Shown here: positions 1 to 64,000 of the stretch, in pieces
Layout: each line of letters opens with the position of its first letter
How positions within the stretch are numbered: the first letter of the stretch is position 1
Assembly (NCBI RefSeq): GCF_000515395.1
Contig: NZ_KI911782.1
Coordinates: 2,540,606-2,604,605, forward strand
Reading direction: 5' to 3'
Origin: Jiangella gansuensis DSM 44835
GTDB taxonomy: Bacteria > Actinomycetota > Actinomycetes > Jiangellales > Jiangellaceae
DNA: 64,000 bases
Notes under the pieces: model-generated
What the model was told of the DNA's origin: nothing
What the model saw: the letters and a program-made list of their open reading frames with translations, nothing else
Database searches by the model: none
Translations under genes and position numbers: made by a program

Positions 1-1683
1 ATCGCCCAGCTGGCCCGCTCCGTGGCGGACCGCTACGCCGGCACCGTCGCCGATGTGCTCCGCCTGGCGGTTCCGCCCCGGCACGCCACCGCAGAGAAGG
101 CTCCGTCCGCGTCGCCGCCGGGGGAATGCGGCCGCCCGGAGCCCGGCGGCTGGGCCGCCCACGACGATGGCGTCGCCCTGCTGGACGCGCTGGCCTCCGG
201 TGGCACACCCCGGGCGGTTTGGAACCCCGGGCCCGGCGCCGACTGGCCGGAGCTCATCGCCCGGCTGGTGGCCGCCACGCTGGCCGGGGAGCGCGGCGCG
301 CTGGTGATCGTTCCGGACAGCCGCGATCTCGCCCGGGTGTCCGCCGCGCTCGACGCCGTCCTGGGGGAGGGGCATCACGTCGCGCTCGAGGCCGACGCCG
401 GGCCGTCAGCTCGCTACAAGCGGTGGCTCGCGGTGCGCCGCGGCGCCGTCCGCGCCGTCGTCGGCACCCGCTCCGCGGCGTTCGCTCCCGTGCGCGACCT
501 CGGCCTGGTCTGTCTCTGGGACGACGGCGACGACCTGCACGCCGAGCCGCGTGCTCCGTACCCGCACGCTCGCGAAGTGCTGTTGCTGCGCGCCCACCAG
601 GCCCGAGCGGCCGCCGTCGTCGGCGGTTTCGCCCGTACGGCGGAGGCCGAGCTGCTGGTGTCCACCGGCTGGGCGCGGCCGGTCACCCCGTCCAGGGCGG
701 CGGTGCGGGCGGCCGCGCCGCGCATCCACACCAGTGGCGACGATCACGAACAGGTCCGAGACGAAGCCGCTCGCAGCGCCCGGCTGCCGTCCCTGGCCTG
801 GCGCACGGCGCGCGCCGGGCTGCGCACCGGCCCGGTGCTGGTGCAGGTGCCGCGGGCCGGCTACCTCCCGGGGGTGGCATGCGCGCGGTGCCGGGCGGCG
901 GCCCGCTGCACGGCGTGCTCGGGGCCGCTTCTGGTCGGGCAGCCGGGGCAGCCGCCGCGGTGCGGGTGGTGTGCGACGACGTACCCGTCGTGGCGGTGCC
1001 CGGACTGTGGGCACGGGTACCTGCGCGCCACTTCCATCGGCGTGGGCCGGACGGCCGAGGAGCTCGGACGTGCGTTCCCCGGCGTGCCGGTGCTGATGTC
1101 GCGCGGCGACGCCGTCCGCGACACCGTCGCCGGCGAACCGGCTCTGGTGGTGGCCACGCCGGGTGCGGAGCCGGTCGCCGACGGCGGGTACCCGGCGGCC
1201 TTGCTCCTCGACGGCACGGCGCTGCTCAACCGCCCGAGCCTGCGGGCGGCAGAGGAGGCGCTGCGGCGCTGGCTGCGCGCGGCGGCGCTGGTGCGGTCGG
1301 GGTCGGCGGGCGGCGAGATCGTCGTTGTCGCCGACACGTCCGCGCCCGCCGTCCAGGCGCTGGTGCGGTGGGATCCGGCCGGCTTCGCCGAGCGTGAACT
1401 CGCCGAGCGGGGGGCGCTGCGACTGCCGCCGGCGGCCCGGGTGGCCGAACTCACCGGTGCCCTGGCCGACGTCGAAGACCTGCTGAAGCTCGCGGATCTG
1501 CCGCCCGAGGCCGAGGTCATCGGGCCGGCGCCGCTGGACGACGGCAGCCGCGCCATGGTCCGCGCGCCTCGACCGACCGGGACGGCGCTGGCGGCGGCCC
1601 TACGCGCCGCGGCCGGGGTCCGCTCCGCCCGCCGCTCCGGTGGCTCGGTCCGCGTCCGCGTCGACCCCGTCGACTTCGGCTGA
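1..1683 (+). CDS. priA: Probable primosomal protein N' (PriA), 5' end missing
   Basis: The reading frame is open from base 1 and 560 codons are present, so roughly the first 100 residues lie outside the window. PriA directs replisome reloading at stalled forks. Eight cysteines in four CxxC pairs (CARC, CTAC, CGWC, CPDC; around bases 880-1010) form the typical PriA zinc-binding insert. The helicase motifs are degenerate: no GxGKT Walker A loop is visible and the DEEH box is replaced by an acidic DDGDD stretch. This is the usual state of actinobacterial PriA, which is thought to keep DNA binding but not helicase activity. The gene ends before a convergent ABC ATPase gene, with a hairpin repeat element between them. 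Confidence 0.9.
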   Translation: MAQLARSVADRYAGTVADVLRLAVPPRHATAEKAPSASPPGECGRPEPGGWAAHDDGVALLDALASGGTPRAVWNPGPGADWPELIARLVAATLAGERGALVIVPDSRDLARVSAALDAVLGEGHHVALEADAGPSARYKRWLAVRRGAVRAVVGTRSAAFAPVRDLGLVCLWDDGDDLHAEPRAPYPHAREVLLLRAHQARAAAVVGGFARTAEAELLVSTGWARPVTPSRAAVRAAAPRIHTSGDDHEQVRDEAARSARLPSLAWRTARAGLRTGPVLVQVPRAGYLPGVACARCRAAARCTACSGPLLVGQPGQPPRCGWCATTYPSWRCPDCGHGYLRATSIGVGRTAEELGRAFPGVPVLMSRGDAVRDTVAGEPALVVATPGAEPVADGGYPAALLLDGTALLNRPSLRAAEEALRRWLRAAALVRSGSAGGEIVVVADTSAPAVQALVRWDPAGFAERELAERGALRLPPAARVAELTGALADVEDLLKLADLPPEAEVIGPAPLDDGSRAMVRAPRPTGTALAAALRAAAGVRSARRSGGSVRVRVDPVDFG

Positions 1684-1726
1684 CCCCGTGCCGCGTCCGC
1701 CCAACCGGCCCGCGCCGTCGTCCCCC

Positions 1727-1797
1727 AAATGATCACGTTCGGCATGGGTCCTCCCGCTTCACCACCCATGCTTGCCTGGTGGGGCGGGAGAACGCCT
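1727..1797 (-). repeat. 71-bp hairpin repeat element, copy E1
   Basis: Copy E1 of a 71-bp family (others at 13286, 42594, 43267, 54100). Read on the minus strand it runs from AGGCGTTCTCCCGC to the tail ending CGTGATCATTT. The stem CTCCCGC/GCGGGAG is perfect and the loop contains the invariant GGCAAGCAT. Its tail diverges slightly (CCATGCCGAACG). It lies between convergent priA and the ABC ATPase gene, with the tail nearest the priA stop, and could act as a transcript 3' structure. Confidence 0.85.
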
Positions 1798-1851
1798 GGC
1801 GTGGCCCGGCAGGGGCGGGGCGGGGGCGTCGCCGGCTGGAGCCCGGGGCGG

Positions 1852-2523
1852 TCAGGCCGAGGCGAGAGACCGGTAGTGGGCGACCGCGGCCGGCGGCGGG
1901 CCGTCGAAGACCAGCGCGCCGGCGTCGAAGACGAGCACGCGGTCCATCGACAGGACCGCGTCGAGGTCGTGCGTCACCAGCACCACCCGCTGCGGCAGGT
2001 CGGCCAGCAGCGACAGCACGCGCCGGGTGTTGCGCAGGTCGAGCAGCGTGGTCGGCTCGTCGCAGACGAGGACCTTCGGCTCCGTCACCAGCACCGAGCA
2101 GATGGCCAGGAGCTGTTTCTGCCCGCCCGACAGCAGGTGCGCGGGGTGGTCGGCGTGCGAGGACAGCCCGAACGACGCCAGCGCGTCGGCCACCCGCCGC
2201 GACACCTCGTCCCGTGACGCGCCGCGCAGCCCGAACGCGACGTCTTCGGCGACCGTCGGCATGAGGATCTGGGCGTCGGGGTCGGTGAAGACGAAGCCGA
2301 CCCGGCGGCGGACGGCGGATGCGTCGCGCCGGGTGTCCAGCCCGTCCACCGTCACGGTCCCCGACGACGGCAGCACCAGTCCGTTGAGCAGCCTCGCGAA
2401 CGTCGACTTGCCGGAGCCGTTGGCGCCGATGACACCGACTCGCTGCTCGGGCAGGGTGACCGTGACATCGCGCAGGACGGTCCGGTCGCCGTAGTGGTGC
2501 GTGACGGCGTTGACCTCGATCAC
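1852..2523 (-). CDS. ECF/biotin-cobalt type ABC transporter ATPase (BioM/EcfA-like)
   Basis: A 223-aa single ATPase domain. Walker A GANGSGKST is at residues 33-41, the Q-loop region is FTDPDAQI, the signature LSGGQ is near residue 130 and Walker B VLVCDEPT near 150. The DPDAQI Q-loop followed by TVAEDVAFG is typical of energy-coupling-factor ATPases that drive vitamin or metal uptake with an S-component and an EcfT membrane protein. Neither partner gene is next to it, so substrate and partners are unknown. It starts 10 bp after the YpfJ-like protease gene on the same strand and is probably co-transcribed with it. Biotin transport (BioM) is a plausible guess from sequence style only. Confidence 0.85.
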   Translation of the reverse strand: MIEVNAVTHHYGDRTVLRDVTVTLPEQRVGVIGANGSGKSTFARLLNGLVLPSSGTVTVDGLDTRRDASAVRRRVGFVFTDPDAQILMPTVAEDVAFGLRGASRDEVSRRVADALASFGLSSHADHPAHLLSGGQKQLLAICSVLVTEPKVLVCDEPTTLLDLRNTRRVLSLLADLPQRVVLVTHDLDAVLSMDRVLVFDAGALVFDGPPPAAVAHYRSLASA

Positions 2524-2533
2524 ACGGGCACTC

Positions 2534-3427
2534 CTACAGCGACGACGCGGCGAAGGTGTCGCAGGCGGCCACGTCGCCGCTGCGGTATCCGACAGTGAAC
2601 CACGCCTGTCGCTGCTCGCTGGAGCCGTGGGTCCACGACTCGGGCGTGACGGTGCCCTGGAAACGTTCCTGGATGTAGTCGTCGCCGACGGTGTTGGCGG
2701 CGGCCAGCGCGTCGCGGATGTCCTGGTCGGTCAGGTCGGAGATGAGCGGCTGGCCGGACTCGTCGGCGGTGGTCGTGGCGTGGTGTGCCCACATGCCGGC
2801 GTAGCAGTCGGCCTGCAGTTCGAGCCGGACGGCGTCGGAGTCGGGGCCGGAGCGTGACCGCACCCGGTCCATCTGGCCGGTGAGGTTCTGGATGTGGTGG
2901 CCGTACTCGTGGGCCAGGACGTAGGCCTCGGCGAACATGCCGCTGGGGCCGCCGTAGGTGGTGCGGAGGTCGTCGAAGAAGCCGAGATCGAGGTAGACGT
3001 TCTGGTCGCCGGGACAGTAGAACGGCCCGACCTGCGACGACGCGCGCCCGCAGCCGGTATCGACGGCGGTGGTGAAGAAGGTGGTCTGGGCGGGGGAGTA
3101 ACGCTGACCGGCCGCGGCGAAGTAGTCGTCCCAGAAGTCCTGCGCGGAGTTCACGTAGAGCACGAACCGGCAGTCGGGGTTCTCCTCGATGTCGGCCACC
3201 AGCTGGCATTCCTGCTCCAGTTCACCCTCGGCGCCCGGTTCGGCCTGGACGGCCGGTGACGTGCCGTCGCCCAGCAGGTCGGCCGGGTTCGTGCCGGTGA
3301 GCAGGGCGATCAGGGCCAGGACGATGACGCCGACGCCGCCACCGGCGGCGGCGGTGCGCCCGACCGGGCGGCCGCGCTGATCGGACACCTGGGAAGGATC
3401 CAGGCGTGCACGTCGGTTGAACTTCAT
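2534..3427 (-). CDS. YpfJ/KPN_02809-family neutral zinc metallopeptidase
   Basis: A 297-aa protein with an N-terminal cytoplasmic stretch, one membrane segment (about residues 31-47) and an extracytoplasmic domain carrying the zincin motif HEYGHH at residues 173-178. This is the signature of the putative neutral zinc metallopeptidase family (YpfJ), whose substrates are not established. Paired cysteines (C74/C86 and C126/C138) could form disulfides outside the membrane. The start is supported by a strong GGGGGAGG ribosome-binding site. It is transcribed divergently from the ABC-F gene and is likely the first gene of an operon with the downstream ATPase. Confidence 0.88.
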   Translation of the reverse strand: MKFNRRARLDPSQVSDQRGRPVGRTAAAGGGVGVIVLALIALLTGTNPADLLGDGTSPAVQAEPGAEGELEQECQLVADIEENPDCRFVLYVNSAQDFWDDYFAAAGQRYSPAQTTFFTTAVDTGCGRASSQVGPFYCPGDQNVYLDLGFFDDLRTTYGGPSGMFAEAYVLAHEYGHHIQNLTGQMDRVRSRSGPDSDAVRLELQADCYAGMWAHHATTTADESGQPLISDLTDQDIRDALAAANTVGDDYIQERFQGTVTPESWTHGSSEQRQAWFTVGYRSGDVAACDTFAASSL

Positions 3428-3536
3428 GGCCGCGCGACCTCCCCCAGTAGACTGCCACCATGATGCCCGTGGCGGACTGAATCGTTGGCGGAACTCGCTA
3501 CCCTGCCCACCCCGCCACGAAAGAGCTCACTCAGAC

Positions 3537-5135
3537 ATGATCACCGCACATCAACTGGAAGTGCGCGCCGGCGCCCAGATCCTGCTCAGCGACGCCAGCT
3601 TCCGCATCGCTCCCGGCGACAAGATCGGCCTCGTCGGCCGCAACGGCGCCGGCAAGACGACCCTGACCCGCATCCTGGCCGAGGAGGGCCAGCCGGCCTC
3701 GGGCACCGTCACCCGGGCCGGCTCGGTCGGCTACCTGCCGCAGGACCCGCGGGCCGGCGACCCCGACGTGCTGGCGCGCGACCGCATCCTGGGCGCGCGC
3801 GGCCTGGATGTCGCCGTCGCCGGGATGCGCCGCGCCGAGAAGCAGATGGCCTCCAGCGACCCCGCCGAGCACGAGCGGGGCATGCGCCGCTACGAGCGCC
3901 TCGAGGCGGAGTTCCTGGCCATGGGCGGCTACGCGGCCGAGAGCGAGGCGGCCACCATCGCCGCCAGTCTCGGCCTGCCTGACCGGGTGCTCACGCAGCC
4001 GCTGCGCACGCTGTCCGGCGGGCAGCGCCGCCGGGTCGAGCTGGCCCGCATCCTGTTCTCCGACGCCGAGACGCTGCTGCTGGACGAGCCGACGAACCAC
4101 CTGGACGCCGACTCCGTCGTGTGGTTGCGCGACTTCCTGCGCGCCTTCAAGGGCGGTCTGGTGGTCATCAGCCACGACGTCGCCCTGCTCGACCAGACGG
4201 TCAACCGCGTCTTCCACCTCGATGCGACGCGTGGCGTCATCGACGTCTACAACATCGGCTGGAAGGCCTACCTGGAGCAGCGCGAGACCGACGAGCGGCG
4301 GCGGCATCGTGAGCGCACCAACGCCGAGAAGAAGGCGGCCGCTCTCAAGGCACAGGCCGACCGGATGCGCTACAAGGCCACGAAGGCGACCGCCGCGCAG
4401 AACATGGACCGCCGGGCGGACCGCCTGCTCGCCGGGCTGGAGGAGCAGCGGCGCGCGGACAAGGTGGCCAAGCTGCGCTTCCCCGACCCCGCGCCGTGCG
4501 GCAAGACCCCCTTGACGGCCACCGGGCTGTCGAAGTCGTACGGGTCGCTGGAGGTCTTCACCGACGTCGACCTCGCCATCGACCGCGGCAGCCGGGTCGT
4601 CATCCTGGGCCTCAACGGTGCCGGTAAGACGACGCTGCTGCGGCTGCTGGGCGGCGTGGAGCGGCCTGACACCGGGACGGTGGAGCCGGGCCACGGGTTG
4701 CGGCTGGGCTACTACGCGCAGGAGCACGAGACGCTCGACACGTCCCGGACGGTGCTGGAGAACCTCCGCACGGCCGCGCCGGACCTGCCGGCGGTCGAGG
4801 CGCGCCGGGTCCTCGGCTCGTTCCTGTTCTCCGGCGACGACGTGGACAAGCCGGCCGGCGTGCTGTCCGGCGGCGAGAAGACCCGGCTCGCGTTGGCGTC
4901 CCTGGTGGTGTCCAGCGCCAACGTGCTGCTGCTGGACGAGCCCACCAACAACCTCGACCCGGCGTCACGTGCGGAGGTCCTGACCGCGTTGCGGTCGTTC
5001 ACCGGCGCTATCGTCCTCGTCACTCACGACGAGGGCGCGGTCGACGCGCTGGGGCCCGAGCGCGTCGTCCTGCTTCCGGACGGAGTGGAAGATCTGTGGA
5101 ACCCGGACTACGCAGAGCTCGTCTCACTGGCGTAG
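3537..5135 (+). CDS. ABC-F family ATP-binding protein
   Basis: A 532-aa protein with two ABC ATPase domains and no membrane segments, the layout of ABC-F translation factors and ribosome-protection proteins. Domain 1 has GRNGAGKTT (34-42), LSGGQRRRVE and LLLDEPTNHLD. A basic linker rich in Arg/Lys/Glu joins it to domain 2, which has GLNGAGKTT, LSGGEKTR and LLLDEPTNNLD. The start is placed at the ATG opening MITAHQLEVRAG, as in family members; the frame stays open 40 codons upstream but that extension is not family-like. No clear ribosome-binding site precedes it. Family knowledge supports a role at the ribosomal E site; antibiotic resistance cannot be claimed from sequence alone. Confidence 0.9.
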   Translation: MITAHQLEVRAGAQILLSDASFRIAPGDKIGLVGRNGAGKTTLTRILAEEGQPASGTVTRAGSVGYLPQDPRAGDPDVLARDRILGARGLDVAVAGMRRAEKQMASSDPAEHERGMRRYERLEAEFLAMGGYAAESEAATIAASLGLPDRVLTQPLRTLSGGQRRRVELARILFSDAETLLLDEPTNHLDADSVVWLRDFLRAFKGGLVVISHDVALLDQTVNRVFHLDATRGVIDVYNIGWKAYLEQRETDERRRHRERTNAEKKAAALKAQADRMRYKATKATAAQNMDRRADRLLAGLEEQRRADKVAKLRFPDPAPCGKTPLTATGLSKSYGSLEVFTDVDLAIDRGSRVVILGLNGAGKTTLLRLLGGVERPDTGTVEPGHGLRLGYYAQEHETLDTSRTVLENLRTAAPDLPAVEARRVLGSFLFSGDDVDKPAGVLSGGEKTRLALASLVVSSANVLLLDEPTNNLDPASRAEVLTALRSFTGAIVLVTHDEGAVDALGPERVVLLPDGVEDLWNPDYAELVSLA

Positions 5136-5259
5136 GAGAGGTCGATTCACCCTGCGTTTTTCCCGCCAGCACGACGTGATCTTGTCTTCGAGTGGCGAAA
5201 AACGGTAATGGAGCGGATCATTGTCCTCTGTCATGCAGGACAACGAAACGGGAGGACGC

Positions 5260-5478
5260 GTGGCCGAGAAGTTGGTAAAAGGCGCGCGGATCAGTGGGGG
5301 GCAGCGTGACAAGCTCGCCTCTGACCTGAAGAAGAAGTACGAAGGTGGTCGCAGCATCCGCGAGCTCGCCACCGAAACGGGACGGTCCTACGGGTTCGTC
5401 CATCGTGTTCTGTCCGAGTCCGGTGTCAATCTACGAGGACGTGGAGGCGCCACACGAGGCAAGGCGAAGAAGGACTGA
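5260..5478 (+). CDS. Small conserved actinobacterial helix-turn-helix protein
   Basis: A 72-aa basic protein beginning VAEKLVKGARISGGQRDKL with a predicted helix-turn-helix in the stretch SIRELATETGRSYGFVHRVL and a basic tail RGRGGATRGKAKKD. It matches a short, highly conserved actinobacterial HTH family of unknown target. The GTG at 5260 is preferred because GGAGGA lies just upstream and the product then matches the family length; an ATG at 5233 in frame would add nine residues. The upstream region holds an imperfect inverted repeat (GTTTTTCCCGCCA near 5156-5168 and TGGCGAAAAAC near 5193-5203) that could be an operator. Confidence 0.8.
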   Translation: MAEKLVKGARISGGQRDKLASDLKKKYEGGRSIRELATETGRSYGFVHRVLSESGVNLRGRGGATRGKAKKD

Positions 5479-6047
5479 CCAAGCCTTGACGGTCGAGATG
5501 CCGGAGGAGGGTGGCCTCCAGCAGCTCGATCGCCCCGACATTCGCTTCGTCACCCAGATGCGCGATCCCCGGCGCGCAATCGCCTGAATGCCGGCGAAAC
5601 GGTGGGCGCGCTCACCGAGTCCGGGTGAGCCGCCAACGGCGAATCCTCGAGTCGTCGCACTCGAAGCCGAGGGGCTGAATTCACTGGTCTTGATCACTGT
5701 CCGTAGCGTGAATGCGGTTGTTTCCGGCAAAACGGCGGCCGTGATTACGCAGCGTACAGAATGATCTTGATCTGACATTGCCGCGTTATCAGTGCGCTTT
5801 CACGCGGTACATGTGAAAGCTACGTTCGCTCCGGCTGCGGGTCCGACCGCGCCGGGGCCGGATCGAGCTTCAGCCTGCCCGCATTCGAACCGGCGCGGCG
5901 CTTCGTCGTCAGGTGGCCCTGCTGTGAGCGAACAGCACCCCCAGAAGACGGATTCCGGGAAGAACCCGGGCCGGCCACGGCGTTGACGCGACGGGCCGGT
6001 TCGGGCATTACCGGCTCGCCGAAGGACGGACGAGGAGGTCGGCGCCG
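5479..6047. other. 570-bp intergenic region without a convincing gene
   Basis: This gap is visibly less GC-rich than its surroundings, especially 5680-5830. Short frames are open on both strands but none has a ribosome-binding site plus family-like sequence. A 20-codon GTG frame at 5924-5986, preceded by AGGTGG, could be a leader peptide for the ABC exporter but is weak. The region also holds a dyad at 5796-5820. Confidence 0.5.
5796..5820. promoter_or_regulatory. Dyad-symmetric candidate operator upstream of ABC exporter
   Basis: Perfect 8-bp arms GCTTTCAC and GTGAAAGC are separated by nine bases (GCGGTACAT). The 25-bp dyad lies about 230 bp before the ABC exporter start, in the most AT-rich part of the gap. 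Size and symmetry fit a dimeric repressor site, but no regulator gene is adjacent, so this is an inference. Confidence 0.4.
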
Positions 6048-7943
6048 GTGTCGATGGGCTCGATGGGCGGGGCGTGGCGAGCGTCGAGGTCGTTCTCGAC
6101 CGACCGATCGGTCGCCGCCAAGCGGCTGGCACGGGGCACCGTCAAGCGGGTCGCCGGCTACGGACGTCCGTACCGGTTCCAGCTGGCGGTCTTCCTCGCC
6201 ACGACCATCGCGGGCGCCGCCTCCGCCGCGGCCGTACCGCTGCTGCTGAAGGTACTCATCGACGACGGAGTATCGGCCGGTGCCCGCTCGGTGGTCGTCT
6301 GGGCCGCACTGGCGGTCGCCGGGCTGGCGGTCGTCGACGCGGTCCTGGGCCTGATCGGGCGGTGGATGTCCGCGCGGGTCGGCGAGGGGCTCATCTTCGA
6401 CTTGCGCCGGCAGGTGTTCGACCACGTCCAGCGTCAGCCCGTCGCGTTCTTCACCCGCACCCAGACCGGGTCACTGGTCTCGCGGCTCAACAGCGACGTC
6501 ATCGGGGCCCAGCAGGCGTTCACCGGCACCCTCTCGCAGGTGGTCAGCAACTTCGTGACCCTGGTGCTGGCGCTGGGGGCGATGATCCTGCTGTCCTGGC
6601 AGATCACCCTGATCGTGCTGGTCCTGGTGCCGCTGTTCCTGCTGCCGGCGCGGTTCATCGGCCGCAAGCTGGCCGACATCACCCGCGAGTCGATGCAGCT
6701 CAACGCCGCGATGAGCCAGACCATGACCGAGCGCTTCAACGTTTCCGGCGCACTGCTGGTGAAGATCTTCGGCCGCTACCGCACCGAGAACGAGTCGTTC
6801 GCCGAGGCCGCCGGCCGGGTCCGCGACATCGGCGTCGTCCAGGCCCTCTACGCCCGCTACTTCTTCCTCGGCCTGACCTTCCTGGCGTCACTCGCGACGG
6901 CGGTCGTCTACGGCGTCGGCGGCTGGCTGGCCATCGACGGCACGCTCGAGGTCGGCACGCTGGTGGCGCTGGCAGCGCTGCTGACCCGCCTGTACGGGCC
7001 CCTCACGGCGCTGTCGAACGTCCAGGTCGACATCATGACCGCGCTGGTCAGCTTCGAGCGGGTTTTCGAGGTCCTGGACCTGCGGCCGATGGTCCGCGAC
7101 GCGCCCACCGCCCGGCCGCTGCCGCCAGGTGACGATCAGCTGTCGGTGGAGTTCGACGAGGTCGAGTTCAGCTACCCGACGGCCGAGGACGTGTCGTTGG
7201 CGTCCCTGGAGTCGGTGGCCCGGCCCATGGTGTCCTCGCCCGAGCCGGTGCTGCGCGGAGTCTCGTTCACCGTCGAGCCTGGGCAGATGGTGGCGCTGGT
7301 GGGGCCGTCGGGCGCCGGCAAGTCCACCATCACGCACCTGGTGTCGCGGCTGTACGACCCGACGGCCGGTGTGGTCCGGGTGGGCGGACGCGACGCTCGC
7401 GGCATCACGCTGGAGTCCCTTCACGACGCCGTCGGCGTGGTCACGCAGGACGCCCACATGTTCCACGACACCATCCGGTACAACCTCGCGTATGCCCGGC
7501 CCGGTGCCACCGACGACGAGCTGATGGCGGCCCTCGAGGCGGCCCAGATCGGCCCCTTGGTCGCGTCCCTGCCCGACGGCCTCGACACCGTCGTCGGCGA
7601 CCGCGGCTACCGGCTGTCGGGCGGGGAGAAGCAGCGCATGGCCATCGCCCGGCTGCTGCTCAAGGCGCCGCGGGTGGTGGTGCTGGACGAAGCGACCGCG
7701 CACCTGGACTCCGAATCGGAGGTGGCGGTGCAGCGGGCGCTGAAGACGGCGCTGACCGGGCGGACGTCCATTGTCATCGCGCACCGGCTGTCCACCATCC
7801 GCGACGCCGACGCCATCCTCGTCGTCGCCGGTGGCCGCATCGTCGAGCGGGGCACCCACGACGAGCTGCTCGCCGCGGGTGGCACGTACGCGGAGCTCTA
7901 CCGCACCCAGTTCGCGACCCAGGACGTGCCGACGCCTCGGTGA
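6048..7943 (+). CDS. ABC exporter, fused permease-ATPase (type IV)
   Basis: A 631-aa half-transporter: an N-terminal transmembrane domain of about six helices (residues about 45-330) fused to an ATPase domain with Walker A GPSGAGKST (about 419-427), signature LSGGEKQRMA and Walker B VVVLDEATAHLD. It would work as a homodimer exporting lipids, drugs or peptides; the substrate cannot be read from sequence. The GTG start at 6048 follows a GAGGAGG ribosome-binding site. It has no partner half-transporter nearby and converges closely (7-bp gap) on the SDR gene. Confidence 0.9.
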   Translation: MSMGSMGGAWRASRSFSTDRSVAAKRLARGTVKRVAGYGRPYRFQLAVFLATTIAGAASAAAVPLLLKVLIDDGVSAGARSVVVWAALAVAGLAVVDAVLGLIGRWMSARVGEGLIFDLRRQVFDHVQRQPVAFFTRTQTGSLVSRLNSDVIGAQQAFTGTLSQVVSNFVTLVLALGAMILLSWQITLIVLVLVPLFLLPARFIGRKLADITRESMQLNAAMSQTMTERFNVSGALLVKIFGRYRTENESFAEAAGRVRDIGVVQALYARYFFLGLTFLASLATAVVYGVGGWLAIDGTLEVGTLVALAALLTRLYGPLTALSNVQVDIMTALVSFERVFEVLDLRPMVRDAPTARPLPPGDDQLSVEFDEVEFSYPTAEDVSLASLESVARPMVSSPEPVLRGVSFTVEPGQMVALVGPSGAGKSTITHLVSRLYDPTAGVVRVGGRDARGITLESLHDAVGVVTQDAHMFHDTIRYNLAYARPGATDDELMAALEAAQIGPLVASLPDGLDTVVGDRGYRLSGGEKQRMAIARLLLKAPRVVVLDEATAHLDSESEVAVQRALKTALTGRTSIVIAHRLSTIRDADAILVVAGGRIVERGTHDELLAAGGTYAELYRTQFATQDVPTPR

Positions 7944-7950
7944 CGCCGCC

Positions 7951-8730
7951 TCAGAGGCTGCGGATGGAACCGCCGTCCACCGGGATCATGGACCCCGTGA
8001 CGTACGACGCGGCGGGGGAGAGCACGAAAGCGGCCACCCGGCCGAACTCCTCCGGCCGGCCGTAACGGCGTAGCGGGATGGTCCGCGAACCCTCGGCCTT
8101 GACCTCCTCGGGGTCGCGGCCGGCGTTCTGGGCGAGTTCGCGCAGCCGCTCGGTCTCGACGCTTCCCGGCAGCAGCCCGACCGCCCGGATGCCCTGCGGC
8201 CCCAGCTCGTCGGCCAGTTGCTTGACGACCATCGCCAGGCCGGGTCGCAGGCCGTTGGACGTCGCCAATCCGGAAATGGGTGCCCGCACCGAGCTGGACA
8301 GCACGAACGCCAGCGCGCCGCCGCGTCCGTCCGCGGCGAGCCGCGCCGCGACGACGCGCGCCAGCCGGACCGCACCGAGGAAGACGCTCTCGAACGCCGA
8401 GCGCCACTGGTCGTCGGTGATGTCGCTGACTCCGCCCCCGGGCGGGCCGCCGACGCTGACCAGCGCGCCGTCCAGCCGGCCGAACGTGTCGAACGCCGTG
8501 GCGACCAGCCGCTCCGGGGTGTCGGGGTCGGCGTTGTCGGCCGCCACTCCCACGACCGAACCCGTCCCGCCCGCCGCGAGATCGCGGGCCGCGGCGTCGA
8601 CGGCCTCCTGCGACCGGGACGCGACGACCAGCCGGGCGCCGTCGGCTACCAAGGCCTCGGCCGCCGCCCGCCCGAGCCCGCGGGTGCCGCCGGTGACGAT
8701 GTAGACGCGGTCCTTCAACCCGAGATCCAT
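7951..8730 (-). CDS. SDR-family oxidoreductase lacking the YxxxK catalytic pair
   Basis: A 259-aa Rossmann-fold protein with the cofactor loop TGGTRGLG near residues 13-20 and a C-terminal SDR motif (YVTGSMIPVDGG). Where classical SDRs have Tyr-x3-Lys, this protein reads SGLATSNGLRPGLA, so the Tyr and Lys positions appear as Ser and Arg. A group of SDRs with this substitution exists; their chemistry is unclear and some may be inactive as dehydrogenases. TAGGAT lies 8 nt before the ATG, suggesting a near-leaderless transcript. FabG-like annotation by similarity should not be taken as proof of function. Confidence 0.85.
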   Translation of the reverse strand: MDLGLKDRVYIVTGGTRGLGRAAAEALVADGARLVVASRSQEAVDAAARDLAAGGTGSVVGVAADNADPDTPERLVATAFDTFGRLDGALVSVGGPPGGGVSDITDDQWRSAFESVFLGAVRLARVVAARLAADGRGGALAFVLSSSVRAPISGLATSNGLRPGLAMVVKQLADELGPQGIRAVGLLPGSVETERLRELAQNAGRDPEEVKAEGSRTIPLRRYGRPEEFGRVAAFVLSPAASYVTGSMIPVDGGSIRSL

Positions 8731-8748
8731 GGCTCGCGATCCTACGGG

Positions 8749-10536
8749 TCAGGCGTTGCCGGTTCCGTGGCCGGGCATCTCCGCGAGCAGATACGCCGCC
8801 GTGACCAGCGGGATGTGGCTCAGCGCCTGGGGGAAGTTGCCGACCATGCGCCCGATGCGGGGGTCGTACTCCTCGGCCAGCAGCCCCAGGTCGTTGCGCA
8901 GGCTCAGCACGTGCTCGAACAGCTCGCGGGCCCGTTCCGCCCGCCCCGTCAGATGAAGCGCCTCGACCAGCCAGAACGTGCACGCGAGGAAGGCGCCTTC
9001 GTCGCCGGGCAGGCCGTCGACGGTGTGCTCGGTGCGGTAGCGCAGCACCAGTCCGGAGTCGAGACAGAGATCCTCGATGATGGCGTCGACGGTGCCGATC
9101 ACCCGCGGGTCGTCCGGCGGCAGAAACCCGACGATCGGAATCTGCAGCAGCGCGGCGTCCAGCGCCGGGTGGCCGTACGACTGCGTGAACGTGTTGCGTT
9201 GCGGATCGTAGCCGTGCTTGAGGACGTCGTTCATGATGGTGGCGCGCATCGCCTTCCATCGGTCCGGCTGCCCGGGCAGCCCGTACCTCTCGATCTCCCG
9301 AGCCGTCCGGTCCGCCGCTACCCACGACAGCACCTTGGAGTGGACGAAGTGCCGCCGCGGGCCGCGCACCTCCCACAGGCCCTCGTCCGGCTGGTCCCAG
9401 GCGCTCTCCAGGTGCTCCATGAGCTTCTCCTGCAGCGCCCAGACGTGCCGTTCAGGGGGCAGGCCATGCATCCGGGCCCGCGCCAGGGTGTCGATGACCT
9501 CGCCGTAGACGTCGATCTGCAGCTGGTCGGCCGCGGCGTTGCCGATCCGCACCGGTTGCGACTTCTCGTAGCCGGTCAGCCAGTCCAGCTCGTACTCCGT
9601 CAGCCGCCGTTCGCCGCCGAGGCCGTACATGATCTGCAGTTCGGCCGGGCTGCCGCCGATGGCGCGGATCAGCCAGTCGCGCCAGGCGCGTGCCTCCTCG
9701 CTGTAGCCGCTGCGGATCAGCGCGTCGAGGGTGAACGCGGAGTCGCGCAACCAGCAGTACCGGTAGTCCCAGTTGCGCACCCCGCCGATGTCCTCGGGCA
9801 GCGACGTGGTGGGCGCGGCGACGATGCCGCCGGTCGGCTGGTACGTCAGCGCCTTCAGCGTCAGCAGCGAGCGCAGCACCGCGTCGCGGTACGGCCCGTC
9901 GTAGGTGCACTTGCCCGCCCAGTCGGTCCAGAACGCCTCGGTGGTGTCCAGCGCCTCGCGCGGGTCCGCCGGCTCGGCCGGCGGACGGTGCGACGGCCCC
10001 CAGGCCAGCACGAAACTGACCTGCTGGCCGGCCTCGACCGTGAAGTCGGAGTGCGTGGTCAGTGCCCGGCCGTAGGTGGGAACGTCGCAGTGCAGGGCGA
10101 CGGAGTCCGGCCCCACGACGCCCACGATCATGCCGTTGGTGCGGTGCATCCAGGGCACGGCGCGGCCGTAGTCGAACCGCAGCCGCAGCTCGCTGTGCAT
10201 GGCGACCCGGCCGGAGAGCCCTTCCACGATGCGAACGACGTCGTGCTGGCCGGAGCTGGGCGGCATCAGGTCGATGACCTTGACGCTGCCGGTGGGGGTA
10301 TCCCAGACGTGCTCCAGGATGAGGGTGTCGCCGCGGTACCAGCGCCGGTCGGCCGCGCCCGCGCCCGTGGGTGCGATGCGCCAGAACCCGTTGCGGGCGC
10401 CGCCCAGCAGCGAGGCGAAACAGGCCGCGGAGTCGAAGCGGGGCAGGCACAGCCAGTCGATGGTGCCGTCGCGATCGACGAGCGCGGCGGTGTGGAGGTC
10501 TCCGATGATGCCGTGGTCTTCGATCAGCCCCGTCAT
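8749..10536 (-). CDS. Glycoside hydrolase family 15 protein (trehalase/glucoamylase-like)
   Basis: A 595-aa protein opening with the typical MTGLIEDHGIIGDLHTAAL segment, with an N-terminal beta-sandwich and an (alpha/alpha)6 barrel containing NWDYRYCWLRDSAFTLDAL and PDEGLWEVRG; the Glu in the latter is a catalytic acid/base candidate. Relatives include mycobacterial-type trehalases and bacterial glucoamylase-like enzymes, so the substrate is probably trehalose or an alpha-glucan. No signal peptide is visible, so it should act in the cytoplasm. Its ATG overlaps the SURF1 stop (ATGA, 10533-10536), indicating translational coupling. Confidence 0.9.
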   Translation of the reverse strand: MTGLIEDHGIIGDLHTAALVDRDGTIDWLCLPRFDSAACFASLLGGARNGFWRIAPTGAGAADRRWYRGDTLILEHVWDTPTGSVKVIDLMPPSSGQHDVVRIVEGLSGRVAMHSELRLRFDYGRAVPWMHRTNGMIVGVVGPDSVALHCDVPTYGRALTTHSDFTVEAGQQVSFVLAWGPSHRPPAEPADPREALDTTEAFWTDWAGKCTYDGPYRDAVLRSLLTLKALTYQPTGGIVAAPTTSLPEDIGGVRNWDYRYCWLRDSAFTLDALIRSGYSEEARAWRDWLIRAIGGSPAELQIMYGLGGERRLTEYELDWLTGYEKSQPVRIGNAAADQLQIDVYGEVIDTLARARMHGLPPERHVWALQEKLMEHLESAWDQPDEGLWEVRGPRRHFVHSKVLSWVAADRTAREIERYGLPGQPDRWKAMRATIMNDVLKHGYDPQRNTFTQSYGHPALDAALLQIPIVGFLPPDDPRVIGTVDAIIEDLCLDSGLVLRYRTEHTVDGLPGDEGAFLACTFWLVEALHLTGRAERARELFEHVLSLRNDLGLLAEEYDPRIGRMVGNFPQALSHIPLVTAAYLLAEMPGHGTGNA

Positions 10537-11360
10537 GACACCTGTCTACCCGAGTGATCCGGTTCGCGCAGGGTCTCGCCGCCGGACGGCGGGTGGGAAT
10601 CGTCACGGCCGGGGTCGGCCGGGCTCGGCGCGGACACCTCCCGGCGGCCGCGGGCCTCGGCCCGGACCAGCAGCACGAAGCCGCCGATCCCGACGACGGC
10701 GAAGATGAACCACTGGATGGCATACGACAAGTGGGGCCCGGCCTCGGTCTCCGGCGCCGCCAGCGGGCGCAGCTCGTCGTCGGCGGGCGGCTCCTGCTCG
10801 ATCAGCTCGCCCCACGCCCCGTACAGAGGGTAGGGCAGCCAGCGGTCGATGGCGTCGACGTCGACGTATCGCACGGCGCCGGACGACGGGTCGACGTCCT
10901 GCCCGCCCTCGGTGGAGCGCACCCGCGCGGTGACGGTGACCTGTCCGGACGGCGGCGGGGGCACGTCGATCTCGTCGTCGTCACGGCCATCGGCGGGAAC
11001 GAACCCGCGGTCGACCAGCAGCGCCGCGCCGTCGGCGGCGACCAGCGGGGTCAGGGCGTGGACGCCGCGCTCACCGTTCACCGGCCGCAGCCGCAGCAGC
11101 AGTTCGTTCTCGGCGTCGTACTCGCCGGTGACCACGACGGAACGCCAGCGGTCGCCGTCGTCGAGCGGCTCACCCGGCGGGGCGAGCTCTGCCGCCGGCA
11201 CCGGCTCGCCGCCGACGTTGGCCTCGATGATGTCGTTGCGGTCCTGGCGCTGCTCGTTGCGGTCGAGCTGCCAGATCCCGAGCCGTACGCAGACGAGCAC
11301 CAGCAACACCCCGGCGAGGGTGCGCACCAGCCAGCCTCGGGTGGCCAGGAACCTGTACAC
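10533..11360 (-). CDS. SURF1 family protein (cytochrome oxidase biogenesis), copy 1
   Basis: A 275-aa membrane protein with two terminal transmembrane helices (about residues 12-30 and a C-terminal one around YAIQWFIFAVVGIGGF) and a large periplasmic-side domain between them, the SURF1 layout. SURF1 proteins help assemble heme-copper oxidases, probably by handling heme a. The N-terminal ARLGIWQL-like segment (RLGIWQLDRNEQR) is characteristic. The GTG start lies close to the divergent moaA promoter. A second SURF1 gene lies at 28616-29425. Confidence 0.88.
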   Translation of the reverse strand: MYRFLATRGWLVRTLAGVLLVLVCVRLGIWQLDRNEQRQDRNDIIEANVGGEPVPAAELAPPGEPLDDGDRWRSVVVTGEYDAENELLLRLRPVNGERGVHALTPLVAADGAALLVDRGFVPADGRDDDEIDVPPPPSGQVTVTARVRSTEGGQDVDPSSGAVRYVDVDAIDRWLPYPLYGAWGELIEQEPPADDELRPLAAPETEAGPHLSYAIQWFIFAVVGIGGFVLLVRAEARGRREVSAPSPADPGRDDSHPPSGGETLREPDHSGRQVS

Positions 11361-11406
11361 CCCACCGACGGTAGCCGAGGCAGGGCTCGGCTCCGCGCGC
11401 AGGGCA

Positions 11407-11412
11407 TAGGCT
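11407..11412 (+). promoter_or_regulatory. -10 element of moaA (leaderless)
   Basis: TAGGCT lies six bases before the GTG at 11419, which places transcription start on the start codon itself. Confidence 0.5.
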
Positions 11413-11418
11413 GGGATG

Positions 11419-12408
11419 GTGCTGGTAGACCGCTACGGCCGCGTGGCCACCGACCTCCGTGTCTCGTTGACCGACCGGTGCAACCTGCGCTGCACGTACT
11501 GCATGCCGGAGGAGGGCCTGGCCTGGCTGCCGCGTCAGGACATCCTCACCGACGACGAGGTGGTCCGGCTGGTCCGCGTCGCCGTCGAGCGGCTGGGCGT
11601 GCGGGAGGTGCGTTTCACCGGCGGTGAGCCGCTGCTGCGCCGCGGGCTGGTCGACATCGTCGCCGCCTGCGCGCAGCTGTCGCCCCGCCCGGAGCTGTCG
11701 CTCACCACCAACGCCGTCGGGCTGGTCCGGGTGGCCGACGCGCTCGTCGCGGCCGGGCTCGACCGCGTCAACGGCTCCCTCGACACCATCCGCGCCGACC
11801 GGTTCGAGGCGCTGACCCACCGCCGCCGCCTCGACGACGTCCTGGCCGGGCTGGCCGCCGCCCGCGACGCCGGGCTCGAGCCGGTCAAGATCAACGCGGT
11901 GCTGATGCGTGGCATCAACGACGACGAGGCACCGGAACTCCTGGCCTGGGCGCTGGAGCACGACTACGAGCTGCGGTTCATCGAGCAGATGCCGCTGGAC
12001 GCACAGCACGGATGGGACCGCTCCACCATGGTCACCGCCGACGACATCCTCGCCTCGCTGCGGTCGGTGTTCTCACTGACGCCGATGCAGGACGAGACCC
12101 GCGGCAGCGCCCCGGCCGAGACCTGGCTGGTCAACGGCGGGCCGCAGCGGGTGGGCGTCATCGCATCGGTCACCCGGCCGTTCTGCGGCGCGTGTGACCG
12201 CACCCGCCTCACCGCCGAGGGCGAGGTACGCAACTGCCTGTTCGCCCGCGAGGAGTCCGACCTGCGCGGACCGATGCGAGCCGGCGCCGACGACGCCGAG
12301 CTGGCGCGACGCTGGAAGATCGCCATGGCCGGAAAGGCGGCTGGTCACGGCATCGACGACCCCGGATTCCTGCAGCCGTCGCGGCCGATGTCGGCGATCG
12401 GCGGCTGA
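11419..12408 (+). CDS. moaA: GTP 3',8-cyclase MoaA
   Basis: A 329-aa radical SAM enzyme that makes the first intermediate of molybdenum cofactor synthesis from GTP. The N-terminal cluster CNLRCTYC (C21, C25, C28) binds SAM iron-sulfur cluster; a C-terminal cluster is marked by FCGACDRTRL plus the later NC. The protein ends in Gly-Gly, required for activity in this family. The GTG at 11419 is chosen over the ATG three bases earlier because a leaderless promoter points to it and family members begin MLxDxYGR. No other moa gene is adjacent. Confidence 0.93.
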   Translation: MLVDRYGRVATDLRVSLTDRCNLRCTYCMPEEGLAWLPRQDILTDDEVVRLVRVAVERLGVREVRFTGGEPLLRRGLVDIVAACAQLSPRPELSLTTNAVGLVRVADALVAAGLDRVNGSLDTIRADRFEALTHRRRLDDVLAGLAAARDAGLEPVKINAVLMRGINDDEAPELLAWALEHDYELRFIEQMPLDAQHGWDRSTMVTADDILASLRSVFSLTPMQDETRGSAPAETWLVNGGPQRVGVIASVTRPFCGACDRTRLTAEGEVRNCLFAREESDLRGPMRAGADDAELARRWKIAMAGKAAGHGIDDPGFLQPSRPMSAIGG

Positions 12409-12578
12409 CCTTCGCGGGGAAGTCTCGTCACGGCGCCATTCGGCCGCTGATGAAGACGACGCCGGGCAGCCACGGGGGAAGCCGCCCGACGTCGCCGGTA
12501 CGCAACGCACCGACGGGGGAATACGGAACGTGCGCGTGGGGAGTATTGCACGGTTGCCAACCTCTTCGGAAGGCCCTG

Positions 12579-12914
12579 TCAATCTTCGAGTCGATCTTTG
12601 CCCGACGGGGCCGGCGGAAGCTGCGGACGGGGCGGCGGAGCGATCGGGGCGAGCGAGCTACCACGCGGCTGCCGGGTGGCGTTCGCGATGACGACGGCGA
12701 CGTACGGCAGCACCACCGCACCCAGGATGAACACCCAGCGCAACCAGCCCTGCGTCACCACCGCGAGCGGCAGGCAGGCGATGCGGACAGCCATCATGAT
12801 CAGGTAGCGGCGCTGCCGGCTGGCTAGGTCGCCGCTGCGGCCGGCCGCGGCCGTGGTGACGGTGGGCACCGGATCGCTCCGGCGGCGCCCCACGTGTCGC
12901 CCAGTCCCGCTCAT
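12579..12914 (-). CDS. DUF3099 domain-containing membrane protein
   Basis: A 111-aa protein with a basic N-terminus, two predicted membrane helices (about residues 38-55 and 59-77) and a proline-rich cytoplasmic tail (PPPRPQLPPAPSG). It matches the actinobacterial DUF3099 family, whose role is not known. The start is placed at the ATG at 12914, which has GAAGGG just upstream; the long open frame further upstream overlaps the dodecin and fabG region antisense and is not credible. Related actinomycetes keep DUF3099 near moaA and fabG-fabI. Confidence 0.8.
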   Translation of the reverse strand: MSGTGRHVGRRRSDPVPTVTTAAAGRSGDLASRQRRYLIMMAVRIACLPLAVVTQGWLRWVFILGAVVLPYVAVVIANATRQPRGSSLAPIAPPPRPQLPPAPSGKDRLED

Positions 12915-13001
12915 CCCTTCACGGTAGGCCAGAATCACCCAGCAGTGACGTCCGGGCCGCCGTCCGAGGAAGCCCGGGAACGCGAACGAGGAGGAAACGC
13001 G

Positions 13002-13211
13002 ATGAACCGCACCTACCGGGTGACCGAGATCGTGGGGACGTCCACCGAAGGCGTCGATGCCGCGGTGCGCAACGGCATCGAGCGGGCCGCCCAGACCCTG
13101 CGGCACCTCGACTGGTTCGAGGTCACCGAGATCCGCGGGCAGATCGTGGACGGCGAGGTCGAGCACTTCCAGGTCGGCATGAAGGTCGGTTTCCGCCTCG
13201 AAGACGCCTGA
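13002..13211 (+). CDS. Dodecin family flavin-binding protein
   Basis: A 69-aa protein matching dodecin, a dodecameric beta-alpha-beta2 protein that stores or buffers flavins. Visible family marks are the N-terminal VTEIVGTSTEGVDAAVRNGIERA helix region, the conserved Trp in LDWFEV (flavin stacking) and the Gln-containing strand EVEHFQVGMKVGFRL. A strong GAGGAGG ribosome-binding site precedes the ATG. A copy of the 71-bp repeat element follows 50 bp downstream. Confidence 0.93.
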   Translation: MNRTYRVTEIVGTSTEGVDAAVRNGIERAAQTLRHLDWFEVTEIRGQIVDGEVEHFQVGMKVGFRLEDA

Positions 13212-13262
13212 CAGGCGCGCCGGCCGCCGTCGGCCGCACCAGTTCCGCTTCCGCCGGCCCCG

Positions 13263-13356
13263 AAAATGATCACATCCACCACACCAGGCGTCCTCCCGCG
13301 TCACCAGGCAAGCATTCCTGGTGGAGGAGGAGCGCCCATGGTGGACGTGATCATTT
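13263..13356 (+). repeat. 71-bp hairpin repeat element, copy E2, with a second inverted tail
   Basis: The 71-bp core is 13286-13356 and ends in CATGGTGGACGTGATCATTT. Uniquely, this copy also carries an inverted tail on its left side (AAATGATCACATCCACC, 13264-13280), so the whole unit is bounded by terminal inverted repeats; with flanks they extend to CCCCGAAA/TTTCGGGG. It lies between dodecin and the fabG promoter (candidate -10 TAGCGT at 13417). Confidence 0.88.
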
Positions 13357-13461
13357 CGGGGTGTGACGCGGCCGGCGGCGCGGCCACCGCTGTGACCACT
13401 GCCGACCCGCATCCGGTAGCGTCGGCGCGGGTTCGCGTCGTCGGTGAGAGGAGAACCAAAC

Positions 13462-14166
13462 GTGAGTCGGTCCGTTCTGGTGACCGGTGGGAACCGCGGG
13501 ATCGGGTTGGCGATCGCCCGGGCGTTCGCCGAGGCCGGTGACGACGTCACCATCACCCACCGCAGCGGCGAGCCGCCGGCGGGACTGGCCGGCGTGCGCT
13601 GCGACGTCACGGACATGGAGTCCGTGGACGCCGCCTTCACCGAGGTGGAGGCCGCACAGGGCCCGGTCGAGGTGCTGGTCGCCAACGCCGGCATCACCCG
13701 TGACACGCTGCTGCTGAGGATGAGCGAGTCCGACTTCACCGACGTCGTCGACACCAACCTGACCGGCGCGTTCCGGGTCGCCAAGCGGGCGGCAAAGGGC
13801 ATGTTGCGGGCGCGGCGCGGCCGGGTGGTGTTCGTGTCGAGCGTGGTCGGCCTGCTCGGGTCGCCGGGGCAGATGAACTATGCGGCCAGCAAGGCCGGCC
13901 TGGTCGGGCTGGCCCGGTCGATGGCGCGCGAACTGGGTAGCCGCAACATCACGGCGAACGTCGTCGCGCCGGGGTTCGTCGAGTCGGACATGACGGCGGA
14001 GCTGACCGACGAGCGGCGCAAGGAGATCCTCGACGGCATCCCGCTGGGCCGCTACGCCAGCGCTGACGAGGTCGCGCGGGTGGTCCGCTGGGTGGCCAGC
14101 GACGAAGCCGCGTACGTGACGGGAGCCGTCATTCCGGTGGACGGCGGATTGGGGATGGGACACTGA
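13462..14166 (+). CDS. fabG: 3-oxoacyl-ACP reductase (FabG/MabA type)
   Basis: A 234-aa SDR enzyme reducing beta-ketoacyl-ACP with NADPH in fatty acid synthase II. The cofactor loop GGNRGIG is at residues 9-15; Ser about 127, Tyr140 and Lys144 (NYAASK) form the catalytic set, followed by the family C-terminus TGAVIPVDGGLGMGH. The GTG at 13462 follows GAGAGGAGAA. The stop overlaps the next ATG (TGATG), so translation is coupled with the enoyl reductase gene, the same arrangement as mycobacterial mabA-inhA. Confidence 0.95.
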   Translation: MSRSVLVTGGNRGIGLAIARAFAEAGDDVTITHRSGEPPAGLAGVRCDVTDMESVDAAFTEVEAAQGPVEVLVANAGITRDTLLLRMSESDFTDVVDTNLTGAFRVAKRAAKGMLRARRGRVVFVSSVVGLLGSPGQMNYAASKAGLVGLARSMARELGSRNITANVVAPGFVESDMTAELTDERRKEILDGIPLGRYASADEVARVVRWVASDEAAYVTGAVIPVDGGLGMGH

Positions 14167-14930
14167 TGGGCATTCTCGAGGGCAAGCGGGTGCTGGTCAC
14201 CGGCGTGCTGACGGAGGCGTCGTTCGCGTTCCACGTGGCGCGGCTCGCGCAGCAGGAGGGTGCCACCGTCGTACTCACCGGGTTCGGCCGGATGAGCCTG
14301 GTCGAGCGGATCGCGAAGCGGCTGCCGTCGCCGGCGCCGGTGATCGAGCTGGACGTGACCAGCACCGAGCAGCTCGACTCGCTGGCCGACCGGATTCGCG
14401 AGCACGTCGACGGGCTCGACGGCGTCGTCCACTCGGTCGGGTTCGCTCCCCAGACAGCACTCGGCGGCAACTTTCTCGAGACGCCGTTCGATGACGTCTC
14501 GACCGCGCTCCACGCGTCGACGTACTCGCTGAAGTCGCTGACCATGGCCACGCTGCCGCTGATGCCCGAGGGCGGCTCCGTCGTGGGCATGGACTTCGAC
14601 GCCCAGGTGGCCTGGCCCGGCTACGACTGGATGGGCGTGGCGAAGGCAGGCCTGGAGGCGACGGCCCGGTACCTCGCCAAGTACCTGGGGGAGAAGAACG
14701 TGCGGGTCAACCTGATCTCCGCCGGGCCGGTGAAGACGATGGCCGCACGGTCCATTCCGGGATTCGCGGACTTCGAGGGCGTCTGGGACAAGCGCGCCCC
14801 GCTGGGCTGGGACCTCGGCGACCCGGAGCCGGGCGCTCGCGGCGTCGTCGCGTTACTGTCCGACTGGTTCCCGAAGACGACCGGCGAGGTCATCCACGTC
14901 GACGGCGGCGTGCACGCCGTGGGCGCGTGA
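14166..14930 (+). CDS. fabI: Enoyl-ACP reductase (FabI/InhA type)
   Basis: A 254-aa NADH-dependent enoyl-ACP reductase completing each fatty acid elongation cycle. Catalytic Tyr153 and Lys160 are spaced Y-x6-K (YDWMGVAK), the InhA/FabI arrangement rather than Y-x3-K. The N-terminal segment GKRVLVTGVLTEASFAFHVA and the C-terminal TGEVIHVDGGVHAVGA are InhA-like. It directly follows fabG with a one-base stop/start overlap, so both genes should be co-expressed. Confidence 0.95.
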   Translation: MGILEGKRVLVTGVLTEASFAFHVARLAQQEGATVVLTGFGRMSLVERIAKRLPSPAPVIELDVTSTEQLDSLADRIREHVDGLDGVVHSVGFAPQTALGGNFLETPFDDVSTALHASTYSLKSLTMATLPLMPEGGSVVGMDFDAQVAWPGYDWMGVAKAGLEATARYLAKYLGEKNVRVNLISAGPVKTMAARSIPGFADFEGVWDKRAPLGWDLGDPEPGARGVVALLSDWFPKTTGEVIHVDGGVHAVGA

Positions 14931-14948
14931 ACGCCGCGTGATCCCGGC

Positions 14949-16238
14949 ATGATCCCCGCCGACCGCGACGGCAACGTCCGGCTGGGTGGGCTGCGCTTCC
15001 GCGACCATTGGTTCGACGTCCCGCTGGACCACGCGGCACCGGACGGCGAGACCATCCGGTTGTACGCCCGCGAGGTAGTGGCGGCCGACCAGGCGGCGAA
15101 CGCCGACGACCTGCCCTGGCTGCTGTTCCTGCAAGGCGGGCCGGGCGGCAAGGCGACCCGGCCGGAGGGCGCGTCCGGCTGGGTCGGGCGGGCGGTCCGC
15201 GACTTCCGGGTCCTGCTGCTCGACCAGCGTGGCACCGGCCGGTCCACGCCGGCGACGGCGACGACGCTCGCCCGCCGCGGTGACGCGCAGGCGCAGGCGG
15301 AGTACCTGGCGCACTTCCGGGCGGACTCGATCGTCGCCGATGCGGAGCTGGTGCGCCGGGCGCTGCTGGGTGACGGGCGCTGGCACATCCTCGGGCAGTC
15401 GTTCGGCGGGTTCTGCTCGCTGACGTACCTGTCGTTCGCGCCGGACGGGCTGGAGTCGGCCATGCTGACCGGCGGGCTCGCACCGATCACCGCCGGCGCC
15501 GACGACGTCTACCGGGCCACCTATGCGACGGTCGAGGCGAAGAACGCGGCGTTCCACGCTGCCTTCCCGTGGGCCCGGGAGCGGCTGGAGGACGTGGCCG
15601 CGCACCTACGCGGCCACGACGAGCGGTTGCCGGACGGTTCGCCGTTCACGGTGCAGCGGCTGCAAGGACTCGGGCACGCGCTGGGCGCCACATCGGCCAT
15701 CCCCGGGCTGGCGTTCCTGCTGGAGGAGGCGTTCGCCGCCGACGGCGTACTGTCCGACACGTTCCTCGCCGGGGCCTGGGAGGCGGTGTCGTTCGTGTCC
15801 AGGCCGCTGTACGCGGTGCTGCACGAGGCCTGTTACGGGCACGGCGCGGCCACCGGGTGGTCGGCGCAGCGCATCCTGGAGTCGTTGCCGCAGTTCGCCG
15901 CCGATGCCACGCCGCTGCTGCTGACCGGCGAGATGATCTACCCCTGGATGTTCGAGCACGACCCCGCGCTGCGCCCGCTGCGCGACGTCGCCGAGCTGCT
16001 GGCACAGCGCGAATGGGGGCCGCTGTACGACCTGGACCGGCTCGCCGGGAACGACGTGCCGGTGGCGGCCGCGCTCTACACCGGCGACATGTACGTCGAC
16101 GCCGAGCTGTCCAGGCGCACGGCCGACCGCGTCCGCGGCCTGCGGGTGTGGGAGACCAACGCCCACGAGCACGACGGCCTGCGCGAGTCCGACGCCGTCG
16201 TCGACCGCCTCATCCGGATGAACCGCGGCGAGGTGTGA
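14949..16238 (+). CDS. Alpha/beta hydrolase, proline iminopeptidase-like (peptidase family S33)
   Basis: A 429-aa alpha/beta hydrolase. The oxyanion segment FLQGGPGG and the DQRGTGRS motif are the marks of prolyl aminopeptidases; the nucleophile elbow is GQSFGG with Ser151. The Asp and His of the triad are probably in the C-terminal AALYTGDMYVD and NAHEHDGLR segments. It likely removes N-terminal proline from peptides; no signal peptide is visible. It begins 18 bp after fabI on the same strand and may ride on that transcript, though the functions are unrelated. Confidence 0.88.
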   Translation: MIPADRDGNVRLGGLRFRDHWFDVPLDHAAPDGETIRLYAREVVAADQAANADDLPWLLFLQGGPGGKATRPEGASGWVGRAVRDFRVLLLDQRGTGRSTPATATTLARRGDAQAQAEYLAHFRADSIVADAELVRRALLGDGRWHILGQSFGGFCSLTYLSFAPDGLESAMLTGGLAPITAGADDVYRATYATVEAKNAAFHAAFPWARERLEDVAAHLRGHDERLPDGSPFTVQRLQGLGHALGATSAIPGLAFLLEEAFAADGVLSDTFLAGAWEAVSFVSRPLYAVLHEACYGHGAATGWSAQRILESLPQFAADATPLLLTGEMIYPWMFEHDPALRPLRDVAELLAQREWGPLYDLDRLAGNDVPVAAALYTGDMYVDAELSRRTADRVRGLRVWETNAHEHDGLRESDAVVDRLIRMNRGEV

Positions 16239-16251
16239 GCCCGCGCTCCTC

Positions 16252-16305
16252 GTGATCGACAGGGAGCCGGTGCCCCTCTGGAGGTAGCAGCTCCCGGTCG
16301 ATCAC
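16252..16305. terminator. Bidirectional hairpin between convergent genes
   Basis: Arms GTGATCGACAGGGAGC (16252-16267) and GCTCCCGGTCGATCAC (16290-16305) pair over 16 bp with one mismatch around a 22-base loop. It sits exactly in the gap between the S33 peptidase and polyprenyl synthase stops. There is no T-run, as usual in high-GC actinobacteria. Confidence 0.65.
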
Positions 16306-16308
16306 AGG

Positions 16309-17415
16309 TCAGTGGCTGCGCTCGGTGGCCAGGTCGATGAGGTTCGACAACGCCTTGCGGCCGTCCTCGGTGACGTCAGCGGCGTCCAGCGCGGACCGGG
16401 CGTCGGCGACCCGTTCGGTCAGTAGTGTCTCCACTCGCGCGAGTGCTCCCGTCGACACCAGGACGGCTCGGAGCGCCTCGACGCCCGCGAGGTCGAGCGC
16501 CGGATCGCCCAGGTGCGTCGACACCACCTCGGCCTGCGCGGCCGAGGCCCGTTCCAACGCGTACGCGACGAGCAGGGTGCGTTTGCCCTCGCGCAGGTCG
16601 TCGCCGGTGGGCTTGCCGGTGCGTTCCGGGTCTCCGAACACGCCGAGGATGTCGTCGCGCAGCTGGAACGCCTCGCCCAACGCCGAACCGAAGCGCCGGT
16701 AGGCATCCAGCAGGGATTCCGGCGCACCCGCCAGTGCGCCGCCGATGACCAGCGGGTGTTCGACGGAGTACCGGGCGGACTTGTACCGCAGCACGGTGCG
16801 GGCGCGCTCGGCCTGTCCAGCCGGCTCGGCGGCGCCGCTGGCCTGTTCCAGGACGTCCAGGTACTGCCCGCCGCCGACCTCGGTGCGCATCAGGTCGAAC
16901 ACCGCCCGCGCCCCCCGCAACCCGGCGCCGTCGTGAGCCGCGGTGGCGGACTCGAACGCCTCGCCGCTCCACGCCAGCAGGAGGTCGCCGAGGAGGATCG
17001 CCGCCGCCGCGCCGAAGGCGTCGGGGTCACCCTGCCAGCCGGCGTCGCGGTGCATCGCGGCGAACCGCCGGTGCACCGACGGCCGGCCGCGCCGGGTATC
17101 GGAGCCGTCGATGAGGTCGTCGTGGACCAGGGCCGAGGCCTGGAACAGCTCGATTGCGGCGCCGACGGTCACCATCGCCGGCTCGGCCGGGTCGCCGCCG
17201 GCGGCCCGCCAGCCCCAGTAGCAGAACGTGGGCCGCAGGTGCTTGCCGCCGGTGAGGAACTCCGCGGCCGCCTCGACCAGCGGCGCGGTGCGCGGGCTGG
17301 CGTCCCCCAGGAGCCCGCGCTGCCTGTCGACGAACTCGTCGAGGGCCTGCTGGATGCGGGGCCGGAGCCGGCCGACCGGGTCGTCGGGTGTCGCCAGCGG
17401 TGCGGTGGTGTCCAC
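16309..17415 (-). CDS. Polyprenyl (geranylgeranyl/farnesyl-type) diphosphate synthase
   Basis: A 368-aa trans-isoprenyl diphosphate synthase condensing IPP with allylic diphosphates. The first aspartate motif is DDLID (99-103) followed by DTRRGRPSVHRRF; the second region is LRDDILGVFGDPERTGKPTGDDLREGKRT, typical of actinobacterial IdsA-type enzymes. Product chain length cannot be assigned with confidence. TAGCCT lies seven bases before the GTG, so the mRNA is probably leaderless. The phytoene-desaturase-like gene 3 kb away might use such a precursor, but no phytoene synthase is present. Confidence 0.9.
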   Translation of the reverse strand: MDTTAPLATPDDPVGRLRPRIQQALDEFVDRQRGLLGDASPRTAPLVEAAAEFLTGGKHLRPTFCYWGWRAAGGDPAEPAMVTVGAAIELFQASALVHDDLIDGSDTRRGRPSVHRRFAAMHRDAGWQGDPDAFGAAAAILLGDLLLAWSGEAFESATAAHDGAGLRGARAVFDLMRTEVGGGQYLDVLEQASGAAEPAGQAERARTVLRYKSARYSVEHPLVIGGALAGAPESLLDAYRRFGSALGEAFQLRDDILGVFGDPERTGKPTGDDLREGKRTLLVAYALERASAAQAEVVSTHLGDPALDLAGVEALRAVLVSTGALARVETLLTERVADARSALDAADVTEDGRKALSNLIDLATERSH

Positions 17416-17445
17416 GGCGCCAAGGCTAGGCGGCGGCGCGATGCG

Positions 17446-18405
17446 TCACGGTGCCAGGGCGGTTTCGATGTCGTCGAGGATGCTGTGGGCACCACGGTAG
17501 GTGGAACTGCCCCAGACGGTGTAGTCGGCGTCGACGACGTCGCCCCGCTGCGCCGCGGGGAGGTTCTGCCACAGCGGCGACGCGGTGATGGTCTCGCGGG
17601 CGGCCGCGTTCTCGCCGTTTGCGAGGACGAAGACGACGTCGCCGTCGGCCTCCGGGATGAGTTCGAGGCTGATCTCGATGTAGTCGCGGTCGGCGTCCGG
17701 CTCGAGCTGGCTGTCCGGCCGGGCGAAGCCGACGTCGTCGAGCACCTGGCCGGGGAAGGACGCGGGCGTCTCCAGCCGCAGCACGTCCGCGGCCTGCACG
17801 CGGACCAGGGAGACCTCGACGGCGCCCGGGTCGCCGACGGCGTCGCGCACCTCCTGCACCCGCTCGTCGTACGCGGCGACGATCTCCTCCGCGCGGTCGG
17901 GCACCTGCAGCGCCTCGGCCAGTTCGGTGACGTGCGAGCGCCAGCTCCCGGTGCCCTCCCAGGTCAGCGACACGGTTGGGGCGATCTGCGAGAGGCTTTC
18001 GTACGTCTCGGCGGCACCGTCGACGTCGGCGGTGAGGATCAGGTCGGGATCGGCGGCGGCGAATGCTTCGATGTTCGGCTCGCGCGCGGTACCGACGAAC
18101 TCGAGGCCGTCGACGGCATAGTCCTCGGGCAGGAACGGGGCCAGGTCGGCGCCGTCGGCGAGCTCCGCACCGGCGGCGACGGGGTCGAAGCCCAGATCGA
18201 CCAGCGCGGACAGCGTCGGGCGCCACAGCGCGGCGATGCGATGCGGGTCGTCGGGGACCTCGGTCTCGCCCTGGGCGTGCGTGACGGTGTGAGTGGCCTG
18301 GCCGTCGTCGCCGGCTGCGGCCGTGGAACCGTCGTCGCCGCAGGCGGTGAGCGCGGTGGCGGCGGCAACGAGCAGGGCGAGAGGCGCGAGACGGCGCGGT
18401 CGCAT
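17446..18405 (-). CDS. Iron-siderophore ABC transporter substrate-binding lipoprotein
   Basis: A 319-aa lipoprotein: a basic N-terminus and hydrophobic stretch end in the lipobox LTAC with Cys22 as the lipidation site, followed by an acidic linker and a FecB/FhuD-like binding domain (RIAALWRPTLSALVDLGFDPVAAG; later DVVFVLANGENA). It captures ferric siderophores outside the membrane. No permease or ATPase genes are adjacent, so it must use transporters encoded elsewhere. It lies 29 bp after the FhuF-like gene and is probably controlled by the same upstream iron box. Confidence 0.9.
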   Translation of the reverse strand: MRPRRLAPLALLVAAATALTACGDDGSTAAAGDDGQATHTVTHAQGETEVPDDPHRIAALWRPTLSALVDLGFDPVAAGAELADGADLAPFLPEDYAVDGLEFVGTAREPNIEAFAAADPDLILTADVDGAAETYESLSQIAPTVSLTWEGTGSWRSHVTELAEALQVPDRAEEIVAAYDERVQEVRDAVGDPGAVEVSLVRVQAADVLRLETPASFPGQVLDDVGFARPDSQLEPDADRDYIEISLELIPEADGDVVFVLANGENAAARETITASPLWQNLPAAQRGDVVDADYTVWGSSTYRGAHSILDDIETALAP

Positions 18406-18434
18406 GAGTCTCCCGATCAGGACGGTGGGGTAGG

Positions 18435-19283
18435 TCAGGACGGGCGGCGTTCCAGGGCGGCGCGTCGCTTGGCCAGGCGGACGTCGTCGTCGACGTAGGG
18501 GCACCCGCCGCAGAAGGCCGCCGGCTGGTGTGCGGCGTCGCGTGGTCGCAGGTCGTCCTCGACGTACTTGAGGCAGCAGGTGCCCTTCACCGACGTGACG
18601 GCGACACCGCCGGACCACGGAACCTCGATCAGCCGGGGCCGCCGGCGGACCGGGGCGCCCAGGTCGGTCAGCCGGTCGGTGATCTCCTGGGTCCGCCGCC
18701 AGGCGTCCGCCGGGTCCAGGCCGCCGAGGTTGGCGGCGAGAACGGTGGGCCCGCCGAGCCGGTCGGCCACGGAGCTCCACATGGATCGCACGCCGTAGCG
18801 GGCGTTTCGCGCGACGGTCTCGATGACCGGCGCGAGGACGGCGTGCAGCCGCTCGGCCACGTCGCCGGGGCTGACGTCGTCGTCGATCTGGCCGGCGGTG
18901 ATGGCCAGGACGTCGAACTGGTCCTGCGCGGCGTGCACGTACGCCGTCGAAGGATCGAGCGGCAGACCGCGCCGCTCCAGCAGATACGCGGCGATCAGCG
19001 GGGTGGCGACGCATCCGGTGAGCCTCAGCACCAGGTAGGACGCGGCGAGGTTGCGGTGTCCGCTGGTGGCGTGGGTGAGGCGATCGAGCCAATGGACGAC
19101 GACGCCGGGGTCGGCGACGGCCTCGGCGAGCCGGGTCCAGCCGCCGTCGACGGTGGCCGGCTCGGCCGGGCGACCGGCTGGCGCGTCGCCGACGGCGGTG
19201 GCGAAACCGAAGGTGTCGTGGACGCCCTCCAGCCGTCGTGCGGCCGCGGAGAGCTGCTCCGTCTGGGTGAGTACGCCGGGCAT
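18435..19283 (-). CDS. FhuF-like [2Fe-2S] ferric siderophore reductase
   Basis: A 282-aa cytoplasmic protein with the C-terminal cysteine motif of FhuF-type reductases: C236-C237 then C258 and C261. The spacing between the pairs is 20 residues, longer than the ten or so in E. coli FhuF. FhuF proteins reduce ferric siderophores to release iron after uptake. The gene is first in an operon with a siderophore-binding lipoprotein, and a palindrome close to the IdeR/DmdR consensus lies about 25-50 bp upstream, so iron-repressed expression is expected. Confidence 0.88.
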
Positions 19284-19305
19284 CGGTGTCCAGGATCGAG
19301 TGGGT

Positions 19306-19334
19306 TGTCGTTAGGTATCACTAACCTAACGACA
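19306..19334. promoter_or_regulatory. Iron box (IdeR/DmdR-type operator)
   Basis: Perfect 11-bp arms TGTCGTTAGGT and ACCTAACGACA flank seven bases. The 19-bp core TTAGGTATCACTAACCTAA (19311-19329) matches the known IdeR consensus at 15 of 19 positions, all differences being in the centre. It lies between the divergent FhuF-like gene and metF, and by function most likely governs the former. Confidence 0.85.
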
Positions 19335-19397
19335 GGGCTGGCTGAACGCCAACCTCCGAGGTATGAGACGTATCTGTCCACAACGCGGACTCACGAG

Positions 19398-19403
19398 TAC
19401 CCT
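19398..19403 (+). promoter_or_regulatory. -10 element of metF (leaderless)
   Basis: TACCCT lies six bases before the metF ATG at 19410, placing the transcript start at the start codon. Confidence 0.45.
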
Positions 19404-19409
19404 GAGCGA

Positions 19410-20330
19410 ATGGCTCTTGGTCTTCCCTCGACGATGCCCGGCGGTGCACGCACCATCCGGGATCTGCTGGCGTCGGGGAAGCGGTCGTTCTCGTTCGAGT
19501 TCTTCGCGCCGAAGACCGAGGCCGCGGAGGTGTCGTTCTGGCAGACCATGCGTGATCTGGAACGGCTGCGGCCCACGTTCGTCTCCGTCACCTACGGCGC
19601 CGGCGGCACCACCCGCGACAGCACGGTCCGGGTCACCGAGCGCATCGCACGCGAGACCACGCTCACCGTCGTCGGCCACCTGGCCGCGGTCGAACATTCG
19701 GTGGCTGAGCTGCGCAACGTCATCGGCCAGTACGCCGACGCGGGGGTCCGCAACTTCCTGGCCCTGCGCGGCGACCCGCCGGGCGACCCGCGCGGCGAGT
19801 GGGTGGCACATCCAGAGGGCTTGGAGTACTCCGAGCAACTGGTCCAGCTGATCCGCGCCAACGGTGACTTCTGCGTCGGCGTGGCGGCCTTCCCCGAGAA
19901 GCACCCGCGCTCGCCCGACCTCGAGACCGACGTGCGCTTCCTGGTCCGCAAGTTCCGGGCCGGCGCCGACTACGCCATCACCCAGATGTTCTTCCACGCC
20001 GACGACTACCTCCGGCTGCGCGACCGGGTGGCCGCCGCCGGGGGAGAGGCCCCGATCATCCCGGGCATCATGCCGGTGACGAACGTCAAGCAGATCCAGC
20101 GTTTTGCGGTGCTGTCCGGCGCGGACTTCCCAGCACCGCTGGCCGAACGGCTGCTCGCCGTCGAGGACGACCCCGAGGCGGTGCGGGCCATCGGCATCGA
20201 GGTCGCCACCGAGCTGTGCGAGCGGCTGCTCGCCGAGGGCGCGCCCGGCCTGCACTTCATCACGCTCAACAAGTCGACCGCCACCCGGCGCATCTACGAG
20301 GAACTGGGCGTCGCCGCCGTCTCTCGCTGA
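19410..20330 (+). CDS. metF: 5,10-methylenetetrahydrofolate reductase
   Basis: A 306-aa FAD-dependent TIM-barrel enzyme reducing methylene-THF to methyl-THF for methionine synthesis. Family marks are [14 protein letters not shown] near the N-terminus, [29 protein letters not shown] and PGIMPVTN. The ATG at 19410 is chosen because family members start just before [12 protein letters not shown] and a leaderless promoter points to it; the longer open frame upstream runs antisense to the FhuF-like gene. Confidence 0.95.
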
Positions 20331-20346
20331 GGCGCGCGCATCACGC

Positions 20347-21738
20347 CTAGGCCCGGCCGACGAGGTCGGTGACGATGGCCGCGGAGACGGCCACCAGCGG
20401 CACCCCCGGCCCCGGGTGGGCGCCCGCCCCGGCCAGGAACAGCCCCCGCAGCCGCGTGGCGGTGCCAGGCCGGCGCAGCAGGGCGGCGACGCCGCGCTGG
20501 GCAGCGCTGCCGTACACGCGGCCACCTGGGACGCCGAGGCCGCGTTCCAGGTCGTGCGGGGTCCGGATGGTGCTGATGGCGGCCGGGTCGCGGGGGAGGT
20601 CCGCGCCGGTGGAGGCCGCGGCGAGGATGGTCGAGGCGTAGTCCTCCGCGCGGCCGGGTGTGGTCCAGTCGGTGCCGTCCGGCTGGTGCGGCGGGGCGGG
20701 GGCGTGCAGGACCCAGCCGCCCGGCTGCGCGAGCACGGTGACGACGGGGGTGCCGGTGCCGGTCGGCACGACGACGGTGCGTAGCGGCCTGCCCGTGGGT
20801 GCTGACCGTGCCGCGAAGGCGACGGTGACGACGGACGCCGCCGCGCCGGAATCGTCCCCGGGCGACGAGCGCCGCCAACGAGGACGACGCCCGGCCGTGA
20901 CGTCGTCGGGCAGCAGGCCCGGCGCCGCGGTCCACATCACGACGTCGGCGCCGACCGTCTCGCCCTCGGCCAAGCGGACTCCGGCGACCCGGCCGCTGTC
21001 GGCGACCACACCGGCCGCCCGGGTGCCGAACCGGAACCGGGCCCGGCGATCGACGGCGCGGCGGTGCAGCACGTCGGCCAGCCGGTGCACGCCGCCGTCC
21101 ACCGTCCACATGCCGAACGTCTGCTCCAGGTACGGCAGCACGGTCAGGGTGGCCGGGGCGGTGGCGGGATCCGCGCCGACCGTCGTCGCGTACGTGTCGA
21201 GCAGTGACCGCAGCCGGTGGTCGGCCAGGAGCTGCCGGCCCGCGTTCCGCAACGACGGGTCCTTCGCAGATGAGGAGCGGGTGATGGCGGGCGGCTCGGC
21301 GTGGCCGAGGATCGCCGGGCGCAGCCGTTGCCAGGTCCGCTCGCCGTGCCGGACCACGGCGTCCCACTGACCGCCCGCACCGGCGCCCAGGACGTCGTCG
21401 AACGCCCGGATGGCACCGGCCCGGGTGGCGTTGGGGACGTCGACCCGTTCGCCGCTCGCGAACACGAGCCGGACAGCGGGCTCGACCGGCGCGACGTCGA
21501 GCTCCTTCTCCAGCGGCCGGCCGGTCTTGCGGAACAGGTCGCGAAGGACGGCGGGCAGCGTGAAGACAGCGGGGCCGAGGTCGGCGGCGGTGTGGTGGCC
21601 GCCGATGCGGTGGCCGGCCAGTTGGCCGCCGGGCCGCGGACCGGCCTCGACCACGGTGACCTCGTGGCCGAAGTCGGCAAGCGCGAGCGCACCGCACAAG
21701 CCGGCCAGGCCGGCGCCCACGACGACGACGCGCGCCAC
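20347..21738 (-). CDS. Phytoene desaturase-like FAD-dependent oxidoreductase
   Basis: A 463-aa flavoprotein with the N-terminal FAD-binding GAGLAGL (residues 8-14) and an Asp/Glu-ending beta-alpha-beta (VTVVEAGPRPGGQ), and a C-terminal segment GLFLAGAGAHPGPGVPLVAVSA typical of the phytoene dehydrogenase/CrtI superfamily, where it completes the FAD site. Carotenoid synthesis is possible, but phytoene synthase and cyclase genes are absent here, so the substrate is open. It follows the YbaK-family gene by 13 bp and is probably in its operon. Confidence 0.82.
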   Translation of the reverse strand: MARVVVVGAGLAGLCGALALADFGHEVTVVEAGPRPGGQLAGHRIGGHHTAADLGPAVFTLPAVLRDLFRKTGRPLEKELDVAPVEPAVRLVFASGERVDVPNATRAGAIRAFDDVLGAGAGGQWDAVVRHGERTWQRLRPAILGHAEPPAITRSSSAKDPSLRNAGRQLLADHRLRSLLDTYATTVGADPATAPATLTVLPYLEQTFGMWTVDGGVHRLADVLHRRAVDRRARFRFGTRAAGVVADSGRVAGVRLAEGETVGADVVMWTAAPGLLPDDVTAGRRPRWRRSSPGDDSGAAASVVTVAFAARSAPTGRPLRTVVVPTGTGTPVVTVLAQPGGWVLHAPAPPHQPDGTDWTTPGRAEDYASTILAAASTGADLPRDPAAISTIRTPHDLERGLGVPGGRVYGSAAQRGVAALLRRPGTATRLRGLFLAGAGAHPGPGVPLVAVSAAIVTDLVGRA

Positions 21739-21751
21739 CGCGGTGCCGGGG

Positions 21752-22249
21752 TCAGGCCTCGACGTCGACGGGCGTGCCGCCGGTGACGCGAACCAGCTCG
21801 TCGAACGTCGTCGGGAAGACGGTGTGCGGATGGCCGGCGGCGGCCCAGACCCGCGGATGCCGCGCCAGCCAGGTGTCGATGAGCGTGCGCACCGGCTCCG
21901 GATGCCCGAGCGGCGCGACGCCGCCGATGGGCTGACCGGTGTGCGCGCGGACGAAGTCGGGGGTGGCCCGGCCGACCTTCCGTGCGCCGATCGCGGCGGC
22001 CAGCAGCGATGTGTCGGCGCGGTGGGCGCCGCTGGTCAGCACGAGCAGGGGTGCGCCGTCGCAGTCGAAGACCAGCGAGTTGGCGATGGCGCCGACCTCG
22101 CAGCCCAGTTGTTGTGCGGCGGCAGCGGCGGTAGGGGCGGAATCGGGCAGTACGACGACCTCGCCGCCGGCGCCCGCGGCCTCGAGTGCGGCGCGCACAC
22201 GCTGGACGTTGGGGTGGGTCGACGCGCGGTCGGCGGTAGGGCTCGTCAC
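21752..22249 (-). CDS. YbaK/ProX-family aminoacyl-tRNA deacylase-like protein
   Basis: A 165-aa single-domain protein of the YbaK/ProX editing family, with ANSLVFDCDGAPLLVLTSGAHRAD, the Lys in IGARKVGRAT and GQPIGGVAPLGHP, all typical. Members hydrolyse mischarged tRNA (for example Cys-tRNAPro). The GTG at 22249 gives the family length and lies eight bases after TAGGGT, a candidate -10. It is divergent from the SOS-box gene. Confidence 0.88.
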   Translation of the reverse strand: MTSPTADRASTHPNVQRVRAALEAAGAGGEVVVLPDSAPTAAAAAQQLGCEVGAIANSLVFDCDGAPLLVLTSGAHRADTSLLAAAIGARKVGRATPDFVRAHTGQPIGGVAPLGHPEPVRTLIDTWLARHPRVWAAAGHPHTVFPTTFDELVRVTGGTPVDVEA

Positions 22250-22279
22250 AGCCGACGACCCTACCGCGCCCGCCAACCG

Positions 22280-22310
22280 TTGACGCGTTGTCGGTGGCCG
22301 GGTGTACAGT
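22280..22310 (+). promoter_or_regulatory. Candidate promoter of the HEPN gene
   Basis: TTGACG (22280-22285) and TGTACA (22303-22308) are spaced by 17 bases. The LexA-type palindrome begins 14 bases further on, so a bound repressor would block the start site. Confidence 0.5.
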
Positions 22311-22321
22311 CCGAACCAAGC

Positions 22322-22337
22322 TCGAACAAAAGTTCGA
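22322..22337. promoter_or_regulatory. SOS box (LexA operator)
   Basis: TCGAAC-AAAA-GTTCGA is a perfect 6-bp-arm palindrome identical in its arms to the actinobacterial/mycobacterial LexA consensus (TCGAAC N4 GTTCGA). It lies 21 bases before the ATG of the SAV_6107-family gene. Confidence 0.88.
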
Positions 22338-22357
22338 ACACGACCCCGGAGGCGGCA

Positions 22358-22876
22358 ATGACGGTTGAGTACCAGCAGGTGAACAGCCTCGCGCACAGCG
22401 GGCACGGCGGGGCCGCGCGGCGGTCGCGCCCCCCGATGGGCCATGCCGCGCTCGACCTGATCGACCACGCGCGTTCGTGCCTGGCCGAGGCGGCGTCGGC
22501 GGAGCACGCCACGGACCGGTTCGCTGCTGCCCACCTGGCGGCGCTGCGGGCGGCTGCGGCGGTGCTGGCGGCGCGGGCGCGGCCGGTGGATGCCCGGCGT
22601 GGCCGTGGCCGGCGTGGTCACGGTCCGCGCAACGTGTGGGAGTTGCTGCCCGGGGTGGCGCCGGAGCTGGCCGAGTGGTCGGCGTTCTTCGGGTCCAACG
22701 CGGGCAAGCGGGCCGCGGCACAGGCCGGCCTGCCCGGGTCGGTGAGCCCGCGCGAGGCGGACGACCTGCTGCGCGAGGCCGACGCGTTCCTGGGGTTGGT
22801 GTGCGTCCTGCTCGGTCTGCCGTACCAGGAGCCGATCGACGGGCCGGTGGTCGCCTTGGTCAGAAGCCCGTCGTGA
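22358..22876 (+). CDS. SAV_6107 family HEPN domain protein, SOS-controlled
   Basis: A 172-aa, mostly alpha-helical protein resembling the SAV_6107 HEPN family of actinobacteria (helices around ALDLIDHARSCLAEA and AAHLAALRAAAAVLAARARP; conserved NVWELLPGVAPELAEWSAFF). HEPN domains occur in RNases and nucleotidyltransferase partners, but the catalytic Rx4-6H motif is not evident here and the function is unknown. The gene has a GGAGG ribosome-binding site and a perfect LexA box upstream, so DNA-damage induction is expected. No translesion polymerase is adjacent; dinB lies 14 kb away. Confidence 0.8.
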   Translation: MTVEYQQVNSLAHSGHGGAARRSRPPMGHAALDLIDHARSCLAEAASAEHATDRFAAAHLAALRAAAAVLAARARPVDARRGRGRRGHGPRNVWELLPGVAPELAEWSAFFGSNAGKRAAAQAGLPGSVSPREADDLLREADAFLGLVCVLLGLPYQEPIDGPVVALVRSPS

Positions 22877-22945
22877 TCGGGAAGCCTTGGGGCGGTTCCG
22901 GCGTTACAGATTCTGTCCTGTCTGTTCGATGTCGGGAGTTCTGCC

Positions 22946-23884
22946 ATGGCTGACGGCAGCGATCTGTACGAGCTCATCGAGGCGCCGCCCGAACTGGAGT
23001 CGCCAGTACTGGTGTACTGGTTCGACGGCTTCATCGACGCCGGCCGTGCCGGCGGCGGGCTCGTCGATCACCTGCTCGCGACGTTCGAGACGGAGCTCGT
23101 GGCCCGGTTCAACGTCGATGAGCTGATCGACTACCGCGCCCGCCGGCCGGAGATGCGCTTCGCCGACGGCGCCTTCCAGGACTACGACGCTCCTGAGCTC
23201 ACGCTGCGACTGGTCCGCGACGACGGCGGCTCGCCGTTCCTGCTGTTGTCCGGCCCGGAGCCCGACGTGCGGTGGGAGGCGTTCATCTCCGCCGTGACCG
23301 ACCTCGTCGAGCGGTTGGGGGTCCGGCTGTCCATCGGGGTCCACGGCATCCCCAACCCAGTGCCGCACACGCGTCCGCTGAGCGTGCTCACACACGCCAA
23401 CCGGCCCGGCCTGCTCGACGAGTCGGCGCTGGTCGACGTCGAGCTGCGGGTGCCGGGCAATGTCTCCTCCCTGCTGGAGTACCGGCTGGGCCAGTCCGGG
23501 CACGACGCCATCGGCCTGGTCGCCCGGGTCCCGCACTACCTCGCCGAGTCCGAGTACCCGCAGTCGTCGCTGACGCTGCTGCGGGCGCTGAGCGCTGCCA
23601 CCGGGCTGCTGCTCCCGTCGGGCGAACTGGTCGAGGCGTCCCGCCGCACCGACGAACTGGTGCGCGAGCAGGTCGAGGGCAACGAGCAGGTCGCCCGGGT
23701 GGTGCATGCGCTGGAGAGCCAGTACGACGCGTTCGCCGGTAGCGAGTCGCGAGGCAGCCTGATCGCCGAGCAGCGCGCCGTGCCCAGCGCCGACGAGATC
23801 GGCGCCGAACTCGAGCAGTTCCTCGCAGACCTCGACGACGACCCGTCCGACGGCGGCGACGACACCCCGCGCGACGACGTCTGA
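22946..23884 (+). CDS. PAC2 family protein (proteasome assembly chaperone-like)
   Basis: A 312-aa PAC2-family protein, with the N-terminal VLVYWFDGFIDAGRAGGGLVDHLL, and GIPNPVPHTRPLSVLTHAN in the middle, both conserved in actinobacterial PAC2 proteins. Archaeal and eukaryotic relatives assist proteasome assembly; the bacterial role is unproven, and no proteasome genes are in the window. A long acidic, probably coiled C-terminal region follows (about residues 240-312). GGGAG precedes the ATG. A 667-bp non-coding region full of palindromes follows. Confidence 0.85.
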   Translation: MADGSDLYELIEAPPELESPVLVYWFDGFIDAGRAGGGLVDHLLATFETELVARFNVDELIDYRARRPEMRFADGAFQDYDAPELTLRLVRDDGGSPFLLLSGPEPDVRWEAFISAVTDLVERLGVRLSIGVHGIPNPVPHTRPLSVLTHANRPGLLDESALVDVELRVPGNVSSLLEYRLGQSGHDAIGLVARVPHYLAESEYPQSSLTLLRALSAATGLLLPSGELVEASRRTDELVREQVEGNEQVARVVHALESQYDAFAGSESRGSLIAEQRAVPSADEIGAELEQFLADLDDDPSDGGDDTPRDDV

Positions 23885-24071
23885 CCCGTCGCGCGCCCGC
23901 CGGCACGCCCTGCTCCGGCCGGTGTCCGCGGCAGTGGCACGCCGGCAATCCGGCGATCGGCCACGTGACCAGGGGTTCTTCCGCTCCACTGCGCCTGTAT
24001 TCGTCGTAGAGCGACAGCAGCCCGGACGGTCCGCCGAGGCGCCGGGACGGGTGGGCGGTGATGTGTGACTT

Positions 24072-24123
24072 CGATGGCGGGTGGTTTGGTGGCGCTCTGG
24101 CCCCACCAAACCACCCGCCATCG
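24072..24123. repeat. Perfect 21-bp-arm hairpin downstream of the PAC2 gene
   Basis: Left arm 24072-24092 (CGATGGCGGGTGGTTTGGTGG, key run GGTGGTTTGGTGG) is exactly complementary to right arm 24103-24123; the loop is ten bases. It lies 188 bp after the PAC2 stop. It could be a terminator, but the distance and the perfect symmetry also fit a mobile palindrome. Confidence 0.75.
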
Positions 24124-24207
24124 CCGTGCTAGGTGGCCGCGGGCGGCAGCGGGGACGGTGTCGCCCGGCGGCGGGCCGGGGTCGCTGGGGCGGCGGGGCG
24201 CGGGAAA

Positions 24208-24372
24208 GATCAGGTGACCGATCGCGCCGAATTGCCGCGCCGAGGTCACCTGATCGTTTCGTGTCCACATGCTGGAGGCGATCAGGTGCCCGATCCGAGC
24301 TGTCGCGGGCGCTGTCGTCACCTGATCGCCGCCGCGCAACCGATCAGGCGACACATCGACGATCAGGTGACC
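24208..24372. repeat. Array of alternating inverted 12-mers (GATCAGGTGACC)
   Basis: Six copies of GATCAGGTGACC: 24208 (+), 24244 (-), 24280 (+), 24316 (-), 24342 (+, two differences), 24361 (+). The first four start exactly 36 bp apart in strictly alternating orientation, separated by 24-bp unrelated spacers. No gene is present in 23885-24551. The layout suggests a multi-site protein-binding array or cruciform-forming structure; it is unlike CRISPR because orientation alternates. Confidence 0.8.
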
Positions 24373-24480
24373 CACCTCCGCCGACGACACCTCGCCGACC
24401 AACGGGAGCGGCTGCTGACCGCGCAGACACCGGTTCGCTGTCTAGATCTCAGCGGCCCTGGTCGTTCCGCACAGTCTCAC

Positions 24481-24511
24481 CGTGGGTGTGAGTCACGTCG
24501 TGGGTGTGAGT
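24481..24511 (+). repeat. Two direct copies of CGTGGGTGTGAGT
   Basis: CGTGGGTGTGAGT occurs at 24481-24493 and 24499-24511, an 18-bp period, in the last part of the same intergenic region before the arfB stop. Function unknown. Confidence 0.6.
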
Positions 24512-24551
24512 GCGCCTTCCCTTGCGGCCCGGGTGTCGTGGCGGGACGCAC

Positions 24552-24977
24552 TCAGGAGTCGTCGGGGCGGCGGCGCAGGCGCTTGAGCTGACCGTGCTGC
24601 TTCTTCCGGTTCACTCGCCGGGCCTTCGCCGACCGCGACGGTTTGGTGGGCCGGCGCCGTGGCGGGGGTGGCCGTAGCGCGTCCTCCAGCAGTCTCGCCA
24701 GCCGATCCATGGCCGCCTGCCGATTGCGCAGCTGCGAGCGGTGTTTTGAGGCGACGACCGTGAGTACGCCGTCGGCCAAGCGATGATCCAGCCGCTGTAC
24801 GAGCCGGTCCCGGGCTGCCGGGCTCAGTGCCTGCGAGGCCAGGACGTCGAAGGAGAGCTCGACGCGGGAGTCGGTCGTGTTGACGCTCTGCCCGCCCGGG
24901 CCGCTGGACCGGGAGAAGCGCCAGCTGAGTTCGTCGTCGGGGATGACGATCGTTTCGCGCACTCGTACCGGGGCCAC
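24552..24977 (-). CDS. arfB: Alternative ribosome-rescue factor / codon-independent peptidyl-tRNA hydrolase
   Basis: A 141-aa protein with the release-factor GGQ motif at residues 28-30 inside RSSGPGGQSVNTTDSRVEL and a very basic C-terminal tail (PTKPSRSAKARRVNRKKQHGQ). This is the ArfB/YaeJ arrangement: the tail enters the empty mRNA channel of stalled ribosomes and GGQ releases the peptide. Two consecutive GTG codons (24980, 24977) could start it; GACAAT lies six bases before the second, supporting a leaderless start there. Confidence 0.9.
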   Translation of the reverse strand: MAPVRVRETIVIPDDELSWRFSRSSGPGGQSVNTTDSRVELSFDVLASQALSPAARDRLVQRLDHRLADGVLTVVASKHRSQLRNRQAAMDRLARLLEDALRPPPPRRRPTKPSRSAKARRVNRKKQHGQLKRLRRRPDDS

Positions 24978-25163
24978 CACACCATTGTCTCGTCGGGCGT
25001 TCCCGTGGTCACGGCGCGGGCAGCCGAGACCGTGATTCAGCAAAGCGACAAAAGCCCCACATGGATCAATTGGGCCGTACACTCACACCGAGCGGCGAGT
25101 TGACCAGCGGCGACGGTCGGTGGCTGAGCTGCGGCCGGCCGCCTCGCCGCAGGGGAGGCCACC

Positions 25164-26936
25164 ATGACGGAACCGTTGCGCCCCGACGCGCGTCCCGGCC
25201 GGCCGGTGCTGATGGTCGTCGAGCACGACGCTCTGCCCGATCGTCGCATCGGGGACCAGTTGCGCCGCCGATACGGGGCCGACTACGACGTGGTGGACGT
25301 GGGCTCCAGCGCTGACGGCCTCGCCCGGCTGCGGTCCCTGCGCGAATGGGACGCCCAGGTCGCGCTCGTGCTGTGCGATCGCGGCCCAGCCGGCGCGTGG
25401 CCGCGGGACCTGGCCAGCGCTTCGTCGGCGCCGCCGGACAGCGCCGACGAGGACTTCTTCGGCCAGGTCAGAACTCTCTACCCGGACGCCAAGCGCGCTC
25501 TCGTCGTCAATTGGGGAGCCTGGGCTGATCGCGCCACCGCCGACTCTATCCACCAGCTCGTCGCCCGCGGCGAGATCGACTACTACACGCTGCGTCCCTG
25601 GCGGTCGCCCGATGAGTTCTTCCATCGCACCGTCACGGAGTTCCTGCTCGAATGGGAGCGTGCCGTGTCCGCGGCTCCGCGCGAAGTGACCGTTGTCGGC
25701 GAGCGCTGGTCGGCGCGCGCTCACGAGCTGCGCAGCCTCCTGGTCCGCAACGGCGTCCCGCACACCTTCCACGCCAACGACACGCCGGCCGGCCGGGCCG
25801 CGCTGCGTACCGCCGGGCTGCCCGCCACGACGGCCGAACCGGTGGTGCTGCTTCGCGACGGCCGGGTCCTGGTCGATCCGACGAACGCACGCGTGGCCGA
25901 CGCCTACGGGGTGAGCACGAGCCTCGGCGACGACACCGATTTCGACGTCATCGTGGTCGGCGCCGGGCCCGCCGGGCTGGCAGCGGCCGTCTACGCCTCG
26001 TCGGAAGGCTTGCGCACCCTCGTGGTCGAGCGGGAGGCGATCGGCGGGCAGGCCGGCTCCAGCTCGCTCATCCGCAACTACCTCGGGTTCGCCCGCGGCA
26101 TCACCGGCGCCGACCTCGCCCAGCGGGCCTACCAGCAGGCGTGGGTGTTCGGCACGACGTTCCTGCTGATGCGGGAACTCGTCTCGCTCGACACCCAGGG
26201 CGGGTGGCACATCGTCACCGCCAACGACGGCGAACGTGCCCGGGCGCGGGCACTCGTGCTGGCGACCGGGGTCAGCTACCGGCGCATCGGCGTTCCCGCG
26301 CTCGAGGCGCTGGAGGGTGCCGGCGTGTTCTACGGCGCGTCGGTCGCCGAGGCGCGGGCGCTGTCGGGCGAGGACGTGTTCGTCGTCGGCGGCGGCAACT
26401 CCGCCGGTCAGGCGGCCATGCATCTGTCGCGCTACGCCCGGTCGGTGACCCTGCTGGTCCGTGGCACGTCGCTGGCGCAGAGCATGTCGCAGTACCTCAT
26501 CGACTCCATCGACGCCGCCGGTATCCGGGTGCGCCTGGAGGCTGAGGTCGTCGACGGCGGCGGTGACGGCCGGCTCACGTGGATCGGCCTACGCGACCGG
26601 CGGACCGGCGAGACGCGGCACGAACCGGCCGGAGGGCTGTTCGTCCTCATCGGCGCTCAGCCGCACACCGACTGGCTGCCCGAGCGCATCGAACGCGACC
26701 AGTGGGGATACCTGTTCACCGGGCCGGATGTCATGGAGAGCCACGCGGCGCACCGCTGGCCGCTGGAGCGGCAGCCGCTGATGCTGGAGACCTGCGTGCC
26801 CGGCGTGTTCGCCGTCGGAGACGTGCGCCGCCGGTCGGTCAAGCGGGTCGCGTCGGCGGTGGGCGAAGGTTCGGTCGTCATCCAACAGGTGCACGAGGTG
26901 CTGTCGGAGAATCACCCGGCTGGGGAACGGCCGTGA
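25164..26936 (+). CDS. Fused receiver-like / thioredoxin reductase-like flavoprotein
   Basis: A 590-aa three-part protein. Residues about 14-165 resemble a response-regulator receiver (ALVLCDRGP with D72 as phosphoacceptor candidate, ending IDYYTLRPWRSPDEFFHR). Residues about 173-250 look like a glutaredoxin/thioredoxin fold without cysteines (GERWSARAHELR). Residues about 259-585 are a thioredoxin-reductase-like FAD/NAD(P)H module with GAGPAG (266-271) and GGGNSAG, but the redox CxxC is absent (FYGAS). It therefore cannot be a standard disulfide reductase. The ATG has GGGGAGG upstream. Its stop overlaps the start of a membrane nucleotide cyclase gene (GTGA), suggesting that redox or signal state is passed to cyclic nucleotide output. 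Confidence 0.85.
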   Translation: MTEPLRPDARPGRPVLMVVEHDALPDRRIGDQLRRRYGADYDVVDVGSSADGLARLRSLREWDAQVALVLCDRGPAGAWPRDLASASSAPPDSADEDFFGQVRTLYPDAKRALVVNWGAWADRATADSIHQLVARGEIDYYTLRPWRSPDEFFHRTVTEFLLEWERAVSAAPREVTVVGERWSARAHELRSLLVRNGVPHTFHANDTPAGRAALRTAGLPATTAEPVVLLRDGRVLVDPTNARVADAYGVSTSLGDDTDFDVIVVGAGPAGLAAAVYASSEGLRTLVVEREAIGGQAGSSSLIRNYLGFARGITGADLAQRAYQQAWVFGTTFLLMRELVSLDTQGGWHIVTANDGERARARALVLATGVSYRRIGVPALEALEGAGVFYGASVAEARALSGEDVFVVGGGNSAGQAAMHLSRYARSVTLLVRGTSLAQSMSQYLIDSIDAAGIRVRLEAEVVDGGGDGRLTWIGLRDRRTGETRHEPAGGLFVLIGAQPHTDWLPERIERDQWGYLFTGPDVMESHAAHRWPLERQPLMLETCVPGVFAVGDVRRRSVKRVASAVGEGSVVIQQVHEVLSENHPAGERP

Positions 26937-28285
26937 GCCCGCGCCGCTGGGCGTTCGGCGTGCTGCTGTTGTCGGTGCCGCTGATCGGCCTCGTGGTGCT
27001 GATCGCGAGGCCGAGCTGGGACGTCACCTGGCAGCACCATCCTGCGCACTTCTGGCTGGTACTCGGCGCGGCCGCGTTGAGCACCGCGCTCGCCTACGCC
27101 ACCGGGACCACGGCCCGCCGGCGCAACGACGCCCGGGTGTTCCTGGTGTCGTTGGCGTTTCTGTCGGCGGCCGGCTTCCTCGGCCTGCATGCGTTGGCGA
27201 CGCCGGGGGTTCTGCTGGAGGGGCCGAACGCCGGCTTCGTGCTGGCGACTCCGGTCGGTCTGCTGGTGGCGGCCGGATTCGCGGCGGCGTCGGGCACCGA
27301 GCTGGCGGCCCGGCACGGTGCGGCGGTGATGCGCCGCGCATCGGTGCTGCGCGGGGCGGTGCTGGCGGTCATGCTGCTGTGGGGCGTGGTGTCGGTCGCG
27401 GGCGCCGGGCCGTTGGCCGACTCGGCACCGCCGGAGCGCGCCTCGGGCCCGTTGGTGTGGCTGGCGGTCGCCGGGATCTCCCTGTACGCGTTCGCTGTCG
27501 TGCGCTATCTGCGACTGCCCAGCCATCCCGGGTCGGTGACCTTGCTGACGGCCATGGCGGCGGCCTTCGTGCTGCTGGCGGAGGCGGAGCTGGCGGTGAT
27601 CCTCGGGCGCAACTGGCACGCCAGCTGGTGGGAATGGCACCTGCTCATGCTGGCGGCGTTCGCCCTGGTGGCGGTGAGCGCGCATCGGCAGTGGCACGAG
27701 GAGCGGTTCGCCGGTCTGTACCTGGCCGACACCGCGCACGGCATGCGGGAGATCAGCGTCCTCTTCGCCGACCTGCAGGGCTTCACTTCGTTCTCGGAGC
27801 GGCACCGCCCGCAGGACGTCACGGCCATGCTGAACGAGTACTTCAGCACCGCCATCCCGCCGGTGGTCGAGCAGTACGGCGGAACGGTGGATCGTCTCGT
27901 CGGCGACGCGCTGATGGTGACGTTCAACCGCGCCGGCGACCAGCCCGACCACGCCGAACGGGCCGCCCGTGCGGCGCTGGCGATCCAGTCCGTCACCGCG
28001 ACGGTCGCCGCCCGGCACCCGGACTGGCCGCGGTTCCGGGTCGGCGTCAACACCGGAGAGGTCGCCATCGGGCTGCTCGGCACCACAGGCGGCCGTACGT
28101 TCACCGTCATCGGCGACGCGGTCAACCTGGCCGCGCGGCTGGAGAGCGCGGCCCCCGTCGGCGGCGTGCTGATCGGCGGCTCGACGGCCCGGCTGTTGCC
28201 CGGAGCCCGTACCGAGCCCGTCGACGACCTGCGGGTGAAAGGAAAGGCCGAACCGGTGGAGGCCTACCGGCTGCTCGGGTTGTGA
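26933..28285 (+). CDS. Membrane-anchored class III adenylate/guanylate cyclase
   Basis: A 450-aa protein: about seven to eight membrane helices in residues 1-250, then a class III cyclase domain. Metal-binding aspartates are D280 (VLFADLQGF) and D325 (VGDALMV); N398 and R402 (NLAARLES) are the transition-state residues. The usual base-selecting Lys is Arg321 (DRLVGD) and the second selector position is Thr389, so purine preference is uncertain. It should form a homodimer. The GTG overlaps the upstream flavoprotein stop by 4 bp, so both are translationally coupled and probably work together. Confidence 0.88.
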   Translation: MSPRRWAFGVLLLSVPLIGLVVLIARPSWDVTWQHHPAHFWLVLGAAALSTALAYATGTTARRRNDARVFLVSLAFLSAAGFLGLHALATPGVLLEGPNAGFVLATPVGLLVAAGFAAASGTELAARHGAAVMRRASVLRGAVLAVMLLWGVVSVAGAGPLADSAPPERASGPLVWLAVAGISLYAFAVVRYLRLPSHPGSVTLLTAMAAAFVLLAEAELAVILGRNWHASWWEWHLLMLAAFALVAVSAHRQWHEERFAGLYLADTAHGMREISVLFADLQGFTSFSERHRPQDVTAMLNEYFSTAIPPVVEQYGGTVDRLVGDALMVTFNRAGDQPDHAERAARAALAIQSVTATVAARHPDWPRFRVGVNTGEVAIGLLGTTGGRTFTVIGDAVNLAARLESAAPVGGVLIGGSTARLLPGARTEPVDDLRVKGKAEPVEAYRLLGL

Positions 28286-28338
28286 CGACGCACCCCCGAC
28301 GCTCCGGCCCGTGCGGGCGCGGAGCTAGGCTCGCAGGC

Positions 28339-28650
28339 GTGCGACGTGATGCTCTGCCGTTCTACCGCGTGATGGCCTACCTCACCGGTGTCGTCCTACT
28401 GCTGCTCTGCGTGGCGATGTTCGTCCGCTACGGCCCACCCGACGACGCGACCATGAGCCGCACCGTCTCACCGATCCACGGCTGGCTGTACGTCATTTAC
28501 CTGGTCGCCACCGGCTTGCTGGTGAACCAGCGCGGTTGGAAGGCCAGTTGGGCGGTGCTCATCGCGCTGGCCGGCACGGTTCCGTTCGCGTCGTTCTTCG
28601 CCGAGCGCTTCGTCGTCAAGAAGGCGCGTGAGACGGAGCGGGTGCGCTGA
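28339..28650 (+). CDS. DUF3817 membrane protein
   Basis: A 103-aa protein with three predicted membrane segments (about residues 10-29, 45-61, 69-86) and the motif PIHGWLYVIYLV of the DUF3817 family, unknown function. TAGGCT lies seven bases before the GTG, fitting a leaderless transcript. Its last 35 bases overlap the 3' end of the convergent SURF1 gene. Confidence 0.85.
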   Translation: MRRDALPFYRVMAYLTGVVLLLLCVAMFVRYGPPDDATMSRTVSPIHGWLYVIYLVATGLLVNQRGWKASWAVLIALAGTVPFASFFAERFVVKKARETERVR

Positions 28651-29425
28651 CGTCGTCGTCGGCGGCGTCGGCGTCCGTCTCGGCCCGGCGGGTGCGCACG
28701 GCCGAGCGCACGATCGACACCCAGAACACGATGGCCGCGATCGCGAACACCCACCACTGCGCCCAGTAGGACAGGTTCTGCCACGGGCTGACGTCGCGGA
28801 TCGGTGCCACCGCGTCGACGTCGAGTGTCGCCGGTGCGGCGGGCGGCTGCGGCGACTCGTCCTGCAGCAGCAGGTACCCGTGCAGGGCATCGGCCGCGGG
28901 GACGGCGCCGCGCTGCTCCAGCTGGTCCGGCGCGACGTACGCCACCTGGCCCGGGTCGAGTACCTGGCCGGTGCGGACGGTGGCATGGTCCGGTGTCTCC
29001 GGCGGCAGCAGGAACCCGGTGACGGTGACCGGGCCCGACGGCACCTCGGTGGCCGGGTCGTCGGGCTCGAACACCCAGCCGCGCACGACCGGGACCACCA
29101 TGCCGTCGTCGGTACGCAGCGGCGTGAGGACGAATGAGCCGAGGGTGTTGTCGTGGATGCGGCCCGGCACGAGCAGTTGTTGGTCGGCCAGGTAGACGCC
29201 CTCGGCGACGGCCTGCCGGTCCGCGCCCGCACCGAGTTCCGCGCCGGCGCGGGCCACCTCGGCCACCGGCACCGGGTCGCGGTCGCGGGTGTTGTGGCGG
29301 CCCTGGCTGTCCTCGTAGACGTTGAACTGCCACCACCCGAGCACGAGGCACCCGACGAGACCCGCGACGGCGACCGCGTGCAGGAGCAGCCACCGTGGCG
29401 TCAAGAGGAACCGGTACACACTCAC
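28616..29425 (-). CDS. SURF1 family protein, copy 2
   Basis: A 269-aa SURF1-type membrane protein with an N-terminal helix (about residues 11-29, AVAVAGLVGCLVLGWWQF) and a C-terminal helix (YWAQWWVFAIAAIVFWVSI) framing a soluble domain. Compared with copy 1 at 10533-11360 the central sequence is quite different, so this is not a recent duplicate. The GTG at 29425 opens VSVYRFLLTPRW, aligned with copy 1. It overlaps DUF3817 tail to tail by 35 bp. The role in heme-copper oxidase assembly is inferred from the family. Confidence 0.87.
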   Translation of the reverse strand: MSVYRFLLTPRWLLLHAVAVAGLVGCLVLGWWQFNVYEDSQGRHNTRDRDPVPVAEVARAGAELGAGADRQAVAEGVYLADQQLLVPGRIHDNTLGSFVLTPLRTDDGMVVPVVRGWVFEPDDPATEVPSGPVTVTGFLLPPETPDHATVRTGQVLDPGQVAYVAPDQLEQRGAVPAADALHGYLLLQDESPQPPAAPATLDVDAVAPIRDVSPWQNLSYWAQWWVFAIAAIVFWVSIVRSAVRTRRAETDADAADDDVSAPAPSHAPS

Positions 29426-29597
29426 ACCGTAGCCGTCATCCCACGGCAGGCACGCGGCGGTGGCCGGCGGGGCAGGATCGCACATTTATGTCCGGATGGG
29501 CGATCCTGAACGGACGGGATGGACGGGTAGGCTTCCAACAGTCTGTTCGGGGGACGGGCATCCACCCTGGTGACGATCATGATGGAGAGAAATCGAG

Positions 29598-30362
29598 ATG
29601 AGCCGACCGCACCCGCTGAGTGCCATGAAGGAGTGGGAGTGGTCGCAGAGCTGGGAAGAACAGCAGGAGATCGTCGATCGGCTGCAGGCCAGGCGCGGCA
29701 CCTGGTTGCCCAACATCGTCGAGAGGCGGCGCTGGGGCGCGGTCCGGTGGACCTCGGGGCGTCCCAAGCACGCGGCCACCTCCGGCCAGGCCGTGCCGGA
29801 GACGTTCGCGGTGCTGCGCCCAGGTCTGACCGACCCCGAGTTGCGTGACCGGGTCTCCGACGCGCTCTACCAGCCGGCGCCGATGTTCCAGGTGGCCGGC
29901 TGGGGTATCCGCCGGCACCAGCTGATCGGTGCGATCCCCGGCGCCGTGGCCGGCGCCGTGCTGCTGGTGGTGCTGGCACTCCTGATGGGCCTGGGCCCCA
30001 TCGGCGCGATCGTCGGCGCCCTGCTCGGCCTGGCGCTGGGTGGCGCCGGGGGCGCGATGGCCGGGCAGTACAAGTTCGACCGGGACCGCGCCGCCGTGGT
30101 CAAGGAGGGCGAGCGGGTGCGGGTGGTCACCGGCCGCTATGCGCCGACGTCGTGGTCGCGGCTCGTCGAGGCGACGACGGGCATGGAGGTCACCGCCGAC
30201 GCCAGCACCGACAGCCAGACCTCCGAGGCAGTGCAGACGGCCCTGTGGGAGGCCGCCGGCCTGCTGCTGGGGTCGTCCGACCACACCGGCGTCGAGGTCC
30301 TGGCCGACGGCATGGAGCGGCTGGCCCAGGCACACCGCGGCATCGGCGGCGGCGGCCGCTGA
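29598..30362 (+). CDS. Hypothetical membrane protein with glycine-rich transmembrane hairpin
   Basis: A 254-aa protein I do not recognise. Residues about 1-110 are hydrophilic and rich in Trp/Arg (KEWEWSQSWEEQQEIVDRL); about 111-155 form two closely spaced helices rich in Gly/Ala (GAIPGAVAGAVLLVV... GAIVGALLGLALGGAGGAMAG), like glycine-zipper proteins; the C-terminal 100 residues are soluble. GGAGAG lies about 12 bases before the ATG. Composition and codon use look like a genuine gene. Confidence 0.75.
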   Translation: MSRPHPLSAMKEWEWSQSWEEQQEIVDRLQARRGTWLPNIVERRRWGAVRWTSGRPKHAATSGQAVPETFAVLRPGLTDPELRDRVSDALYQPAPMFQVAGWGIRRHQLIGAIPGAVAGAVLLVVLALLMGLGPIGAIVGALLGLALGGAGGAMAGQYKFDRDRAAVVKEGERVRVVTGRYAPTSWSRLVEATTGMEVTADASTDSQTSEAVQTALWEAAGLLLGSSDHTGVEVLADGMERLAQAHRGIGGGGR

Positions 30363-30403
30363 GCTGAGCCCGCCGGTCCGATGTCACGACGGCCCGGCAC
30401 CGG

Positions 30404-31954
30404 TCAGGCGTCAGCCGGTCCGCGGATGTCGAGCACGGTCTGGATGGTGTCCGCCTCCGCGGCCGGCTTGTCGTCGCGGTGGCGCAGCACCCGGGCGAAC
30501 CGGAGAGCTACGCCCGCCGGGTAGCGCGGCGAGGTCTGGACACCGTCGAAGGCGACCTCGACCAGGAGCTCGGGGCGCACGTGGACGACCCACTGGTCGG
30601 TGGGCCCATCGGCCAGGGCGAGCAGCCGCTCGGTCTGCCACGTCAACATGGCGTCGGTGAGGCCCTTGAACGTCTTGCCCAGCATGACCCAGCCGCCGGG
30701 CGGGCCGTAGGCGCCGTCGGGGTCGCGCGCGCCGAGGTGCAGGTTGGACAGCCAGCCCTGCCGGCGCCCATGCCCCCACTCGGCGGCGAGGACGGCCAGG
30801 TCGAGGGTGTGCCGCGGCTTCACCTTCAGCCAGCCTGCGCCGCGGCGGCCCGCCTCGTACGGAACCTGCAGACCCTTGACGATGACGCCTTCGTGGCCGC
30901 GGGCGAGGGTGTCGTCGAAGAACGCGCGTGCGTGGTCGACGTCGGCTGTGACAGTACGGGGGATGCGCTGCTGGTCCGGCACCACCCGGGACAGCGCCGC
31001 CCACCGGGCCGGTGCCGGTTCGGCGATGAGATCGGCGCCGTCGAGGTGCAGGCAGTCGAAGACGAACAGCGACAGCGGCACCTTGGCCCGGGCGGCGGCG
31101 ACGTCGACCCGGCTGCTGACCCGCGATGCGGTGCGCTGGAAGGGCAGCGGCCGGCCGGACGGGGCGAGCGCAATGGTCTCGCCGTCCAGCACGGCCGACG
31201 ACACCGGCAGCTCCAGCGCCCATTCGACGATCTCGGGCACCTGCGCGGTGATGTCGTCGAGGGTGCGGCTGAACACCCGAACCTCGGAGCTCTGCCGGTG
31301 CACCTGCACCCGGACGCCGTCGACCTTCCACTCGACAGCGGCCTCGCCGGTGCGGGCCAGCGCCGCGGCGAGGTCGGTGGCCGGGGCGGCGAGCATGGGA
31401 CGCAGCGGCGAGCCGACCGTCAGCCGGAACCGCGACAGCCCCGCCGGTCCCTCGGCCAGCACGGCCGCGGCGACCGGCACCAGCGCGCCGGCGAGCGTCA
31501 CCGCACGGCGCACCTCGGCACCTGGGACGCCCGCGGCGACGGCGACGGCCTCGGTGAGGACGCCGTCGAGCGCGCCCTGGCGCAGCTCGCCGGTGACCAG
31601 GCCGGCCAGAAGCCGCTGCTCGGTCGCGGTGGCGCGAGCCAGCAGAGCCTGGAAGCGTTCGCGCCGCCGGGTGGTCGAGCCCTTGCCCTCCAGCGCCGCC
31701 AGCGCCGCGAACTCGGCGTCCACCTCGAGGACCTCGAGCGTCGGCGGGTGCGACGGCGGCGGAACCGACCGCAGTGCCGCGTAGCCGAGGCCGGTGCGCC
31801 GCTGCCGCAGCTCACCGGCGAGATAGCTGGCGACGACCTCGGCCTCGGCCGGCGCGGCCCGGCGCAGGCAGGCGGCCAGCAGATCGGTCTTCGCCAGCCG
31901 GCCGGACACCTCGGCGACCGCGGCGGAGGTGTCGGCGACATCGTTGAGGAGCAC
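30404..31954 (-). CDS. ligB: ATP-dependent DNA ligase (LigB type)
   Basis: A 516-aa ligase beginning VLLNDVADTSAAVAEVSGRLAKTDLL, closely like mycobacterial LigB. The adenylated lysine is K210 in EWKVDGVRVQVHR; later nucleotidyltransferase motifs include VLDGETIAL, LFVFDCLHLDG and EGVIVKGL, followed by an OB-fold (WLKVKPRHTLDLAVLAAEWGHGRRQGWLSNLHLG). No Ku or polymerase domain is fused. It seals nicks in repair alongside the NAD-dependent ligase. The start is set at the family-like GTG rather than at in-frame codons upstream. Confidence 0.92.
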   Translation of the reverse strand: MLLNDVADTSAAVAEVSGRLAKTDLLAACLRRAAPAEAEVVASYLAGELRQRRTGLGYAALRSVPPPSHPPTLEVLEVDAEFAALAALEGKGSTTRRRERFQALLARATATEQRLLAGLVTGELRQGALDGVLTEAVAVAAGVPGAEVRRAVTLAGALVPVAAAVLAEGPAGLSRFRLTVGSPLRPMLAAPATDLAAALARTGEAAVEWKVDGVRVQVHRQSSEVRVFSRTLDDITAQVPEIVEWALELPVSSAVLDGETIALAPSGRPLPFQRTASRVSSRVDVAAARAKVPLSLFVFDCLHLDGADLIAEPAPARWAALSRVVPDQQRIPRTVTADVDHARAFFDDTLARGHEGVIVKGLQVPYEAGRRGAGWLKVKPRHTLDLAVLAAEWGHGRRQGWLSNLHLGARDPDGAYGPPGGWVMLGKTFKGLTDAMLTWQTERLLALADGPTDQWVVHVRPELLVEVAFDGVQTSPRYPAGVALRFARVLRHRDDKPAAEADTIQTVLDIRGPADA

Positions 31955-32009
31955 ACCAGCAGTCTGCCCTCCGGCACCGACAAACACCCGCGGATGGGCG
32001 GAGACGAAC

Positions 32010-32048
32010 GGGCGCCCCCAGAACACGCACCGAGTTCTGGGGGCGCCC
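32010..32048. terminator. Strong GC hairpin terminator after pepD
   Basis: Perfect 15-bp arms GGGCGCCCCCAGAAC and GTTCTGGGGGCGCCC with a nine-base loop, placed 22 bases after the pepD stop on the minus strand and before ligB. It should end the mprA-mprB-pepD-like transcript. Confidence 0.85.
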
Positions 32049-32069
32049 CCGCGAGGACGACTCGTGGTG

Positions 32070-33479
32070 TCAGGTCCCCTGGGCGTCGCTCCCGAGGGTG
32101 ACCTGCGCGGTCTGCTCCTGGCCATCACGCAGGTAGGTCAGAGTGATCTCGTCGCCCGGCCGGTACGAGCGCACCGCCGCGATCAGCGACGTGGCGTCGG
32201 TGACGATGCGGTCGTTGACCCGGGTCACGATGTCGCCTTCCTGCAGGCCGGCCTCCGCACCGGCGCTGCCGGAGTTCACCGAGGCGATCAGTGCGCCGCG
32301 GGTACCGTCCTGCGGGGTGCCCACGCCGACGCCGATCTGCGCGTGGGTGGCCTCCTGGCCGCTGCGGAGCTCCTCGATGATTGGCTTGGCCTGGTCGATC
32401 GGGATGGCGAAGCCGAGCCCGATGGAGCCGCTGCCGCCGTTCCCGGCGATGATCGCGCTGTTGATGCCGACCACCTCACCGTCCATGTTGACCAGCGGCC
32501 CGCCCGAGTTGCCCGGGTTGATCGGCGCGTCGGTCTGGACGGCGTCGAACACCGAGTTGACGCCGCCACCCTGCTGCTCGCCGCCGGCCGCGACCGGCCG
32601 CTGCAGCGCCGAGACGATGCCGCTGGTGACGGTGCCGTCCAGGCCGAGCGGCGAGCCGATCGCGACGACCTGCTCGCCGACCGCGAGCTCACCGGAGCTG
32701 CCGAGGGTCGCGGGGGTGAGGTCGGAGACGTCCTGGGCACGGATCACCGCGAGGTCGGTGAGCGGGTCGGTGCCGACGACCTCCGCGTCGGCCGTCGTGC
32801 CGTCGGCGAACGTCACCTGGACCGTGCCGTTCTGGCCGGCGCCTTCGACCACGTGGTTGTTGGTGAGGATCTCCCCGTCGGAGGAGATGACGATGCCGGT
32901 GCCGCCGGACTGCCCGAACTGGCTCTGGACCGCGATCGACACCACGCTGGGCAGCACCTGGTCGGCGACCGCCTGCACGCCGGTGCCGTCCGAGGTCTGG
33001 CTGGCCGAGCCCTCGCCCCCGGTGTTGCCGGAGCCCAGGTCGCTGCGGGTGACCGGTGCCGCGGTCTCGTCGTCGTCGTTCAGGTAGGTCGCGACCCCGG
33101 CGCCCGCCGCGCCGCCGAGAACAGCGCCCAGCGCAACGCCGGCGAGGAGCATCGGAGCGCGGCGGCGCTTGGGCTCTGCCGGCGGCTGGCCGGTGTACGG
33201 ATCGTGCGGCGGCGGCTGCGTCCCGAACACCGACGTCGACGGCTGCTCGGCGGTGGAGGCGCCGGCCGGAGCGGAGCCGTACGCAGTGGCGCCGAGCGGG
33301 GTCGAGCCCTGTGGTGTGGACCAGCCCGTGGAGGCGCCCGTCGTGGGGGCGCCGGCGGCCGTGGGTGCGTGGGAGGTCGCGTCGGGCCGGCCCGCGGGAG
33401 GCGGCGGCACCGGCGCCGTCGGCAGCGTCGACGTCTGCGAACGCTGCGGTTCGTCTGGGTTACGGGTCACGTCGTCCAT
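32070..33479 (-). CDS. pepD: HtrA/PepD-like serine protease with PDZ domain
   Basis: A 469-aa membrane-anchored trypsin-like protease. Residues 1-105 are a Pro/Ser/Thr-rich cytoplasmic region, 109-131 a membrane helix, then the protease domain with the triad His209 (TNNHV), Asp242 (TDLAV) and Ser325 (GNSGGP), and a C-terminal PDZ domain (about 375-465; GALIASVNSGSAGAEAGLQEGDIV). It degrades or refolds damaged extracytoplasmic proteins. It is third in an operon with an OmpR-type regulator and a histidine kinase, the same order as M. tuberculosis mprA-mprB-pepD, where the protease feeds back on envelope-stress sensing. Confidence 0.9.
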   Translation of the reverse strand: MDDVTRNPDEPQRSQTSTLPTAPVPPPPAGRPDATSHAPTAAGAPTTGASTGWSTPQGSTPLGATAYGSAPAGASTAEQPSTSVFGTQPPPHDPYTGQPPAEPKRRRAPMLLAGVALGAVLGGAAGAGVATYLNDDDETAAPVTRSDLGSGNTGGEGSASQTSDGTGVQAVADQVLPSVVSIAVQSQFGQSGGTGIVISSDGEILTNNHVVEGAGQNGTVQVTFADGTTADAEVVGTDPLTDLAVIRAQDVSDLTPATLGSSGELAVGEQVVAIGSPLGLDGTVTSGIVSALQRPVAAGGEQQGGGVNSVFDAVQTDAPINPGNSGGPLVNMDGEVVGINSAIIAGNGGSGSIGLGFAIPIDQAKPIIEELRSGQEATHAQIGVGVGTPQDGTRGALIASVNSGSAGAEAGLQEGDIVTRVNDRIVTDATSLIAAVRSYRPGDEITLTYLRDGQEQTAQVTLGSDAQGT

Positions 33480-33519
33480 GGCTCAACGGTGCCCCCACTG
33501 ACTGAGAGCATGCTGAGAT

Positions 33520-35136
33520 TCAGTCAAGAGCAACCGAAGAAGCCACCGGCAGGCGCATCGTCAGCCGGGCGCCGCCGGATGGACCCCGGCCGGCCTCGAC
33601 GGACCCGCCGTGCCGCTCCGCCGCCGCCTTGACGATCGCCAGCCCGAGCCCGGACCCAGGCAGCCCACGCGCCTCCGACGAGCGGTAGAAGCGGTCGAAG
33701 ACCCTGGTCAGATCCTGCTCGGCGATACCCGGGCCCTCGTCGAACACGTCGAGTACGCCGTCGCGGAGGGTGACGGTGACGGTACCTTGCGGCGGGCTGA
33801 ACTTGGCGGCGTTGTCGAGCAGGTTCGTCGCCGCCCGGCCGAGCTGGGTGGCGTCGCCGTCGACGGGGCAGCTGTGCAGGTCGGCCGAGAACGTCAGACC
33901 GGGAGCGCGCCGTCGTACCCGGCCCAGTGCGTCGCGGACGACGTCGGCGAAGTCCAGCCGTTCGCGGGACGCGGCTGGTGGGTCCTCGCGAGACAGCTCG
34001 ACCAGGTCGCCCACCAGCTGGGACAGCTCCACCGCCTGGGCGCGGGTGTCGTTGATGAGCTGGGTTCGGTCAGCCGGGGCCAGCCCGCCGCTGGCCTCGC
34101 TCTGTGCCAACAGGTCCAGGTTGGTGCGCATGCTGGTCAGCGGGGTACGCAGCTCGTGTCCCGCGTCGGCCACCAGCCGTGACTGCCGCAGCCGGGCCTC
34201 CCGGAGTGCGGCGAGCATCGCATTGAAGGAGTCGGCGAGCCGGGCGATCTCGTCGTTGCTGCCGGTGACCTCGATGGGCTCGAGCTGGCCGGTCGCAGCG
34301 ACGTGTTCGGCGGCATCGGTGAGCTGCCGGACCGGGCGCAGGCCTGCCCGGGCGATGGACAAGCCCGCCCAGGTGGCGAGGACGATGCCGGCGCCACCGG
34401 CCAGGAACGACGCCAGCCGCAGCCGATCCAGCACCTGTTCGGTCTGTGCGGTCGGCTGCGCCAGCACCAGCGCGAACTGCCGCCCGGCGGGGTCGCGCCC
34501 GGCCGGGACGGCCACCACGCGGTACGGCTCGCCGTCCAGGTCGAGGGAACGGACGCTCTGCGGCACGGTGCCCTCGGCGACCTCCAGTTCGTCGCGGCCC
34601 ATGGGCGGAGTGCTGCGGTCGTCGGCGGCGAACGGACGTCCGTCGGCGCGCAGCAGGGCGATCTTCAGGTCCGCGGCCAGGAACGCCTCGGCCGGCTGCT
34701 GGACCAGCTGAGCGGGATCGCCGAACGGCGTCGACACCGCCTGCCGGGCGCGGTCGAGCAGGCTGGAGTCGACACTCCCGCGCAGCTGGGAGGCCACCGT
34801 CAGGTAGGCGGCGAGCGCGGTGAGCGTTACGGCCAGGCCCACCCCGAGCGCTGCCAGCGCACCGATGCGCGCTCGTAGCGAGAGCCGGGTGGCGAAGCCC
34901 GGAATCGCCGGGCCGGGCGGGGGCGGTGGGGCGCCGTCGGCGGCTCCGGTCGCGACGTCTGGGGCGGGCTCGTCGGGCGGGGTGTCGCCGGGACGGTTGG
35001 TGTCGGCGGTGTCCGGGCCGGGTGGTACCCGCGGCGGCGTGGGCACGCCGTGGCGCCGGCTGTCAGCGGGACCGGAAGCGGTACCGGTGTCGGCCTGGTC
35101 GGACGGGCCCCGCCAGGAGCTGGGGGCGCCACTCAC
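33520..35136 (-). CDS. MprB-like sensor histidine kinase
   Basis: A 538-aa sensor kinase with an unusual 80-residue Pro/Asp-rich N-terminal extension, membrane helix 1 (about 91-114), an extracytoplasmic sensor of about 125 residues, helix 2 (about 241-262), HAMP, a dimerisation domain with phosphorylated His327 ([12 protein letters not shown]) and an ATPase domain ([29 protein letters not shown]). The GTG overlaps the regulator stop (GTGA). By operon order it matches MprB, an envelope-stress sensor. The N-terminal extension is not seen in MprB and an internal start near residue 80 is possible. Confidence 0.9.
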
Positions 35137-35822
35137 GGCGGATCCTCCCGGGCGACGTAGCCGACGCCGCGAACGGTGTGCAGGAGCCGCGGCTCGCCCT
35201 GTTCCTCGGTCTTGCGCCGCAGGTAGCCGACGTAGACCTCCAGCGAGTTGGCCGTGGTCGGGAAGTCGTAGCCCCAGACTTCCTCGAGGATGCGGTCGCG
35301 GGTGAGCACCTGCCGTGGGTGCCGCAGCAGCAGTTCCAGCAAGGCGAACTCGGTGCGGGTGAGCCGGATGGGCCGGTCGCCGCGGGTGACGTCGCGGGTG
35401 ACGGGGTCCAGCGTGAGGTCGCCCATGCGCAGTTGCCGCGACTCGACCGCGTCGGTGGCGGGCGCGGTGCGGCGCAGCAGCGCACGCAACCGGGCCAGCA
35501 GTTCCTCGAGGGCGAACGGTTTCGGCAGGTAGTCGTCCGCGCCGGCGTCCAGGCCGGACACCCGGTCGGAGACCTCGTCACGGGCCGTGAGCATGAGGAT
35601 GGGCAGGTCGTTGCCGGCGGCGCGCAGCGCGCGGCAGGTGGCCAGGCCGTCGAGGCGGGGCATCATGATGTCCAGCACCATCGCGTCCGGCGGATCGGCC
35701 GTCACCGCCCGCAGCGCTTCCTCGCCGTCGGTCGCCAGCTGCACGTCGTAGCCGTTGAACGCCAGCGACCGGCGCAACGACTCGCGCACTCCCGGGTCGT
35801 CGTCGACGACAAGTACTCGCAT
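35133..35822 (-). CDS. MprA-like OmpR-family response regulator
   Basis: A 229-aa regulator with a receiver domain (acidic DDD near the N-terminus, phosphoacceptor Asp in [12 protein letters not shown], Lys in LPKPF) and a winged-helix DNA-binding domain ([23 protein letters not shown]... [12 protein letters not shown]... [13 protein letters not shown]). The ATG at 35822 is chosen because GGAGG precedes it and MRVLVVDDD is the family start. Stop overlaps the kinase start by 4 bp. Expected to control the pepD operon and envelope-stress genes. Confidence 0.93.
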
Positions 35823-35888
35823 GTCCTCCAGTCTGCCCGTCCGAGGTGAGAATCGCCTGAGACTGCCCGTCGTCCTGTCGAGGCCCCT

Positions 35889-35970
35889 CAAGCGTTGATC
35901 TTGGACTTGTTCGGGCATCTGCCGGACATTCCGCCTCGCATCGGCCGAACAACTCCGAGATCAACGTTTG
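35889..35970. repeat. 26-bp-arm inverted repeat downstream of dinB
   Basis: Left arm 35889-35914 and right arm 35945-35970 match at 23 of 26 positions (outer ends CAAGCGTTGATCT and AGATCAACGTTTG), with a 30-base loop. It begins 15 bases after the dinB stop on the minus strand and lies upstream of the mprA-like gene. The outer CAAGCGTTG word is shared with the hairpin at 60849-60908. Confidence 0.7.
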
Positions 35971-35984
35971 CACCGGCGACGGTG

Positions 35985-37340
35985 TCAGGTCGCGAGCGGG
36001 TCTTCGATCACGGGTGCCGGCGCGGGGGAGAGGGCGGGGTCGTCGGCGGCGAACGTGCGCACCGGGCCGGGCGGCGTGTCGGCGGTCTCGAAGCGGACGG
36101 TGACGCGGCCCAGACCGCTGCCCCAGACCCAGCCCGGGCCGTGCTCGTCGTGCACGACGTCCATGCCGGCCGCCCAGCGGCGCCGCTCGTGCAGGAGTTC
36201 CTCGACGGCGCCGGCCGGCCCGGTGAGTGGCAGGTCGTCCGCCGGCGAGGCCGCATCCGGCGCCGCCGGCGCAACCGCTGGATCGGCGGCGAACAGGTCG
36301 TCCTGCACCCAGTCCGACAGCCCTGACACGCCGACGCCGAGCAGCCGGACGCCGCCGGTGGTGTCGATCTCGTCCAGCAGGCGCACGGCGACCCGGGAGA
36401 CGACCCGGACGTCGTCGGTGGGTGCGGGCAGCGTGGCCGAGCGGGACAGCGTCGTGAAGTCGTGCAGGCGGGTCTTGAGGGTGATGGTGCGCCCGGACAG
36501 CCCGGCATCGGTGAGCCGCCCGACCACCTTCTCGGCCAGCCGCGCCACCAGCGCCGCGAGCAGGCTCGGGTCGGTGATGTCGCGGTCGAAGGTGTCCTCG
36601 ACGCTGACGGACTTGGACTCGCGCTCGGCATTGACCGGCCGGTCGTCCTGCGCCAGGGACAGCCGGTGCAGTGACCTCCCGTGGGACTCGCCGAGCAGGT
36701 CGACGAGGTCGATCTCGGCGATGCGGGCGAGATCGCCGACGGTCTTGACACCCAGCCGGGTGAGCCGGGCCGCCGTGGCCGGACCGACCCCGGGCAACGC
36801 GCGCACCGGCAGCGGATGCAGCACGTCGAGCTCGGAGCCGGGTTCGACGACCACCAGGCCGTCGGGTTTGGCCCGCTCCGACGCGATCTTGGCCATGAGC
36901 TTGGAGCTGGCCACGCCCACGCTAGCCGTCACGGCCGTGCGTTCGTGGATGCGCGCTCGCAAGGACGACGCCAGCTCGCGCACCGCGTCGGGGTCGTCGC
37001 CGGCGAGCGCCCCGGCGGCCAGGTCGACGTAGGCCTCGTCCAGCGAGAGCGGCTCGACCACGGGAGATGCCTCCTTCAGCGTGGCCATGACCACAGCGCT
37101 GACCGCCCGGTAGACGCCGAACCGGCCGCTGAGGTACGCCGCGTGCGGGCAGCGAGAGCGCGCCTCGCTCATGGACATCGCCGAGCGCACGCCGGACCGG
37201 CGGGCTTCGTAGGACGCCGTCGACACCACGCCGCGGGGCCCGAGGCCGCCGACGATGACGGGCCGGCCGCGCAGCGACGGCTTGTCGCGTTGCTCGACCG
37301 AGGCGAAGAACGCGTCCAGGTCGAGGTGGAGGACGCGCAT
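35985..37340 (-). CDS. dinB: DNA polymerase IV (Y-family)
   Basis: A 451-aa translesion polymerase. Catalytic acidic residues are in HLDLDAFF (D7, D9) and SLDEAYVD; the helix-hairpin-helix region is LPGVGPATAARLTRLGVKTVGDLA and the little-finger domain follows. A C-terminal extension (about 390-450, DVVHDEHGPGWVWGSGLGRVTVRF) is typical of actinobacterial DinB. No beta-clamp motif was confirmed. No LexA box is visible upstream; instead a 37-bp tandem repeat begins 20 bp from the start. Confidence 0.93.
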   Translation of the reverse strand: MRVLHLDLDAFFASVEQRDKPSLRGRPVIVGGLGPRGVVSTASYEARRSGVRSAMSMSEARSRCPHAAYLSGRFGVYRAVSAVVMATLKEASPVVEPLSLDEAYVDLAAGALAGDDPDAVRELASSLRARIHERTAVTASVGVASSKLMAKIASERAKPDGLVVVEPGSELDVLHPLPVRALPGVGPATAARLTRLGVKTVGDLARIAEIDLVDLLGESHGRSLHRLSLAQDDRPVNAERESKSVSVEDTFDRDITDPSLLAALVARLAEKVVGRLTDAGLSGRTITLKTRLHDFTTLSRSATLPAPTDDVRVVSRVAVRLLDEIDTTGGVRLLGVGVSGLSDWVQDDLFAADPAVAPAAPDAASPADDLPLTGPAGAVEELLHERRRWAAGMDVVHDEHGPGWVWGSGLGRVTVRFETADTPPGPVRTFAADDPALSPAPAPVIEDPLAT

Positions 37341-37360
37341 GTTCAGATCGTGCCACCGCC

Positions 37361-37465
37361 CGAGGCACGCTTCTACGCCGAGGGCGCGTGTGACGTCCGA
37401 GGCATGCTTCTACGCCGAGGGCGCGTGTGACGTCCGAGGCATGCTTCTACGCCGAGGGCGCGTGT
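37361..37465. repeat. 37-bp tandem repeat, 2.8 copies
   Basis: The unit starts CGAGGCATGCTTCTACGCCG and ends GCGTGTGACGTC. Copies start at 37361 (one C/T difference), 37398 and 37435 (ending after 31 bases). It fills most of the divergent intergenic region between dinB and the USP gene, where both promoters must lie. The unit is not a multiple of three and no gene runs through it. Confidence 0.92.
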
Positions 37466-37542
37466 AGTGGTCTGTGACGGCCGAGGCTGCGGTAGCGTTG
37501 CGCCGCGACCTGGAGAACGGGTGTGCAGTGGAGGAGGACCCG

Positions 37543-37953
37543 ATGACCGCGATCGTCGTGGGCTACGTGCCCAAGGCCGAGGGCCGCGCGGCGCTGCGGC
37601 GGGCAGCCGAGGAGGCCAAGCTGCGCGGTGCGCGTCTCATCGTCGTGAACTCTTCCCGGGGTGGGCGCGAGTTCGACGAGGACGACGCGGTCCGCGCCGA
37701 CGCCGAGCTCGCCGACGTCAGTAGGCAGCTGAAGGAGGCCGGCATCGAGGCGCAGGTGCGTCAGCTGGTCCGGGGCATGGACGTCGCGGAGGATCTCATC
37801 GCGGTGGCCGAGGAGAACTCGGCCGACTTCATCGTCATCGGTCTGCGGCGGCGCAGCCCGGTCGGAAAGCTGATCTTGGGGAGCAATGCCCAGCGTATTC
37901 TGTTGGACGCACCGTGCCCTGTCTTGGCGGTCAAGGCAGAGGACGTGGACTGA
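37543..37953 (+). CDS. Universal stress protein (UspA family)
   Basis: A 136-aa single-domain USP. The N-terminal strand MTAIVVGYVPKAEGRAAL and the C-terminal ATP-binding pattern G-x2-RR...GKLILGSNAQRILLDAPCPVLAVK are present, so it probably binds ATP. The ATG at 37543 has GAGGAGG upstream; earlier in-frame codons are not family-like. It is followed after 18 bp by the HhH-GPD gene, probably in one operon. Confidence 0.9.
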   Translation: MTAIVVGYVPKAEGRAALRRAAEEAKLRGARLIVVNSSRGGREFDEDDAVRADAELADVSRQLKEAGIEAQVRQLVRGMDVAEDLIAVAEENSADFIVIGLRRRSPVGKLILGSNAQRILLDAPCPVLAVKAEDVD

Positions 37954-37971
37954 TCGAAAGGTGTCCCGATC

Positions 37972-38544
37972 GTGACCACGCTGTATCTGGCAGGTGACCC
38001 CGAGGCTGACGAGATCCTCGCCCGAGACCCGTTCGCCCTCCTCGTCGGCATGCTGCTGGACCAGCAGGTGCCCATGGAGAAGGCGTTCTCCGGCCCGTCG
38101 GTGATCGCGTCGAGGCTGGGCGCCACGTCGCTGGACCCTGCGGCCATCGCCGCGCACGACCCCGAGCAGTTCGCCGAACTGGTCTCGCGCACCCCAGCCG
38201 TGCATCGGTTCCCCGGCTCCATGGCCGGGCGGATCCAGAAGGTGGCCGCCTTCGTCGCCGAACGCTACGACAACGACGCCGCCGCCATCTGGTCCGACGC
38301 CGGCACCGGCGCCGAGCTGCTCAAGCGGCTCAAGGCGCTGCCGGGGTTCGGCGAGCAGAAGGCGAAGATCATGGTGGCGCTGCTGGGCAAGCAGTTCGGC
38401 GTCCAGCCGGAGGGCTGGCGCGAGGCCGCCGGCGCATACGGCGAGGAAGGCTCCACCCGCTCGGTGGCCGACGTCGTCGACGCGGAGTCGCTGGCCCGGG
38501 TCCGAGCCACGAAGCGCGAGCTCAAGCGCGCGGCGAAGGCCTGA
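37972..38544 (+). CDS. HhH-GPD-type base excision repair protein
   Basis: A 190-aa all-helical protein with a helix-hairpin-helix (LKRLKALPGFGEQKAKIMVALLGKQFG) of the HhH-GPD DNA glycosylase superfamily. The short actinobacterial version has no [4Fe-4S] cysteines, and I cannot see the canonical catalytic Asp after the hairpin, so the lesion and even activity are uncertain. It starts with GTG close behind the USP gene and ends 7 bp before the SpoIIE phosphatase gene, suggesting a three-gene stress operon. Confidence 0.82.
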   Translation: MTTLYLAGDPEADEILARDPFALLVGMLLDQQVPMEKAFSGPSVIASRLGATSLDPAAIAAHDPEQFAELVSRTPAVHRFPGSMAGRIQKVAAFVAERYDNDAAAIWSDAGTGAELLKRLKALPGFGEQKAKIMVALLGKQFGVQPEGWREAAGAYGEEGSTRSVADVVDAESLARVRATKRELKRAAKA

Positions 38545-38551
38545 GCGCACG

Positions 38552-40156
38552 ATGCGCCCGGCGGACGCCCAGCGCTTGCTCGGTGCGCTGGCCGGCGTCG
38601 ACGCGCCGGTGGGATTCGCCGTCTTCGACGAGCAGCATCGCTACCTGGCCATCAACGCCGCGCTGGCCGAGCGGTCAGGCAAGGGCATCGCCGACCACCT
38701 CGGCCGCACGCCCGCCGAGGTCCTGCCGCCGGAGCTGGCCAGCCACACCGACGAGATGATCGAGCGGGTACTGCGCACCGGCGAGTCGGTGGAGGCCGAC
38801 GAGCCCGCCGTGTCCGGCCGCACGGACACCTATCACCTGCATTCGTCGTGGTACCTGGTCGACGAAGGCCGTGGCCGCGAGGTGGCCATGTTCGTCGTCG
38901 ACGACACGTCCCACCAGCGCGCCATCTCCTCGCTGCGGCGCAGCCGGGCGCGCAACGCCCGGTTGCTGGAGGTCTCCGACGCTTTCTCGCGGGCAGTGAC
39001 GGTGCGCGAGGTCGCCGACGCCGTCGCCGAGATCGGCCGCCGCAACGTCCAGGCGTACCGGACCGCCGTCACGCTGATCGGCGGGCACGGGCGTCCGTAC
39101 CCGCTGACCACCGGTGTCGCCGACGGCGAGGGCGTGGCGGTGTGGCCGCACGACTCCGTGACGCCCACGGCCGAGGTGCTGCGCAGCGGCTGGCCGATGT
39201 TCCTGGGCAGCCGCGAGCGCGCTCGGGCCGCCGCGCTGCCCACTCCGGGCGAGTCCGCGTTCGACGAGTTCCTCGGCCGCACCGACGAGCGCGCCTGGGC
39301 GGTGCTGCCGCTGGCCGGCGAGGACGGCTGCGTCGGCGCCGTGCGCTTCTCCTTCGCCGATGAGCAGGAGTTCGACTCCGACCTGTGCCGGTTCCTGCGC
39401 GCCGTAGCGCAGCAGTGCTCGCTGGCCTTCGCGCGGGCCCGGCTGTTCGAGCGGGAGCGCACCGCTGCCGCCTCCCTCAGCCAGGGACTGATGCCCAGCC
39501 GGCTGCCGACGGTGTCCGGTATCGAGCTGGCCGCCCGCAGCCGCTCCGACGAGCACTCCGTCGGCGGCGACTGGTACGACGCGTTCGTCATGACCGAGGG
39601 CGAGCTGGCCATCGTCGTCGGCGACGTCATGGGTCACGGGGTCACCGCCGCGAGCACCATGGGCCAGATGCGCGCCGCACTGCGGGCGCTGGCGCTCACC
39701 GACCCCGACCCGGCGGCGGTCCTCGGCGGCCTGGACAGGCTCGTCGAGCGGGACGACACCGTCGAGATGGTCACCGTCGTGTACGCGCTGGTCGACCCCG
39801 CCCGCGGCAGTGTCCGGGTGGGCGACGCCGGCCATCTGCCGCTGATCCGGCTGCCCGAGCTGGGCGCCGTCGAGCTGGTGGACGCCGGCGCGGGCACCAC
39901 GCCGATCGGGGTCACGGAGCCGCGCGGCACCCAGTCGGTGCGTTTGTGGCCCGGCGACGTCCTCATCGCGTTCACCGACGGCCTGATCGAGACACGCACC
40001 CGGTCGCTGGAGGAAGGCTTCGCCCAGCTGCTGCGATGCCTCGAGGACCTGCGCGGGTCACCCCTGGAAGAGCTGCTCGACTCCGTGGTCGACCGGATGA
40101 GCGTGGAGAGTTCCACCGACGATCTGACGGTTCTCGCGCTGCGGTGGGCGGGGTGA
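38552..40156 (+). CDS. PAS-GAF-PP2C (SpoIIE) serine phosphatase
   Basis: A 534-aa soluble signalling protein: a PAS domain (about residues 15-125, GFAVFDEQHRYLAINAALAE), a GAF domain (about 140-305) and a C-terminal SpoIIE-type PPM phosphatase (about 325-530) with metal-binding Asp in GGDWYDAF and VGDVMGHG and in AFTDGLIE. Such proteins dephosphorylate anti-anti-sigma factors, switching on stress sigma factors; the partners are not encoded nearby. It lies directly upstream of the principal sigma factor gene but has a separate promoter region between them. Confidence 0.9.
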   Translation: MRPADAQRLLGALAGVDAPVGFAVFDEQHRYLAINAALAERSGKGIADHLGRTPAEVLPPELASHTDEMIERVLRTGESVEADEPAVSGRTDTYHLHSSWYLVDEGRGREVAMFVVDDTSHQRAISSLRRSRARNARLLEVSDAFSRAVTVREVADAVAEIGRRNVQAYRTAVTLIGGHGRPYPLTTGVADGEGVAVWPHDSVTPTAEVLRSGWPMFLGSRERARAAALPTPGESAFDEFLGRTDERAWAVLPLAGEDGCVGAVRFSFADEQEFDSDLCRFLRAVAQQCSLAFARARLFERERTAAASLSQGLMPSRLPTVSGIELAARSRSDEHSVGGDWYDAFVMTEGELAIVVGDVMGHGVTAASTMGQMRAALRALALTDPDPAAVLGGLDRLVERDDTVEMVTVVYALVDPARGSVRVGDAGHLPLIRLPELGAVELVDAGAGTTPIGVTEPRGTQSVRLWPGDVLIAFTDGLIETRTRSLEEGFAQLLRCLEDLRGSPLEELLDSVVDRMSVESSTDDLTVLALRWAG

Positions 40157-40180
40157 TGAGTCTAGGCTAGGCCGATCGGT

Positions 40181-40186
40181 GATAAT
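40181..40186 (+). promoter_or_regulatory. -10 element candidate for the sigma factor gene
   Basis: GATAAT is the closest -10 match in the 152-bp gap before the sigma gene, inside a small dyad CCGAT...ATCGG. It would give a leader of about 116 nt. Confidence 0.4.
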
Positions 40187-40308
40187 CGGTCCGCGAGTCG
40201 CCAGTTCTCGGGATGAACGGGAAGCGATCGCTGTGTCAGAATGTTGTGTTGCTGCCGCGGCTTCGTGCCCTGAGCTGTCCCCAAGCAAGAGACGTCGAGA
40301 GGTCGTAC

Positions 40309-41826
<1,518 letters not shown>

Positions 41827-41828
41827 CG

Positions 41829-42599
41829 TTGGTCGCTGAGCGGGTGCTCGTCCCGTACCACCTGGACGAGCACCGGCCGGACCTCGACGTCCCGGTGCCT
41901 GCGTCGACCACGGTGCGGGCACCGCTGCCGGCGGACGGCACGGTGTGGGACCGGATGGCCGTGTTGTACGACCAGGTCGCCGACGTCGTCGCGGATGCGG
42001 TCGCGCCGGCGCGGTCCGAGCCGGCAGCGGAGCCGGTGCTCGTCCAGTCGGCCGACTGCACGACGTCGCTGGGCACGGTGGCCGGCCTGCAACGCGCCGG
42101 CGTGACTCCGTCGGTGGTCTGGTTCGACGCGCACGGTGACGTCCAGACGCCGCAGACGTCTGCGTCGGGCTACGTCGGCGGCATGCCGGTGCGGATCCTG
42201 GCCGGCTACGGACCGGAGCTCATCGCGACCCGGCTGCGGCTGGCCGCGGTGCCGGAGGAACGCATCGTGCTGGTCGACGCGCGCGACCTCGACCCGCCGG
42301 AGCGCGAGTACCTCGAGTCGTCGGCCGTGCGGCGAGTGTCAGTCCCCGCCCTGGACGCGTCGGTGTTGCCCGACGGGCCCATCTACCTGCACATTGACCT
42401 CGACGTCGTGGACTCCGCGCAGGTGCCGGGCCTGCTGTTCCCGGTGCCGGGCGGCCCGTCGCTGACCGAGGTGGCGGCCGCGATGCGGCGAGTGCTCGAC
42501 ACCGGCCGGGTGGTCGCCGTCGGGCTCGCCTGCACCTGGCACGACGGCCACGCCGCCGCCGACGTCGTCCGCGCGGCCCTTCGTCTCCCATGGAAATGA
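41829..42599 (+). CDS. Arginase/agmatinase family hydrolase
   Basis: A 256-aa ureohydrolase-fold protein. The binuclear metal motifs are present: WFDAHGDVQTP (DAHxD), HIDLDVVDS (DxDxxD); the first motif reads SADCTTSLG instead of the usual GGDHS, so one metal-binding His is replaced. Substrate is unknown. It starts at TTG two bases after the sigA stop. The final codons (W-K-stop) are supplied by the tail of repeat element E3: the TGA lies inside AAATGATCAC, implying that the original C-terminus was altered or fixed by the element. Confidence 0.8.
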   Translation: MVAERVLVPYHLDEHRPDLDVPVPASTTVRAPLPADGTVWDRMAVLYDQVADVVADAVAPARSEPAAEPVLVQSADCTTSLGTVAGLQRAGVTPSVVWFDAHGDVQTPQTSASGYVGGMPVRILAGYGPELIATRLRLAAVPEERIVLVDARDLDPPEREYLESSAVRRVSVPALDASVLPDGPIYLHIDLDVVDSAQVPGLLFPVPGGPSLTEVAAAMRRVLDTGRVVAVGLACTWHDGHAAADVVRAALRLPWK

Positions 42600-42664
42600 T
42601 CACGTCCACCATGGGCGTTCACGCCTCACCATGAATGCTTGCCCGGTGCGGCGTGAGGACGCCT
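42594..42664 (-). repeat. 71-bp hairpin repeat element, copy E3
   Basis: Minus-strand copy with the full tail CATGGTGGACGTGATCATTT. Its stem differs from the other copies at two paired positions (A-T instead of C-G at element positions 11/44; C-G instead of T-A at 15/40), which preserves pairing. The tail overlaps the stop codon of the arginase-family gene. Together with E4 it brackets the GNAT pseudogene with tails facing outward. Confidence 0.88.
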
Positions 42665-42742
42665 GGTAGTGGGTGCCGCCTGGGATCGGAGCTCGCCGGA
42701 AATGATGTGCGGCGCGCCGTCCGCCCAGGCTAGCGTTCGCGG

Positions 42743-43262
42743 ATGATCTCGGTGGACCGCGTGGCACCCGATCAATGGGTGGCGCAGGACGATGACAGCA
42801 GGGTCGCCGGGCGGCTACGGGTCCTCGTCCGACCGGACGAGCGGTGTTTCGCGCTGTTGGGGCCATGCACGGCACACGTCGCGGGCCCGCTGCTGGACGC
42901 CTCCTGGCCGCCACCGATCGCGGCCTGCGGGTGGAGGTCGACGCCGACGACGGCGCCCGGCTGGCCCTGCTGACCAGCCGCGGCTTCGGCATCGACCGCC
43001 GCGAGCACGTGTACGAACTATCCACCCGGCGGGCAGATACTGACGTCGCGCTGCTCGACGGCTTTGGCTTCCGATCAGCGGCCGACGTCGATCCGGCGGC
43101 GTTGTGTGCACTCGACGAGGCGGTGCGCCGCGACGTGCCGGGCGTGGGGGAGTGGCATAACGATCTCGACACATTCCGCCGCGAGACCTTCGGTGATCCG
43201 CAGTTCGATCCTGCGACGTACCTGGTCGCCGTCGACGGTGGCACCGGCGGCCCCGGCAACAC
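42743..43262 (+). pseudogene. Frameshifted and 3'-truncated GNAT acetyltransferase
   Basis: The frame from the ATG at 42743 (MISVDRVAPDQWVAQDD... GPLLDA) is abandoned near 42900 and continues in another frame as LLAATDRGLRVEVDADDGARLALLTSRGF... DPATYLVAVDGGTGG. Adding one base near 42900 joins them into a smooth acetyltransferase sequence. The second half of the domain is then missing: coding similarity stops at about 43260, where repeat element E4 begins. A leaderless -10 (TAGCGT, 42731-42736) still precedes the start. The gene is therefore dead, unless the frameshift is a sequencing error, which would not explain the truncation. Confidence 0.8.
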
Positions 43263-43266
43263 TTCT

Positions 43267-43337
43267 AGGCGTTGTCCCGCTTCGGCAGGCAAGCATTCCT
43301 GGTGGTGGGGGAACATCCATGGTGGACGTGATCATTT
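43267..43337 (+). repeat. 71-bp hairpin repeat element, copy E4
   Basis: Plus-strand copy with intact loop and tail (CATGGTGGACGTGATCATTT) but the weakest stem of the five. It abuts the truncation point of the GNAT pseudogene and ends 32 bp before the rhomboid gene -10 element. Confidence 0.87.
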
Positions 43338-43369
43338 CCCGGGCGGCTGAGGGGGGAGGGGCCGGCGCC

Positions 43370-43375
43370 TACACT
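43370..43375 (+). promoter_or_regulatory. -10 element of the rhomboid gene (leaderless)
   Basis: TACACT lies six bases before the ATG at 43382. Confidence 0.5.
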
Positions 43376-43381
43376 GGGGGG

Positions 43382-43993
43382 ATGTCGTCCTCGGGTGAGG
43401 TCACGCGGCGGCGCCAGCTGCCGCCGGCCGTCGCGGCCACGGTTCCGGTCTTCGTCCTGGTGCTGGTCATGTGGGCCAGCGAGATCGTCGACGCGTTGCC
43501 TGGCGTCGACCTCGACCAGTACGGTATCCGGCCACGTGACGGGGAAGGGCTCATCGGTGTCCCGGCCTCGCCGTTCCTGCATGGCGGCTTCGATCACCTC
43601 ATCGCCAACACCGGTGCGTTCCTGGTGCTCGGCGGGCTGATCGCGATGACCACGCGGCGGTTCTGGCCGGTCACCGTGGGGGTGGCGCTGGTCGGCGGTT
43701 TCGCCACCTGGCTGGTCGCCGCGCCCAACACCGTGCACATCGGAGCCAGCGGCCTGGTCTACGGCTACGCGGCGTTCCTGGTGGCCTGGGGTGTGCTGAG
43801 CCGGCGAGTGCTGAGCATCGTCGTCGCGGTGGTCGTCGTGCTCATGTACGGCGGCATCGTGGTCGGCGTGTTGCCGGGGCAGCCGGGCATCTCCTGGCAG
43901 GGGCATCTGTTCGGCGCCGCGGCCGGGGTGCTGATGGCGTTCCTGCTGCGCGGCCGCGCGGCTCGTTCAGGCGGTGCGAACGCCATCCGCTGA
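43382..43993 (+). CDS. Rhomboid family intramembrane serine protease
   Basis: A 203-aa six-helix rhomboid protease. The catalytic dyad is Ser123 in GASG and His175 in GHLFG; the N-terminal loop segment HGGFDHLIANTGAFLVLGGLI corresponds to the HxxxN oxyanion-side helix. It cleaves transmembrane substrates within the membrane; substrates are unknown. The start is fixed by the leaderless promoter. Upstream frames run into repeat E4 and the pseudogene. Confidence 0.92.
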   Translation: MSSSGEVTRRRQLPPAVAATVPVFVLVLVMWASEIVDALPGVDLDQYGIRPRDGEGLIGVPASPFLHGGFDHLIANTGAFLVLGGLIAMTTRRFWPVTVGVALVGGFATWLVAAPNTVHIGASGLVYGYAAFLVAWGVLSRRVLSIVVAVVVVLMYGGIVVGVLPGQPGISWQGHLFGAAAGVLMAFLLRGRAARSGGANAIR

Positions 43994-44108
43994 CCGTGCC
44001 TGAGCTCCTGCCGGTCCCTGAGGGACGGATGCGCCGCCTAGATGCGCGAACGGTGCCCGCCGGCGACGTTGCGCGGCTGGACCACCGTTGCGAAGAAGAA
44101 TCCGGGCG

Positions 44109-44134
44109 CGGCCGCCTCGTCGTCGAGGCGGCCG
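44109..44134. terminator. Hairpin between convergent rhomboid and DUF7455 genes
   Basis: Eleven-bp perfect stem CGGCCGCCTCG / CGAGGCGGCCG with loop TCGT, in the gap between the two convergent genes; probably a shared terminator. Confidence 0.7.
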
Positions 44135-44148
44135 GCCGCGGGAAGTAT

Positions 44149-44367
44149 TCAGTCGGTGACGGGTTCGGGCTGGGCGTGCAGCTTGCCGGTCTCGTCCTGC
44201 CATTCGAGCGCGATAGGACGCAGCTTGTCCTCGTGCCGGCGGCCGTGGTGGCCGCAGAAGAGGAGATCGCCCTCGCTGAGAACGACGCGGATGTACGCCT
44301 GCGCGCCGCAGCTGTCACAACGGTCGACGGCATTCAACGGGCTGGTAGCGAGAGCTGTGTTCGTCAC
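44149..44367 (-). CDS. DUF7455 small zinc-ribbon-like protein
   Basis: A 72-aa protein with CDSC (C17, C20) and FCGHH (C38, H40/H41), likely one zinc site, of a family conserved in actinobacteria between the principal sigma factor and parE. The function is unknown. The GTG at 44367 has GAAGG upstream. Confidence 0.88.
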   Translation of the reverse strand: MTNTALATSPLNAVDRCDSCGAQAYIRVVLSEGDLLFCGHHGRRHEDKLRPIALEWQDETGKLHAQPEPVTD

Positions 44368-44643
44368 GTCGCCTACCTTCCTGATCGGTGTGCCACCTCT
44401 CGGTGGTGGTGCATCCGTATCAACATGAAACCATCGCCCGGCGTTCCCGCATCTCGAGTGTGGCCCGGTTCGCTCTGCGCGTAACGGTTCGGCTGTGAGG
44501 CTCGTCACGTCGGATCCGTGGCCGGATCGCCCGGGCGGCGGCACGTGACCCGTCGGCCAGCGTGGCAACCGCGGGAAGGTCAGGCACAGGGCTTACGCTG
44601 TCAACGCATGTTTTCGTCCGCATGTTCAGGAGGGAACCGACTC

Positions 44644-46743
44644 GTGACCGCCGAGCGCGCCGATGCCGTGACCACCGCCGGCGACTACACCGCGCGCCAT
44701 CTGTCGGTGCTGGAGGGCCTCGAGGCCGTCCGCAAACGGCCGGGCATGTACATCGGATCCACCGATTCCCGCGGCCTCATGCACTGCCTCTGGGAGATCA
44801 TCGACAACGCCGTCGACGAAGCGTTGGGCGGGTACTGCGACCGGGTCGAGGTCATCCTGCGCGGGGACGGTTCGGCCGAGGTCAGCGACAACGGCCGCGG
44901 CATCCCGGTCGACACCCACGCCAAGTCCGGCCTCTCCGGCGTCGAGGTCGTCTTCACCAAGCTGCACGCGGGCGGCAAGTTCGGTGGCGGTTCGTACGCG
45001 GCCTCCGGTGGCCTGCACGGTGTGGGCGCCAGCGTCGTCAACGGCCTGTCCGCGCGGCTGGACGTCGAGGTCGACCGGGGCGGCCGGACGCACGCCATGT
45101 CGTTCCGGCGCGGCGAGCCGGGCGTGTACGACGGTGAGGGGCCGGACGCGCCGTTCGCCCCGTTCACCGACCATTCCGAGCTGCGCGTCGTCGGCCGCGT
45201 CGCCAAGCGGGTCACCGGTACCCGGGTGCGGTTCTTCGCCGATCGGCAGATCTTCCTGCGTGACGCCGCGTACTCGTGGGAGGACCTCGTCTCCCGCGCC
45301 CGCCAGACGTCGTACCTGGTGCCGGGGCTGCAACTGACCATCCGCGACGAGCGCGGCGACGAGCCGGTGGAGGAGACCTTCCGGCACGACGGCGGCATCA
45401 GCGAGTTCGTCGAGTTCCTGAGTCCGGGCGCGCCGGTCACCGATGTCCTTCGGCTCACCGGTTCGCAGACGTTCCGCGAGACCGTGCCGGTGCTGGACGA
45501 CGACGGCCAGCTGGTCTCGAAGGACACCGAGCGCACGTGTGAGGTCGACGTCGCGCTGCGGTGGGACATCGGCTACGACACCGTGTCCCGGTCGTTCGTC
45601 AACGTCGTCGCCACGCCGAAGGGCGGCACCCACGTGGCCGGCTTCGAGCAGGGCCTGCTCAAGGCGCTGCGCGATCAGGTCAAGGTCAACGCCCGGCGGC
45701 TCAAAGCGGGGAACGACAAGATCGAGAAGGACGACGTGCTCGAGGGCCTCACCTCGGTGGTGACGGTCCGGCTCGACGAGCCGCAGTTCGAGGGCCAGAC
45801 GAAGGAGGTGCTCGGCACCGCGGCGGTGCGGTCCATCGTCGCGGGGGTGGTCGACCGGGAGCTCAAGGCCGTCCTCACCTCCACCAAGCGCAACGACAAG
45901 GCACAGGCGTCGGCGCTGCTGGAGAAGGTCGTGGCCGCCGCCAAGGCGCGGGTGGCTGCGCGGCTGCACAAGGAGACCGTCCGGCGCAAGAACGCGCTCG
46001 AGACCAGCGCGCTGCCCACCAAACTGGTCGACTGCCGATCGAACAGCCTGGAACGCTCCGAGCTGTTCATCGTCGAGGGTGACTCCGCGCTGGGCACCGG
46101 CCGCTCCGCGCGCGACGCGGAGTACCAGGCGCTGCTGCCGATCCGGGGCAAGATCCTCAACGTGCAGAAGGCCTCGGTCGGCGACATGCTCAAGAACGCC
46201 GAGTGCGCGGCCATCATCCAGGTGCTGGGCGCCGGCAGCGGCCGCACCTTCGACATCGAGCAGAGCCGCTATGGCCGGGTCATCCTGATGACCGACGCCG
46301 ACGTCGACGGCGCGCACATCCGCACCCTGCTGATCACGCTCTTCTACCGGTACATGCGCCCGTTCGTCGAGGCGGGGCGGCTGTTCGCGGCGATGCCGCC
46401 GTTGCACCGCGTCGAGCTGGCCAACCCGAAGAAGGGCCAGGACAAGTACATCTACACGTACACCGACACCGACCTGGACCGCACGTTGCGCGATCTCGCC
46501 CGCCGGGGCGTTCGGGTGAAGGACACGCCGCAGCGTTACAAGGGTCTCGGCGAAATGAACCCAGATCAGCTGGCCGAGACGACCATGGACCCGCGGCATC
46601 GCCGGTTGCGACGCATCAACGCCGACGACGCCGAGCGTGCCGAAGCGGTTTTCGAGCTGCTCATGGGCAACGAGGTGGCACCGCGCAAGGAGTTCATCAT
46701 CGCCGGCGCCGCCCAGTTGGATCGGGCCCGCATTGACGTCTAG
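44644..46743 (+). CDS. parE: DNA topoisomerase IV subunit B / type IIA topoisomerase ATPase subunit
   Basis: A 699-aa type IIA topoisomerase B subunit. The GHKL ATPase shows EIIDNAVDEALGG, DNGRGIPVD and GGLHGVGASVVNGLS; the TOPRIM domain shows EGDSALGTGR and DADVDGAHIRTLL. The C-terminus (YKGLGEMNPDQLAETTMDP) is complete. Location after sigA-DUF7455, with a matching A subunit 12 kb away, mirrors the parE/parC loci of streptomycetes, so ParE is preferred over GyrB, which normally lies near the origin. The GTG start follows GGAGGG. Confidence 0.93.
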   Translation: MTAERADAVTTAGDYTARHLSVLEGLEAVRKRPGMYIGSTDSRGLMHCLWEIIDNAVDEALGGYCDRVEVILRGDGSAEVSDNGRGIPVDTHAKSGLSGVEVVFTKLHAGGKFGGGSYAASGGLHGVGASVVNGLSARLDVEVDRGGRTHAMSFRRGEPGVYDGEGPDAPFAPFTDHSELRVVGRVAKRVTGTRVRFFADRQIFLRDAAYSWEDLVSRARQTSYLVPGLQLTIRDERGDEPVEETFRHDGGISEFVEFLSPGAPVTDVLRLTGSQTFRETVPVLDDDGQLVSKDTERTCEVDVALRWDIGYDTVSRSFVNVVATPKGGTHVAGFEQGLLKALRDQVKVNARRLKAGNDKIEKDDVLEGLTSVVTVRLDEPQFEGQTKEVLGTAAVRSIVAGVVDRELKAVLTSTKRNDKAQASALLEKVVAAAKARVAARLHKETVRRKNALETSALPTKLVDCRSNSLERSELFIVEGDSALGTGRSARDAEYQALLPIRGKILNVQKASVGDMLKNAECAAIIQVLGAGSGRTFDIEQSRYGRVILMTDADVDGAHIRTLLITLFYRYMRPFVEAGRLFAAMPPLHRVELANPKKGQDKYIYTYTDTDLDRTLRDLARRGVRVKDTPQRYKGLGEMNPDQLAETTMDPRHRRLRRINADDAERAEAVFELLMGNEVAPRKEFIIAGAAQLDRARIDV

Positions 46744-46837
46744 AGGCGGCCTACCCGGGACCCGCCCGTAGCCGTCACGTGGATTCCCCGTCCCTCACCG
46801 GCCGCACCCGGCCCGGTGGAACGTGAGATTTCACGCT

Positions 46838-46852
46838 GACGTGATCATTTCC
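46838..46852 (+). repeat. Solo 15-bp match to the repeat-element tail
   Basis: GACGTGATCATTTCC is identical to the last 13 bases of the 71-bp element tail plus the two flanking bases seen after E4. No loop or stem accompanies it. It may be a decayed remnant or a free-standing site for the same factor. Confidence 0.5.
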
Positions 46853-46914
46853 GACCGTGTCGGGGTGCCCGGTAGGGTTGAGGCGGCGGTTCGAGCGGAC
46901 GGGGGTGGTCGGTC

Positions 46915-47295
46915 GTGTGGAGACGATCGCCCGCCCGCCTGCGCTCGTTGGTCGCGGGCTTTCTCGCCGCCGGGCTGATGGTGCTCGCAGCGGCCCTGGT
47001 GACACCCGGCGGTGACGTGCTCCGCAGTGCCGCGGCCGGGCCGGCCATCCATCCCGCGGCGGAGATCACACCGAACGCGATGCCGCGTACCTGCGAACCC
47101 CCGGCCGACGTGCACGCCTGCGCCGCGCCGTCCGGCGACGGCACCGACGTCGGGCCGCTGGCCGCCGTCGTCGCCGATCCCCTCATCGTGGAGCCGAGCC
47201 TCGCCAGCTGGGCGACGCGCACACCGGTCGAGCGCACATTTCCGCGGGCCTCCGAACAGCTCGCCGGTGGCCGAGCGCCACCGGCCGCGACGTGA
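46915..47295 (+). CDS. Hypothetical secreted or membrane-anchored protein
   Basis: A 126-aa protein beginning with GTG and a signal-like N-terminus: basic residues (WRRSPARLRS) then a hydrophobic run (LVAGFLAAGLMVLAAALV). The rest is low in structure, with two cysteines (about residues 59 and 68). No family recognised. It lies between parE and the Mrp operon; coding quality is moderate, no strong ribosome-binding site. Confidence 0.5.
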   Translation: MWRRSPARLRSLVAGFLAAGLMVLAAALVTPGGDVLRSAAAGPAIHPAAEITPNAMPRTCEPPADVHACAAPSGDGTDVGPLAAVVADPLIVEPSLASWATRTPVERTFPRASEQLAGGRAPPAAT

Positions 47296-47388
47296 CCTGA
47301 CCGTCGACGTCCGCGAACTGTGCACCTCGCCACCCGCGAGGCGGCACTATCGGAGGCATCCTGTGTTAACCATCCGTGTGAGTCGCCC

Positions 47389-50301
47389 ATGATGCTGGCC
47401 CTGATCGCCGCGCACCTCGTCGTCGCGGCCACCGCGCCGCTCCTGGTCGCCTGGCTGCATCGCCGGGCATTCCTGGTGCTGGCCTTGGTGCCCGCGGCGT
47501 CATTCGGCTGGGCGGTGGCGATGACACCCGAGGTCGCCGGGCCCGCTGGCGGTGCCATCGAACAACAGGTGGCATGGGTCCAGACGCTGGGCCTGGAGCT
47601 GACGTTCCGGCTCACCACGCTGAGCTGGGCCATGATGCTGCTGGTCACCGGCGTCGGCGCGCTCGTGCTGGCGTACTGCGCCTACTACTTCCGCCCCGGC
47701 GACGGCGGCCTCTGGCGCTTCTCGGGGCTGCTCACCGGCTTCGCGGGCGCGATGCTCGGCCTGGTGCTCGCCGACGATCTCATCGTGCTGTACATCTTCT
47801 GGGAGCTCACCACCGTCCTGTCGTACCTGCTCATCGGCCACAACCCGGAGCGCAAGGCGAACCGGCGCGCGGCCATGCAGGCGCTGATGGTGACCACGCT
47901 GGGCGGGCTGGCCATGCTGGTGGGCATCATCATCATCGGCCAATCGGCCGGGACGTACCGGGCTTCGGAGGTGCTGGCCGCCCCGCCGGCCGGTGACGCG
48001 GTCACGGTGGCCGTGGTGCTGTTGCTGGTCGGCGCCATCTCGAAGTCCGCGCTGGTGCCCTTCCACTTCTGGTTGCCCGGCGCCATGGCCGCACCCACGC
48101 CCGTCAGCGCCTACCTGCACGCCGCCGCCATGGTGAAGGCCGGCATCTACCTGGTCGCGCTGCTCGCGCCCACGTTCGCCGGACTGTTGCCGTGGCGGCC
48201 GCTGCTGCTCATCCTGGGTGTCGCCACCATGCTGCTGGGCGGCTTGCGGGCGCTGCGCCAGCACGACCTCAAGCTCCTGCTCGCCTACGGCACGGTCAGC
48301 CAGCTCGGCTTCCTCATCGTGCTGGTCGGCGCCGGCACCCGGGCGGCGGCGCTGGCCGGGGTGGCCATGCTGGTCGCGCACGCGTTGTTCAAAGCGTCGC
48401 TCTTCCTCGTCGTCGGCGTCGTCGACCGCAGCACGGGCACCCGCGACCTGCGGGAACTGTCCGGGCTCGGCAAGCGGACACCAGTGCTCATGTGGGCGGC
48501 GATCCTGGCCGCCGGCTCGATGGCGGCGGTGCCACCGCTGGCCGGGTTCGTGGCCAAGGAGACGGTGTACGCCGCGTTCGTCGACATCGCCGAGACCGGC
48601 GACGGCACCGGCATCGGCTCGGCGGCCGGCTGGGTTCTGGTGGCAGGGCTGACCGTGGGCTCGGCGCTCACCGTCGCCTACAGTGCGCGGTTCGTCTGGG
48701 GCGCGTTCGCCACCAAGCCGGGGGTGCCGCCGATCGGCGACTGCCGGCTGCCGGCCCCCGGGTTCGCGGCCGCACCGGTCGCGCTGGCGCTGGCGTGCTT
48801 CGCGCTCGGGCTGCTCGGCCCGGCGGAGACGGAGCTGCTGGGGCCGTACGCGAACCAGTTCCCGGCCGGTGCGCACGAGCCGGAACTGACCCTGTGGCAC
48901 GGCGTCAATGTGCCGCTCATGTTGTCGGGGCTGTCGCTGCTGCTCGGCCTGGCCCTGTTCTGGTGGCGCGACGTGGTGGCCGGGGCGCAGCAGCGCTTCG
49001 CACCCCGCGCCGACGCGGAGTCGGGCTACCGGGCCATCATGCGTGGTGTCGACCGGCTGGCGGTCGAGGTCACCGGTGCCACCCAGCGTGGTTCGCTGCC
49101 CATCTACCTGGCGGTCATCTTCCTGGTCGTGGTCCTGGTGCCGGGCAGCACGCTGCTGGCGGGACAGATCTGGGACGGCGACGCGTACGCCTGGGACTCT
49201 CCGGCGCAGGCCGTCGTGGGCGGCATCATGATCGTGGCCGCAGTGCTGGCCGCGCGGTCGCGCCGGCGGCTCAAAGCCGTGGTGCTGGCCGGCGTCACCG
49301 GTTACGGCATGGCCATGCTGTTCATCCTGCACGGCGCTCCGGACCTGGCGCTGACGCAGGTGCTGGTCGAGACGGTGACCCTGGTCATCTTCGTGCTGGT
49401 GCTGCGCCGGATGCCGCTGTACTTCTCCAACCGGCCACTGACCAGTTCACGCTGGTGGCGGCTGGCCCTGGGCAGCGCGGTCGGTCTGGTGATGGCCGGG
49501 CTGGCGCTGGCGGCGTCGGGTGCGCGCATCGCCGACCCGGTGTCCGACGGGTTCGCCGAGCCCGCAGTGTCGTACGGCGGAGGGCACAATATCGTCAACG
49601 TCACCCTGGTCGACATCCGCGCCTGGGACACCATGGGCGAGATCTCCGTGCTGGTGGTGGCCGCGACCGGCGTGGCCAGCTTGATCTTCCTGATCACCGG
49701 CCGCACCGGGCGATGGCGGCCGGAGGCGGCGATCGCCAAGGCGCCACCGCAGACACGGCCGATGGACGGCCGCCGCCCGCACCGCAACGTGTGGCTGCGG
49801 GCCGGCGTGACGCTGGCGCCGGAACGGCGCTCCATCATGTTCGAAGTGGTCACCCGGCTGGCGTTCCACGTCATCATCGTGTTCTCGATCTACCTGCTGT
49901 TCGCCGGTCACAACTCACCAGGCGGTGGGTTCGCCGGCGGCCTGGTCGCGGGCCTGGCGCTGATGGTGCGCTACCTCGCGGGTGGCCGGTACGAGCTGAA
50001 CGAGGCCGCGCCGGTCGACGCCGGCCTGGTCCTGGGTATCGGCCTGTTCATCGCCACGGGCTCAGGGCTGGTGCCGCTCGCGCTGGGCGGTGATGTCCTG
50101 CAGAGCGCCGTCGTCGATCTCACGATTCCGCTGGTCGGGCACGTGCACTTCGTCACGTCGCTGTTCTTCGACATCGGCGTGTACCTCGTCGTCGTCGGGC
50201 TGATGCTCGACGTGCTGCGCAGCCTGGGTGGCGGCATCGACCGGCAGACGGACGATGACGACGACGTCGAGTCCCTGGAAGCAGTGGAGGGCATGCGATG
50301 A
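47389..50301 (+). CDS. mrpA: Na+/H+ antiporter subunit A fused to subunit B (MrpA-MrpB)
   Basis: A 970-aa multi-helix protein. Residues about 1-520 are the NADH-dehydrogenase ND5-like antiporter core (WELTTVLSYLLIG, ISKSALVPFHFWLPGAMAAPTPVSAYLHAAAMVKAG with its functional lysines), followed by a DUF4040/MrpB-like segment (about 620-690) and, from Met817, a complete MnhB domain (AGHNSPGGGFAGGLVAGLALMVRYL). A separate mrpB gene is therefore absent. The complex exchanges cytoplasmic Na+ for H+ and handles alkaline and salt stress. First gene of a coupled A/B-C-D-E-F-G operon. Confidence 0.93.
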   Translation: MMLALIAAHLVVAATAPLLVAWLHRRAFLVLALVPAASFGWAVAMTPEVAGPAGGAIEQQVAWVQTLGLELTFRLTTLSWAMMLLVTGVGALVLAYCAYYFRPGDGGLWRFSGLLTGFAGAMLGLVLADDLIVLYIFWELTTVLSYLLIGHNPERKANRRAAMQALMVTTLGGLAMLVGIIIIGQSAGTYRASEVLAAPPAGDAVTVAVVLLLVGAISKSALVPFHFWLPGAMAAPTPVSAYLHAAAMVKAGIYLVALLAPTFAGLLPWRPLLLILGVATMLLGGLRALRQHDLKLLLAYGTVSQLGFLIVLVGAGTRAAALAGVAMLVAHALFKASLFLVVGVVDRSTGTRDLRELSGLGKRTPVLMWAAILAAGSMAAVPPLAGFVAKETVYAAFVDIAETGDGTGIGSAAGWVLVAGLTVGSALTVAYSARFVWGAFATKPGVPPIGDCRLPAPGFAAAPVALALACFALGLLGPAETELLGPYANQFPAGAHEPELTLWHGVNVPLMLSGLSLLLGLALFWWRDVVAGAQQRFAPRADAESGYRAIMRGVDRLAVEVTGATQRGSLPIYLAVIFLVVVLVPGSTLLAGQIWDGDAYAWDSPAQAVVGGIMIVAAVLAARSRRRLKAVVLAGVTGYGMAMLFILHGAPDLALTQVLVETVTLVIFVLVLRRMPLYFSNRPLTSSRWWRLALGSAVGLVMAGLALAASGARIADPVSDGFAEPAVSYGGGHNIVNVTLVDIRAWDTMGEISVLVVAATGVASLIFLITGRTGRWRPEAAIAKAPPQTRPMDGRRPHRNVWLRAGVTLAPERRSIMFEVVTRLAFHVIIVFSIYLLFAGHNSPGGGFAGGLVAGLALMVRYLAGGRYELNEAAPVDAGLVLGIGLFIATGSGLVPLALGGDVLQSAVVDLTIPLVGHVHFVTSLFFDIGVYLVVVGLMLDVLRSLGGGIDRQTDDDDDVESLEAVEGMR

Positions 50302-50789
50302 GCGCCAACCTGACCCTGGTGGCTGTCGTCGGTGTCCTGTTCGCCGCCGGCGTCTACCTGTTGCTCGAGCGCAGCCTGACCCGCGTCCTGGTCGGCGTCA
50401 TCCTCATCGGCAACGGTGTCAACACGCTGTTCCTGGTGGCATCCGGCCCGGCGGGGCGCGCACCCATCGTCGGACTGAACGACGTGGACGACATGAGCGA
50501 CCCGCTGCCGCAGGCGCTGGTCCTCACCGCCATCGTCATCACCCTGGGTGTGACGGCGTTCCTCCTGGCCATGGCGTACCGGGCGTGGCAGTTGCACGAG
50601 CACGACGACGTCCAGGACGACGTCGAGGACGCGTTGATCCGGCGTCGGGCCGAGCGCGACGAGGCGTCGTCCAGTTACGACGACAGCGCCGGCGGCACCA
50701 TGGACGAGGAAGGCACCGACGACGCTTCCGAGGCGGCCAGCCGTGCCGACCTGGCGGCATCCGCGGGGCCCGAGGGGGAGGCCCGATGA
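50298..50789 (+). CDS. mrpC: Na+/H+ antiporter subunit C (MrpC)
   Basis: A 163-aa NuoK-like subunit with three helices (about residues 5-20, 27-48, 70-92). The last 60 residues form an acidic cytoplasmic tail (EHDDVQDDVEDA...), longer than in typical MrpC. Start and stop overlap neighbours by 4 bp (ATGA). Confidence 0.92.
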   Translation: MSANLTLVAVVGVLFAAGVYLLLERSLTRVLVGVILIGNGVNTLFLVASGPAGRAPIVGLNDVDDMSDPLPQALVLTAIVITLGVTAFLLAMAYRAWQLHEHDDVQDDVEDALIRRRAERDEASSSYDDSAGGTMDEEGTDDASEAASRADLAASAGPEGEAR

Positions 50790-52360
50790 ACGCGACCGCT
50801 CTCGTCCCGTTGCCGGTCGTCCTGCCGTTGTTCGGCGCCGGCCTCGCGTTCGCGCTGGGCCGCTCGGCCCGGGCGCAGCGGGTGGTCAGTCTCGTCGTGC
50901 TCGCGCTGATGGTGATCATCGCCGCGGTGCTGGTGTACCGGGCCGACACCGACGGACCACAGGTCATGGAGGTCGGCGGTTGGGATGCCCCGCTGGGCAT
51001 CTCGCTGGTGGCCGACCGGTTGTCAGCGTTGATGCTGCTGGTCTCGGCCATCGTGGCCCTGAGCGTCCTGGTGTACTCGCTGGGCCAGGGGGTGGTGGAG
51101 TACGGCCCGGACACCCCGCTGTCGGTGTTCCACCCGACCTTCCTGGTGCTGGTCGCCGGCGTCGCGAACGCCTTCCTCTCCGGCGACCTGTTCAACCTGT
51201 ACGTCGGGTTCGAGATCCTGCTGGCGGCCAGCTATGTGCTGCTGACACTCGGCGGCACCGGCGAACGCATCCGGGCCGGCACCACGTACGTCGTCGTCAG
51301 CCTGGTGTCGTCGATCATCTTCCTGACCGCGATCGCGCTGACGTACGCCGCCACCGGCTCCGTCGGGCTGGCTCATCTGGCGGGCCGACTGGACGAGCTG
51401 CCCGACGGCATCTCGCTGCTGCTGCAGCTCATGCTGCTGACGGCATTCGCCATCAAGGCCGCGGTGTTTCCGCTGTCGGCCTGGCTGCCCGACAGCTACC
51501 CGACCGCGCCGGCACCGGTCACGGCGGTCTTCGCGGGCTTGCTGACCAAGGTCGGTGTGTACGCGATCATCCGCACCCAGACGCTGCTGTTCCCGGACAG
51601 TGCGCTCAGCGACCTGCTGTTGTGGGCGGCACTGTTGACCATGCTCATCGGCATCCTGGGCGCCGTCGCACAGTCCGACATCAAACGAATGCTGTCGTTC
51701 ACACTGGTCAGCCACATCGGCTACATGGTGTTCGGGGTGGCCCTGGCCAGCGACGCCGGGCTGTCCGGTGCCATCTACTACGTCGTGCACCACATCGTCA
51801 TCCAGACCAACCTGTTCCTGGTCGCCGGCCTGATCGAGCGGCGCGGCGGCAGCACGTCGCTGGAACGGCTGGGCGGACTGGCGCGGTTGTCACCCGTCCT
51901 GGCGGTGCTGTTCTTCGTCCCGGCGATGAACCTGGCCGGCATCCCGCCCTTCTCCGGCTTCCTGGGCAAGCTGGGGCTGATGCAGGCCGGTGTCGACAAC
52001 GGCAGCCCACTGGCCTACGCGCTGGTCGTCGGCAGCGTGGTGACCAGCCTGCTGACCCTGTACGCGATGGCCAAGGCGTGGAACCGGGCGTTCTGGCAGG
52101 CGCCGAACCCCGTCGGGCCGCGCGAGACCACCGATATGCACCGCAAGCCGGTGCGCACCGACTCGCCGGAGCCGGCCGGCCGGGTCGCGGCCGTTGCGAT
52201 GCGCGGTGCCCTGGCCGGGCCGGCGGCGGCCCTGCTGGCGGTCGGGCTCGCCATGACCGTCTTCGCCGGCCCGTTGTTCGCGCTGACCGACCGGGCCGCG
52301 TCGGACCTGCGTGAACGTACGCCGTACATCGAAGCCGTCCTGCCGGGAGGTGCACCGTGA
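50786..52360 (+). CDS. mrpD: Na+/H+ antiporter subunit D (MrpD)
   Basis: A 524-aa ND2/ND4-like proton-translocating subunit with about 14 helices; FNLYVGFEILLAASYVLLTLG and AFAIKAAVFPLSAWLPDSYPTAPAPVTAVFAGLLTKVGVY carry the conserved Glu and Lys residues of the channel. ATG overlaps the mrpC stop and the stop overlaps mrpE. Confidence 0.94.
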   Translation: MNATALVPLPVVLPLFGAGLAFALGRSARAQRVVSLVVLALMVIIAAVLVYRADTDGPQVMEVGGWDAPLGISLVADRLSALMLLVSAIVALSVLVYSLGQGVVEYGPDTPLSVFHPTFLVLVAGVANAFLSGDLFNLYVGFEILLAASYVLLTLGGTGERIRAGTTYVVVSLVSSIIFLTAIALTYAATGSVGLAHLAGRLDELPDGISLLLQLMLLTAFAIKAAVFPLSAWLPDSYPTAPAPVTAVFAGLLTKVGVYAIIRTQTLLFPDSALSDLLLWAALLTMLIGILGAVAQSDIKRMLSFTLVSHIGYMVFGVALASDAGLSGAIYYVVHHIVIQTNLFLVAGLIERRGGSTSLERLGGLARLSPVLAVLFFVPAMNLAGIPPFSGFLGKLGLMQAGVDNGSPLAYALVVGSVVTSLLTLYAMAKAWNRAFWQAPNPVGPRETTDMHRKPVRTDSPEPAGRVAAVAMRGALAGPAAALLAVGLAMTVFAGPLFALTDRAASDLRERTPYIEAVLPGGAP

Positions 52361-52932
52361 CTTCGCCGGAGACCCCGGCCCCGGTTCCAGAGCGCAGGCG
52401 CGGGTTCCAATGGCCGATGCTCATCTCGCTGACGCTGGTGTGGGTGCTGCTCTGGGGCAATGTCTCGGTCGCGAACGTCGTCGCCGGGGCGGTGGTCGCG
52501 TTCGTCGTGGTGACGGTCTTCCCGTTGCCGCCCATCGTGTTCGGCGGCAAGGTGCGCGTCGCCGGGCTGTTGCGGCTGGCCGGCAGGTTTGCCGCGGACC
52601 TCGTCGTCGCCAGCACGCAGGTGGCCTGGCAGGCGCTACGTCCCGGTCACCAGCCCACGAACGCCGTCATCCAGCTCGACCTGTACAGCCGTTCGGACCT
52701 CTACCTGACGCTGACGGCGGAGTTCCTGTCGCTGGTGCCGGGCAGCCTGGTCGTCGAGGTGCGTCGCTCGACGTCCACGCTGTTCCTGCACGTGCTGGGG
52801 GTGCGTGACGAGACCGACGTCGAACGGGCTCGCCTCCGCGCCCTGGCCCAGGAGGAACGGGTGGTGAAGGCGCTGGCCTCCGACGAGGAGCTGGCGGCCT
52901 ATCGGCGCGCGAGGGAAGGAGTTGCGCGATGA
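52357..52932 (+). CDS. mrpE: Na+/H+ antiporter subunit E (MrpE)
   Basis: A 191-aa MrpE with N-terminal helices and a soluble C-terminal half containing NAVIQLDLYSRSDLYLTLTAEFLSLVPGSLVVEV, the family signature. GTG overlaps the mrpD stop (GTGA); the end overlaps mrpF. Confidence 0.92.
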   Translation: MTSPETPAPVPERRRGFQWPMLISLTLVWVLLWGNVSVANVVAGAVVAFVVVTVFPLPPIVFGGKVRVAGLLRLAGRFAADLVVASTQVAWQALRPGHQPTNAVIQLDLYSRSDLYLTLTAEFLSLVPGSLVVEVRRSTSTLFLHVLGVRDETDVERARLRALAQEERVVKALASDEELAAYRRAREGVAR

Positions 52933-53201
52933 CCATCGTGATCTGGGTGTGCGCGGCCATGCTCGCCGTCGCCGCGGCGCTGGTGGTGACGCGGATGACG
53001 CTCGGTCCGACCATGCTCAACCGGGTCGTCGCGATGGACGTGCTGATCGCCATCGTGGTGGCCGGGCTCGGCCTGGAGGCCGCGCTGAACCAGCACACCA
53101 CCACACTGCCGATCCTCGTGGTGCTGTCACTGGTCGGCTTCGTCGGTTCCGTCAGTGTGGCCCGGTTCGCCGCCCGCGACGACAAAGGGGAGCGCGCATG
53201 A
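52929..53201 (+). CDS. mrpF: Na+/H+ antiporter subunit F (MrpF)
   Basis: A 90-aa three-helix subunit with the family stretch RMTLGPTMLNRVVAMDVLIAIVVAGLGLEAALN. ATGA overlap with mrpE and with mrpG. Confidence 0.92.
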   Translation: MTIVIWVCAAMLAVAAALVVTRMTLGPTMLNRVVAMDVLIAIVVAGLGLEAALNQHTTTLPILVVLSLVGFVGSVSVARFAARDDKGERA

Positions 53202-53548
53202 ACACCGTCGCCGACGTCATCTCCGCGGCCTGCCTGATCGCCGGATCGTCGCTGTCGCTGATCGCGGCGATCGGCCTGGTGCGCTTCCCGGACCTGCTGG
53301 CCCGCATGCACGCCGGCACGAAGCCGCAGGTTCTGGGGCTGCTGCTGATCCTGGTCGGCGTCGGGTTGCGACTGCGCGACTGGACTGACCTGGGGATGCT
53401 GCTCGCGGTGGCGCTGTTCCAGCTGCTCACCGCTCCGGTGGCCGCCCACATGATCGGCCGGGCCGCCTACCGGCACGGCACTGTGCGCGAGGACACCCTG
53501 ATCGTGGACGAGCTCACTCCCGCGCTCGACGACGTCGGCAAGGGCTGA
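53198..53548 (+). CDS. mrpG: Na+/H+ antiporter subunit G (MrpG)
   Basis: A 116-aa three-helix subunit with GLVRFPDLLARMHAGTKPQVLGLLLILVGV, typical of MrpG. Last gene of the operon; a hairpin overlaps its stop. Confidence 0.93.
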   Translation: MNTVADVISAACLIAGSSLSLIAAIGLVRFPDLLARMHAGTKPQVLGLLLILVGVGLRLRDWTDLGMLLAVALFQLLTAPVAAHMIGRAAYRHGTVREDTLIVDELTPALDDVGKG

Positions 53549-53566
53549 GCCGGTGGGGTGACCGGC
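53549..53566. terminator. Short hairpin after the Mrp operon
   Basis: GCCGGT-GGGGTG-ACCGGC directly after the mrpG stop, between convergent mrpG and the GNAT gene. Small, but in the right place for a shared terminator. Confidence 0.5.
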
Positions 53567-53582
53567 CTTCGAGACCGCGTGA

Positions 53583-54068
53583 TCAGCTCAGCGGGCGAGT
53601 GAAGTAGCGCACGGACTTGTCGGTGCCGATGAGCGGTGCCTGGCCGACCGGGCTGAAACCCATGGCGGCGTGCAGCGCGTCGGAGACGGGATTCGGCGGC
53701 TCGAGGTTCACCTCGGCGCAGAGGACGGTGTGGCTCTCTGCTCGGGCGGCCGAGATGACGTCGTCGTACAGCGCGCGGGCGACGCCCTGGCCGCGCAGGC
53801 TCAGCGCCACCACGACGCGGTCGATGTACACGAACCGGTCGTAGCGCTGCTTGAACCAGGAGAAGTTCTGGCTGTCTCGGACGGTGTCCTGATCGAACGC
53901 GATGACCATGGCCGCGGCGTCGTCGGTGACCCGAGTGCGCCAGGCGATCTTGAGCAGCTCGCGCAACTCGTCGGCCGTCAGTTCGGAGAGCTCCAGGGCG
54001 TGGTCGTTGTTCAGCGTCAGGAGAGCCGGCAGGTCGGCGTCGGTGGGGGCACGGAGGTGGTGCGGCAC
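53583..54068 (-). CDS. GNAT family N-acetyltransferase
   Basis: A 161-aa acetyltransferase starting VPHHLRAPTDADLPALLTLNN. The acetyl-CoA binding loop is VVALSLRGQGVARALYDDVISAARAESHT and the late strand region VLCAEVNLEPPNPVSDALHAAMGFSPVG. Substrate unknown. The GTG at 54068 is supported by TAGGCT seven bases upstream; codons further upstream would come from repeat element E5. Confidence 0.88.
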   Translation of the reverse strand: MPHHLRAPTDADLPALLTLNNDHALELSELTADELRELLKIAWRTRVTDDAAAMVIAFDQDTVRDSQNFSWFKQRYDRFVYIDRVVVALSLRGQGVARALYDDVISAARAESHTVLCAEVNLEPPNPVSDALHAAMGFSPVGQAPLIGTDKSVRYFTRPLS

Positions 54069-54099
54069 GCGTCCGAGCCTAACGGGCAGGGCCACCCGA

Positions 54100-54170
54100 G
54101 GGCGTCCTCCCGCTCCACCGGGCAAGCATTCCTGGGGGAGCGGGAGTACCCATGGTGGACGTGATCATTT
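54100..54170 (+). repeat. 71-bp hairpin repeat element, copy E5
   Basis: Plus-strand copy with the best stem: CTCCCGCTCC pairs perfectly with GGAGCGGGAG, extended by CC/GG after one mismatch. Loop and tail (CATGGTGGACGTGATCATTT) are intact. It lies between the carbonic anhydrase stop (6 bp away, tail side) and the GNAT promoter. Confidence 0.9.
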
Positions 54171-54175
54171 TGGGG

Positions 54176-54676
54176 TCAGGTGACCTGGGAGAGCCGGCCG
54201 GTGTCGACGTCGTAGATGAAACCGCCGACCGGCGCTCCCGGGGACAGGAAGGGCCAGGAGCGGATCTTCTGCACGTCCGCGGCCAGGGTGGCGCGCTGGT
54301 CCGCGACGAGCTGGAAGTCGAGGCTGCGCACGTCGATGCCGGAGGAGTCCTGAATGGCGGCGTTGACCTCGTCGGCGGTGGCGCTGGCCATCTTGCACTT
54401 GGTGTGGGCCACAACCATGATCCGGGTGACCCCCAGCAGGTGGGTGGCCAGGGCGAGGGTGCGCAGGACGTCGCTGGTGACCCGGGCGCCGGCGTTGCGC
54501 AGGATCTTGGCGTCGCCGGGCTTCAGGCCCAGCATGTCCAGCGGCTCGATGCGCGAGTCCATGCAGGTGACGACGGCCAGTCCGCGGGCGGCGACCGGCT
54601 CCAGGCCGGCCAGCGCGAACCGCTCGGCGTAGTGGCCGTTCGCGGCCAGGACGTCGGCGAACTCCTCGGTTTCCAT
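54176..54676 (-). CDS. Beta-class carbonic anhydrase
   Basis: A 166-aa beta-carbonic anhydrase interconverting CO2 and bicarbonate. Zinc ligands are Cys38 (TCMDSR), His91 and Cys94 (AHTKC); the Asp40-Arg42 dyad is present. The short length and ERFALAGLEPVAARGLAVVTCMDSR resemble mycobacterial Rv1284-type enzymes. GGAG precedes the ATG. Probably its own unit; repeat E5 follows its stop. Confidence 0.92.
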   Translation of the reverse strand: METEEFADVLAANGHYAERFALAGLEPVAARGLAVVTCMDSRIEPLDMLGLKPGDAKILRNAGARVTSDVLRTLALATHLLGVTRIMVVAHTKCKMASATADEVNAAIQDSSGIDVRSLDFQLVADQRATLAADVQKIRSWPFLSPGAPVGGFIYDVDTGRLSQVT

Positions 54677-54686
54677 GACGCTCCTT

Positions 54687-55631
54687 TCACCCGCGCGGGC
54701 GGGCAACATAGGCGACGGGGGTGCCGGCCGGCTTACCGCACGACTCCGGGCGGGCCGGGTGCTGTTGCTCGGCGCGCACCTGCAACGTCCAGGTGCGGCC
54801 GTCGCGATGTTCGACGACGGCGTCCCACTCGCCGGGGGCGAGCGGCGTGACGGTGACGTCGAGGTCGTCGAGGCCGGTGTCGCCGGCGACACGCCGGACG
54901 GCTGCTTCGGCGGCCTGGCCGGGCCGGCTGAAGGTGCTGCGGCCGCGGTAGTGATCGCCGTGGAAGCGACCGACGCGCGCGGACTCGACCAACTGCAGCG
55001 CGGACTTGTCGTCCAGCCGTCCGTAGACCACGCCGTGCGGCAGCAGCACAGCCGTGGGGGCGAACCGGTGGCCGCCCAGGTGGGTGGTCTCCCACACCCG
55101 GCCGAGAAGGTCGTCGCGGACGTCGTGGATCAGCTGGCGCCCCTGCACCGCGCAGCAGGCATCCCGGCGGCCGTTGGTGCACACCAGGAGGATGGGCTCG
55201 GCCTCGGGCCGCAGCGACAGCCCGGCCTCGGCGGCGACGGTGTGCAGCTCACCCGCGAGACCGCCGGAGCCACCCCCGGCGCCGTCGCCCAGCGCGCTCC
55301 AGTTCACGTCGCGCAGCATCGACACGTCCTCGACCCAGCCGCCGAGCAGCCGGGTGCCGCCGGGCCGGGTGGCGGCCAGCCAGACCCGGTGCGAGGCTGG
55401 ATGCCGGGTGTCCGGGTGGCGTCGCGGCCGGCGCACCAACGCGACCCGGCCGCCGTGCCGGCCTGCGGCGGTGTCCAGCTCGGCACCGAGCGCGGGGTCG
55501 AGGTGGGACTGCGTCAGCGCCTTGGCGCCCCAGGGCCCGGGCTGCTCGAGCACCAGCCACCAGGCGGCCACCGGCGCGGTGCCGGCCAACGGCTCGCCGA
55601 GGTCGCGGCTGGCGTCGGAGCAGGTGGTCAC
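54687..55631 (-). CDS. Sucrase/ferredoxin-like (thioredoxin-fold) protein
   Basis: A 314-aa protein of the sucraseferredoxin-like family. The central LLVCTNGRRDACCAVQGRQLIHDV carries the conserved cysteines expected to bind a [2Fe-2S] cluster in a thioredoxin fold, followed by THLGGHRFAPTAVLLPHGVVYGRL. Biochemical role unknown. The GTG overlaps the MFS transporter stop (GTGA), making it the third gene of the lipoprotein-MFS operon. Confidence 0.85.
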   Translation of the reverse strand: MTTCSDASRDLGEPLAGTAPVAAWWLVLEQPGPWGAKALTQSHLDPALGAELDTAAGRHGGRVALVRRPRRHPDTRHPASHRVWLAATRPGGTRLLGGWVEDVSMLRDVNWSALGDGAGGGSGGLAGELHTVAAEAGLSLRPEAEPILLVCTNGRRDACCAVQGRQLIHDVRDDLLGRVWETTHLGGHRFAPTAVLLPHGVVYGRLDDKSALQLVESARVGRFHGDHYRGRSTFSRPGQAAEAAVRRVAGDTGLDDLDVTVTPLAPGEWDAVVEHRDGRTWTLQVRAEQQHPARPESCGKPAGTPVAYVARPRG

Positions 55632-57433
55632 GCCACCACGTTACGGGGGCGGTGGCGGAGGAGGAGCAGCGCGCCCGCGGTGGCGACGGCCGCGCACACG
55701 GCGGCTCCGGTGAACGTGGCCTGGAGCTGCTCCACGATCGCCTCTCGGACGGCGTCGTCGTACGGCGGGCAGTCAGTGGGGGAGTCGGGGCAGGTGACGG
55801 CCGGTGACTCGATGGTCGCCTGGACGGAGTAGAGCTTGCGCAGCCCGATCGCGGTGAGCGCGGACAGCCCGGCGAGCATGCCGACCATGCGGGCGACGAC
55901 GAGCAGGGCGCTGGCCACGCCGTGCGTCTCGCGCGGCGCCGCGGCCAGCAGCGCCGCGTTGATCGGCGCGATGGCCAGCCCGAACCCGAATCCGGCCGCG
56001 ACCAGGACGGCGTCGTCGCCGAGGCCGTCCAATGAGCCCAGCCCCCAGGTGGCCATGACGGCGAGCCCGGCCGTGCCGAGCGCCATGCCGAGGCCGGCGA
56101 TGGGCGCCGGGGAGAACCGGCGCAGCAGCCAGCCGCCGAGCACGGCGCCGACCGGCAGCGCCACGAGGAACCGCATCAGCACGAGGGCCGCGTCGAGCTG
56201 GTCGGCGCCGGAGACGACGGTTCGGGCCAGGATCGGCACGTCGACGACGACGGAGACCAGCGCCGCCCCGACGAACAGGCTGACCAGCAGCGACCCCCAC
56301 GCCGGGACGGAGCGGACCGCGGCCGGCGGAACCAGCGGGTTCGGCGCCCGGCGCTGCCGCCAGGCGAACCCGGCGAGCGCGACCGCCGACCCGGTGAGCA
56401 GCCACGGCCCGGACGGCGCCATCAGCTCGACGGCCGGGTCGGCAACGGCGAACGTGAGGACGATGCCGCCGAGGGCCGCGCCGAGCAGCAGGGCGCCGGG
56501 CAGGTCCGCGGCCCGCAGCACCGCCGGGGTGCGCCGCAACGGCAGGATGGGCCGGCGGGCGGTGAGCTCACGGGCGACGAAGGCGAGGGTCAGCACGGCG
56601 GCGCCGATGGCCAGTGGGGTGGTCCACTGCTGTCCGTCGGCGCGGGGGACCAGCAGCTCGCCCCATTGGACGCTCTGCTCGAGCGACCGGGGCCGGGTGA
56701 CCGCCACTCCGGCGCACAGCAGCGCGCCGAGGCCCAGGACGGCGCCGGCGACGTCGGGCCGGCCGTCTGGCGGCGTCGCCCGGGGAGAGGCCGGCGGGTC
56801 GGCGTGGTCCGCGGCGGCTCCGACCGGGCCCGGCCCCGCGCCGGCGAGGGCGGGCTGCGGCCGTCGACGGCGGGCTACGGTGCCGGCGAACAGCACGGCG
56901 CCGACGGCGAAGTTGACCCAGAAGATGGCGCGCCAGTCGGCGACGGCGAGGATGGCCGCGCCGAACAGGGGACCCAGAACCGAGCCCAACTCCTGTACCG
57001 CGCCGACCAGGCCGAGCGGGACGCCTCGCCGTTCGGCCGGCCAGAGGTCGGCCACCAGCGCCAGCGTCACCGGGACGAGGGCGCCGCCGCCGGCGCCCTG
57101 GAGGAACCGGCCCACCACCGCGCCACCCAGCCCGTCGGCGGACGCCGTCAGCAGCGACCCGGCCGTGAAGACGAGCAGCGCGCCGGTGAGTACCGGCAGC
57201 CGCCCGGTGACGTCGGAGATGCGGCCGACCAGCGGCAGCACGACGACGTAGCCGAGAAGGAACATCGACACCAGCGGTGCGGCTCGCTGCAGCTCGTCGG
57301 CGTCGAGCCCGACCCCGACCATCATGTCCGGCAGCGCCAGCACGATGACGTAGGTGTCGGCGGCGGCCAGCAGAACTCCGACGACGCCGAGCACCAGTGC
57401 CCGGCGGGCGGTGCGCTCAGCTGTCGGGGGCAC
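55628..57433 (-). CDS. DHA2-type MFS transporter, P55 (Rv1410c)-like
   Basis: A 601-aa major facilitator with 14 predicted helices. Motif A-like LVGRISDVTGRLPVL and motif C-like GAVQELGSVLGPLFGAAIL are present; two long charged loops (about residues 190-230 and 255-275) lengthen it relative to M. tuberculosis P55 (about 518 aa). Family knowledge: P55 with lipoprotein LprG exports triacylglycerides and supports envelope assembly and drug tolerance. Here the lprG-like gene immediately precedes and overlaps it by 17 bp, the same gene order. Start is GTG. Confidence 0.88.
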   Translation of the reverse strand: MPPTAERTARRALVLGVVGVLLAAADTYVIVLALPDMMVGVGLDADELQRAAPLVSMFLLGYVVVLPLVGRISDVTGRLPVLTGALLVFTAGSLLTASADGLGGAVVGRFLQGAGGGALVPVTLALVADLWPAERRGVPLGLVGAVQELGSVLGPLFGAAILAVADWRAIFWVNFAVGAVLFAGTVARRRRPQPALAGAGPGPVGAAADHADPPASPRATPPDGRPDVAGAVLGLGALLCAGVAVTRPRSLEQSVQWGELLVPRADGQQWTTPLAIGAAVLTLAFVARELTARRPILPLRRTPAVLRAADLPGALLLGAALGGIVLTFAVADPAVELMAPSGPWLLTGSAVALAGFAWRQRRAPNPLVPPAAVRSVPAWGSLLVSLFVGAALVSVVVDVPILARTVVSGADQLDAALVLMRFLVALPVGAVLGGWLLRRFSPAPIAGLGMALGTAGLAVMATWGLGSLDGLGDDAVLVAAGFGFGLAIAPINAALLAAAPRETHGVASALLVVARMVGMLAGLSALTAIGLRKLYSVQATIESPAVTCPDSPTDCPPYDDAVREAIVEQLQATFTGAAVCAAVATAGALLLLRHRPRNVVA

Positions 57434-58124
57434 TGATCTCCGCCGGCTCGTCGTATTCGCTGAGCTGGACGGCGTACGTCTGCTCGGCGCCGCCGTCGTA
57501 GAAGGGACCGGTCAGCGTGGCCTGCCGCAACTGCCCGGTCTCGGCGTCGAGCGCCCAGGTGGCGTGGACCTCGGCGGAGGGGTCGGCGATGGCGAGGATC
57601 TGGCCCACGAGCTCGCCGGGCAGCACCGACTCGACCTGGTTGTGCACGTCGCCGTCGATGCGTACCTGCTCACCGGCCGCGACCTCGCTGCCGGAGGTGA
57701 GGAGCTGACTGACGCCGTGGTCGGGGTCGATGAGCAGACCGGGGTCGCCGAAGCCGAGCTCGGCGGCGTCGACCTCGGAGTAACTGTTGGTGAGCGGCAG
57801 CTGGGCCCACAGCTGGCCGTCGACGGACACGACTCCGATGGTGGCCGGCAGCGCACCGGCGCGGATGCGGATGTCGCCCTCGAACGAGGCGGGCGGGACG
57901 GCGACGCCCTCGGCGCCGAGCACGACGGTGCCGCCGTCGGGAAGGTCCTCGCCCTCGACGGTGAACCGGACGCTGGAGGCCTCGTTGAGCAGCTCGGCGG
58001 CGGTGTCGAGCTGGGCCTGCGGGTCGTCACCGCCGCCGCCGTCGTCGTCGCCGCTGCACCCGGCCAGAGCCAGCGCTCCGGTGACGACGAGCAGGGCGGC
58101 GGCCCGGCGGGTGGTGACGCGCAT
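57417..58124 (-). CDS. lprG: LppX/LprG-family lipoprotein
   Basis: A 235-aa lipoprotein: signal peptide with lipobox LAGC (Cys23), an acidic Asp/Gly linker, then the LppX_LprAFG half-barrel that binds acylated lipids in a hydrophobic pocket (LDTAAELLNEASSVRFTVEGEDLPDG; DGDVHNQVESVLPGELVGQIL). With the downstream P55-like transporter it should shuttle lipids across the envelope. The ATG at 58124 gives a normal signal peptide; the longer frame upstream lacks family similarity. Confidence 0.88.
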   Translation of the reverse strand: MRVTTRRAAALLVVTGALALAGCSGDDDGGGGDDPQAQLDTAAELLNEASSVRFTVEGEDLPDGGTVVLGAEGVAVPPASFEGDIRIRAGALPATIGVVSVDGQLWAQLPLTNSYSEVDAAELGFGDPGLLIDPDHGVSQLLTSGSEVAAGEQVRIDGDVHNQVESVLPGELVGQILAIADPSAEVHATWALDAETGQLRQATLTGPFYDGGAEQTYAVQLSEYDEPAEISAPDS

Positions 58125-58285
58125 GAGGGCAGTGTGCCAGCCGGTGCCGACACCTGCCGGGCCGACCCGCGACCTCGACACCACGTGTTCCTCCCGTTCG
58201 AGTCCTGTTCGACGACGACGCCCAAGGGTGCCCGGCGGCGGCTGTGAAAGCGCTGAGAGCCGCCGCCCTCGGACGCCCGCGAACG

Positions 58286-60796
58286 TCAGGAGTCCGGATC
58301 CGTCGGCGGATCGGCCGGCGGGCCGCTCGCTGAGTCGCTTACCGAGCTGCCTGCCGGGCCGGCGACCGCCGCGATCGGCTGGGCCACGGGGACACCGGAG
58401 CCGTCGCGACGGCCGGTCGCCTCCGGAAGATCGATGGGCACACCGCTCGCCGCGGCCGCCCGCGGTGGTGCCGCGCCGGCCCATGCCAGCAGCAGGGTGT
58501 CCTCGCCCTTGAGGAAGCGGTGGCAGCGCACGCCTCCGGTGGCGCGGCCCTTGGCCGGGTATTCGCTGTACGGCGTCACCTTGGCCGCCCCGGGCTGGGT
58601 CCCCGGCAGCGCCGACGACGACCCGGACACGGTGACGACGGCGCCGTCGCGGGCGGGGTCGACCGCGCCGAAGAACGCGGCCTTGGCTCCGGCGCCGAGT
58701 TTGATACCGGCGACGCCGCCGCCGGCCCGGCCCTGCGGCCGCACGGCCGATGCGCTGAAACGCAACAGCTGGGCGTCCGTGGTGACGAAGACGAGGTCCT
58801 CGTCACCGGTGGTCAGCTCGACGGCACCGACCACGTGGTCGCCGTCGTCGAGCCGGATGACCTCGTACGCGTCCTTGCCGGGATGGTCGGGCACCACCCG
58901 CTTGACCACGCCGCGCTCGGTGCCCAGGGCCAGGCCCTTGGAGTCGGGGTCGAACGTCGTCAGGCTCAGCGCCCGTTCGCCGCCGTCGAGCTCGACGAAC
59001 TCCTTCAACGGCGCCCCACCGGCCAGGGTGAGGGCCGCCGTCGGCGGCAGCGACGGAAGGTCGAGGACGGACAGCCGCACCACCCGGCCGGTGCTGGTGA
59101 CGACGCCCACCTGGCCGCGCGCAGTCGTCGCGGCCACCGAGACGACGACATCGTGCTTGGACCGGCTGTCGCCGTGCACCAGGGGGCCGGCGCCGGCGGT
59201 ACGGGCCAGCAGTCCGGACGACGACATCAGCACCTGGCAGGGATCGTCGGCGATCTCCAGTGAGGCGGCACCGGCGCGGCCGCGCGGGGTGACCGCGCCG
59301 GACTCCTCCAGCAGCACCGTGCGCCGCGGCGTGGCGTGCTGGGCCGACACCTCGGCCAGCTCCGCCGAGACCGCCTGCCGCAGCAGTGACTCGTCCTCCA
59401 GCAGGGCGGTGAGCTCGGCGATGGTGCGCCGCAGCTCCTCGCCCTCCTTCTCCAGCTCCAGCCGGTCGTAGCGGGTCAGCCGGCGCAGTGGGGTGTCGAG
59501 GATGTAGCGGGCCTGGATGTCGCTGAGGTCGAAGATGGCCATCAACCGCTCGCGCGCGGCGCTGGCGTCGTCGGAGGAGCGGATGACCGCGATGACCTCG
59601 TCGATGTCGAGCAGCGCGACCATGAGGCCGTCGACCAGGTGCAGCCGGTCCGCGGCCTTCGTGCGGCGGAACTCGCTGCGCCGGCGCACCACGTCGAGGC
59701 GGTGCGCGATGAAGACCTCGAGCAGCTCCTTGAGGCCGAGCGTGCGCGGCTGCCCGTCGACCAGCGCCACGTTGTTGATCGAGAACGAGTCCTCCAGCGG
59801 GGTGAGCCGGTACAGCTCCTCCAGGACCGCCTCCGGCACGAACCCGCTCTTCAGCTCGATGACCAGCCGCAGGGTCGTGTTGCGGTCGGTGTAGTCGACG
59901 ACGTCGGCCACACCCTGCAGCTTCTTGTTGCGCACCAGCTCCACGATGCGCTCGCGCACCCGCTCGGGGCCGACCATGTACGGCAGCTCGGTGATGACGA
60001 TGCCCTTGCGGCGCGCGGTGATGTTCTCGATGCGCGCGGTGGCGCGGGTCTTGAACGCGCCCCGGCCGGTCTCGTACGCCTCGCGGACCCCGTCCAGGCC
60101 GATGATGCGCCCGCCGCTGGGGAGGTCGGGGCCCGGCACGAACCGCATGAGGTCGTCGAGGGTGGCGTCCGGGTTGGTGATCAGGTGCCGGGTGGCGTCG
60201 ATGACCTCGCCCAGGTTGTGCGGAGCCATGTTCGTGGCCATGCCGACGGCGATACCGGTAGCGCCGTTGACCAGCAGGTTCGGGAACGCCGCAGGCAGCA
60301 CCTCGGGCTGCTCGAACTGGCCGTCGTAGTTCGGCACCATGTCGACGACGTTCTCGTCGAGCGACCTGACCAGCAGCATCGCCGGCTCGGCCAGCCGGCA
60401 CTCGGTGTACCGGTACGCGGCCGGCCCGGCGTCCAGCGAGCCGAAGTTGCCGTGCCCGTCCACCAGCGGCACCCGCATCGCCCACGGCTGGGCCATCCGC
60501 ACCAGGGTGTCGTAGATGGCGCTGTCACCGTGCGGGTGCAGCTTGCCCATGACGTCGCCGACGACCCGGCCGCACTTCACGTGCGCGCGGTCCGGGCGCA
60601 GACCCATCTCGTTCATCTGGAACAGGATCCGGCGCTGCACCGGCTTCAACCCGTCACGGGCGTCCGGGATCGCGCGGGAGTAGATGACGGAGTAGGCGTA
60701 TTCGAGGAAGCTGCCCCGCATCTCCTCGTCGACGTCGACGTCGAGGATGGTCTCCTCGAAGTCCTCCGGCGGTGGTGTCGCTGTGCGGCGTGCCAT
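58286..60796 (-). CDS. parC: DNA topoisomerase IV subunit A / type IIA topoisomerase cleavage subunit
   Basis: An 836-aa type IIA topoisomerase A subunit. The winged-helix region holds the quinolone-determining segment KLHPHGDSAIYDTLVRMAQPW with the sensitive-type Ser and Asp; the catalytic Tyr is in AAYRYTECRLA. A six-bladed beta-pinwheel forms the C-terminal third, lacking a clear GyrA box. Paired with parE 12 kb away. ATG at 60796 is preferred because AAGAAT lies seven bases upstream; ATG at 60805 would add three residues. The C-terminal tail is Ala/Pro/Ser-rich. Confidence 0.92.
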   Translation of the reverse strand: MARRTATPPPEDFEETILDVDVDEEMRGSFLEYAYSVIYSRAIPDARDGLKPVQRRILFQMNEMGLRPDRAHVKCGRVVGDVMGKLHPHGDSAIYDTLVRMAQPWAMRVPLVDGHGNFGSLDAGPAAYRYTECRLAEPAMLLVRSLDENVVDMVPNYDGQFEQPEVLPAAFPNLLVNGATGIAVGMATNMAPHNLGEVIDATRHLITNPDATLDDLMRFVPGPDLPSGGRIIGLDGVREAYETGRGAFKTRATARIENITARRKGIVITELPYMVGPERVRERIVELVRNKKLQGVADVVDYTDRNTTLRLVIELKSGFVPEAVLEELYRLTPLEDSFSINNVALVDGQPRTLGLKELLEVFIAHRLDVVRRRSEFRRTKAADRLHLVDGLMVALLDIDEVIAVIRSSDDASAARERLMAIFDLSDIQARYILDTPLRRLTRYDRLELEKEGEELRRTIAELTALLEDESLLRQAVSAELAEVSAQHATPRRTVLLEESGAVTPRGRAGAASLEIADDPCQVLMSSSGLLARTAGAGPLVHGDSRSKHDVVVSVAATTARGQVGVVTSTGRVVRLSVLDLPSLPPTAALTLAGGAPLKEFVELDGGERALSLTTFDPDSKGLALGTERGVVKRVVPDHPGKDAYEVIRLDDGDHVVGAVELTTGDEDLVFVTTDAQLLRFSASAVRPQGRAGGGVAGIKLGAGAKAAFFGAVDPARDGAVVTVSGSSSALPGTQPGAAKVTPYSEYPAKGRATGGVRCHRFLKGEDTLLLAWAGAAPPRAAAASGVPIDLPEATGRRDGSGVPVAQPIAAVAGPAGSSVSDSASGPPADPPTDPDS

Positions 60797-60848
60797 GGGG
60801 GACATTCTTACGCTTCCCGCCGCTCGACCAGCGCAGCGACCCGCACTT

Positions 60849-60908
60849 CCCCATGATCATCAAGCGTTGGCCCGGTTCTGGCCGGGTCAACGCTTGATGA
60901 TCATGGGG
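60849..60908. terminator. 27-bp-arm hairpin after the PH-like gene
   Basis: Arms 60849-60875 and 60882-60908 match at 26 of 27 positions with a six-base loop TTCTGG; each arm carries CATGATCATCAAGCGTTG on its outer side. It begins two bases after the stop of the PH-like gene on the minus strand and ends about 50 bases before the parC start. Very stable; also symmetric enough to be a mobile palindrome. Confidence 0.8.
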
Positions 60909-60910
60909 GC

Positions 60911-61519
60911 TCAGGAGAACTCGAGGGAGACGACGAAGATGATCGCCACCGCGGGCACGACGACGAGGGCGCCGGACAACACGGGGTAGCGCTCCAGCAG
61001 CGTCACCGCGTGCGGGTAGGTTCGGGCCAGCTCGCGGGCCGACGCGACCCGCCCGAGTTTGCGCGGTTCGATGCCGAGGGTCCGGATCAGCACCCGCATG
61101 TCGTCCTCGAGCCAGCGCCGGCCGGTCATCCGCGCGACCCGCCGGCCGGAGCGGTCGAGGACGAACAGGTGGGCGAGGCTCTTGCTGGCCTTGTGCGAGC
61201 GCGGTAGTCCGGCGGTGACGATGCTGTCCAGGGACGATCGCGGGGTGCGGCGCGTGCGCAGCAGCCCGGTGACAGCGACGTCGTCGGCGGTGACGACGAT
61301 GGCCGCGCGCCGGAAATAGAACGGCACCACGGCGGAGGCCACCGCGATGGCCGTCACCGACACCAGCACCCCGAAGCCGCCGCCACGCAGCAGCAGGGCG
61401 GCCAGCAGGATCGAGACGATCAGCACCATCGCCCGCGACGTGCGCAGCTGCCGGCGCAGCGACGGGCGCAGCACCAGCGTCGCGCTGGGCTGGGAGGGTC
61501 CGGGCACGGCCACGATCAT
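60911..61519 (-). CDS. PH-like domain membrane protein, paralog 2
   Basis: A 202-aa protein with two N-terminal helices (about residues 30-47, 49-68), a PH-like (YdbT/bPH-type) domain (RRAAIVVTADDVAVTGLLRTRRTPRSSLDSIV) and a C-terminal helix (VLSGALVVVPAVAIIFVVSL). It shares architecture and the segment ARELARTYPHAVTLLERYP with the upstream gene's AQLARQYPRIVPWIERHP. ATG overlaps the upstream stop (ATGA). Function unknown. Confidence 0.78.
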   Translation of the reverse strand: MIVAVPGPSQPSATLVLRPSLRRQLRTSRAMVLIVSILLAALLLRGGGFGVLVSVTAIAVASAVVPFYFRRAAIVVTADDVAVTGLLRTRRTPRSSLDSIVTAGLPRSHKASKSLAHLFVLDRSGRRVARMTGRRWLEDDMRVLIRTLGIEPRKLGRVASARELARTYPHAVTLLERYPVLSGALVVVPAVAIIFVVSLEFS

Positions 61520-62097
61520 AGGTTCACCGCCGACACGATGGCAGCCGCGGCCACGATCAGTGCCATGAAGCCGAAGGCGATGGCGAACGCGAACTTGAAC
61601 GGGTGCCGTTCGATCCACGGCACGATGCGCGGGTACTGGCGGGCGAGCTGGGCCGCGGTGACCGGCCGGTCCGGCCCGGTGGCGGGCAGACCGAGGTGTG
61701 CGACCAGGCGGTCCAGGTCGTCGCGGTCGTAGTTGTTGCCGTGGATGCGCAGCAGCACCGCATCGTCGGTGCCGCGGACGAAGACGGTGTCCGTCGACGG
61801 GCCGCGGACGGGGATCACCACGGCCCGCACCACCGACGCGGCCCGGGAGCGCTCCCGGCGCCGTGTCACCAGGGCGCCGTGCACGATGAGCTGCGACCCG
61901 GTGATCTCGATCCGGGCTTGCCGCAGGTGCACGAACATGACTCCGAGCAGAACTGCCGTGATGGCCAGGCCGATCAGGAGCCCCGGCGTCCCGGCGCCGG
62001 CGGTCGCGCCGAGCGTGAAGAGCCCGCCGATCACAACCGCGGTGATGAACGCGGCGCGACGACGTCCCGCGGAGGGCAGCAGCTCCAGCTCGATCAT
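61516..62097 (-). CDS. PH-like domain membrane protein, paralog 1
   Basis: A 193-aa protein of the same layout as the next gene: two N-terminal helices (about residues 13-30, 34-55), a PH-like domain (RQARIEITGSQLIVHGALVTRRRERSRAASVVRAVVIP), a short acidic helix region (NNYDRDDLDRLVAHLGLP) and a C-terminal helix (FAIAFGFMALIVAAAAIV). The ATG at 62097 removes a non-conserved 16-residue extension. Likely a tandem duplication with its coupled neighbour. Confidence 0.78.
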   Translation of the reverse strand: MIELELLPSAGRRRAAFITAVVIGGLFTLGATAGAGTPGLLIGLAITAVLLGVMFVHLRQARIEITGSQLIVHGALVTRRRERSRAASVVRAVVIPVRGPSTDTVFVRGTDDAVLLRIHGNNYDRDDLDRLVAHLGLPATGPDRPVTAAQLARQYPRIVPWIERHPFKFAFAIAFGFMALIVAAAAIVSAVNL

Positions 62098-62152
62098 GAC
62101 CGCCGACCATATCGGCCGGTCCCGCGGCATCCGCACCGCGGTCACGCCATGA

Positions 62153-63157
62153 TCACCCCGCCGTCGCGGGAGTGGGCTCGGACCTGCCGGCCGCGACGGC
62201 GGCGTCCGCCTCCTCGACGGCGAGGTCGGCGTTGATGACCGCGCCGGCCTTGAGCCCGGCCGTGGCCGCGCCGATCACCTGGCCGAACGGGTCGGTGACG
62301 TTGCCGGCGGCCCACACGCCCGGCACCGGGGTGGCGCCGGACGGGTCGGCGGGCAGGCGTTCCCCGACGACGACCCCGTGCATCTCGACATCGACCGGCT
62401 CCAGGCCCGGGAGCCCGGCGAACAGGTCGGCGCGGACCACCGGGCGCGGGGCCACCACGACCGCCTGCCGGGCGACGACACGGCCGGAGCGCAGCCGGAC
62501 CCCGGTGAGCCGGTCGTCCTCCACCTCGACCGCCGCGACCTCCTCGTCGACGACGTCGATGCCGCGGGCGGCCAGTCGGGCGGCGTCCTCGCCCGACGGC
62601 CACGGCACCGGTGCCGCATGGCGGAACACCACGACGTCGTCGGTGAGCTGCCGGAACAGCAGTGCGGCGTGCACGGCCATCGGCCCGGTGCCGACGACGC
62701 CGACGGCCTGGTCGCGCACCTCCCAGCCATGGCAGTACGGGCAGTGGAGCACGTCGTGACCCCACCGCTGGGCCAGGCCGTCGATGTCGGGCAGCTCGTC
62801 CACGACGCCGGTGGTGAGCAGGAGCCGGCGGCACCGTGCCGTCCGGCCGTCGGCCAGATCGACGACGAACCGCGCGTTGTCGCCGTCGTCGCCCTCGTCG
62901 ACGGGGCGCAGGCCGGTGACGGTGCCCGACACCACCTCGACGCCGTACTGGGCGACCTCGGCCCGGCCGGTGGCCAGGATCTCCGCCGGCGGAACGCCTT
63001 CGCTGGTCAGGAAGTTGTGGACGCCGTCAGCAGGCGCGTTGCGCGGCTGGCCGGCGTCGACCACCAGCACCGAGCGCCGGGACCGGCCGAGGGCCAGTGC
63101 CCCGGCGAGCCCGGCCGCGCCGCCGCCGACCACCACTACGTCGTACAGATCCCGCAT
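62153..63157 (-). CDS. Thioredoxin reductase-like FAD/NAD(P)-dependent oxidoreductase
   Basis: A 334-aa pyridine nucleotide-disulfide oxidoreductase with FAD loop GGGAAGLAG (11-19), the redox-active CPYC (Cys139, Cys142) in LHCPYCHGWE and NAD(P) loop GTGPMAVHAA. The CPYCHGWE variant occurs in standalone TrxR-like enzymes of actinobacteria often found next to XRE-cupin or Crp regulators; the protein substrate is unknown. GGAGG precedes the ATG. Divergent from the XRE-cupin gene, which may regulate it. Confidence 0.9.
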   Translation of the reverse strand: MRDLYDVVVVGGGAAGLAGALALGRSRRSVLVVDAGQPRNAPADGVHNFLTSEGVPPAEILATGRAEVAQYGVEVVSGTVTGLRPVDEGDDGDNARFVVDLADGRTARCRRLLLTTGVVDELPDIDGLAQRWGHDVLHCPYCHGWEVRDQAVGVVGTGPMAVHAALLFRQLTDDVVVFRHAAPVPWPSGEDAARLAARGIDVVDEEVAAVEVEDDRLTGVRLRSGRVVARQAVVVAPRPVVRADLFAGLPGLEPVDVEMHGVVVGERLPADPSGATPVPGVWAAGNVTDPFGQVIGAATAGLKAGAVINADLAVEEADAAVAAGRSEPTPATAG

Positions 63158-63224
63158 CGTGTCCTCCGGTCTGCTTCTCGCGGCACCGCGCCGCTGGTGT
63201 CGATACTCCGCGCAGGCCGCCGGT

Positions 63225-63255
63225 TTGACAAAGAATCTTGCCGGAGTGGCAAGAT
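63225..63255 (+). promoter_or_regulatory. Promoter and palindromic operator of the XRE-cupin gene
   Basis: A perfect -35 TTGACA (63225-63230) is followed by the palindrome ATCTTGCC-GGAGT-GGCAAGAT (63235-63255). The right half contains the -10 candidate CAAGAT, six bases before the ATG, so the transcript would be leaderless and a protein bound to the palindrome would block it. Autoregulation by the XRE protein is the simplest reading. Confidence 0.65.
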
Positions 63256-63261
63256 GGACGC

Positions 63262-63849
63262 ATGAACGAGGATGTGCTCGACGGGGTCGGGCCGCGGCTA
63301 CGCGAACTGCGTCGGCGCCGGCAGGTCACCCTGACCCAGCTGTCCGCGTCAACGGGCATCTCGGTCAGCACCCTGTCACGGCTGGAGTCCGGCGGCCGCA
63401 AACCGACGTTGGAACTGCTGCTCCCACTGGCCCGCGTGCACCAGGTCACGCTGGACGAACTGGTCGGCGCGCCGCCCACCGGCGACCCGCGGGTCCACCC
63501 GCAGCCGGTGGTCCGTCACGGCGTCACCCATCTGCCGCTGACCCGGCGGCCGGGCGGGGTGCAGGCCTACAAGATGATCTTCCCCTCGCCGGAGAAGGAC
63601 GCCGGCACGTACCCGCAGGAGCTGCAGACGCACGAGGGGTACGAGTGGCTGTACGTGCTGTCGGGACGGGCGCGCCTCCGGCTCGGCGAGCACGACGTCG
63701 TCCTCGCGTCCGGTGAAGTGGCCGAGTTCGACACCCGCACGCCGCACTGGTTCGGCAATGCCGGCCCCGGCGTGCTCGAGATCCTCAGCCTGTTCGGCCC
63801 CCAGGGTGAGCGGCTGCACGTTCGGGCGCGGCCGCGGCGGGCAGGCTGA
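63262..63849 (+). CDS. XRE-family regulator with C-terminal cupin
   Basis: A 195-aa regulator: HTH_XRE domain (about residues 8-65, [36 protein letters not shown]) and cupin domain (about 85-190) with [25 protein letters not shown] and [10 protein letters not shown], which suits small-ligand binding. It probably represses its own promoter and the divergent flavoprotein. Its last 65 bases overlap the convergent histidine kinase gene. Confidence 0.92.
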
Positions 63850-64000
63850 CGACGAACCGGGCACCCGGCGCGGCGTCCTCGACGGCGATGCTCCCGCCGT
63901 GCGCCCGGACGATCTCCCGCGCGATCGCCAAGCCCAGCCCGCTTCCACCGGCGTCGCGGTCGCGCGCGTCGTCCAGCCGGGTGAACCGTTCGAAGATGCG
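63785..64000 (-). CDS. Sensor histidine kinase, C-terminal end only
   Basis: Seventy-one residues of an ATPase domain run from the window edge: [36 protein letters not shown], with the F box and the G2 box, then a short tail. The rest lies beyond base 64000. Stop at 63785 inside the convergent XRE-cupin gene (65-bp overlap). Confidence 0.85.

Follow-up and report, generated by a model that had tools for sequence, protein, structure and literature searches.

In Jiangella gansuensis DSM 44835, a GNAT acetyltransferase gene lies between two oppositely facing copies (E3 and E4) of a short palindromic repeat, and the strand of this gene differs between two groups of Jiangella species exactly between the two elements. 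We consider it probable (roughly 60%) that recombination or template switching between E3 and E4, which are inverted relative to each other, turned the gene round. The locus suggests that repeats of this kind help flip DNA segments. The features of the window, the whole stretch of 64,000 nucleotides that was analysed, are collected in Table 1.

Table 1. Positions of the repeat elements and genes in the window
Feature	Position	Strand	Basis or remark
E1, 73-bp single-tailed copy	1727..1799	-	
E2, 93-bp double-tailed copy	13264..13356	+	73-bp unit plus an extra 20-nt tail (by eye)
Arginase-family gene	41829..42599	+	PF00491, E 2.1e-22; ORF ends in AAATGA of the E3 tail
E3, 73-bp single-tailed, tail outward (left)	42594..42666	-	tail AAATGATCAC at 42594-42603 (+)
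Decayed GNAT acetyltransferase gene	42743..43251	+	tblastn search using the J. asiatica protein (intact, 255 aa), alignment, Pfam on relatives
E4, 73-bp single-tailed, tail outward (right)	43265..43337	+	tail AAATGATCAC at 43328-43337 (-)
Rhomboid-family gene, right neighbour	43382..43993	+	PF01694, E 6.9e-23 on 43382-43990
Tail of a relic	46841..46850	+	arm like the J. asiatica subfamily, not the local one (by eye)
E5, single-tailed copy	54101..54170	+	extent is that of the match to E3
52-bp hairpin of the second family, ATGATCAT ends	60853-60904		

E3 and E4 are inverted repeats of each other (75% complementary over 95 nt), and their outward tails bound a 744-bp block, as the original prediction had stated. 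The TGA stop of the arginase-family gene lies within the E3 tail, and the J. asiatica ortholog has the same ending. Other close pairs stand at 916 kb, 963 kb, 1.13 Mb, and 1.51 Mb of the genome. Gaps shorter than 1.5 kb numbered 4 among the 65 elements listed in 0-1.76 Mb, a range over which the listing was taken as complete, against 3.5 expected; the closeness of E3 and E4 was therefore dropped as a special feature, since the frequency of such close pairs equals chance.

The locus was compared among 12 Jiangella genomes, all of which have the arginase neighbour. J. asiatica (G004) likewise has an element at either edge, and the GNAT gene between them is intact, encodes 255 residues, and is on the same strand as in J. 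gansuensis. The tail at the E3 site of this species (L136) has one mismatch and again supplies the arginase TGA, and the E4 site is occupied too. The comparison of relatives that had been proposed did return an intact GNAT gene without exact tails, in G002, G006, and G011, but on the opposite strand; a remnant on that strand was found in G008. The GNAT stop overlaps the arginase stop in G002 and G006. No exact tail was found at the arginase-rhomboid locus in the ten Jiangella besides J. gansuensis and J. asiatica, and six Jiangella genomes have no detectable GNAT. By eye, GNAT is accompanied by its upstream motif GCTAGCGT in either orientation, and the rhomboid gene retains its own upstream box. 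In G008 (L142), a second copy of the arginase C-terminus adjoins the GNAT remnant.

Single-gene trees of arginase (12 rows) and rhomboid (11 rows, G011 having no rhomboid gene in its stretch) both placed J. gansuensis and J. asiatica on one well-supported side, against the other ten and the other nine genomes, respectively, with the root set at the midpoint only. With a threshold of E 1e-15, 5 of the 22 genomes of the taxonomic family, all of them Jiangella, gave a GNAT match, and none of the other genera did; therefore, the flip is not polarised by an outgroup. The simplest reading puts it on the branch that carries elements at both edges, and the direction of the flip is unrooted. The insertion or element-mediated deletion originally proposed was supported in so far as the relatives reveal a rearrangement of exactly this block, which looks like an inversion in place.

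The GNAT gene of J. gansuensis is decayed. Alignment and tblastn with the J. asiatica protein placed residues 1-54 at 42743-42904 and residues 30-170 in a different frame, up to 43251, which indicates one frameshift near 42904, in agreement with the earlier reading of the block. A lost 3' half ending at the edge of E4 had also been described; the loss is real, but it amounts to a third of the gene (codons 171-255, the last 85 of 255), and homology stops at 43251, 13 nt short of the tail-less edge of E4. Pfam gave no GNAT match on the two remnant pieces and matched Acetyltransf_1 (GNAT) in four intact relatives. The lost base and the terminal deletion are confined to J. gansuensis among the 12 Jiangella genomes, and the G008 remnant differs from that of J. 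gansuensis. Because the J. asiatica gene is intact between elements at the same places, the presence of the elements did not kill GNAT, contrary to the suggestion that their arrival had done so. Read from these sequences, the elements predate the decay of GNAT. The position of the deletion end, 13 nt from E4, is suggestive, and no proof, of an element-linked deletion.

E3 and E4, both 73 bp long and single-tailed, belong to a palindromic repeat family that is large in J. gansuensis. The exact 10-nt tail occurs 213 times (114 + 99) in the genome (5,585,780 bp, a single contig), and the reversed tail pattern gave no match there. Within the window, the tail with at most one mismatch matched 8 times against 0.48 expected, a number reached by none of 100 shuffles. 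A second form of the family is 88 bp long and carries one tail at each end (a double). A search open to 72-102 bp returned 24 doubles in J. gansuensis, 23 of which measure exactly 88 bp. The exception is the 93-bp E2, which had been taken to show the geometry of the block in miniature: its double tail was confirmed, but by eye E2 differs from the usual 88-bp double and reads as a 73-bp unit with a 20-nt tail added. In many single-tailed copies the far end is defined too, with the sequence CGCCTGG. This end was not recognisable by the CGCCTG pattern in 34 of 71 single tails, and 36 of the remaining 37 measure 72 nt to CGCCTG; therefore, the 73-bp form exists in its own right, beside more worn copies. 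By eye, some J. asiatica doubles (e.g., L068, L071, L083, and L093) have further bases of the CACACCGTGGCCTCG type in common outside the tails, and part of the family may accordingly be longer than 88 bp.

The window gave no Rfam match at gathering scores. A conserved short ORF starting from the tail ATG was dropped on inspection by eye, as the copies of the MAG BP_166 stop after five codons, and carriage by phage was likewise set aside because the single match to a viral contig (93 bp, AT-rich) was taken as chance. No description of these Jiangella repeats was met in the portions of the literature searched, and it is solely this negative that suggests them to be undescribed. Elsewhere in the window, at 37357-37467, a 37-bp unit stands in three tandem copies, the second 95% and the third 89% like the first.

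Five doubles were folded and gave long hairpins (z -7.4 to -15.9), E2 with its flanks reaching -58.5 kcal/mol (z -7.4). Unlike the doubles, E3 and E4 folded alone were weak (z -1.8 and -1.1). Pairing was analysed in 30 chosen 88-bp Jiangella doubles (14 of 23 from J. gansuensis, 12 from J. asiatica, and 4 others, several reoriented by hand). Paired changes on both arms filled 93 cells, compared with 45.4 +/- 5.6 after shuffling; measures counting pairs and types were less clear, being reached by 39 and 166 of 500 shuffles. In these rows, which were picked by the presence of the 10-nt tails, 11 of the first 12 pairs (the 12-nt ends) are invariant, and the inner stem varies on both sides. Insertion into pre-existing palindromes was rejected: the flanks looked complementary by eye, but their column-wise pairing equals that of shuffles.

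To score where the repeats stand relative to genes, 60 loci, 15 double loci, and four pieces of the window were run through a crude gene caller based on GC3. One of the 71 single tails scored inside a called gene; this was E4, where the caller mis-starts the rhomboid gene, and E4 was left out of the neighbour counts. Among the other 70, 56 tails face the gene ending there and 14 the gene starting there, and in 14 of the 56 the TGA of the gene is the TGA within the tail. A tail lies within 30 nt of a stop that it faces in 42 of 65 singles, against 18.1 +/- 2.5 for random position and orientation in the same gaps. Of 15 of the 24 J. gansuensis doubles and 34 J. asiatica doubles, 1 and 6 lay at edges and went unscored; the 42 scorable ones stand in convergent gaps in 22 cases and in divergent gaps in none, compared with 32 and 35 of 166 background pairs. 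Their median distance to the facing stop is 18 nt in J. gansuensis and 59 nt in J. asiatica. BP_166 doubles are convergent in 8 of 14 cases and divergent in 1, and the five doubles of Actinopolymorpha alba depart from this rule (1 convergent, 2 divergent). According to the parts of the reports consulted, REPs near gene 3' ends are known in other bacteria (PMC3733652, PMC12306157). From its placement and pairing, the hairpin right after the stop codon would most likely act as an mRNA terminator or a 3'-end protector, bidirectional where there are two tails.

A search of a collection of 84,980 genomes for the double pattern gave 89 stretches. Among the 80 listed, 59 belong to Jiangella, A. alba, or BP_166, and 57 of these are exactly 88 bp (the exceptions measuring 87 and 95), so that a defined unit exists whose ends, the tails, do not vary; the other 21 come from other taxa, and none is 88 bp. 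A. alba and BP_166 interiors look unlike those of Jiangella. Two of the listed stretches, L028 and L037, are from Flaviaesturariibacter flavus, of an unrelated phylum; they are 85 bp long, have the same 10-nt ends, and by eye are very alike with one reversed. In a sample of the class, 9 of 393 genomes matched, the non-Jiangella ones being G126 (14 copies), G019 (one of 88 bp), and G013 (one of 92 bp). The 12 Jiangella genomes carry 210, 172, 44, 27, 11, 10, 6, 5, 1, 1, 1, and 0 tails. Counts of tails and of the second family are whole, and arm types and lengths are from the matches listed.

The second family consists of palindromes with ATGATCAT ends, mostly 52 bp among the Jiangella matches listed, with many interiors that are unrelated to one another and each self-complementary. 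Its end pattern was found in 20 of the 22 genomes of the taxonomic family and, among the 393, in 15 further genomes (a single match in ten of them); its CAAC subfamily occurs in 11 of the 12 Jiangella. At 1225-1350 of L178, a 52-bp palindrome is nested in a copy of the tail-bearing family, and this nesting points to putative mobility of the 52-bp type.

Sites shared between species were sought with 26 J. gansuensis genes, the first 26 of 39 suitable ones (a single tail at most 35 nt from the stop, gene of at least 130 aa). For these genes, chosen for a tail after the stop in J. gansuensis, the ortholog 3' end had a tail within 110 nt (at most one mismatch) in 8 of the 20 J. asiatica orthologs that could be used, five of these tails being exact. 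The corresponding figures are 1 of 18 for G006 and 0 of 19 for G010; 6, 8, and 7 genes, respectively, were unusable in the three genomes. The expectation for J. asiatica is about 0.5 of 20, from 172 exact tails and an estimated 6,500 genes. In ten J. gansuensis-J. asiatica site pairs, E3 and E4 included, the orthologous copies are 50% identical in gap-free comparison outside the 12-nt end (the J. gansuensis copy L203 is broken off and its pair is 28%), non-orthologous copies between the species 51%, and copies within a species 67-72%. Orthologous copies are thus no more alike than unrelated ones, which indicates that copies were overwritten by the species' own type or that sites were hit twice. 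The tail stands at the same nucleotide relative to the stop in 4 of the 10 pairs (L195, L171, L174, and E3), which leans towards overwriting, and not in five others. Downstream of the L173 ortholog in J. asiatica, L284 contains a degenerate copy that by eye is gansuensis-like, so that both subfamilies may once have coexisted.

We propose that a non-autonomous, fixed-length, hairpin-forming (REPIN-like) repeat would settle mostly at gene 3' ends, and that GNAT had come to be flanked by one copy on each side before J. gansuensis and J. asiatica diverged, since elements occupy the two sites in both species. Recombination or template switching between the oppositely facing copies would then have flipped GNAT together with its promoter region. 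Later, in J. gansuensis only among the 12 genomes, GNAT lost one base and its last 85 codons, the latter by a deletion ending beside E4. The tail of E4 faces a gene start and is an exception to the placement rule.

The order of events could also be reversed, the inversion having unrelated causes and the elements landing later at both new edges, since gene 3' ends are favoured. The strong preference of the elements for such ends agrees with this, as does the sharing of 8 of 20 sites where about 0.5 were expected, as if some sites were hot. We regard it as unlikely, because the two species bearing the flip have an element at each edge, the loci of G002, G006, and G011 with the intact unflipped gene have no exact tail, and E4 precedes a gene start, which is not a favoured site. 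The repeats might instead be immobile, that is, vertically inherited RNA hairpins of gene 3' ends under selection, alike within a species through gene conversion. Their placement after stops, the pairing preserved by double changes, and the failure to find a RAYT-type transposase in Jiangella fit this view, which is nevertheless quite unlikely given that tail numbers run from 0 to 210 within one genus, that empty sites (e.g., L163 in G010 versus G006, and L194 in G004) indicate gain or loss of whole units, and that a 52-bp palindrome of the second family sits within one copy. It is very unlikely that the whole tail-to-tail block is a composite mobile unit carrying GNAT, with the tails as terminal inverted repeats, that was excised and re-inserted in reverse or arrived from elsewhere: in its favour, the block ends in tails in J. 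gansuensis and J. asiatica alike, the left tail provides the arginase stop (a role that 14 of 56 ordinary single copies have for their own gene), and GNAT is undetectable in six relatives; against it, four relatives carry this gene at the same locus on the opposite strand, no target duplication surrounds 65 doubles, and close pairs are no commoner than chance. The tails, which had been predicted to behave as terminal inverted repeats, are the invariant ends of the repeat unit; mobility of the 744-bp block itself is not supported. An inversion in place between E3 and E4 therefore remains the preferred reading.

Among known systems, the family resembles REPINs and REPs in having many palindromic intergenic copies (here 213 tails and 24 doubles), in inverted doublets that fold into one hairpin (here five doubles and the covariation), and in the occurrence of singlets and doublets in one genome, with species-specific sequence, near gene 3' ends and between convergent genes; these REPIN/REP traits are taken from the parts consulted of PMC3116915, PMC3733652, and PMC8049555. 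Unlike in those systems, the Jiangella singles include a defined 73-bp form and not only decaying remnants. The GTAG tetranucleotide was found at one end in 4 of 56 cases, against 5.2 expected. A RAYT (Y1_Tnp) gene was found in none of the 12 Jiangella genomes, the control being found in 5 of 14; the records of BP_166, J. asiatica, and J. endophytica gave no RAYT/Y1 match, and those of A. alba gave 9. Mobilisation by RAYT is thus unsupported in Jiangella, and with Y1 genes in A. alba there is no consistent link. In the part consulted of PMC3733652, the phyla given for GTAG and CGTC repeats do not include Actinobacteria. The family works like a REPIN, yet it is not filed as one because the GTAG tag and the RAYT gene were both sought and not found.

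CGTC-tagged REPs (Rickettsia RPE and others) are, in the part of PMC3733652 consulted, likewise short palindromes without a dedicated transposase, but the Jiangella ends are TGATCA-based and the length is 73 or 88; 11 of 56 tails have CGTC or GACG close to an end, a raw count given without a null. The family shares with MITEs a non-autonomous nature, terminal inverted repeats (the 12-nt ends), and a fixed length. It differs from them in lacking a target-site duplication: around 65 doubles taken from 4 genomes, direct repeats of 2-10 nt in the flanks (offsets 0-6) were no more frequent than in shuffles. Gene calling was applied to three tail-outward blocks, L115-L117, and no parent transposon was met in the material covered. 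The 88-bp form resembles bidirectional intrinsic terminators, with an A-rich side, a strong hairpin, and a T-rich side, often between convergent genes. On the other hand, the T-run of the 73-bp form faces the upstream gene, the wrong side to terminate that gene.

As a broader and doubtful conjecture, Actinobacteria may hold a system, its transposase unknown, of fixed-length palindromes with invariant TGATCA ends (88, 73, and 52 bp) that would recognise the ends and the length but not the interior, place copies at stop codons, and rewrite resident copies to the species' own arm, and whose pairs would flip intervening genes. At this locus, short dispersed hairpins occupy the two edges of an inverted gene, a clear example from nature, and they belong to a REPIN-like family without a detected RAYT in which the length is fixed and the arms are free to change. 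Related genomes with 0 to 210 tails (many in J. gansuensis and J. asiatica, none or one in G001, G002, G008, and G010) offer a simple comparison in which to seek the mobilising enzyme, and the discordant copies at shared sites make gene conversion and recurrent targeted insertion directly testable against each other.
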